Positions 1 to 64,000 of a stretch of 64,000 nucleotides of DNA are shown here, in pieces; positions within the stretch are counted from its first letter, which is position 1, and every line of letters starts with the position of its first letter. Below the pieces are notes generated by a model that ran no database searches, was not told the origin of the DNA, and saw only the letters and a list, made by a program, of their open reading frames with translations. Origin of the DNA: Hypomesus transpacificus (Eukaryota; Chordata; Actinopteri; Osmeriformes; Osmeridae); NCBI RefSeq assembly GCF_021917145.1, contig NC_061062.1, forward strand, positions 13,650,521 to 13,714,520, given 5' to 3'. The position numbers were made by a program, and so were the translations under genes.

Positions 1-2546
1 GCCTGGAGGGGGGGTGTTGAGGTCCAGAGTGTCCAGGCTGGAGGGCCTGGTCAGCAGCCGCAGCAGGGCCCAGCACAGCCTCTGGACCGGCCGCTCCAGG
101 AACAGGTCGCTGGAGCAGAGGAAGACACAGGCCAGCCGTGCCAGTTTGGCCACGGGCGGGACCACCTAGGAGTGGGGGAGCCAAGGGACAGGGGAAAGAG
201 TCGCTTAATTCGGGGTGAGACTCGTACGCACCTGCTTCAAACCCTCTGGGTCCTGGAAACACGCCAAGACGTCCCCAAACCCATCTGTCCCATTCCTCTC
301 CTCCACACTTCCCCAGACATGCGACTCTGCCCGCTTCTTCTGCATCAGACACGCTTACTCAGGGGGGAGTGAACAGGCGCACACTCGAGGGACAAAGGGA
401 AAATAATATTCTCTAGGACTCTTTGATGTGCATTTGTCTCTTTCTTTCCCCTCTTCCTCTCACCCCTCGTCCCCTGCCCGTCTCTCTCCTCCTCCACTCA
501 CCATGAGCACCTCCTCCCTCCAGACCTCCAGGAGGAGCAGCCACTGCAGACAATGTGTGACCGACTGCAACGCCCCCTGTGGTAGGTCCTCTACCTGAAG
601 CCCTCCTCCGCCCACCACCCCTGCCCGCTCGTACAGGCTGACCAGCGGCAGGTAGGGCCAATCGGACGGCAGGGTGGGGCCCGAGAGCTCCGGGAGGAGC
701 TGAGAGGCGATCGACGTAGTGCGGCCCAGATGAGCATCGCGGGAGGTCAGGACGGAGGGCTCCAGGTGGCCTAGGTGGGTGAGGTAACAGCCGCGGAGGG
801 AGGGCATCTGGACACAGGCCTCACGCAGGAGAGAGCCCACCTTCTGGGGGGAGGGAGAGGAGGAGGAGGGGCCCGCCTCCTGGAGATGAAGCTCAGCCAG
901 CTCTGCAGCCTCTGGACCTCCACTCTGTCCCTCTCTGAAACAAAACACAGAACTAAAGTCTGGATGGGATTTATAATCGCCGTAGTAACGTACTTTTGAA
1001 CCCCAAAAAGAAGAGCCCCAACTGCGGACCTTCCTCCTCAGGCCCCTCTCATCTAGGTGTAGCTGCAGGCAGTCATACATGCATTCATTCAGTCATACAG
1101 TCACAGCGTGGGGTCGGAGGAGAGAGGCTCGGTCTGAGGCAAGCAATACCTTGGTATCCCAGATGTTGAAATAGGATTTTTTGGGGCTGCAATTATTTTA
1201 CCACCAAATTTTGTCAGACTCAATTTTGTGCGAATGTCACCATTCTTATTAGAGCAGCCTGAATGTCTGAAGCTGAAGCAAACACAGAGCAGTGACTCAC
1301 GGTATGAAGTCCTTGTTGAAGATGATGGTGGACAGGAGCTCGTGTACTAGGAACTCGCTGCCCGGCAGTAACCATGGTAACAGGACCAGCGCCACCTGAT
1401 GGAGCAGAGAGGCGTGTCTGGCCAGCTCTGGATCAGCAGGCACCTGGCAGGAAGCAGGTACAGAACAACACAGAGGAGCATGGTCACCACGGCCTGTATG
1501 TGAAATACAAATACACATGACTGAGAAAGTCATGTGTATTTGTGTGTGTGTTAGACTGGTCAGGGGTGTGGAGGGGTCAGGGGTGTGGAGGAGTCAGGGG
1601 TGTGGAGGGGTCATGGGTACGGAGGGGTCATGGGTGTGGAGGGAGTCAGGGGTGTGGAGGGGTCATGGGTGTGGAGGGGTCAGGGGTGCGGAGGGGTCAG
1701 AGGTCAGGGGTATGACATACCACCCTATGTGCCAGTCTGAGAAGCAGGTAGAGGAGCTGGTGTTCGTGGCGGAGAAGCCAGGCGCTGGCATGGGACAGGT
1801 GAGGGGGCGTGGCCTTGCTACAAGCTTGTAGGTATACCAGAACACTGTCCGAGAGGAGGAGAACACTGAACTAGGGAGAGAAACAGAGAGAGAGACAGAG
1901 ATGGGGAGGAGAATAGCCAGAAAAACGATAGTTTCACAGCATATGACACATGATTCTAAGGATTTACTTAAATAATACTCATTTCAAACTTAACTTGGAT
2001 GTTGGACTTAAGTTGGATAATATACGTAAATGGTCAAGAGCAATCAGATCTCCATTCTACCTTGTGGCTGAGGCCTTTGTGGATGCCAGTGAGAGCGTCC
2101 AGGAGGTAAGCCAGGGCGGTGAGGAGAGGGAAAGGGGAGCTGGAAGCAGCTAGCCCCAGACGAGCTGTCCATCCTGGGCAGCCCAGGGCAGGCAAGCTGG
2201 GGGGGTTCTGAGGGCCTGGGCAGGACTGGGGGTTGCACACCACTGAACAGGACCTGGACCGCCCACAGATATGTAAGGTTCGACCGAGAGACACTGACTT
2301 TCGTATGCTCGAAGGGAAGATAGTAGCCAACACATGACTCACTTGAGGTTGTTGATGAGCCCCTGCACAGCCTTGTGGGATAGCAGCGGGAGGAGCACCT
2401 CTGATGTCATCTGCTCCAGCTCCTGGAGAGTGTCCACTGGGCGGAAACAGCTCTGAGACACGCACACAAAAACATTTATGAAGATGCTCGAGCAAGGCCT
2501 ACGGTATGTGTGTGTATGTGTGTGTGTGTGAGAGAGAGTGTGTGCG

Positions 2547-2601
<55 letters not shown>

Positions 2602-5600
2602 ATGCGTGCATGCATGTGTACTGCTTGCATGCCAGGTGTATGTGTGAGCTTGTTTCTGCACGCGTGTGCAGCTACCTGTCCAGACAGCTGGGAGTAGTAG
2701 GCCCCCAGGTAGAGCAGGTATGCAGGTAGCAGGGTGAGACAGCTGGGCCTCTGAGCTGGGCTGTCCATCCCCCTCACACAGCCCTTCAGGAGGCCCAGCA
2801 CCAGGGGCTGCAGACCCGACACATGACCCCACGACACTGGGGGGGGCGGGGGACACTCGGCACCCTGGAAACTGTAGTGAACAGAAAACGGTTTACTCTG
2901 TGACTCTAAAGACAGGACAGGATGGAAGGGCTAAGGGTTGATGTTGAGGCCTGTTTGGTTAAGGCCACAGGAGAACCTGGAGATGCCAGGGGGAGATGAA
3001 TAGGGCCTATAGGTTGAGATGGCACAGGGTCCACACTGAGAACCAGGGCTTACCTAACCAGGCCAGCCTGCAGCTCCTGGTGGCAGCCGGCGGTGTGTGT
3101 GACCTGGGTGAGCAGGGTGACGAGGGCCTGGGTCCTCTGGAGCTCCAGAGCCAGCAGGGGGTCCCCAGGGGGCCGAGCATGTTGGCCAGACTGAAACACC
3201 CTCACCAGGACTGGGTACAGGTCTCTGGGGACACAGGAAAGGTAGATACACATTTTATGAAATAAACACAACCATTTAACATGACCCTTTTTACATAAAA
3301 ACTGAAGATAGTATTTGTTCAAATCTAAGTTGGTGTGGTGGATCGGCTACAGATTTTCGAAGAAGTCAAAGTGTTACAAATCTGGCGACAATCTCTTCCC
3401 AGTTCAATGTCCAGTGTATGTGTCACTGTGTGGTCCATGTGTGTTGCTATGTGTCCCTCACATGTATGTGTTGGTGGCTTGTCCATAGCTGGCAGCCACA
3501 GCCCAGAGCCTGTATGTTTCTGTGGTGACCCTGAGGGCCTCCCCCTCCTCCAATAGCAGCGCTGCGGGGTCAGGGGTCAGGAAGCGGCACAGACGCTCCC
3601 GTGCCCCCAGAGAGTTCAGCTGGTGAAAGCAGAATACAGCGCAGGGTTGACATGGGAAAACAAACATAAAGGTCATGTTCCCTCACTGATAACAAAGCCC
3701 TGTAAGCATACTCACCACCCTGGCACAGACATTCCTACCGGAGGTGGACAGGACACGGAGCAGCTTCACCGCGCCGGCCAATGGCAGGCCATACACGGAC
3801 AGGGGGAGGGGCAAAGTGGGTGTGGACCAGGAAGTGGGAAGGAACTCTGACATCACAGTCTCCATGAGTCGAGGGCAGTCCAGCACCTTTCCACGTCACA
3901 AACAGGAAACACTGCTTATACACAACAACATTTATGAACAAAGAAAAACTTGACCATGTCCTAAGAGAACTGAATATACTCTAACAAATGGGGTTAGTGT
4001 TTTCAGTTGGATTATAAAACAATGACATTATCTGCTACAAGGACAACCGAGTGGAAGAACGGTTTACAGTCAATGCATTTCCTCTCTCGTTCAGGTTGGT
4101 GTTGATGGCCCACTGTGTACGAACAGCTGAACGTCTTAGCTGCCATTGGCTGGTTGTACCTGGGTAGCAGCAGAGGAGGAGTGGCGTGCGATGCGGGTCA
4201 GAACCTCCAGCAGGTCCTGGACCACCCTGGGAGCAGGCCGGACCACCTCCAGGATGTAGCGCAGCCTGGGGAGCAGCTTCATCCGTAGCAGACCCTGGGA
4301 GGGAGGGAGGCACCGAAAGAGAGAGAGAGACAGAGAGAGAGATAGACATAGAGAAAGAGGAATGATTACAAAGCTGACCTCACGTCTTGAACCGTAGCAA
4401 AGGTGAGAAGACTCTGCAGATTAAAAGCGAAGTGAACAGACATAGCAACGTTGCGATCTCTGGTCACCTTGACGACATCATCACTGGCGACATCGTGATC
4501 AGTCTTCTTCTCCTCCTTCTCTTTCTGCGTCTCTCTGAATCTCTCCTCCAGCCCCTCGTCCTCCTGGTCCTCCTCGTCCTGGGCGGAGGGCAGCAGGGGG
4601 AACCAGGCCAGGCCGTGGAGCCAGGAGAAGCTGCTGTCCGCACAGTCCTGGGTGGAGGACCACACGGGCACAGGCAGAGGAGAGGCAGAACCACAACAGA
4701 GCTGTGAGGGAAGAACTCTCCTACACCCATTCCACGTCAAGATGTCTTGAGTCTCTACGCTCTGAACAGACTTCTGGAAGGACGAGGAGGTAATGCCATC
4801 CAGCCTCAGCCTAAAACCACTCTGCTTAAACGTGTCACTAAGAACTGACATTTGATATAGACGCCTCTGTCTTCATGGTCTGTCCATGTCTGTAGTCTGT
4901 TTGTGTCTGGTCTGTATGTATCTGGTCTGTGTTCTGTTACCTCATCCTCAGAGGACACCAGCAGGGCTCTGAGTGCATGCACAGCCGCTGACATCACTCC
5001 CCCCACACTGTCGTCCAATGAGAAGCGGAGCAGGAAGAGGAGGCCGGCGTCTAGGAGAGTGGCTACCATGTTGCCCCGGAGAACGGACACATAGTCCCCC
5101 GCACGCGCCTACGTGTTAACACACACACACATTAACACAAGGGGTTGAAGCACTGACATTCCACGTGGCTGTGTGTATATGTGTGTGTGTGTGTGCGTGT
5201 GTGTACCTTGTTGAGGATGTGAGCCAGCGTGTTGAGAGCCAGGCTCCTCTGCTGGATCACCTGACTGCGGGACAGCAGGAAGAGCTCCTGGAGGGAGTAG
5301 CCGGCCAGCTGGGAGGGGGGGGGGCGGGGGAGATAGAGGAGGACATCAATCAACACAAACCACCTGGCCAGCTGAGAGCATGAACAAGGGATTATGGGAA
5401 GGTGCCAGGTGCAGAACTAGCACAGTCCCAGTGTTCTAGGCCCTGTTTGAACTTCTTTTTTTTTTTTTTTTTACAATGGAGAGGTGGTCCAGTGCTGACC
5501 TCAGGCTCGTCTCCATGGTGATGCAGCCCTAGATGGGTGGGCAGGTCCTGGGTGGGCAGGATCAGGGTGCCAGCAAAGTCAAATCGTGCCTGCATGGCCT

Positions 5601-8600
5601 GTCACACACATAGAAACTGGGCAATTATGTCTCAAGATAAACCCAACCTCCCATCATCATCACACAATCACACCTTTCATCAAAAAAGACCACTGGCTCC
5701 TGAGTCTGGAATACAGATATATAAGCTTTGGATACTACAGGCACAAACCGGATTACAAAATCTAACATTAGGTTAGGCTATAGGTTGTAAGGGCTATAAC
5801 ATTGGGTTTAGTGTGTAGGGCCTAGGACAGAGGGTTTAGGACCTTCTTGGTGCCTCTCTTGCGGGGGGCGGGCAGGTCTCTGGTCCACTCCAGCTTGTCA
5901 GGCTCCAGCTTGTCCATGTGGAGCCACTCCTTCTGAGGCTGCACTGGCAGATCCTCCACTGGACAAACACACACACATTACACTCACACACACATTACAC
6001 ACACACACACATTACACTCACACACACATTACACACTCACACACACATTACACACACACACACATATTACACACACACACACATGACACTCACACACACA
6101 TGACACTCACACACACATGACACACACACACACATGACACTCACACACACATGACACTCACATACACATTACACTCACACACACACATTACACTCACACA
6201 CACATTACACTCACACACACATTACACACGGGAAACAGATCCCGAACCGTCCGGGAATAAACCCAACCCTGTCAAATGTTTTGCTTTCAGCCAGTTCTAC
6301 AGGCTTAACATCAGTCTCAGTTCCCTAATCAGTGTCATCAGTTGTCTGTGCAGCAGATGCTGGCTGTGCTGGGGACGCCAAGATGCTGAGCTGTGCTGGG
6401 GACGCCAAGATGCTGAGCTGTGCTGTCCGAGCAAGAGGCTCACCCAGAGTAACATTACTGCAGGCTGAGCATTGAGCTGCAGCCATGCCTGCACAATAAC
6501 CATCCTTCTCCTTCCCAGTCTCCATCCATCCTGGTCTGTCCATGCTGCTCCTCGCTTATTACCCTGAGTGGACGTGGCCTGGCTCTAACCACAACCCTGG
6601 CCTCAGCTCACTGCTAATTAGACAGAGTGGAATCAATGAGGGTCCAGCTCCAGTATTCTAGTCACGCGGCCAGCCAGCACTTCCTACTCTCTGCAATAAG
6701 AAATTAGTTCTATTGGTAAAATAAATGACAGAGCACTGAGATTAAACAGAAAATACGCCATCTTAACCTGCTGCCCGTACTACCTTGACAGAAGCAAGAG
6801 GTTGTCTATACTATAAATGTCCTTTAATTATATGAACTAAATTGGTGCATCAATAGCTAAGTGTTGCAACAGTGGCAAACGATGTAACAGTTTTATCGGC
6901 CTGTTAAATGCAGAGGCAGGGAAAGAGTAAGAAAGAGATGGAGGGGAAGGAGTGCATGTTGGCAGTCATCCAGGGGTGCTTGGTTGGCTGGGCTGGATAG
7001 CGCAGACAGAGCAAGCTCTCTATCTCACTCTTCTTTAATGGTGCTGGCCAGCACAAATTTTTTCTACTGGTAAGGACCTAATAAGTCTCTTATTACGTCC
7101 TAATTCCTATGCGAAGGACAAGGCCTGTACCTGCAAACTCCCAATACGATAGATCTGAGAATGACACCAGAAGACTAAATAGGTCAAAAAAGCAGTAAAA
7201 CAGATCTGAACACTCCCCAACTTGAATCTCAGAAATGCCCTCTCTTCCTACTCTGCCCAGTCTCCAGATCTCTCATGTGTCTCTTGTAAAGCTGATACTC
7301 AGCTCACCATCGTACCTGTAATTGGAGGAGTCTGTTCTTCATCGCCCTCTCCCTCCTCCTCCTCCTCTCTCTCCATCTCCACCTCCACAAGGTCATGTTG
7401 TGGTGCTGGACGTCGTCTCTCTGACATCAGGGCCTCCTCAAGGCTCTGCCCCCTGGCCTGGTCCCTGTGTGGGGCCGACGACAGGGAAGAGGGGGGCTGG
7501 GGTGGGGTGGAGGACGACAGAACTTTCTGCGTTCCATGAGACCTCACAAAGTCCACCAGCTTGGGATCTGAGAAACAGAGTGATAATGTATATCTAAGAC
7601 ACAGATAAGTAAACAATCCAAAGCACGCTGTAAGCAACGTTTCCTACTAGTCAAGACCTGCTCTAAAGGCAGAGTCCACTCACAGCCTACCAGTATGATC
7701 AAAACGTACTGTGAATCAAGGGTTATGAGCAAAAAAGTGTTTGTACCCCAGACTTGCTGTCCATATCTTTTAAGTACTTTGCCATGAGTGGAGTTAGATC
7801 TAACGTGACAGAGGTTCTCTATGACGGTAGACTAAAGTCAAGAGTCATACTTCATCTGTAGACATCAATCTGTGTTCATCTGTAGACATCAATCTGTCAG
7901 GGATGCAATGCTCAAATTTTAATTGGCCACGCGTGAAGACAGATAAACAGTGAGACAGGGTTCTGACCTACCCAACTGGGCCAGCAGTTTCTTTTGCTCT
8001 TCCATGATCTGGCTCTGGGACATGGCCTGCAGCTTGGACTGGTTCTCCTGGTGGATTTTCAAGGTCTCCACCTCCCCACTGGACACCCTGAGTCCGTCTC
8101 CTGACACCAACCTGGAACCTGTTTCTACCCCCGATAGCCCTGTAGGGTGGGGGAGTACACATCCAACTAGAATGATTTTATCAGTACATTTTAGCTTCGG
8201 GAACCTATGCAGCAATTATATGCAGCTTTGGATAAAAGCTTCTGCCAAAATGAATATGTCATGATAACAGTACTTACTGTCCATCTTATAGGGGGGTTGG
8301 TCTGTCTCCATGGCAGCCACTGGAGGGAGGTTCATGTGCTTGGCAGCAGGTGTCTGAGTGCTGACTGCTCCCCTGCCCTCCTTCAGTCTCTGGGCTTCTA
8401 TCTGACGGGCGAAGATGCTCCTCCTCCCTCCTCCAGGCTGGATGGGCACCTGGCACTAATAGATTATAGACATGCAAGCTGCCACATATCGACCCGCTCA
8501 CATCCTGTTGAGGTTACTTTGCAGTGCCTGGTGAATGCAGACGATTCCTTGACTCTGACTACTAAAATACTGTGTGCACTTCTGATTTTTGATTTTCTGA

Positions 8601-9534
8601 CGTACTTTTTTGTATGCACTATTTGTATGTCACTTGGATTAAAAGCATTTGCTAAATCTCATGTCAATGTAAAATGTAATAGAGTAATGCATGTGATGCA
8701 TAAGGTAACAATTAACAATTCCATACAAAAAGTTATTCGAAAGTATTTGAGCTCCTGCAATACCTGTTTCTCTGTGTCGGAGCGATGCAGGACTTTAGGG
8801 AACGCAGTAACCGTGAACGCTGGTAGGGACACTGGAATGGCACTAGTGTCCCTCTCCTGGAGAACACAGAGGGAGAGAGGAGACAGACTACGTCTGAAAA
8901 GTCCCATACTCCAATGAACCCGTCAATATATTTGAAAATTGATCCTGTAAAACTGTAAATTTTCCTCAGGTCAAGGTAGCCCTATTTATATATTTCACAT
9001 GAGAAACACATGAAACACAAGACACAAACCCAGACAGACACAGAAACTATGTGATGATAACAGTCCACTCACTACAATCCTTGAGAGAACAGCACTGATG
9101 TGCGTGTCGTGTCTGTCCAGCCTCTTCTCCGGGTCCTCGTCTTCAAAGTGGACTTTGGCACGCTCCGCCTTGAAGCGAGACTTCTTTGGGGGTGCTGGGG
9201 TCAGGGTAGGCATCTCCTCTGGTAGATCTAGAACACAGAATGGAAGTCATGCTATTAATGGAGGTCAAATACTAACGGAATAGGCTGTGATTATGTTATA
9301 ATGGCATTTAATGGCACTTTATGTGCGGAAGATGATGATTACGTGTATACCAGCTATTGTGACTAGATCTCTCTGATCTTCTCCAGTGTCTTCTGGGCCT
9401 TTTCCTCCTTCTCCTCTTCTCTTGTCAGGCCTCCTGACCATCTTTACCGTGGAGGGGGTGCCCATGGCGAGAAACTGTTCCTGCTCGCGCAGGAGGTCAG
9501 CCTCCGAGTCCGAGGGCTTGGGACGCCGCAACAT
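1..9534 (-). CDS. rpap1: RNA polymerase II-associated protein 1, 3' end missing
   Basis: RPAP1 helps assemble and import RNA polymerase II and links it to chaperone machinery. The start is the ATG at 9532-9534, giving an N-terminus that begins [15 protein letters not shown], very like the vertebrate protein. Coding exons read on the minus strand: 9534-9351, 9227-9073, 8856-8764, 8449-8278, 8139-7972, 7567-7316, 5958-5843, 5598-5500, 5308-5207, 5108-4941, 4647-4468, 4294-4160, 3886-3716, 3619-3462, 3224-3054, 2871-2676, 2452-2343, 2253-2061, 1870-1721, 1443-1301, 934-502 and 165-1. All have AG/GT borders and join without a frame break for 1238 residues. The RPAP1_N-like segment ([13 protein letters not shown]) and the conserved [13 protein letters not shown] plus [15 protein letters not shown] block are clear. 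The human protein is about 1393 aa, so roughly the last 150 residues lie beyond the left edge. The 5' exon border is an acceptor at 9552-9553, leaving 17 bases of 5' UTR in that exon; the first non-coding exon was not located. Confidence 0.95.
1558..1710 (+). repeat. 16-17 bp minisatellite in an rpap1 intron
   Basis: About nine imperfect copies of a gtcaggggtgtggagg-like unit, with some copies reading gtcatgggtgtggagg. It lies between coding exons 1721-1870 and 1301-1443. Confidence 0.88.
2549..2600 (+). repeat. (TG)26 microsatellite in an rpap1 intron
   Basis: Twenty-six uninterrupted TG units, preceded by a shorter TG/AG-rich stretch from about 2504. Confidence 0.93.
5966..6229 (+). repeat. 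CA-rich minisatellite in the longest rpap1 intron
   Basis: Alternating (CA)n blocks are separated by attacact or atgacact, giving a compound repeat with a unit of about 14-20 bases. It begins right after exon 5843-5958, so on the coding strand it is a TG-rich tract at the 3' splice site. Confidence 0.9.
6363..6424 (+). repeat. 27-bp tandem duplication in an rpap1 intron
   Basis: Two perfect copies plus a partial third of a 27-base unit that starts gctgtgctggggacgcca. Confidence 0.9.
7851..7897 (+). repeat. 24-bp direct duplication in an rpap1 intron
   Basis: Two adjacent copies of ttcatctgtagacatcaatc plus four further bases. It is a simple local duplication. Confidence 0.85.
8470..8690 (+). 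mobile_element. Degenerate retroelement fragment with SINE/LINE-type tail in an rpap1 intron
   Basis: The 3' part reads cacttggattaaaagcattt followed by gctaaat and a taaaatgtaat end. This is a decayed form of the ctctggataagagcgtctgctaaatga tail of the intact SINEs. A similar isolated tail remnant is at 8222-8254. The 5' limit is uncertain. Confidence 0.5.
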
Positions 9535-9551
9535 CCCCTTGGAAATTAGTA

Positions 9552-10865
9552 CTGTAAGTTAAACACAAAAACAACGTAATTGTCTGTAAACAGTATATAC
9601 AAAATTGGTCTTTCAGAAATGCATACGATAAACTGCACCTTGTAAAATTTGCGCAGATAACTTTATGTTCCTTAGCTGGATGTCACGAGACAAACTAGAT
9701 AGCAAACTGGCTGCAACAAATTGAAACTGTCATCATCAAACTGTGCTTCTAGCTAGAGAGATTATGACAGTTGTTCAACAACACAAGATCGTAGCTACGG
9801 CTAATTTAAAACAGTTCAAAACACGTTAACGTAAGAGTATCGACGTATTACGTTTGCTAGCTGTTAGTTTGAGTTTATTTGTGCCAGAATTAACTGCTGT
9901 AGCTTATTTGCTGTGGCTAACTTGGAGCTAGCTTGCTTGCTAGACAACTAAGCATTTCTTTTGGGCTGAAGAAATCTTTAAATTCTAATCCGAACCAAAT
10001 CTGATATTATTTAGCGAGACAACCCTACCTAAGAAACATTTAATTTAATTACTTGATACATTTCAAATACCTTAAATAAGAGATGGGTTATGTATTTGTA
10101 GAACTGTTACAACGTGAGACTCAGGCACACTGACTGGGGAAAGTGTTTGCTGTGACACAGAAAACTTCGCCTTCAAAATAAGGGTCCTCAGACTTCCTTT
10201 GATAACTGAATGAAAAATAAAAACACTATTAATAAAATATATATATATGAATAATAATTAGATGTTTATACCAAAGTAATCTCACGTGACCTTAGCAATT
10301 ATCCCTTAATTTGCAGGACCATGGACAGCGTCGCTTGCTACGATGAATTGGCAGGTTATGGTGCAGAGTTCATCAAGTGAGAAACTACTGTTGATTTCTT
10401 CGAGGAAACTGAATCAATTCTAATGGTGCGTTATTTTACGAGCGGCCGATCCAGTTTATAGTAGTGACAAAAAATTGAAAGATAGTTTTCATTCATTCAT
10501 CAGTTCTGCCTGACATGTATTATCCGGGTTTAAAACATCAGTAGGCTAATGACTTTTTATCTTTCTTAGAGCCAAGAAAATATGTCATTCTGTTAGGACT
10601 GTGCAGCTCACGTATGAGCTGGCCGCATGACACAACCTGCAGCGTTACAAATGTTTTATGTTGTAAAATCTCTGCGGTCAAATCGTCCCCGCCCCCTGAG
10701 AGGGTCCAAGTAGTGAGAGTCAACTGCATCTCCGGAACCGCGCTCTCTGGCACCGACCCAGCGGACCTGAGGAGTGAAGCGGAGAGGGAAACGAGATAGA
10801 AGACACTGAGACTGCTGTGCGGGTCCTGAAGTTAGGACTTGATTCTGCCATGTCAAAGCTGCAGC
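9552..10865. promoter_or_regulatory. Divergent intergenic region between rpap1 and the tmem151-like gene
   Basis: The two flanking genes point away from each other. This stretch must hold the 5' non-coding part and promoter of rpap1 and the promoter and 5' UTR of the tmem151-like gene. It is AT-rich on the rpap1 side and becomes GC-richer after about 10670. I see no conserved ORF here, no clear TATA box, and no obvious repeat beyond a short TA run near 10240. Exact transcription starts cannot be placed from sequence alone. Confidence 0.5.
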
Positions 10866-14608
<3,743 letters not shown>

Positions 14609-14843
14609 AATACAGACAGGCGCTGAGAGAAACATTGTGAACAGAGTGCAAATACAACACAAAAATATTAAATGTCGAAATATCAATGGTGCATCAGGCA
14701 TTAAGATACAGACAGCCTTTTTGTGTCGATGTCTTGATTCATTCGTCTGTGTTAAAGAAATTCACATAATTAGATCATAGAGAAATTACAACCCTGGCTG
14801 CCAATTTTGCTTGACTGATGGATATCCTTGAGGTTGCAGCAAG

Positions 14844-14849
14844 AATAAA
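14844..14849 (+). terminator. Candidate poly(A) signal AATAAA of the tmem151-like gene
   Basis: AATAAA lies about 235 bases after the stop codon of the tmem151-like gene, on the same strand. It is the first canonical hexamer after the stop. A poly(A) site cannot be proven without transcript data. Confidence 0.5.
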
Positions 14850-15870
14850 GGTTGCATGTTGGATTGATAAGGTGTAGTTATAACTAACCCTAATTCTCTG
14901 ATTTCATGTGACTGTTGTAGCCAAAGGTGTAGCCTACATTTTGTCTGTCAAAGCTTTGAGTACAGCTGAGTACATTTAGAAACAGAACTCATGGACCTTT
15001 GGATAAAATATAGATTAAATTGAACTGTTGATCCGCAAAACGTGAATGACAATGTAAGCATACCAAACGCAATAATCTCCCTTTTAATGGCAAGGACTGT
15101 TAATAAAAGAGACATAATTCTGTCTCTAGTTCTATAGTATTCAATAGAGTTGGGTGCCATTAGGGAATAATAGCACAGAAAACTTGCTTCACCCTCAAAT
15201 AAAGCACTTGATAGGCTACCTCTCTCTTTTTGCATCGTTGCATGCACGACCCAACTGTACACCTAGAACTGCTGTGACCGCACAGGCGATTGACTCCTTG
15301 GCTCGTGTCGTTGGGTGAGTATGGTAGCCTAAACAGCAAATTATGTGTCACGGTCTTCAACTTCCTCATAGGCGATAAATTGCAATTCATATAACATGTT
15401 CGTTGTTGTTTCCGATAGTTGAGCAAGCCTACATTCGTAACTAGGAAAAAAAGGTTCCTTCACTGGTGGTGGCTACAAGTGCTTTACTACGTTGATTTGT
15501 TGGCATGGCAACCACATCGTCAACATCGTAGCTTTGCAGGTGGTTCTTCCTTGCCCACATGAACAAATACGATGCACAATATAATTTTAAAGTAAGTGTG
15601 ATTTCTGATTTCTGAAAATCAATGTGATGTATCAAAGAGGATATAGCAAATTGCAAAATTGAATTTTAAACTTACATTTCCTGCAGAAAAATGATTTATT
15701 GATCCACATGAAACAAAGTGCATTTCGATCTGTTTACTAATAATTAATCAATAAATAATATCTGATGCAAATAGGATGGGATTGGTGATACATCAAGTAC
15801 AAGTATAAATTATATTGTATTTTTGTTGAATGACTTCTGCACCAAGCAGACGAATCACTAGATAAAGCAG
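14850..15870. other. Intergenic stretch without recognisable gene
   Basis: AT-rich sequence between the tmem151-like gene and heatr4. Short open frames on both strands show no similarity that I recognise and no codon pattern of a conserved protein. It probably contains the promoter and any 5' non-coding exon of heatr4, which I could not delimit. Confidence 0.4.
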
Positions 15871-15875
15871 ATGTG

Positions 15876-18800
15876 ATGAAGCTCACCAAGGCTAAAGGGC
15901 GCTGCCTCAAGGACCTGCAAAGCGAGCGTCTTTACAAACAGCACCTCCACAATGCAACCTGTGGCCTCACCTTCTCCAGGGAGGTCATTAAGGAGCTGGC
16001 AGCTGAGACCATTCCCTACAACCAGACTGACTTTCATTGGCTCTTTAGTCCCTCTGGGCCCCTGGCTCCTGCCACCAGGGTGAAGACCCAAGCGAGGAGG
16101 GCTGTTCCCATCTCTCTTGGCATTACAGAGGAAAAGGCTTTCCCTGGTCCTCGCTCTCCACTCCCACTCATACCAATGTCCCAGACCACTCAACTGACAG
16201 CCAAGGTGTCCTTTACTCTGCCTACTCATCAGCAGGGAGGGATGTTGGACTCCTTTAAGAGGACAGGGTTGCGAGGAATCTCCAATGTCTACAACTGTCT
16301 TAAGGAGGCATCTACAGGAGGCAATGAGGACAGGTCTGGTATTCTTTTGATTTAGGTTCATGGCAAGGTTTTCACATAGCCCTCATATCACTGTTTTTAA
16401 TTTGCAGCCACTTCTAAACAAAGGTAAACATTCACACAGATCCAAGAGCTGCCACTGGGACGAGTTTGTTCTGAAGAAACTGACCAAGACCACAGCCCAG
16501 TGGATTGTTTGTCAGCAGATTCCCAACCAATGTCAGAACAAGACTAAACTGCAGAGCCTGCTGAGGACCCAGTACGGATCGGCCAGCGCCACTGATCTGG
16601 TCAAAGATGACCCCATGAGTGAGAAAGACTTCAGCGGGTAAGAAACCTCCAGGTCCCTAAAAAAATGGACAACTAAACCAGCATCTGGAACAATTCTTGG
16701 TGTATTGCCACTCACAATAACCTTAGAACGGTATTCTCTTGAGAAAGACACTCATCCAGCAATGACACATTTGCACTGTAACATCAGGATGCAGGAAGTC
16801 CAATAGTGTGATCTTGGTCTGCAGGTACCAGGAGCACAGTACACAGGCTGAGAGGCAGCAGTTTCTGCCTATTAGCCGAGCAGAGACCCCTTTACCAGTC
16901 TACTACAGGCAAGCAGGATAGATTCTCATAGACTCTGCACTACTGAGTCTCTTATGATGATGACAACATACAAATAAGCAAATAAATAACTGATACTAAA
17001 TAATTATTTCGAGTATATTAGGTGCATTATCCTGATTCTACATATATATAATATATACATATAATATAGTTGGCCCTGTCCTGCGTTGCGTCGCTTACTT
17101 CTCCAGGGTCCAGGGCTACTCTGTGTCCCCAGCCTGTGCCGATGAGCCTGGTAGTCTGAATCAGACTGCCACTACTGTGGCGGTCAAACACATGGAGACC
17201 CCCTTGCCCCCCCGTCTGCAAGACAGCCTCAACCCCCGTGCTGGAAGCCATGTGCTACACACAGAGAACAACTTTGAGCTGGAACTCTTCTCCGGTAGAT
17301 AACCCACCCACTAGTCTTGTCTACTGTTCACAGTGACACCTTTATCTCTGCATTGATTTGCATCATCATCTTGTATACACCTTTCATGGTTTCAGGTATA
17401 GCTAAGCAAGTCCATCAACGTGATCCACGAAATCATGACCGCATTATCATGGACAATAACTCGGAGTACCAGAAGAATCTGCAGGAGCTGTTCCCCTGCA
17501 CTCCTGAAAAATGGACTAAGCCCTCAACAGACACACAAACTGATTCGAAAGGTAAGGAGGCGAGAAAAGCCAGGATAAAAAACAAGGTGTAGTCAAGGGG
17601 CGGTCCTAAACAGTTGTATTTCCTGCTGTGTATACAAGAAGATCTAATAGTAGTAGTAGTAGTGTTAGGTATTTATTTGATTCCCAAGGGGAGATTATGC
17701 AGGTACTGTGGCTAACAGTCAATGCCAGTGAATACCATGAACCACAGGTTAGCATGACCCAGCAAACTGTGTAGAACAGTTTTGAAAGGTTAAACCCAGA
17801 ACGGTTTCATTTTCCTAGTTTTTTACACATTCAGAAATCTCCCAACAGTGATGTATATGGTGGAGAAGGGCATGCGACGCTGGGTGGACCTTCCTACATC
17901 AGCTGACTACACTGCAGAGATGGGCCTGCAGCCTCCAGACTACAGCGGGCAGTACACAAAGGAGTCAAGAGAGCGGCCAATCTACCAACCCATGCCAGAA
18001 CTCTCTTCCCTGCGCTATGCTGTGGAGGAGTGGAAGAGTGCCTGGAAAATCAGTGGGCCTTTTTCTGCTTAGTTGCTAGATGATAAGGCTACCTATTAAG
18101 TCCTGTAAAAAGAGGCCAATGCTTAAGTGGAATTCTCAACCGAGGTGGAAGCACTTTGCTCCATCAAATGACCTTCATATCAAGCTTTTAAAATGTCTGG
18201 GCTAGCAGTGTTTTTATTTGTAGATTAAGGACGGTATTATGTTGAGCTCAGGAGTCACCATCAAACTTGTCAAACTTTTTTTCTCCGTCATCATTCATAT
18301 GTTCTAGGACAGTAGTTCGCTTTCAGGAAATGAATTGTCACAGGAGCTATGTGTTTATTCCAGAGACCCCATGGCAGAGTGTGACTATTGAGGGTCTGGA
18401 ACGGGCGCTGACAGACCTGCACTGCAACATCAGGCTGGCAGCCATCGTCTCTTGTGCCTCTGGAGCCGTCAACAGGCCCAGGGTGGAGCCGACGCCCATA
18501 GATGCAGGTCAGCTGACACTCCCAACACTTACTGTGGGTTGGCCCATCTGCAGCCTACATCAGGGAGCACAGAGCATGTGAAAGACTTGATGATGAAGAT
18601 GTTTGTGTATAAATGTGTGTGCGTGTATCTAGGCCTGTATGGCCGCTTACAGGACATCCAGCCCATTCCCCAGAGTCTCCAGCCTCTGCTACTCCAGGCG
18701 CTAGATGACCCGGACAGGAGGGTTCAGATTGCGGCTGCTGTGTGCCAGTACGCCATGGGCAATGCCAATGCCCATGCTCAGGAGATCCTCCACAACACTA

Positions 18801-21570
18801 TCCATCAAGGTACACCCGCTGGACCTCACTTCAAGTTTCATGTAGGGGAAGTTGAATCTTTGGCATCCCTGTGAGCTGTTTGGTGTTGGTGTGTGCAGAC
18901 TCTACAGGGTTGGGAGCGGACAGCTGGGTAGCGGCCCAATGTCTGGCTATGGATCGAGAACACAGTAGGCCTGTCATCCAGAGACTCCTGTCTCAGCTCT
19001 TCCAGAGAGAGTCCCACTCTAACAAGGAGCAGGCTGCCTCCCTGTTGGCCTCCATCAGCAGCAAGACTGTGAGTACACAGCTATCCATCATACAGTGAAA
19101 CTGACACCCTCCAGTTGTATTTCATCAAAAGTGTAACGTGTTTCTTCTCAGAGCTGCATTGAAAGTTTACTCTAGAAAGCTTGTGTTGGCGTCATGTCAT
19201 CCATCCATCTAGACTCTGGTGCGCTCCCTGCTGGCTGAGGAGTTGAACTGTGCCAACTGGAAAACCAGGTTCCTGGCCTGCACCACCATATCCAAGCTAA
19301 AAGGCCCAATCAATAAGGTAATCGATAATAACACACAATTGATTATTATTACAACTTAGCATTTATATTTGGTTCTATGCTTCATTTCAGATGTCATAAA
19401 TCCAACATAAATACTGTATATATGTGTTAACTCATGGGATATTCCTTTGGTAGGATCTGACTAACAAGTTGATCTACCTGATGTGGAATGACTGGAATCG
19501 TACAGTTCGCCAAACTGCTGCCCATGCTCTGGGGAAGCTTGGCATGGGGCGAGAGGTTCATAATGAGCTCAGGTACCTAGCTACAGTATTATCATGGAAT
19601 AATATAACCCTTCTCCGACTCTGAATTCCTGTTCTATTGCTCCTATGAGTAATATATAAGTCATTTCATCCTATAAGTCTTATTTTCTCACATGGGTTAG
19701 TTGGTCCTGTGATAATGTACTTGTGTTTCTATTAGTCAATCCCTTGCTGTCTCCTGGCCTGTCTTGTCCCAGAGTGAAGCTGGAGGAGGGTCCGGCCTCT
19801 TGGAAGGTGGAGGCCCTGGTCCTGGTTGGCACACTGCAGATCATGACGGTCAAGCTGCTTCCAATCTTCCTCCGCTGCCTCCAAGACGACTTTGTAGTTG
19901 TGCGCAAACAGGCCTGTCTGACCGCAGCTACCTTAATGATGAAGGATGAGATGGTAACCTCCTCCAAAGACATGTGAACTGTGAAGTCACGGTTGAAGAG
20001 AAACACACGGACAACGTTTTTGAGGGTCTTTACTTTTGCGTCACAGGTTTTTAATCAGCTGATTCAAATGATGGAGAACGACCCAGCATGGGAAGTCAAA
20101 GTGGTTGCCATTAAAGGTAAGCACTGTCAATATTAGGTGCTCTACAAACAAGCCATACTGCAACCTTCCTTTGGTACACCTGGCCCTATGTGAGTGTGTG
20201 TGTTAGCGCTAGGGATGATCGGCTGCCTTACCCCAACACTGAATAAACTACTGCTGTGGGCCCTACACTATGAAGAGGAGCCCAGAGTACGCGTTGCTGC
20301 ATGTGAGGTCCTGAAGGTCCTGAAGGTGAAGAGCCCTGAGCTGCAGCACCTCCTCCAGGAACGTTTCGTTCTAGAGCCTCATCCACATGTCCATAGGTGA
20401 GACAGAAGACTTAATGTTTCTCTCAACAGCTCTTTTGTACTGCAAATCAAGTGGATTGCAGGTTCAAATTTCCCTCTTCACGTCACTTTGGATGAAACTG
20501 TCTGCTATAATATGAATACTTTATATATTATTGTACAAAGATCCCTGTCTCACTCTGAAACGTGGTTTCTGCATAGATATTAGCAGACTAAATGGGTGGA
20601 AGATGTAGAAAATCTGCCATGTTTATAACTTTAACAATGGAGAATGTTTTTCGGCGCCTTCCTTTAATCAAAGGCATATTGAGGGACTTCTACAACAAAA
20701 TGGCTACAGCCTGGAGGGAGACAAAGGCATGTTCCACAAGATCAAAAACCAGGTACATTTTTTGTCCTCAGTAACCTCAGCTTGTGTTCCTTACCGTGTC
20801 CCCACAGATAGACAACTCAGCCCTCTGCATCTCTGGCTGTGGGGTACAAGGGTTTAAATAAAGATTTGTTTAATGGTTCTGCAGGTCAACAAGCTGTCCA
20901 GCAAAAGCATAATCATCGACAAGTTGCTGCTGATGGAGGAACTAGAGAACATGCACCAGCAGCACAGAGGGCTTGTGGGTAACCACAGCCAGCCAGACGC
21001 ACGCCTGATGTCCCAGCTGCTGCAGGAGCACTACAGGGGTCAGTCTCTTCACCACACAAACAATAACAACTATCCTCACACTGTCTGAACATCTCAGCAT
21101 TTGAAAGGACTATGAAAATGTCTCTTATACCTCCAGGTGGGAATTACTCCAACACCTCCAACTCTCAGGTACTCTGATCTCTGCCCATGCTAAATAATGA
21201 TACTGAGAAAGCACATTAAGTACATCTAAATGTATTATCCATTTATTAGCACATATTTGTCAAAGAGAACATGGCAATCAACAGTTATAGAAAAGAAATA
21301 TCACTTATTGACAGGCAATGCATTATACCAAAAAGCCAATTCATTACTACATTGATTTTGTATAAAAAATAACAAACAACAATTAACAAATATATTTACA
21401 CATAATTCAGTTACAGGAAACATAACAGCACTTCCTAATCCTAACAGGGTTCTCTTGAGTGCAGCCCTGTCCCAGAATCCTCCTTACCTGTCAATCAACA
21501 AGATCTTGCTACATCATGTGACATGTCACCACTAGAGAAAGGAGGAGATAACATCCAATATAACTCATGA
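15876..21570 (+). CDS. heatr4: HEAT repeat-containing protein 4
   Basis: Eighteen coding exons join to an unbroken 943 aa frame: 15876-16333, 16440-16637, 16825-16908, 17107-17294, 17396-17551, 17849-18052, 18364-18507, 18633-18809, 18899-19068, 19213-19317, 19454-19572, 19773-19953, 20047-20116, 20207-20396, 20674-20752, 20885-21038, 21137-21168 and 21448-21570. The N-terminal half is rich in W, Y and P and lacks repeats. From about residue 430 there are helical HEAT units, for example WQSVTIEGLERALTDL, LLLQALDDPDRRVQIAAAV, LIYLMWNDWNRTVRQTAAHAL, LLPIFLRCLQDDFVVVRKQA and LLLWALHYEEEPRVRVAACEVL. This layout and length fit HEATR4 (human near 1000 aa), a protein of uncertain role. The intron after exon 3 uses a GC donor, and the exon 6 donor (GTGGGC) is weak, so that border and the exon 15 acceptor are the least certain. 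The C-terminal exon could instead end at the TGA at 21175-21177 if the last intron is retained. Confidence 0.85.
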
Positions 21571-21855
21571 AGTATATGTACTTTGTTATTGTATTTGTAA
21601 ATGATATAAGAACTGTCAATTTCTTACATAAAATGATGTGCAATATAACTTCTAAAGAGTTCTAGAACTTCTAGGTATAAACTTATTAGAACATTGTTTT
21701 CAAGGCAAACATGACCCCATGACATATTTCGGAAACACGTTGACGAAGAATGACCATCAGGCACATAATCCTATTCTCATGCAAACACAGCCATTATGAG
21801 GGAGTGAAGAGGTTTGACTGTAGCCTTTCAGCAGGCTCTGTGCGTGGCTGTGTTG
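21571..21855. other. Convergent 3' gap between heatr4 and haus2
   Basis: Tail-to-tail gap that must hold both 3' UTRs. It is AT-rich and I see no coding potential. No canonical AATAAA for heatr4 was found here, so its poly(A) site is undefined. Confidence 0.4.
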
Positions 21856-23458
21856 TCAGGTGGCGCTGGTGTCACTGATGAAGCTGCTGTGGTGTGTCCT
21901 CCACTGGAGGATCTGTTTTGAAAGCTTCTCTACCTCCGCTACCTGGGCCAAGAGTTGGGCTAAACCATTGTTCTATAGAGGGAAGGGGTGGGTGGGGGGA
22001 AATGTTGAAGGCAGGAGAGATGAAAGTAAAGAGAAGCGTTTAAAAGGTTTGAAAAAGTAACATTAAGTAACATTTTTGCAAAACGCTAACAATAGCATTT
22101 AGGGGTCTCAACTGAAGGGCTTTGTAAATACTCACCAGTTTGTTCATGGAGTCATCAACAGTGGGAATGGTCCGCACAATGTTCATGCTCGTCTCAAGAT
22201 TCCCAATGAAGTCCACCACCATCTTGATGACTTCCACCACATACCTAGGAAGAACGTTTAGCACAGTCAAGGATAAGGGATAGGAAAAATATAAACCTAC
22301 TATATTTCATATGAAATTGTTTGGTCACTGTCGATAACAATTTACCAAGTCTAAACCAATAAACAGTTGAGGGCAGGAGGGAGAACTATCAGTCTGTAAA
22401 TGCGTGGCAGAGGAGCAGAGAAGGGGTATTAAGGAAGGAAAGAGACAGAAAGGTGGGGGTCAGATGGCTGATTGGTTAGGGAATCGGGCTAGTAATCAGG
22501 AGGTTGCGGGTTAGATTCCCGGCAGTGCCAAATTATATTGTGTCCTTGGGCAAGGCACTTCACACTACTTGCCCGGGGGGAATGTCTCTGTACTTACTGT
22601 AAGTCACTCTGGATAAGAGCGTCTGCTAAATGACTAAATGTAAATGTAGAAAGGAGTGTGAATAATCTATATAACCTGTGGAGGTCAGCCTCTACAGGTA
22701 GGTTGGTTTGGCAGAGTGGCTTCATCAGTCTCTGCCGGAGACTGGCCTGCTCCCTCAGCACATCCTGCAGGTGGCTGGTGAACTCCTGCAGGGCAGAGAA
22801 CCTCTGGCCTGGACAATACACATCAAGTCATTAGAGTCATTCTAGTAGGATCACAAGGACTGCACCCCCCACAAACACATAGCAATATGCAACAGGGCTT
22901 CTTCTAGTGAACTTACTCAGGTAAAATTTGTGAGTGACATCTGCACTTTCCTTCTCCAACTTCAATAACTCTGTCTCTAGATTCACCTGAATCAAACAGA
23001 TATAAACATACACAAGGTTTGGGCTTCATACAACAACTACAAAGACAGGGGGCTATTTCCACTGCACCAGACAAGGCCAAAGACTATGCATACTGATTAG
23101 TTTACTTTGTCAAGCTCTCGTTCCATTGAGATGAGCTGTTCTGCCTCTTGGAGATGTGTGGAGAATACATGGGGTTCCTTGGGGACAGTGTCCAGGTCAG
23201 CCTATGAAGATGGAGATTGTTCTCAGTTGTAACTTGTAAGTCACCGCAGAACCCCTACTTTTGCAGTGACAGTGAAGTATTTGTTTCGGTAAGACATGAC
23301 ATAGCTAGTTCAGTTCGTTCTTGATAAAGGCAACATTATGATAGGAAGCGATCACACGTCAGGCTTACCTGGGACAAGACGCCTGTGGCGACGCATCTGG
23401 ACAAAACACTTGCAACAGGTGTCACCCAGTACGGGGTTAGCTCCCACGCCGGATTCAT
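21856..23458 (-). CDS. haus2: HAUS augmin-like complex subunit 2
   Basis: HAUS2 is one of eight augmin subunits, which recruit gamma-tubulin to spindle microtubules for branching nucleation. Six exons on the minus strand, 23458-23369, 23201-23106, 22986-22917, 22808-22676, 22244-22136 and 21972-21856, join to 204 aa (human 235 aa). Recognisable blocks are the start MNPAWELTPYW, then ETELLKLEKESADVTHKFYL, then LREQASLRQRLMKPLCQTNLPVEADLHR, which is nearly the human string, and FIGNLETSMNIVRTIP. The protein is mostly predicted coiled coil. A tRNA-derived SINE sits in the intron before exon 5, just after the exon 4 donor. The gene is head to head with lrrc57, as its human counterpart also neighbours LRRC57. 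Confidence 0.93.
22455..22649 (+). mobile_element. tRNA-derived SINE in haus2 intron 4
   Basis: The head has A-box-like (gatggctgattggtta) and B-box-like (ggttagattcc) promoter elements. A middle segment follows with gtgtccttgggcaaggca, and the 3' tail reads ctctggataagagcgtctg followed by taaatga repeats. It is antisense to haus2. Two further copies with the same layout occur in this window. Confidence 0.85.
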
Positions 23459-24619
23459 TCGAAAGCAACTTTTACAGTTGTTGTTGTTGTTGGAATAATG
23501 TCTGCTTCAGACTTGATTGGAAAAATGCAGAATAAGAGGGGGCACATCATGAGAAATACATCTTAATAAATAGGTCTAGCTGTAACACATTTAAAAATTC
23601 ACACAAAGCTGGTGAAATCGTTTCATAAATCTTACCTGAAAATTAATGATTTTCTTGTTCAAATGTACCCCGCCTCAAAGAAAATATGTTCTTCGTTGAA
23701 AAGTGTTATTTTGCTTCCGGGTGTTTTAGTCACGATGTTTGATTACCCCCATCTAGTGGTAAAACATTTTTTAACTTGAAGATTCGTCGTTTTGGGTCAA
23801 CCCAGAGCCGTCACATTGCAAAGATTAAAGTATAATTGGTAAACCGCCGGGCTGCTTCGTGGAACTAAATACAAATTCGTGGTACTGTATGTGTAGAGCT
23901 AAACCTACTTATCGACAATCCTGATTTTGATCGAGAAGAAACCGCCAGTCTGTGGCATGCGAATTGGGGTCGCTAGCTAGATAGCGAACACAGCCTCGGT
24001 CTAAACAGGATTAAGTGAAAGCTAGTAGCTGTGGTGACCGGAGTTTAATCGGGAAACCATTTGGAAGTGTTGGACGGAAAAAACAACCGCCTGTCAAACT
24101 GTGACGTAAGTAAACAAACACATTTCAAATGGTATGACTAGCCATAGGTAGATAGTTGTTAGTTTGTGCTACTACTGAAGACTAACTACTACAATACAGG
24201 GCTAGTTAGCACACTAGCTAACGTTACATCTAACGTTATCTAAACTATTGTCTAAGATATCAAAAAATGCATTAAATCGCAGGTAACTGTTGGTGTGTTG
24301 TTTAATCTCCCCAGTGGAGAACTACATGACTGTTACTCTGCAAGAAAGAGCTAACCTACGTGTACTGTTGCTAAATTATGCTGAGTTGTTGCTTGTTTCT
24401 GATGACAACGCCCACCGCTACAATATATCTATGCACTCCATTCTTGCAGGGTGACTAAACATCTGCATCATTTAGTAACAGAAGAAACTAGTCACGACAA
24501 GACAGCAGCACGAGAAGCTATATCCACTAGCTAGCTTTCCAGGTCTTGGTCGACAGCCGTGTGTGGCGGGCAGGTTACAGTTGCATCTTACTTGGCTCCT
24601 GTCCACAGCTGTGTTATAA
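23459..24619. promoter_or_regulatory. Putative bidirectional promoter of haus2 and lrrc57
   Basis: The two start codons are only 1.16 kb apart on opposite strands. A likely non-coding first exon of lrrc57 ends at a GTAAGT donor at about 24107, with the next acceptor upstream of the ATG. The segment around 23870-24110 is richer in CG dinucleotides than its surroundings, and no TATA box is apparent, as expected for a housekeeping-type shared promoter. The exact starts are inferred, not seen. Confidence 0.5.
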
Positions 24620-26745
<2,126 letters not shown>

Positions 26746-27084
26746 AGAAGATCCGTAGACTAAAGCACCCCCTGAAGTCAATCTTAAAAACTACTAGCTA
26801 CTAGCTCTCAACCACCCACTCTCTAAGTGGGTGGGTGTGGCTTTATGACAACAGCAGCTTCTGCAGCATCAGAGCACAGTGAAGGAGGATGGCGATGGAG
26901 GGACAGACTTACAGATGGATAGACGGACGAACATGCGGACAGCAGGTCTATGTTTGGTTGGATACAAACACCATCATCAGATCACTAATGGAGGTTACCA
27001 GTATACCAGCAACACATCCCAGAGACAGCACACTGATTTAGGATGCCCACAGATACTACATTTAATCATACTAAATTATCTTCA

Positions 27085-27090
27085 AATAAA
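27085..27090 (+). terminator. Candidate poly(A) signal of lrrc57
   Basis: AATAAA about 340 bases after the stop codon on the coding strand. A second AATAAA at 27622-27627 could serve a longer transcript. Confidence 0.5.
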
Positions 27091-28487
27091 TGTTTGTCTG
27101 TTTATGAACAAAATGCACATTGTACTTTGAGGCATGACAGTGGGTAGTGATGTTCCATTTAAAGTGGCATGTCGTTGTCAAATCACTGGTATATTATGGT
27201 TTCTAATCTATCTAACAAGCACCATGACTGTAGAAGGAAAGTCCGTTTTGTACAGTATTATATCGAGGAGATTATAGTGGATGTGTTTTGCTTGTCAGTG
27301 ACACTAAACCTATGCAGTTGCGCAGAATTAAGCATGTCAAGTTATGTGAAGATGAAAAAGCGTGTACACGACCAGGATGAGTTGATGTGAAAGAAAAGGT
27401 ATAATTGAAGTTTTTGTACAGACGAGGAGTGTCTCCACTAGGCCAGTAATGTTTATTATCCGTTACACTATTAAAACGAGTAAAAACACAGGAGAGCTGT
27501 AGTACTAGGTAACTGGTAATCGGTTGCACATCAACATGAAGTGGATGAAATGCTACACTCTTTGTGAGAGGCTTGGCTTGAAATGAAGGAAGAAAGGTTC
27601 ATAGCACAAAGATCATCGCCAAATAAAGGTCCATCTTCGTGCCATGCATCTTTTTTTTTTTTTACCTTTGAAACAGTTTGGACTCAGGCCTTCAGTCAGT
27701 TTTGCACGCCCACCTTCTCACTACAGTTTCTAATTGTATTTTAATCTATGATTATTTCAGTCGATTTCTATTCAGTTGTTTTAAGGAGTGTTACATGTTT
27801 CCACCTGCACCTTTCCCAACATGAACGCGCCTTTGCTTGTGCTGAATCTTGAACTAAATATTTATTTTCGTCCACAACCTCTTAAATGTAATGATATTGT
27901 TTTTAATCAGTGGTGTCGTTTATGTGAAAGGAGGAGTAGTCAGCCGTCTATAACTAATACAGGTATTGTATGGATGCACAACAGTCGTTTTTCTTTAAAA
28001 TGCAAGTGTGGCAAGCTGCTAGCCTTGTGTGCTGGGCAGCTTCTCATTGAAACCGTTCCATCGTTTACGGTCATTTAGAATACCACTCACCAAGATTATC
28101 CTACCATGGTGGTCATTTAGAAGTACAAACTTTTTAGGTAATTAATGTAGCCTAGAATGCCTATCTAGAAAGCGAACTCGACATTGTTGTCTTTAAATGT
28201 GTTTCTTTAACAGTTAAGTTTCTCTCGAAGACTCATTAGCCTATATAGGCCTGTAGGGCCTACTTCATAGAATGTTAAAGTTGTCCCATACGTGTTTCTG
28301 TACAATGGAGTCTTGCTTTGTAGCTTTGGTAAACATTTGACATATTCGCTACTTTATTCAACTGGACTGTTGAACTTCACCACTATCAAATCACAATGTG
28401 ACCTCGTCTTATCTCATTACATTCTCGTATTAAATAGGCTATATCTACGACACTTTGAGTGCGATTATTTATTTATTTTGTTCTACA

Positions 28488-28666
28488 ACGTGTCGAATTC
28501 TGGTCCTCAGGGGACGCTGTAGATGTTTCCCTGCTCCAACAACGATTCAATTAAATGGGTGTTTTAAAACTCTGTGGAAGCCTGAATTCGAATCAGGTGT
28601 GCTGGATCAGGGAAACACTTAAAACATACGGACTGCGGCCCTTGAGGACCAGAATTCGACACCCCT
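28488..28666. mobile_element. Short non-autonomous hAT-like inverted-repeat element
   Basis: About 180 bases bounded by inverted repeats: tgtcgaattctggtcctcag on the left, and on the right its reverse complement ending in cgacacccct. The right end fits the caggggtgtc terminus common in hAT elements of fish. The octamer GTTCTACA occurs on both sides (28480-28487 and 28667-28674), as expected for an 8-bp hAT target duplication. There is no ORF, so it is a MITE. Confidence 0.75.
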
Positions 28667-29112
28667 GTTCTACAGGAATGAGAATCAAGATTCCATAGTT
28701 GATTCTCTGTGAATGTGTCACGTCAAGCATACACTAGGCGGCGATCATGCGCACGGGCATTCCATAGGAGCAGAGCAAGCGCTTCAACCCTACACATCTC
28801 ACACATCCTGCCGCGGAGGAAAGAATAACAAATCGTGGAATTGCCTACATGTTTGAAACGAAGAAAGAAACTTAAACTTTTTGATGAACGGAGAAAGCGT
28901 CAACTGCATAGAACAAGGTACTCTACATTACTGCATCAACTGGATGAATTGCAGCCGACTCGTTAGTCGAGAATTCACTTTCTCCAGTGGAGCTCCGAGA
29001 TAGATGGGACATGTAGCCTGTTGACCGTCTCCAGGACCCAACTTTGCGGACACTTGGAAGTATTTTACTGGGCCAGAAGAGCTTCAAAACCTGTGAAACA
29101 CATGATGAAAAA

Positions 29113-41057
<11,945 letters not shown>

Positions 41058-43912
41058 TGTAATTGGACAAGAATGCAAGTTCCTTCCTTTCCTCTACTGT
41101 AGACTTATGGTCCTCCAGACTGACGTGACCATTGTGAAGGCTGGGTCTCTGGGTATGAATGGCTGCATGCTAGCAGGCATCTAAAATGACCTCAGAGACA
41201 TACATTGAAGGACGCCTGAACTCAAGTCCCCCCCAGATGTAGTCTGAAATGACATCACACATCTAGACCCAATCAGCACCACGGTCTAAATGAAAATTCT
41301 ACTGAGTGTACACTAGCACTATTTAAGGCTCATCAATGCTAATGATTATTAATATAGACTGATGAAGATATCATATGACAACACTAACAGAAACACACAT
41401 CAGACAGAGATTTCTTGCAGGTGATCGATCACCATTTCAAGGTGATCATTTCTAGGGGACTGTACATTCCTGCTGCTTGTACATGAACTATGGAGTCCAG
41501 GTATCCTACTGAGAATTGCCTATGTGAACATTATAACCTCTTATAACCCTTCTGGTGGCCAGTACGACATGAAGGCAATCCTGGACGTTCTATTTCTAAA
41601 TTTGTTCTCAATCTCTTGAACTTACTGTGAGAACAAACCATGGGACCACAACTACATTCTTTACCCCATAACACAGTGAAATCTGTTTGAATTGCTCCAA
41701 ACGTCAACACTTGATGACATAAGAATTACTTTAAGCGTGTTTTTGTGATGCAGCCGTCTCGTGCAGTTTAGGGGAAACAAATATTTTGAAAGATTTTTAT
41801 TATTAATGCTCAATGCTAATTTAACCATTTGTTTGGCTCTGATGCCTTCACTGTATGGGATATCAAGGGATCTGAAGTTTTAATATGATAAATGTTTTGT
41901 ATATTGTGCTGTTATTAAGTGTTCTTTGCCGAGCAACAGATTCATTAAATACAGAGACTTGAAGCTAATGCCATCATTGTAATGAACATGCCCATGCATT
42001 GTAGATTAGTGCACTGAGCTTAACGTGGTTTTCACATAGTTCTGAGAAAGTGTTGGTTGTGTCGTGTCTCATTGTTCCTAAGGCTGAAAAGTAGGCCACT
42101 ATCACTGACATTGGGTTTTCATATCGTTAAATAAGTAGTCAGTCTGCCAATGAGCAGTATTGAGAGCAAGCTTAGAGAAAATACGCAAACTACCACCTAG
42201 ACTAGCGTTCAGACAGGACACTGGCGCATTATTCACAACAATGAGACAACTGCGAGAACATGCACGCGAAGCAGAATAAACAACAAACAGGCTACTAAAT
42301 TAGTTCATTTAAAATGTGAGAATTCCGTTGTCTACATTGCCAATGCTTAACGCATGCCATCGCATCGGCACAGTTAGGGACACATAACTAAATATTGCTG
42401 CCTAACCGAATACAGTGCTAAGCTCAACCGTGTGCACAATTCACTGGGTTTTCTGCATGCATTCAATGCAGTTTGGTTCGATCTCCAACCTATTGTGTGT
42501 TCGACGATTAACAGCTTGCGTCTCACGGCTTGCTCTGCAATTTCCTGTATAGCCAACAAAAGAAGACAAGGTAAACGTTGGTATACTGAAGTTAATAAGG
42601 GATTTGCTAAAAAACTGTCTGGTTATCCGATACTATCGTTATTACCACGTGTTTATGCAGACACGGAGCTCCATACACTGCTAGCATGTCATGCCATCCA
42701 TTGCGCTCTGTAATACCTGTTGGAGGTAGACACATTGTAAAACAACACATTTTCACAAAATATTATGTTCCCTACTACCTCACCCTTACATTTCTTTTTT
42801 ATGTGATACTCCCTGAGAATGTCTTTAATGGCGTCTCCTCAAGAATTTGTTTTGAAATGTGTGTCAAAATGGGTTCTTCTGAGTCTGCGCATAAGCAAGC
42901 TTCTGCGATGTGAACGTACACAGAACATACCAGTGGCGTTGTTCTGCTAGCACGCAATGCATGTTTACTTCAAACGGAGAGAGCACGATATAATATTTCT
43001 ACGCGAAATGGGAAGACAACCCAGGGATCCAAACTAGCACAATAGCACATTGATATATTCGAATAAGCAAAAGGTAATCCAGGAAAATGCACACGGTCCT
43101 ATTGAAAGACAGTGCTGTGATGTCTTTAAAACGTGGATGGAGTTAGAGTTCCAACTCGAAGGCCTCATGCTTTACGAACGACCATGATGGTTTGGGAATC
43201 ACGCGCCATTGAATTCGGTTGGTAATGCGCGCGCGGGATGCCTTTCTTACTGCCTTTATTCCAGGTTGTTAAATAGCATAGTCAGAGTACGTTAACAATA
43301 TTAAACATTTGAGCATCGTTTGGTGTTGTCAATATTCACCTCTCACATAATGCCCAATGTAAAACAAGCGCCTTGTTGTTGGCTCGCTCGCAAGTTTCTT
43401 TACCAGAAGTCAATACAATTGCCACGCTTTTGCGACAAATCTTCATTTTGAATTGGACAACTTTGTCAATCAGATGGGTTAACCATTACGTGTTAAGGAT
43501 TAATGTACCAGCGGTGTAGTTTAAACGTGGATTTTCTTGCCTATTACATTTTTGTGCTGCTACCTTTATTTAGGCTAGCTCGCTCGGTCGTCAATCCACA
43601 AAAATACAATTACTTGTGGTTGCAACTATTGAGAAATTGCGCTTGTTGAAGCCTAAGTTATGCGTGCCGACTAATACATTGGTTGTTTCTTTGACACATA
43701 AATGAAATGTTTAATTAAAAGTAATTTTTTTAAAGGTATGCTAGTAGGCTATAGCAGACATTCCAAGTCTCCCAGAAGGTCCGGAAGTCTCCCGCATTTC
43801 AATAGCGGCTCCCTGACGCCCGCAAATGCTATACAATCTCCCGGAAATCGGGGATTTTGTATTTCGAGCGAGCGAGAGACTGTCAAATGGTCATTTCTGG
43901 TAGAGATGGGTG

Positions 43913-43962
<50 letters not shown>

Positions 43963-44487
43963 GGAGAGGGGGAGGGAGGGAATGAGTCCCGGAAATGAGT
44001 CTCTGCAGTTTGGGAGTTCTGCTATAGGTAGCCTATAGCCTTTCCTACAGTCCAGTGTTAATGTAGGTTTAGGCTAACAATTAATTCAGGTAGGGTAATA
44101 GTTCTGTAAAATAATATTAAGCAGCAATTCTGACAGTGTACCACACTTTACAGATTGACATGAAATGTCAACAACCAAAATGCCAACCCAAACACATCTA
44201 ATGTAAGAACTGGCTTCTGGTCAGCTTCCCTGCTGAAACTGGGATTTATTCACATAAACAGTAACAAACAATAAAACACTAAAAGTCACACATCATATTA
44301 GTGAGGTAAGGATGTTATGTGACTGCAGAGGTAATTACCAAGTGGAGTAGCTTCAAAGCACTGCAAATGGTGTGGTTCTTGAAAGACCTCCACCTTAAAA
44401 TCAAACTTCCTGTATTTGTCATTTTCAGGATGCTGACTGCAAAGATGAACAGCGTGACGTAAGAGGGTTATATGCCCTTTAAATGTC
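41058..44487. other. tyro3 3' UTR, intergenic sequence and MGA 5' region
   Basis: The first 0.9 kb is probably tyro3 3' UTR, with a variant poly(A) signal ATTAAA at 41944-41949. The rest has no supported coding region. A possible first-exon donor occurs near 42570 (caaggtaaac), and an acceptor at 44427-44428 (ttttcag) would begin the exon that carries the MGA start codon. A segment at about 43760-43870 is rich in ctcccgga and tccgga motifs and looks like a repeat fragment of unknown family; a long G run follows. Confidence 0.45.
43914..43961 (+). repeat. 48-base poly-G tract upstream of MGA
   Basis: Forty-eight consecutive guanines are followed by a purine-rich gtggagagggggagggaggg segment. 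The tract is long enough to form G-quadruplexes. Its length may be affected by sequencing error or slippage. Confidence 0.9.
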
Positions 44488-47400
44488 ATGTTCATGGCTG
44501 CTAAGAAGAAGAAGAAAGAGAAGGTGATGGTGTTTCATGACGAAGGGGCAGATGCCCTTAGTCCAGTGCCAATGGCTTCCTCTCCCTCTGACCTCTTAGT
44601 TGCTTTAAAATCAGGACAGATGAGTAAAGGAGGACAAGGCATTCTTGTTGCTAAGGAGGAAGACAACATGGGAAAATGTAGTCCTAGATCTGCAAAGATG
44701 ATGAAAATCTCTGCTACACTCCCTTTAAGCAAGTCATCTGTCCAGTCCAATCAGCAACTACAAAATTTACCACCGGACCTCAATTGCAAAGGTATCAAGG
44801 TGACATTGGACAACAACAACATGTGGAATGACTTTTTCAGATGCAAGACAGAGATGATAGTAACCAAACAAGGAAGCAGGATGTTCCCATATTGTCGCTT
44901 CAGGATCTCTGGTCTAGAACCTTTCCAGAAGTACGCTCTACTCATGGATATCCATCCTGTGGACAACAAACGTTACAAGTGGAGTGGACAAGATTGGCAC
45001 GCCAATGGAAAGGCTGAAACCCACATACAGAAACGTCCCTTTGTTCATCCCGTATCTCCTAACTCTGGACACTATTGGATGCAGAACCCAGTGTCTTTCT
45101 ACATGCTAAAGCTTACCAACAGCATGCTGGATCAGGAGGGAAATGTTGTGTTGCACTCATCACATCGTTACTTACCCCGGCTGCATGTGGTTCTAGCAGA
45201 CAAAGCTACTGAAGATCTGCAACTAGACGGACCTGATGTCATAACCATTACATTCCCTCAGACAGAGTTCATTGCTGTTACAGCTTATCAAAACTCTCGC
45301 TTCAGTCAGCTCAAAGTTAACTACAACCCTTTTGCCAAAGGGTTTAGAGAGGATGGACCTAACTCTTTGGCTTTGAAGCTTAAGTCATGCCCAGCAAATG
45401 ACTCCAAGAAAGATGAAGCCAGATCATCAAATGAACTGAACCCTGTGAAGAAAAGCCTGAAGTCGCTTTTGGCAAACAACAAACCTAAAAACAGTAAAGT
45501 AGCAAATCAAGGACTCCAGAGGACTGAAGCTCAGGTTGTTACTGGTATTTCTACAGACAGGAATAAGGCATCAGGATCAGGCAATACTAAATCCACAGAA
45601 CCAAACTCAAGGTAGGTACGACCAAGGGGACCCGTCACATTTAAATTGGTGTTTATCAAGCTGTCATGATTGTGTAATAAGAAATGTAGTGTCTGGTGTG
45701 CCGTTGTACAGATATACTTATGCTGAATGAAATGCTCTCTTCCTCAGTAAACAACATCCTCTTCCAAAGAACTTCTCTGAACTGATTCGTGAGTCGCATG
45801 TGAAACTGAGAAGATGCAAGACAGAAAAAGAAGTTGAAACTTGCACACTTCAGGTTACCAACACCCTTAATTCGGTTCCAAAAGTTGGAGTTAAAGACTT
45901 AGCTGAATCTGAAGATGTGCCTAACAGTGCTCATCTCAAAGGGCCATCTGCTAAGACTGTGCGAAAGACTGGTACCCAGAGCAGTGTGATGCCGGCCAAA
46001 GTTGACCAGAACTTCATCACTACATCTCCAGTTTTGATAAATCCTCAGTTCGTCACAGAGCAGTCAGCAGATGAGAGAGCGGAGAAACGACAAAAAGCCT
46101 CCAATAGCTCCCCTGTCGACTTTGACCCTCAAAGAACCAGTTCTGAAGGTCAAACACGAGAGAAAGTGAAACCACACAAACGGCCTCCATCTATGCCTTT
46201 ACCCGCCCTAGCACTATATTTAAAACAATTGAGGTCCAAATCCATGCCTGACAAGAACAAACCAGTTGTTCCCTCAGAATTGTCACCTCATCTCACTACA
46301 ACCTCACAATCCCCCTCACAGCTAAATCTAACAGCTCCCCCTGCAGTTCAGGATGTAAAACCCAGTGACCCAAGCACCAGTACCTATGGCCAAGCTATCT
46401 ATAAAAATATCTCTGGTTCAACTTACAGTCTTAATCCTTGTGGTCTTGCTTTGAATCCTGGAAATCCTACTTATTCAAAACATAGTCCAACCAGTAAATA
46501 CTCAAATGTGGATACTTTGGCTCTTGCCGAAAGTAAAAATCAGGAACCAGATCTACTGTCTCCAGAACCTCACCCAGTGTTACTGTCTTTAGATCAGTCT
46601 TTACAAGCCTCTGAGCTTTCCACATGCACTACACTCCTGCCTCATTTACCTGTTAGCCCTTCCTTTCCAGAAACACTAATGTCATCAGTCCCTGATCCAG
46701 TGTTATATGCCCCCAACCCAGCCCGAAGCCAGTCATCTTTGGAGTCTCCCACGCTAGTTTTACCTTCCGCATTGAACTATGGTCCACCAGTTTCAGAGTC
46801 TTATATCTCACACCTCTCTTCTCATTCCTCTACATTGTCTTCACTACCTACCATAACCACCTCAAAACCTCTCACAGCTCCCTTGCTTCAAAGTCCAGAG
46901 CATCTGTCATGTGATGTTGAGTCTTTATCCCCTCGATTTTTGCCGCACTCTGAGCCTTCTCTGCCTTTCTCTGGTACTTTAGAATCTACCCCAACCCTTT
47001 CAATAATACCCCCTACTTCATCATCAGAAACTTTTGGGCAACGGCTAGACCCAGAAGTACCTCTTAGGTCTACTACTAAGGGTTCTGTTCAAGGACTTGG
47101 GCCATCTGCTGGAGTTTCTTTGCATGAGTCTCAAATGTCTATATTCTCAGCATTACCACCTCCTGATCCATTTCTAACATCCTTCACCTCATTTCTGCCT
47201 ACCCCTCACTCTGCTTCATTGGCTATGGGGTCTTCCTCAATGTTTTCAATGAGTCGCCCTTCACACTCTCTCTCTCATCCTGGCTCTCTCGATCTTGGAG
47301 CTGCCTCCTCTTTTCCGTCCGACCCCGATGCCTTTCAGGTCAACGACCAGACATTACCTTTCCCCCCCACACTATCTCCCCTTGCACTCCCTTTGTCACT

Positions 47401-50400
47401 GTCTCCCAGTTTTTCATCATTAGGGCCTGATCCATTGTCACCAACTCCATCATTGACGGATCTAGTACATTTCTTTTCAAACAATGACGATTTGAATATC
47501 GATGACGACTTTCCAAGCAACGAACCCAGTCCACCAATTGTCTGCCCTCCTAGTATAAGAACACCCAGTATTTCAGTTTTTGCTCAGGCCATACCTGCCA
47601 GCAAACCCAGGAAAAGGAAGGGTAAAATCAAGAAGAGAAAGTCTGCAAAGACGGTGGATGATTCAGAAATGGGTGTAGCAGCAGATGTGAATCTGCAGCC
47701 CAACCTGGAGGAGGTTGAGGAACAGCTCTTTGTCTCCTTCACCTCAAAGGTAAACCTGAAATGTCTGTGATGTTGTTCTTTAAAAGTGAATAAAGCTGTC
47801 CAGTTCCAGGAAATACTGATTATTACTTTATTGGTGAAATTATGTTGTTGTTTCATACTTTGGGTTTTCAATATGATGAAAGAAAAGTTATGCTACTTGT
47901 TTTGGTTCTTAATCTTCTAATTTCAAGCCTTGTTTGTGTTGAAAAACATAATTTCACCTGTATTACCTTGATTATTTGAGTTTGTAAAGAAAACAGTACT
48001 CCTAAATATAGGCATCTTACCATTTCAGGAAGCACTTGAAATCCACCTCGGAGACACCACACAAGAAGTTGTACCTCAGAAAACCTTTGAGCCAGGTAAA
48101 AATAAATTGTCCATATAATGTCTTACCTTTAAGCTGCCTTAAATTGATTTGTTACTGTGTAGTGTTTTCCTGTGTTAAATTGTTTAGTTTTGCGTCTTCA
48201 TAGTGTGATAACTGCTTTATCTGTGGGTCAATACATTAATTAGTTTGGTACATACAGTGCCCTCCAAAAGTATTGGAACAGTGAGGCGAATTCCTTTAAT
48301 TTTGCTGTAGACTGAAAACATTTGGGCTTGACATCAAATAATGAACGTGAGACCAGAGATCAACGTTTCAGCTTTTATTTCCAGGTATTTACATCAGGAT
48401 CTGATGCACAACTAAGAAAATATCACATTTTGTTTGAATCCACCCATTTGTCATGTGATCAAAAGTATTGGAACAGATATACTTAAAACATATTTAAGTG
48501 AATAAGACTTAATATTTAGTTGCAAATCCTTTGCTTTCAATAACTGCAGCAAGTCTGTGACCCATTGACGTCACCAAACTTTTGCATTCTTCCTTTTTGA
48601 TGCTTTCCCAGGCTTTCACTGCAGCCTCTTTCAGTTGTTGTTTGTTTTGTGGGGTTCCTCCCTTCAGTCTCCTCTTAAGCAGGTAAAATGCATGCTCTAT
48701 AGGGTTTAAGTCTGGAGATTGACTTGGCCAGTCTAATACCTTCCATTTCTTGCCCCTGATGAACTCCTTTGTTGTTTTGGCAGTGTGTTTTGGGTCGTTA
48801 TCTTGCTGCATGATGAAGGCTCTGCCAATCAGTTTGGTTGCATCTTTCCTTAAATTGGCAGACAAAATGTTTCTGTAGACTTCCGAGTTCATTTTGCTGC
48901 TGCCATCATGTGTTACATCCTCAATGAAGATTAATGAGCCCGTCCCAGAAGAAGCCATGCAAGCCCAAGCCATGACATTACCTCCACCGTGTTTCACAGA
49001 TGAGCTTGTGTGTTTGGGATCATGAGCAGTTCCTTTCTATCTCCAAACTTTAGCCTTTCCATCACTTTGGTAAAAGTTAATCTTTGTCTCATCAGTCCAT
49101 AAAACTTTGTCCCAGAAGTTTTGAGGTTCATCTCTGTACTTTTTGGCAAATTCCAGCCTGGCCTTCCTATTCTTCTTGCTAATGAGTGGTTTGCATCTTC
49201 TGGTGTAGCCCTTGTACTTTTGTTCATGAAGTCTTCTGCGAACAGTAGATAGTGATACCTTCACTCCTGCCATCTGGAGGTTGTTGCTGATCTCACTATC
49301 AGTTGTTTTAGGGTCTTTCTTTACAGCTCTCACAATGTTTCTGTCATCAACTGCTGATGTTTTCCTTGGTCTACCTGTTCGACGTCTGTTACTTAGTACA
49401 CCAGTAGTTTTCTTCTTCTTCAGGACATTCCAAATGGTTGTACTGGCTATGGCCAATGTTTCTGCAATGGCTCTGATTGATTTTCCATCTTCTCTAAGAC
49501 TCACAATTGCTTGTTTTTCACCCAAAGACAGCGCTCTGGTTTTCATGTTGTTTTCACCTCTGAATACAGTCTGCATAGACAAAACCTATCTTACCCAATC
49601 TGAACCTGAGTGTAGACATTCAGTGGTATTTATTGATTGAATAATGTATGTAATAGGACACACCTGGGCAACAAAACACACCTGTCAGTCACATGTTCCA
49701 ATACTTTTGCTCACGTGACAAATGGGTGGGTTCGAACAAAAAGGTGATATTTTCTAATTTGTGCATCAGATCCTGATGTAAATACCTGGAAATAAAAGCT
49801 GAAACGATGATCTCTGGTTTCACATTCATCGTTTGATGTCAAGCCCAAATGTTTTCAGTCTACAGCAAAAATAAAGGAATTGGCCTCACTGTTCCAATAC
49901 TTTTGGAGGGCACTGTATGTCACCTGCACTAAATGTTTTGTTTTGTACATATGTTGCATCCCTGTGTACAGCCCTGTGTTTTTTTGGGGGGGAACCTTTA
50001 TATATACAGTATATCATTTTTATGTATTAGTTTATTAGTCTGACGTTGCAGTTTTTCTTTGGGACCTTTAAAGTACCTATATAGAGTGAACTATAGAACT
50101 ATAGATTAAACAATTATTTAGAGTAGACAGAGAAAACAATTTGTTCTTGCTTTCGTTCCCCAGTTGGAGTTACAGAAACCCTAGAGGAAAGAATAGCAAC
50201 ACTAGAGGAGGTCCTTCTAAAGGATTTAAAACTAATGAAACATCGACAGGTCATACACCCTGTATTGCAAGAAGGTAAAAAATTACATTTGAATTTCACA
50301 AACAGTCAACAGATCTTTTACCCACATGGAGGATGTACTGAGTCTTGAATCCTGTATTTATTCAGTTCATTAACGTTTTCCTTTCCCCTTCCTTTTTTGG

Positions 50401-53400
50401 TAAGTTGGCTTGAAGATGAGCTTGCTGGATACCAAACTGTCCATAGACCTGCAGTATCTGGGTGTTCATCTGCCCATTCCTCAATACTCTAACATTCCAG
50501 GACAGAGCTCTGAAGCACCCTCTCCAAGTTAGTGATGGTTTGGTGGATTAACTGTTAAATGAGTGTCCAGTGTCTATACCACTGCTGTGTCTAATGTACA
50601 GTACACAGAAGGTATTGATGAAAGGAAAATGCCCTTTTCAGGTGGTTCAGCTGTTTTTGTATCCAGAACGGGAAAGACTAAAGACGTCACCCAAATTAAA
50701 GGCTGGAGAGAGAAGTTTGCTCCTTCAGAGTCCTCAGAGTCCTCATCATCATCATCTTTCAAGCCTGATGGTAAACTAGTTCATGTCATTTATGGTATTT
50801 AGTTATTTGTTGGTATCGTTATTTTAAAATCTCAAAATGTAGCATAGGTTTCCTGGTAACTGATACAGCACTATTTAATACTAGAATTTCATTAAATTAT
50901 TTTGGCAAGGCAAGACTGATTAAGTTAAATTGATTTCCATCTTGTTTTACAGTTGTTCCAAGCTCAGATGGAACAACAACAAAGAACTTGTCAGCCTTCT
51001 GCAGTGACATGTTGGATGAGTACCTCGCCAATGAGGGCAAACTGATCGACGAGCGTGCCGCTAGTTTTTCCCAGACAGTGGTAAACCCTGTGACCTATGA
51101 GCTGCCCACCAAGAGCAGCAGCTATGTCCGCACCCTCGACAGCGTCCTGAAGAAACAAACACAAGGACCCACTTCTTCTATCATCTCTGACTTCATCCCT
51201 CCATCTAAAAGACCCAAACTGCCCCCTCTAGGTTTCAGAAATCAGAGAAGAACTAAAAAGGAACAAATGCAAGACTCCAAGGAAAACAAAACAAAAATTT
51301 TAACTACTTTAACAACAACAACATCAGCACCAAAACCTCCACCTAAATCTGCACCAAAACCTGTACAGACCTCTGGTTCCATTGTGTCACAATCAGTCCA
51401 ACCAGAACACACAGCTCCCTTCACCCCCAATCCAAAAGATACAGTCCAAAAAAAGAGGAAGAAAAAATCCAAGGTCTCAGAAGGACCTACAGGATCCTCT
51501 GCTGACATGGCTCCCTTGGAATCAGACTCTGAGCTGGGGCCTGCTGCCAACACCATTCCCAACTCCAGCACTGTCATCACCAAGACGATGCTGAAGATGA
51601 AGGACCTGGAGGATGGGGTTGTGTGGGAAGGCAGACACCGTACATGCATCACTGAAGAGAGGGCAGAGATTGCTCTTACATCTCTCTTCACCTTGGCGGT
51701 ATGTAACATTAGTTTTTGGCCCGTCATAATACACCTGCCTTTATTTTTAGGTGACAAATGATGGTGACATTTTATAGCATCATTTGTTCAAAACAAATAG
51801 TTCAGAAACCTGCTGTCCGAAATGAACATGAAAGAAAATGGACCAAAACCTTTCAAACTGTGTTATTTGTTAATGCATGTATTACATCTGTATTGCACAC
51901 CATTGTGTCTCTACAGGGCTTTGTGTGTGAGAACCCTACAGCTCCTGTCAGGATCATTAAGTGTCGTGCTCCTCCCTGCCTGAACGTTTTCTGCCGTCTT
52001 GGCTGTGTGTGCTCCAGCCTGATCCGAAAGAAGCAAATCACGCACTGTGCCAAGACAGACTGCATATTTGGCTGCAGCTGTTTCCGCCAGAAAGTAGTAC
52101 TGTTAAAGAACCTAGAGGGGCCTGACTCCAGTGCCTCAGATGACAGCTCATCCCGGAAAAGGAGAAAGAGAAGGATGAGGATGGCGTACAGTGAGTAAAC
52201 GTTTAATAACAATTACAAGAACATTGTAATTAAAAACCCTTAAATTGTTAAGAAAGGTTTCTATAGGGATAAACCAGTTTGGTTATACATCATTTAGACA
52301 TTTACATTTAGTCATTTAGCAGACACGCTTATCCAGAGCGACTTACAGTAAATGCAGGGACATTTTCCCCGAGGCAAGTAGGGTTAAGTGCCTTGCCCAA
52401 GGACACAACATCATTTGTCACGGCCCGGAATCAATCCGGCAACCTTCTGATTACTAGCCCGACTCCCTCACCGCTCAGCCATCTGACTCCCTCATACATG
52501 ATATGTTATGGACTATGTTCATGCCTTGACATGCTCTTCTATGTTTGTCATCACATTACTTTAATCAGCGCTCAAAGAGGCAGAGATGTCGGCGGTATCC
52601 CAGCCTGCACATTATGTGGGAACCCTGTGGAAGCCGAGAGAGGGAGAGATTGACCCGGAGCCACTACACGAGCCTGCATCTTTGAACCTCTCTTCTCCAT
52701 CATCACTCTGTAACTCTAAAGATGAGCATATGACATGTGCCAGGGTGCGAGCTTTTCAAGGCCGGAACAAGGAAGAATTCAACCAGCCAACTCAGAAAGT
52801 AAAGCCATATGTTTTTATGATTTGTCCTTACGTGGTATTTATGCAGAATTTTAACAGAGGCTAATTTCATCTGTTTCAGGACAATGTGTCTCAGCCTCAA
52901 TCAATCGACTCAGTATCAGGTACACACGCACACCAACATATGTCAATAGCCATCCATGTAATCCTTTTAGTAGGCTATACTGTTGGCAAATAGGTCACAC
53001 GCCTTTAACTGCTGTTCCTTCCTATGCTTCTAGTAAACTGCTCCAAAACAGCAGCACTAAAGCCCCCCTTGGACCCCCTACCCAGCACGGAGCCTGCCAA
53101 GCGCCTTGAGGTTGTGTCGGAATGCCGGTGGAAGAACCGTTTAGACAGGAACTATGTGCTGAGGGTGGTGTGTGAGCGAATGGTTCAGGACCGCCTCAAC
53201 ATTCCCTTCAGGGTAAAAGGTTACCTGGTCCGCCCGCTAACCCAGAACCTGGTGGTAGAGGGGCAGGACTGTACTTTCGCCTACAAGGTCCACATCTCCC
53301 AAGTGGCGCAACTCTCCAGTGGGATACATGCAGAGGAGAAGGACAGTCAGGAAGGGGAGGCTGGTATGGAAGACTGGCAGAGGGAGTTAGAGGATGACTT

Positions 53401-56400
53401 TATGGAGGAATTGGAGGACGAGGTGGAGAAGGAGAAGATGGAGGTGGAGTGGAGGAAGAGTGAGCTGGAATCGAAGGAGGAAAATAAAAAGAAGAGTCTG
53501 AAGTTTCAGGGTCTGCCTTTCCTCATAGGAATCTCACCAGCAGGCATCCTGACAGCCAATAAGAAGCAGCCAGGTGGTTCAGAAAAGGATCTAGTCCAGG
53601 TAAACACTGTATACATTCAGGACAAAAGAGAAGTAGCCTCTTGGTTCAATTTAGCACTTATCTGAGGCCTTTCATTAACCATTTTACATAACTACATAAC
53701 CCAATCCTGTTGTCCCATTATGTACTCTACATACTACGTTATCTGTCTAAAAGATGTTCTACAATATGGCTTGTTTCTTTTCTATGTTTCTCTGTTTTCA
53801 GCTGTAGGTAATATGCTGGAAAGCTCCTCACTCTGCATTCCATTTCTCTGCAGGTAAATGGTCGATCGTACCCCCATGCTAAGATCCAGCTGGGGAAGAT
53901 GGGTGCCATTCATCCTGCCAACAGATTGGCAGCATACCTCACTGGCAGACTATCCCATGCAAGCCAAGAGCAGGTTAAAGTAGCCTCCTCCTCCACCACC
54001 AATCCCACCATCGCCTCCAACTCGAAACCACAGAAGCAACCCTCAGCAGTGGGAATCTCTGCTCCTCAGCGAACCCCGTCTGCAGCCACCTCTTCCAACA
54101 CCTCTGTGACCACATCAGGTGAGGAGGAATCTCTGTGCTTTGGTGCGTCATGTGTTCCTGTCCCTTCCTGTGGTGTGCATGTTTTACACCCTCTCTGGAA
54201 GTGTTCTTCCCTCTCGATCCATATCAATTTGTGCTGTTGCTTGTTGTCACTATTTTAATGTGTTATGTTCTCTGTTTACAGACGTCCAGAAGACGGTGGT
54301 GTCTGTTTCAAACACAGCCCCAGGAGAAGTGGGAGCCCCAAAGCCCACTATGCTGATTATCCCTGTCCCTGGGACCAATAACGTATTCAAGATGCCCTGC
54401 CCGACCTCCCAGCCCCTGACACCCATCACGCCTGGCCAGAGGATGTTGCTCCAGCCTATCTGCTCCACCAAGGGGACCACCGTCTACCGCAACCCAGAAG
54501 GAAAGCTCATTCAGCTGGTTCCCCTCAGTCAGCTGCAGGCCCTCAACCCAAACCTGGTGGTGCAGAAAGGTAAGGAGCCATTCATCACCGCAGCTAATGG
54601 AAATGTGTAGTGACGTTGCAGTAACAACTTGACTTCTGCCATTTCAGCTGTTCCGCTTGCTTCTGCCCAGCCAGTGTTATCTACCTCAGTATCCTCGCCT
54701 GCCTCTCTACCTAAAAAGACTTTCTCTTGTGGCCAGGTCCTAAAACCTGTACCTCCAGGGCCATCCTCCACTGTCACACACACCCCTCCCTCAGTACATA
54801 CCGCCAGCAAGGCCTCTCCCAACGTCACTGTCCTATCCAGCTCCCTTCCAACCCTGGTCCCTCTTACAGTCAAATCCCCTGGAAGTCAGGTCAAGGTCAC
54901 AGAGACTGCAGTAAAAAAAAACGTGATGACATCCACCACTACATCATCACATCCCTCCACTTCCTCATCAGATGCCATTCTGGGAGAAGAGAGAGTGTAC
55001 AGTCCCACCTTTATCAGCTCTAAGTCTACTGATTCCTCCAAAATCCCTGTAACCTCCATAAATCCCCCTGTGCCCTACCAGAAGGTGTCTCTCAATCAGA
55101 CCCCCCAAACGTCCTCAGTCACTGAGCCAAGCTCTGGTATGATAGGCCAGGACGTCGTCTGTCGAAGGGAGGAAAATTATAAAGGGCCAGGAAAGAGGGT
55201 TGAAGATGGCGGGAGGATGGATATTTCTGAGGCAAGGCACTCACTAGGGGTGGAGGAGGAAGTGGATGTGGTAGACCTGGACAGTGATTCAGCGACGGAC
55301 ACGGACTCTGAGGAGGATACAGAAGAGACTGAAGATTCAGAGGTTGACACCAATGCATGTCCCCTGAAAGTTGTTGATGTAAGAATTATGGAGCATGATA
55401 GCCTACATGAGGACTGTTAATGTAATATTAATTAAGCTCTATACAACACACTGTAGTCAGTATCAGATAAAAAGTGTTGACCCTGTGTAAGTGCTTCCCC
55501 ATCATTGTCTTTAATGCACATTGTCTTGGGCATCAATGTGTGTGGTTGAGAAAATATAACTTATTTATTCTGTAGAAGAAGATTCTGCACAATGTCTTGG
55601 AGAGATTGCGTCGTGGGGACTTAAAGCAACGCTTTAAGCAGCTGAGGGAAGCACTGGAGCTGGATGAAAAATCAACCAAGATCCACATCTTGAACCAGGT
55701 CAGCCAGTCAGACACTAGGATGCTAGACTAGAACTAGAGGATGGTTGCAGCAAGTTGTGGGAATGGTTGGCCTGGGGTTTGAAGGAGAGGACTTGGGGAA
55801 AGGCGTTTTGCTTGGGGCTAGATTGGAGGCTGGCCCAGGGTGGCCTCTGGTTAAGGTGAGTGGCTGCAGCTTGAGGTGTCGCTAGGGGTTGGGGTAGGCT
55901 GGTCTGGGGTTGGGGTAGGCTGGTCTGGGGTTGGGGTAGGCTGGTCTGGGGTTGGGGTAGGCTGGTCTGGGGTTGGGGTAGGCTGGTCTGGGGTTGGGGT
56001 AGGCTGGTCTGGGGATGGGGTAGGCTGGTCTGGGGTTGGGGTAGGCTGGTCTGGGGCTGAGATAGGAGGATCACCACAAGCGATCACCTGGTTTGATATC
56101 AACATTGTTCCTTCAGGCAAAAAGGGAAATTAAGATCCTGCAGAGGTCGAGCAAGAGTCTGAAGAAGGAGCAGGCCTCTTTGGCCAATCGGAGAGCAGAG
56201 TGTTTCGAAATGATCGACCAGTTGACAGGTAAGATCAAATGGTAAAAGGCTAGACATCTTATAGGTTTACCCAATCAAAACCCATGTTGGAAATAAGTGT
56301 TTCTGTTCCCAGCCAAGAGTGGAGATAAAGAGGAACAGGCCACTGGGGCAGTAGGAACCGAGAGGCAGCACGTCCTGGAGGACTCAGAGAAAGTGCCCTC

Positions 56401-59400
56401 ATTGGTCAATGATGTGACTGAAGCGGTGAACCTATTGGATGACACAGAAGAAGAAACTGACAACTCCTCAGATGAGCACCCATTTGGACAGACTGACATC
56501 ATCAATGTCACCAGTGTAGGGGTTTAACTTTTTAATGTACCGTATTTTTTACTGAATGGCCGTGGCATATTGAGCACTGATTCCTAGTTCACAAGGATGT
56601 CCTTAAATTGTTCCAATATTACATGAAAATGATTACCATTGCTTGAGTTATATTTTCATGTCTGATTAGGATGAAGGTGAACAGGAATGGGAGTCTGTGG
56701 ATTCAAAGACTATGCAAGAGAATGTAGATGCACTGAGGACATCAGATGGCCCGCCGCAACCGAACAACGACGCAACGTGAGTCAGGCACAACGAGGCCTT
56801 AATACATCCTGAGAAAGGCTTATTAAACGGCTTGGTTTGGTCACAGTACAGGGGCACTAAGTATATGTGCACAGCGATCATTACCTCTTGACTTTTATTT
56901 GGTGCTTGTCTTTCCATATGACTTGTATGTAAGGGTTAACGTGTTGCTCTCCACGAGCAAAGTTCAGCCCTAATATAGAAATAGCTAGTGGAGATGTCTC
57001 ACTTGTGCGGTATGGTGGTGTTTTTTTTCAGGTGTTCTACCGAAGAAAACATGAAGTATGAAGACAAAGTTGTGAGTGACAACTTTTACGTACCCTCTGT
57101 CATCCCCTCTTCCATCCTTTATGTCTTCTGATGTGGTTATAGCATCAAGAACAAGCTTTCGAACCATCTTTCTAAAGTAACTTATTGGGCAGGGTTTTAG
57201 GATTGATGCAGACTAAGCTGTATTTGCTACTTCTGATTTTTCAGGGCATTGCCAAGCTGAGTCGAGAAAGGTACACGACACAGTACAAAAATTTGACAGA
57301 GATGCTGGACATCAAAAGAAGAAGGTCTACTGGCTTTGTCCTTAATCAGGTGAGAGCACTGAGTCTGCCTAGCAACACAAGTACATTAGGGTAATCGTGG
57401 AACAACTAATACTATACTAATACTATTACTCTCCCCAGGCCTGTAGGGAAATCAGAGACCTGAGTGACAAATGTAAGATTCTGGAGAGGCTGAAGGCTGC
57501 TCAGACACAGACCAGGACGGACTACATCCTCAAGGTCTCCCAACTCACAGGTAACGTATCCTAATGCCTCTACACTTTAGTAGCCTAATCCGTAGCAATG
57601 GTCTCTTTTTACCCACAGTAATATACACATAGTGTAAATACACAATAATGCTATAATGCAACAAAAAAACATTATAAAAATCCAATGTCGTAACATGTAA
57701 TACCATGCTAAATAACATTCATGCAACACCCTGGACCATGAATCAGGACTGATGGTGTGTTCTGTGCTGTACCTCCACAGGTAAGAAGGAGGAGAGGATC
57801 CTGTGGAAAGTACAGGAAATTTCCACGATGCAGAAGGAGGACCAAAGAAGAAGAGTTAAAGAGAATGAGAGAAGAAAGGCTGTCCTAGCACGGAAGGCTG
57901 TCCTCCAGCCTCCCGCCCAGGTCAGCAACAGACCAAAAACTGTCCCCAACATCCTGTCTCGTAGGAAAAAACTTCTTCCCATTGCCATGAAGCCCATGGA
58001 AGGTGAGTCCCCCTTCGTCATGGACCAAATGTGACTTTCTCCTCATTCCCATATTATATCCAACACAATGACCATATAAAGGATGCAGTCCATAACCTGA
58101 CATCCTCTTTGCAGGCGTTTCTCCATACATCCACACAGACCTGCTCCCTACTGGGCTGCTGGTGATCCCAGGTCAGCAGGTCATCACAATGGCACCCCTT
58201 CAGCCTATAAGCTCCTCCCTGCTTCACCCAGTCAGTCTGTCAGGGCTGGGCCTGCACCCTTCCCCGACACCAGGTACCCAACAGTCTCAACACCTCAACA
58301 CATGCTTGATTTGACCTTGCATACAGAGTACTGAAACAAATGGACAAATCTGTTAATTGCTTGTACTTGAATGATCTAAATATATATGATTGTTTCTTTT
58401 GTTCCATCAATGTTTAGGTGTTGCTTCAGTCACAATCAGCATCCCATCCCTGTCACAGCATGTCAAAGCCCTCCCCCTCTCCCTCAACCCACCCGGTAAG
58501 ACCTTCAGCCGAGCAACACACTGACCTAAATAACCTGTATAGTAATGGACTATAGTTACCTGAGAGGGACTATCTAATAGCAGGTGATCATAGTTTGAAA
58601 AGCTGACTTATAATCAACCTTTGTATGGGTGACCTATCATCCTAGGATACATAGCTGATATTCTGCCTCAAACCATCAAGATGTATTTATCTAAGAAAGT
58701 CTTGGTATATTGTATATTTTAGCTAGATATGCTGTACAGGATGATACACTGAACTCTCTTTCTGTCCCTCTCTCTCCAGGCAATGTAGATTATAGGATAT
58801 CTTTGGCTGCACAACACCCCCAGGTCTTGACACAAAACATTGGCCAAACCCAGGCCCCTGGGGCTCCTGGCCCTGCCTCCACGGCCCAGAGCAGCGCTCT
58901 AACAGTGCAGGGGGTGGGGCTACATGAAGAGAACGTAAGGCTCCTGGATGAGGGGATTGATTCTGCAGACTGTGTAGAGATGAAGGATGCTAAACAGGCT
59001 TCCGTCTCTGGGGATAATGCTGGTAGTGGTGATGAAGTTTATAGTGAGGATGAGAGTCTGACAACTCTGCTTAATGAAATTGTGTTCCTCAACCAGCAGA
59101 TCAGTAGTGACGACCCCGATATACCATCAGAGCTCCAAAGCTTACCCCCCCCTGTGTCAGGGACGGGTGGGGGGCCACAGAAAGAGAGGGGGGCAATGGG
59201 AGAGGGGGATGACGAGCGCTCCCTCAGCCCCATGTTCCTCAATCTGGATGAGGACAAGACTGGATCTCATGGGGACAATAAGTCATCCAGCAGTCTATCA
59301 CAGCGACCGGGACAGTCACTTGTTCCGGAACTTGACCATCACCCAGGGCAACAGTCCAACAGTAGGTCAGGTTCTGTGTTGGATTCTGATACCCTGACTC

Positions 59401-59549
59401 CACCCCCTTTGCTGCAGATGAAGGTGGGGGGTGTGGCTATAGTGGCAGACACAAATGTCAGAGCAGAGGAAAAGCAGGAGTCAGAGGTTGCCTGGAGACC
59501 AATGCCCAGACTGGCTCCTTTGGGCTTGAAAACCAATCCACAATCCTAG
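44488..59549 (+). CDS. mga: MAX dimerization protein MGA (T-box and bHLHZip regulator)
   Basis: MGA pairs with MAX on E-boxes, binds T-box sites and scaffolds the PRC1.6 repressor in the nucleus. Twenty-five coding exons give 2908 aa: 44488-45611, 45748-47749, 48029-48095, 50164-50274, 50405-50527, 50642-50770, 50953-51698, 51917-52190, 52569-52798, 52880-52919, 53034-53599, 53854-54118, 54282-54569, 54648-55378, 55576-55698, 56117-56228, 56313-56515, 56670-56776, 57032-57071, 57245-57349, 57439-57550, 57781-58002, 58115-58273, 58418-58495, 58780-59549. Landmarks: T-box (about 105-286); conserved VSRTGKT and IKGWREKF; LPTKSSSYVRTLDSVLKKQ; a cysteine cluster (CRLGCVCSSL, FGCSCF) in exon 8; GLPFLIGISPAG in exon 11; two bHLHZip-like units (2233-2310, 2428-2499); TTLLNEIVFLNQQ and the end RPMPRLAPLGLK. 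All match human MGA in order except the doubled bHLHZip. The ATG at 44494 has a better initiation context than 44488 and is in the same frame. Confidence 0.95.
44800..45345 (+). other. mga: T-box DNA-binding domain of MGA
   Basis: Residues about 105-286 of the predicted protein carry the T-box landmarks LDNNNMWNDF, TKQGSRMFPYCRF, PVDNKRYKWSGQDW, GHYWMQNPVSF, LHSSHRYLPRLHVV, FPQTEFIAVTAYQN and NPFAKGF. The domain lies in a single exon, the first coding exon. Confidence 0.95.
48255..49915 (-). mobile_element. Tc1/mariner-type transposon with IR/DR ends in MGA intron 3
   Basis: A 1661-base element is flanked by TA dinucleotides (48253-48254 and 49916-49917). Its inverted repeats of about 220 bases begin cagtgccctccaaaagtatt. 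Each arm contains an outer and an inner copy of a caaaagtattggaaca-like motif, the IR/DR arrangement known from fish Tc1 elements. It holds one transposase gene, antisense to MGA. The arms are close but not identical. Confidence 0.93.
48509..49582 (-). pseudogene. Tc1-family transposase, interrupted by one stop codon
   Basis: Tc1 transposase is a DDE enzyme that cuts and pastes the element at TA sites. Read on the minus strand, the first part (49582-49040) has paired helix-turn-helix DNA-binding segments with a GRPR-type hook (RRRTGRPRKTS) and the first catalytic aspartate in WTDETK. An in-frame TAG at 49037-49039 then interrupts the frame. The same frame continues without shift to 48509 and carries the second aspartate in QQDNDPKHTA and the glutamate in LNPIEHAF, 34 residues apart (DD34E). 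Apart from the stop, I see no frame break. The copy is therefore probably inactive but young. Confidence 0.9.
52292..52490 (-). mobile_element. tRNA-derived SINE in MGA intron 8 (reverse orientation)
   Basis: In plus-strand view it begins with the reverse of the shared tail (tttagcagacacgcttatcc) and ends with the tRNA-like head (gctcagccatctgactccc). The gccttgcccaaggacaca middle segment is present. It is the third copy of the same SINE type in the window, and it is antisense to MGA. Confidence 0.85.
55576..56228 (+). other. mga: MGA bHLHZip unit, copy A (exons 15-16)
   Basis: Exon 15 (123 nt) encodes the basic region with the canonical HNxxERxRR signature (HNVLERLRR), helix 1, the loop and the start of helix 2 (KIHILNQ). 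Exon 16 (112 nt) encodes the rest of helix 2 (AKREIKIL) and a leucine-zipper-like helix ending QLT. Phases are 0/0 for exon 15 and 0/1 for exon 16. An acidic stretch lies just upstream, as in human MGA. This copy has the residues expected for E-box contact. Confidence 0.85.
55882..56062 (+). repeat. 21-bp minisatellite in MGA intron 15
   Basis: About eight tandem copies of a 21-base unit (ggggttggggtaggctggtct) with only a few substitutions. It sits in the intron that splits bHLHZip copy A. The long open frames it creates on both strands (PTPDQPT-type and GVGWSGV-type) are a by-product of a unit length divisible by three. Confidence 0.92.
57245..57550 (+). other. mga: MGA bHLHZip unit, copy B (exons 20-21), degenerate basic region
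   Basis: Exon 20 (105 nt, phases 0/0) encodes a helix-loop-helix start ending FVLNQ, and exon 21 (112 nt, phases 0/1) begins ACREIRDL and ends QLT. It aligns without gaps to copy A (9 of 35 identities in the first exon, 12 of 37 in the second), including the shared junction LNQ plus A-x-R-E-I. Where copy A has ERLRR this copy has AKLSR, so the DNA-contact residues are lost. The downstream KKEERILWKVQ segment matches the flank that follows the single human bHLHZip. Confidence 0.8.
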
Positions 59550-61546
59550 CATCTCCTCAACTAGCCCCCAGCTACAAATACACTACCTGCACTATTCCAC
59601 TGAACGCTAAACACACATCCAGCAGCCATGATGCCCTCCCAGAATGTTTTTTATGGCATGGTTAAGCTTGGTTCGGTTTGCCTAAATATCAAAATAGTAA
59701 TTCCAGGTTCATTTCTACTTATTCTAGTTCTCAAGACTTGTTCAGACATTTAAAGCAGCCAGGGAGAACAACAGACAGTAAAGGTTGCATAATGTCAGTG
59801 TTAATACTGCAACTAGCATCTCCTCAGGCCCCTAATCAGAAATCAGAGCTGTTTGTACTTCATAAATGCAAAAGGCCAGGCTTCTGGTTCCCACACACTC
59901 TTATCTCTTACTGGGATCTGGATTTGATCATTCCCCTGTTTTAAAGAGGAGATAGGAGACTCATGGGCTATATGAACTTTTATCAAAACCTGTACAGTAT
60001 TGTTCTGCCTCGTTCAATCAAAGGAACCTAGAGTTGTTGATAGTACTATAATGCTCTTGACTGTTTCAAAGGGTCCCTCCATGTTTCAATGGCTCATATT
60101 TGAAGGAAAATCATGTAAGAGTGATAAGGAACATTTCAACTGCTTTCCATCTCCCCACAACCACTCAAAGTATAGAACAACCTTAAGATTTGAAGATGCT
60201 TAAACTTGACCCACATATAATTGTGCCCTTTATCACCAAACTTTGGTATGTTTTTGGCCCTTCAGATCAGTGATCATTTCTACTGACCATTTACCTGCCC
60301 ACTGGTGTGTGAGGAAAGTGACCAGACATTCAATAACAAAAGCATGGAAGGTCACTTAAATGTTCAGAATTGCCAGGGATTGTATTAGGTACAAGAGAAG
60401 GGTTTACCGTTATCTTGTTCTCATTTGGCGCTGCTAAAAGGATTATACAAGGTGTAACACTAAAAGCCTCTGGTTATTCATCAAGTTACACCCTGACGTG
60501 ACAACGGTTTTATATTAGCCTCAGTATGGGATTATACTATATACTGTATGTCCTGGTGGTAAGCTCATTGTGTTTTTAACATTTTATTTTGTAAAAGCAA
60601 TATTTTTGTATGTTGTGTAAATAAGTTATCAGTGTTGTCAAAAGGAGACCTTGCAATAAAATATATTAAAGTTGGCGTGATTGAATAATTGTAACACAGG
60701 TCATAGTGCCATACGTATGTAACTTTTAAGTGTTGAATAATGTTATCATTTTTTATGTATTTAAGTATGGAATGCACACTGAGATTTAAATCTCTACACT
60801 TGGCAAAGAAAGCTGACATAGAGCAACATCAAAACAAATGTAAACATATGACATAACCCTTAAACTGCATACCTCATCGTTCATCCTGTGTATAAACGCC
60901 TGAGTGCTAAGGCGATACCGTAAACAAGTCTTACAGTTCTGAAACACTGTTTCATCGTATGCCCTTAAGAACGTTGTTGTTGACTGAGGAAAACTGACCT
61001 TTCTGTCTTGCCTCCTGGGACCAAGCAATGAGAATGTGACTGACCACACACCATGGCCTTTTCCATAACTGGCAAGACCTGGTCTCCCAGGGAAAATACA
61101 ATTTAAAAGCATCTCTCTGAAGACTTCGTTTTAGATCATGAAAGTTGGCACTGATACTTTAGTCTCAGAAACATACTGAGTTTGATCTCAGGAACTGCTG
61201 CCAGCTGTGTTGTGTGGTAAGTCCTAATCATACAGATTTCGTGTTTTGACAGTATTCAGTTTAGTCTTATTCAATCGTAGCCTACTAAGAATGCCTGTGT
61301 GTGAAGGTAGTAGTAGCTGTCTTGTTGAAAGTGTTATTTGACTGCACAGTGGTCTGCTTTACCGAGAGAGTTAAGTATGTTTGAATGTTTTATGGGTGTA
61401 TGTACATTTAGTTTCTACCTGCAACACATGGGTTTCACTGAAAATGATAAGACATAGACACAAAGGGAGCTTTCTGTACATGCATAATGTATTAACTCTT
61501 CCACTGTGATTTGTGTTTTGGAAGAACTTTAAGAGGAGGGAGCATC
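59550..61546. other. MGA 3' UTR and upstream region of the GPCR gene
   Basis: The first 1.1 kb is probably the MGA 3' UTR and ends near the AATAAA at 60655-60660. After that the sequence is AT-rich with no supported ORF. A possible non-coding exon of the GPCR gene ends at a GTAAGT donor near 61217, with an acceptor shortly before the start codon; this is inference. Confidence 0.5.
60655..60660 (+). terminator. mga: Candidate poly(A) signal of MGA
   Basis: AATAAA, about 1.1 kb after the stop codon and the only canonical hexamer in this part of the strand. It is followed by a T/G-containing stretch. Confidence 0.6.
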
Positions 61547-62647
61547 ATGGAAGACAACTTTAGCATCTCCTACCAAGATTGGTGGAAGGAACGCAACAGC
61601 ATGGACCTATCCCTTCCTGTGGTCCTCTACTTTGACTGCTCCCACATAAACAGTTATGGCAGGGTGGTCATCACACCACTCTTCCACATCCTGGCCCTGA
61701 TTGGCATCTTGGGGAACATCTGGAGCGTGTATATCTGCCTGCGGCCGATGCGACCCTGGACCATCGGTTCTATCGGCATCCTGAACCTGGCACTGTGTGA
61801 CCTGGCCTACCTGACCTCCATGCCCCCCCGGGCCCTCCAAATCTACTCCCACTATGACTGGAGTATGGGTCGCACGCTGTGCATCCTAAGTAGCATGCTG
61901 CACTTTGTGGGCCTGACCTCCAGCACCATGTTCATCTGCGCCATAAGCGTCGACCGCTTCATGGCCATCATGTTCCCACTGGAGTCGAGGATGGTGCGGA
62001 CGCCGAGGAATGCAGCGCTGGTTTCGGGACTGCTGTGGGCCATCACAGTCCTGCTCATCTACCTCAGCTACCCCAACATCGTGTACTGGGAGCGAAAGAG
62101 CGGCTTTTGTTACTGCGGGGTCATAGTCACCTCTAACCGCAGGTCCGTTGGAGCTACGTACTCCCTGCTCTCCTACTACTGCATCCAGGTCTCCGTCCCC
62201 CTCCTTCTCATCATCCCATCCTATATCAAGATCATTGCCCGCATGAAACAGTCACGCCTGCAATGGGCCGCGTGCGGCATTATCACGCAAGGGCGTGACA
62301 AGACCATCTGGCTCATCGCCGTCTTCATCGCTAACTTCCTGGTGTGCTGGGTGCCTGGGCAGCTGCTCCACATCGTCGCCTGCATCATCTTCTTCACTGT
62401 GTATGACCACACCAACATGTGCAGGGTGGCCAACATGGTGAATATCCTGGTGGAGATCTCGCAGCTGCTGTACTGTCTGAACGCCTGCCTGGACCCGATC
62501 ATCTTCCACATTCAAGAGAGGGCTGCAAAGAGGATCTGCAAGGCTCTGGTGTGCCCTGTCAGCTGGTGGAGTAATAGCATCTGGAAGAGCAATAAGAAAA
62601 ACTTGGTACCGCCACCCTCAGTCAGTGTAGTCAAAGTCAAAGTTTAG
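61547..62647 (+). CDS. Class A (rhodopsin-like) GPCR, P2Y/LPA-receptor-like orphan
   Basis: One intronless coding exon encodes 366 aa with seven clear membrane helices (about 40-64, 72-95, 108-134, 152-174, 206-230, 253-280 and 292-320). Seen directly: a sequon at N4, N57 in GN of helix 1, D85 in LALCDLAY of helix 2, the helix 3 cysteine C112, DRF (136-138) in place of DRY, CWVP (267-270) in helix 6, and DPIIF (316-320) in place of NPxxY. The strings ISVDRFMAI and RTPRNA are typical of the delta group that holds P2Y, LPA4/6 and proton-sensing receptors. I cannot name the ortholog or ligand. The ATG at 61547 was chosen as the first in frame; upstream in-frame sequence has no ATG. Confidence 0.9.
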   Translation: MEDNFSISYQDWWKERNSMDLSLPVVLYFDCSHINSYGRVVITPLFHILALIGILGNIWSVYICLRPMRPWTIGSIGILNLALCDLAYLTSMPPRALQIYSHYDWSMGRTLCILSSMLHFVGLTSSTMFICAISVDRFMAIMFPLESRMVRTPRNAALVSGLLWAITVLLIYLSYPNIVYWERKSGFCYCGVIVTSNRRSVGATYSLLSYYCIQVSVPLLLIIPSYIKIIARMKQSRLQWAACGIITQGRDKTIWLIAVFIANFLVCWVPGQLLHIVACIIFFTVYDHTNMCRVANMVNILVEISQLLYCLNACLDPIIFHIQERAAKRICKALVCPVSWWSNSIWKSNKKNLVPPPSVSVVKVKV

Positions 62648-62755
62648 AGCAGGCTACTGTACATGGGTTTTGATGTTGTTGGTAGGGGGATTTAGATGTT
62701 TAGACTTGTGTTGAGGCATTGTATAGAAAAAAGTCTGCATGTATGTTTATGATAC

Positions 62756-62761
62756 AATAAA
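62756..62761 (+). terminator. Candidate poly(A) signal of the GPCR gene
   Basis: AATAAA about 110 bases after the GPCR stop codon on the same strand. Confidence 0.6.
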
Positions 62762-64000
62762 TATGCTTTTTGTGGTTTTAGAATATAATTAAAGAAATCA
62801 GTGCAATCAACCTGAATATGAAATCATATCAGCCTGACTTATTACCTTTAACCTGAAGATTAAATCAATTTTAATGTCAGAAAATGTGTTGTCTTTTGTC
62901 AAAAACAAGTTTTACACCGTTCAATGTTTTCAGGTGTGCACTTTTACTGATATATGGTTACCTACAATTCATATTATAAGGAGTCTATGCTAATAAATAA
63001 AAACAATAAAAAAGCTTAAGTATTTAAAGGCTTAGCTTGGATCCCTGTGTAGGTCCAGTTGTTGTAATTTTTCTTAGGATGCAATGTCAGCAATTTCACA
63101 ACTTTGAACGATGCCTCGTTCGACCCAACCCAGTCGACCGTTGATGTCACTAGTTGCCAATTGCAACAGTTGCTAAGAGCTGCTCAAGATATTTTGTTAT
63201 GCGGATTCAGTTCTTTAAAATGCGCAGCTAAATAACCAAACGTAGATAGCTAGAGCTAGCGTGCAAAAACATTAACACGCACAGAACAGGAGGACACATG
63301 AAAAATTTGGACGGGACATAATTAAGTGTAGCCTTAGCGCACATCTCTACCACACTAGGTGGCGATGTTGACTAGCGTTCTTGGTCTGAGTCAAAGTCCC
63401 GTGCCTTGAAAGGGATCCCTTATTCAAAACAGACAGCTGTCAAACACATGAGTTACTAGTCAGTTAGCTGTTACTGTCTCTAACGCTAACCGTTACAAGT
63501 TTCTATGTAGCATATTATTAGGTATAGCAAATTATTATTGTATTATCAATATCTTGGTTCTTTTGACTCATTGGTTGCCCATAAGGTGACGCAGGCTTCA
63601 AATGAATCAGATTAGCAAACTAGCAAGTGCTAGCTACAGTAGCTGAGTCGCTAACTAACCGGTTAGCTGAGCAAGGGATATTTATTGTGCGCCGCAGATT
63701 CTGATTCGTCAATACGAGGCAGCTAGCAGCTGTCAGATAGCCTACGCCAGAGGAACCTCGGCACTCATCGATATCAGGATGTCAAAGAGAACGAACGCAG
63801 TCGCCTAGAACCAGGGACATGGACATTTTCACTAAATGCATGCATCTTCATATTTTCGAATGGAGCTGACTGTGCTTGAATACTAAAACGCTGTTACGAA
63901 TAGTCGGATATGCGGAATAATAAGCCTTCTTAGCACAGCACGTTCACTGAACACAGGACCAGGTGCCTATACAACATGCATCGTCTCCCATCAGAACTGC
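62762..64000. other. Right-end intergenic stretch without recognisable gene
   Basis: AT-rich at first, then richer in CG dinucleotides from about 63690 onward, which may mark a promoter or non-coding first exon of a gene beyond the window. No ORF here has recognisable similarity. Confidence 0.4.

Follow-up and report, generated by a model that had tools for sequence, protein, structure and literature searches.

Two bHLHZip-type units, one expected, in an MGA gene of Hypomesus transpacificus

MGA and the closest described systems

MGA is a large gene regulator and partner of MAX, a MAX-pairing T-box/bHLHZip repressor that forms part of PRC1.6 and is present in zebrafish as Mgaa and Mgab. ID-type HLH proteins do without a basic region and use their helices without E-box contacts. 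The REF-1 family is not known to have a zipper or a T-box. In the available text on this C. elegans family (PMC4683635), its HES-like members carry two bHLH domains in one protein. For the MYC network, the accessible part of PMC7358075 describes one pairing domain per protein, with MAX not physically joining the modules of the network. A single unit is also what the available portions of the published MGA descriptions give (PMC8266391, PMC6172302, PMC7358075), and none of the matches found in literature searches describes, as far as their accessible text extends, an MGA with two units.

The MGA gene in the window (the whole 64,000-nucleotide stretch analysed here) contains two bHLHZip-type units, copies A and B, where one is expected. 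It resembles MGA in its N-terminal T-box (PF00907, 236.6 bits) and its C-terminal bHLHZip with a flank exon, and a second MGA gene in the same genome, on contig C6 (PF00907, 206.7 bits), makes up a pair of ohnologs as reported for zebrafish in the available text of PMC9916924. It differs in that the single bHLHZip of MGA, present as one unit (P) in the C6 gene, is replaced by two. The window gene shares two bHLH-type domains in one protein with REF-1, whereas REF-1 belongs to a HES-like group acting with Notch signalling (PMC4683635, accessible text). Copy B would act similarly to ID-type proteins if it still dimerises, but it lies inside a DNA-binding protein and is recognised by no HLH profile.

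Common descent of the two exon pairs

The exon numbers (15-16 for A1-A2 and 20-21 for B1-B2) and the total length of 2908 aa come from the 5' gene model of an earlier, sequence-only reading of this DNA. Its coordinates and phases for the two pairs were borne out by the exon check (Table 1), and GT-AG borders were found at both. We also confirmed that both pairs are split between LNQ and A-x-R-E-I, with second exons of identical length, and reproduced the ungapped identities of 9/35 (A1-B1) and 12/37 (A2-B2), that is, 21/72 residues over both exons. No stop interrupts the reading frame when exons 14 to 22 are joined.

Table 1 Exons of the window gene around the two units
Exon	Position	Strand	Length (nt)	Phase (start/end)	Content
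14	54648..55378	+		1/0	C-terminal part, acidic; directly precedes extra block
A1	55576..55698	+	123	0/0	copy A basic region, helix 1, loop, helix 2 start
A2	56117..56228	+	112	0/1	copy A helix 2 and zipper
17	56313..56515	+	203	1/0	acidic; ends extra block A1-A2-17
18	56670..56776	+	107	0/2	starts Asp-Glu; counterpart of C6 98-nt exon
19	57032..57071	+	40	2/0	counterpart of C6 46-nt exon
B1	57245..57349	+	105	0/0	copy B degenerate basic region, helix 1, helix 2 start
B2	57439..57550	+	112	0/1	copy B helix 2 and partly eroded zipper
22	57781..58002	+	222	starts 1	C-terminal flank with Gly-Lys-x-Glu-Glu, following copy B

The second exons of the two pairs are each other's best non-self match among 14,374 stop-free 37-aa windows of the plus strand; their ungapped BLOSUM62 score is 43, whereas shuffles average -19.5 (sd 12.4) and none of 20,000 is as high. 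The first exons, right-anchored, score 38, which 0 of 5,000 shuffles reached; p is 0.0010 for identity and 0.0006 for local alignment. The whole units score 84 when the maximum in 5,000 shuffles is 64. B1 compared with the first exon of P alone yields p 0.096 by local alignment. When the window and 28 kb around the C6 gene were scanned in six frames, a profile of the second exons of A and P recovered B2 at E 0.0054, the next new match being at E 0.7, while B1 was not listed at E <= 1 with the corresponding first-exon profile. Only three units were found in this sequence, and those 28 kb of C6 showed no trace of a second one.

The C6 gene was reached via other conserved parts of MGA. A genome-wide PF00010 search, in which 150 of 183 candidates were scored, has neither copy B nor the C6 unit among the 133 matches listed; since it misses the C6 unit, absence from this list means little. 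When tested directly, P matches PF00010 at E 3.4e-6, and its second exon has 112 nt as in A and B. The C6 phase series 0/2, 2/0, 0/0, 0/1, 1/- equals that of window exons 18-19-B1-B2-22, which places copy B in the original position and makes A1-A2-17 the extra block. Exon 22 resembles the C6 flank exon (score 61; shuffled mean 25.7, sd 4.6; 0 of 3,000 as high), exon 18 shows local similarity to its C6 counterpart (p 0.008), and exon 14 resembles the acidic C6 exon (p 0.0023, to be read with caution as the sequence is of low complexity); the similarity of exon 19 to the C6 46-nt exon is not significant (p 0.21). The Gly-Lys-x-Glu-Glu flank follows copy B and also the single C6 unit, and it was to the C6 gene, not to the human protein as previously, that we matched it. 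By the order of exons, copy B lies at the ancestral position, and the extra block begins and ends in phase 0. Beyond the unit, NCBIfam returned nothing for 3 of 3 peptides from the C6 neighbours, one of which we take to be MAPKBP1.

Copies A and B therefore share descent as MGA bHLHZip units, as shown by the common intron position, the exon length, the sequence similarity and the one-unit C6 ohnolog. On these grounds, with the C6 gene as the one-unit comparison, the earlier proposal of a unit duplication inside MGA is supported. The duplication is a real internal one with asymmetric decay of the copies.

Unequal divergence of copies A and B

Copy A is a normal bHLHZip. The spliced unit matches PF00010 at E 7e-8 (32.6 bits, cut-off 20.7), exon A1 alone does so at E 1.7e-4, and among PDB sequences the spliced unit matches MYC (E 3.8e-6) and MAX. 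HNxxERxRR is preserved in exon A1, the E-box-contacting residues are present, and the zipper d positions read L-L-L-C-L directly after helix 2. The base-contact role of the scored residues is one that we assume from MAX structures. These residues support the sequence-only reading in naming A as the probable DNA-contact copy, and with B at the ancestral position the canonical role would now reside in the extra block.

For copy B, the residues point to loss of E-box reading: two of the three base-reading residues are changed. A profile search with the spliced unit gave no match to PF00010 or another HLH model, and its eight PDB matches at E <= 10 include no bHLH protein. Nor did a profile built from two MYC-like sequences set copy B apart from shuffled sequence, its score being reached by 2,023 of 4,995 scored shuffles. 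The sole profile that recognises it clearly is that of the MGA units A and P, with 31.1 bits compared with a maximum of 13.7 over the 4,989 scored of 5,000 shuffles. Its zipper d positions are L-L-Q-Y-L, the heptad pattern being kept in part. Structures were predicted for exons B1 and B2 singly, with the A counterpart as a second row; B2 came out as one long helix and B1 as one continuous helix, not helix-loop-helix, and such single-helix models would neither show nor exclude an HLH in copy B. A role of copy B as a dimerisation-only module, as suggested earlier, would suit its lost base contacts and partly kept heptads, but the missing HLH profile match speaks against it.

Origin of the extra block and possible roles of the two units

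We favour, at roughly 60% probability, the reading that the bHLHZip exon pair of one MGA ohnolog was duplicated within the gene, with copy A keeping the ordinary role and copy B remaining as a helical segment without DNA reading. The ancestral layout would have been that of C6, with a single unit preceded by a phase 2/0 exon and followed by the Gly-Lys-x-Glu-Glu flank exon, and the window gene would have gained A1-A2 together with exon 17 upstream, between exons 14 and 18, as a frame-neutral block (net phase 0 to 0). Copy A is predicted to pair with MAX, bind CACGTG and continue the usual function of MGA, and copy B would at most offer a second pairing or protein-contact surface. There is some chance, though a modest one, that both units predate the ohnolog split and that the C6 gene lost copy A, in which case the arrangement might be widespread in ray-finned fishes. 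The three topologies of a tree (81 columns, seven sequences) lie about 1 log-likelihood unit apart, so that none is rejected and B+P is nominally best, and in the second exon A-B (12/37) has diverged about as much as A-P (10/37) and B-P (11/37). Against such an age, the 28 kb around the C6 gene showed no second-unit trace, as described above, and A and B share LNQ before the split, QLT at the end and a loop three residues shorter than in P and the MYC-like sequences. These shared features also count against a non-tandem origin in which copy A came into the gene from another source, such as the C6 ohnolog; the whole-unit score is indeed higher for A-P than for A-B (111 vs 84), but copy B is the fast-changing copy, which alone lowers the A-B score, and we consider this origin very unlikely.

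The fate of copy B allows further readings. There is a modest chance that it is a relic, redundant once A existed and now drifting, still spliced in without function; its lost base contacts, eroded heptads and lack of an HLH profile match would fit this, but its frame, its 112-nt second exon and its splice sites are intact despite the low A-B identity, and free drift to that distance should presumably have left stops or frameshifts. The two pairs might also be alternative cassettes, with the route 14-A1-A2-22 giving an E-box-binding and 14-18-19-B1-B2-22 a non-binding, dominant-negative-like MGA. Of the 128 possible combinations of the seven middle exons, 18 keep phase and stay open, both routes among them, and there is a precedent in mouse germ cells, where according to the accessible text of PMC8102552 an MGA splice form without the bHLHZ acts as a dominant negative for PRC1.6. 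However, such compatibility arises from the duplication as such and does not indicate use, and the full exon chain is equally open; we regard such cassettes as quite unlikely. In a combined picture, likewise unlikely, MGA would be a MYC-network repressor with two unlike pairing modules, A acting with MAX on E-boxes and B pairing with MAX, a different protein or A without reading DNA, while the frame-compatible exon cassettes would let the fish switch MGA, and PRC1.6 with it, on or off E-boxes.

A member of the MYC network with two units would break the rule of a single pairing domain that the available text of PMC7358075 sets out, and a two-unit MGA may hold two MAX molecules or serve as a built-in decoy. 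One-unit and two-unit ohnologs in one genome form a natural pair for testing the role of the MGA bHLHZip, whose contribution to PRC1.6 targeting and to the repression of meiotic genes thereby becomes testable.

Exon 17 was considered as a duplication junction, with an exon-22-type start and an exon-14-type acidic end. Its 1/0 phases fit, but the similarity tests fail, both for the start (p 0.58 against exon 22; p 0.75 against the C6 flank exon) and for the end (p 0.28 against exon 14; p 0.15 against the C6 acidic exon). The donor of exon 17, AGT/gtaggg, is the weakest of nine by consensus count (5/9).

Two bHLHZip-like units in one MGA gene

The window (contig C3, 13650521-13714520) belongs to a 437-Mb genome whose gene content points to a ray-finned fish. 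Its MGA gene, one of two in this fish, has undergone a real internal duplication, and the two copies have decayed asymmetrically. Two exon pairs, A1-A2 (copy A) and B1-B2 (copy B), encode bHLHZip-like units. Their splice borders are present, as are the phases and equal second-exon lengths from which the sequence-only reading had proposed a tandem duplication. Exons 14 to 22, spliced together, keep an open frame, and the block A1-A2-17 is both entered and left in phase 0. The identities of that reading were reproduced and lie above chance in shuffle tests: A2 and B2 are identical at 12/37 residues (score 43; 0/20,000 shuffles as high), and A1 and B1 at 9/35 (identity p 0.0010; local p 0.0006), with the right-anchored score reached in 0/5,000 shuffles. 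Over the whole unit, A against B scores 84 compared with a maximum of 64 in 5,000 shuffles. Among 14,374 stop-free 37-aa windows in the three forward frames, A2 and B2 are mutually the best non-self match (43; next 21 and 15). The A1-A2 intron also contains a minisatellite (55885-56056; 21 bp, 8.2 copies, 98% matches).

Leave-one-out exon profiles, built with the single unit P (exons P1 and P2) of a second MGA gene on contig C6, were scanned in all six frames against the window plus 28 kb of C6. In these scans, the second-exon profile without its B row recovered B2 at E 0.0054, while the first-exon profile without its B row did not list B1 at E ≤ 1; A1 was recovered at 6e-6, A2 at 0.14, P1 at 0.011 and P2 at 0.11. 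B1 against P1 alone gave a local p of 0.096. With a whole-unit A+P profile, B scores 31.1 bits against 13.7 for the best shuffle (4,989 scored of 5,000), but with a profile of two MYC-like sequences from the same genome it scores 1.5 bits, a level matched by 2,023 of 4,995 scored shuffles, where A (31.5) and P (28.6) are matched by none. B can thus be recognised as a unit of the MGA type but not as a general bHLHZip. Across both regions, pooled profiles detect three units (two in the window, one on C6), plus one weak match at E 0.68.

Features of the two MGA genes (window positions unless C6 is named; phases as start/end)
Feature	Position	Length (nt)	Phase	Remarks
Exon A1	55576-55698	123	0/0	GT-AG borders
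Exon A2	56117-56228	112	0/1	GT-AG borders
Exon B1	57245-57349	105	0/0	GT-AG borders
Exon B2	57439-57550	112	0/1	GT-AG borders
TAM-family receptor tyrosine kinase exon	39909-40367			upstream of MGA; AXL/TYRO3/MER by PDB match
Second MGA gene	C6 ~7.558-7.571 Mb			minus strand; T-box and one bHLHZip unit (P)
C6 acidic exon			ends in 0	precedes 98-nt exon
C6 98-nt exon		98	0/2	begins Asp-Glu
C6 46-nt exon		46	2/0
C6 exon P1		174	0/0
C6 exon P2		112	0/1
C6 flank exon			starts in 1	begins Gly-Lys-Pro-Glu-Glu

The second MGA gene and the timing of the duplication

The C6 matches were found by searching with other conserved parts of MGA, and unit P matches PF00010 at E 3.4e-6. The phases of the C6 series are repeated by window exons 18, 19, B1, B2 and 22. 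Against the C6 flank exon, exon 22 gives a strong match (61 vs 25.7, sd 4.6; 0/3,000 shuffles), and exon 18 matches its counterpart moderately (p 0.008; best local match shifted six residues), while the similarity of exon 19 to its counterpart is not significant (p 0.21). Because this series with a single unit matches the B side, B occupies the ancestral place, with A1-A2-17 as the extra block. The duplication inside MGA is thus well supported by the shuffle tests and by the one-unit C6 gene.

We infer that the two genes arose as ohnologs in the teleost genome duplication, since the window gene is preceded by a TAM-type kinase (in the PDB, UFO E 3.4e-25, TYRO3 1.8e-24, Mer 2.6e-24), a WD40-like gene adjoins the C6 gene, and both Mgaa and Mgab are listed for zebrafish (PMC9916924). 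A and B have a loop that lacks three residues relative to P and the MYC-like sequences, and both have LNQ ahead of the split and a terminal QLT, which favours duplication after the ohnologs parted. A heptad Tyr is common to B and P, and counts of shared sites are balanced (A=B 9, A=P 12, B=P 8, all three 12); of three trees compared by likelihood none is rejected, and B+P is nominally first.

The C6 T-box (~7.5694-7.5705 Mb, minus) is the more diverged, scoring 206.7 bits with PF00907 against 236.6 in the window gene, and lies in the gene with an intact single bHLHZip; a division of labour between the two genes is possible. The C6 acidic exon (~7.5606-7.5609 Mb) ends in a long run of aspartate codons. 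Just downstream of the window MGA, on the same strand, lies a single-exon open frame (61496-62644, 383 aa), GPCR-like by eye.

MGA has been described with one C-terminal bHLHZ domain (PMC8266391) and is treated, in a zebrafish study, as T-box plus bHLHZip (PMC6172302); two bHLH domains are reported for the REF-1 proteins of C. elegans (PMC4683635). No description of an MGA with two units was found in the openly available literature searched, and such proteins may be present in sequence databases without comment. Depending on how far it extends among fishes, the two-unit arrangement is either an oddity of a single lineage or a trait of fish MGA that has so far drawn no remark.

Residues and possible roles of the two copies

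Copy A reaches 32.6 bits with the HLH profile (cut-off 20.7), and its PDB matches include MYC (3.8e-6) and MAX (from 1.8e-4); some designed TPR proteins reach a whole-sequence E down to 5.5e-7 by summing many tiny repeats, no single one of which passes. Copy A keeps His, Glu and Arg at the positions where MAX contacts the E-box. Copy B, aligned without gaps, shows Lys, Ala and Arg at these positions, the first two motif residues being encoded by exon 19; placing the B1 Glu-Arg on that of A1 keeps Glu and gives Lys for His and Thr for the last Arg. Two of the three contacts are lost either way; the base contacts are kept in A and mostly lost in B, as had been proposed. In the same ungapped alignment, the helix-2 Lys is replaced in B by Thr and the next core Ile by Gly, with Tyr, Tyr, Leu, Leu, Val and Leu at the other core positions examined. 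The heptad d positions are L-L-L-C-L (A), L-L-Q-Y-L (B) and L-L-L-Y-A (P). Taken singly, exons B1 and B2 are each predicted to form one helix (mean pLDDT 82.5 and 97.6; two-row alignments), predictions that neither establish nor exclude an HLH.

Most likely, both units are carried in one protein chain. Copy A would pair with MAX and read CACGTG, while copy B would add a helix; the dimerisation-only role suggested earlier for B becomes here a capacity that it may have, pairing without reading DNA. The exon phases would also permit a transcript with only one of the units: 14-A1-A2-22 and 14-18-19-B1-B2-22 both keep an open frame and belong to the 18 subsets, out of 128, that are phase-compatible. 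Such routes follow from the duplication itself and are no evidence of use. A switch of this kind would have a possible use by analogy with the mouse germ-cell form of MGA without bHLHZ, described in PMC8102552 as dominant negative for PRC1.6.
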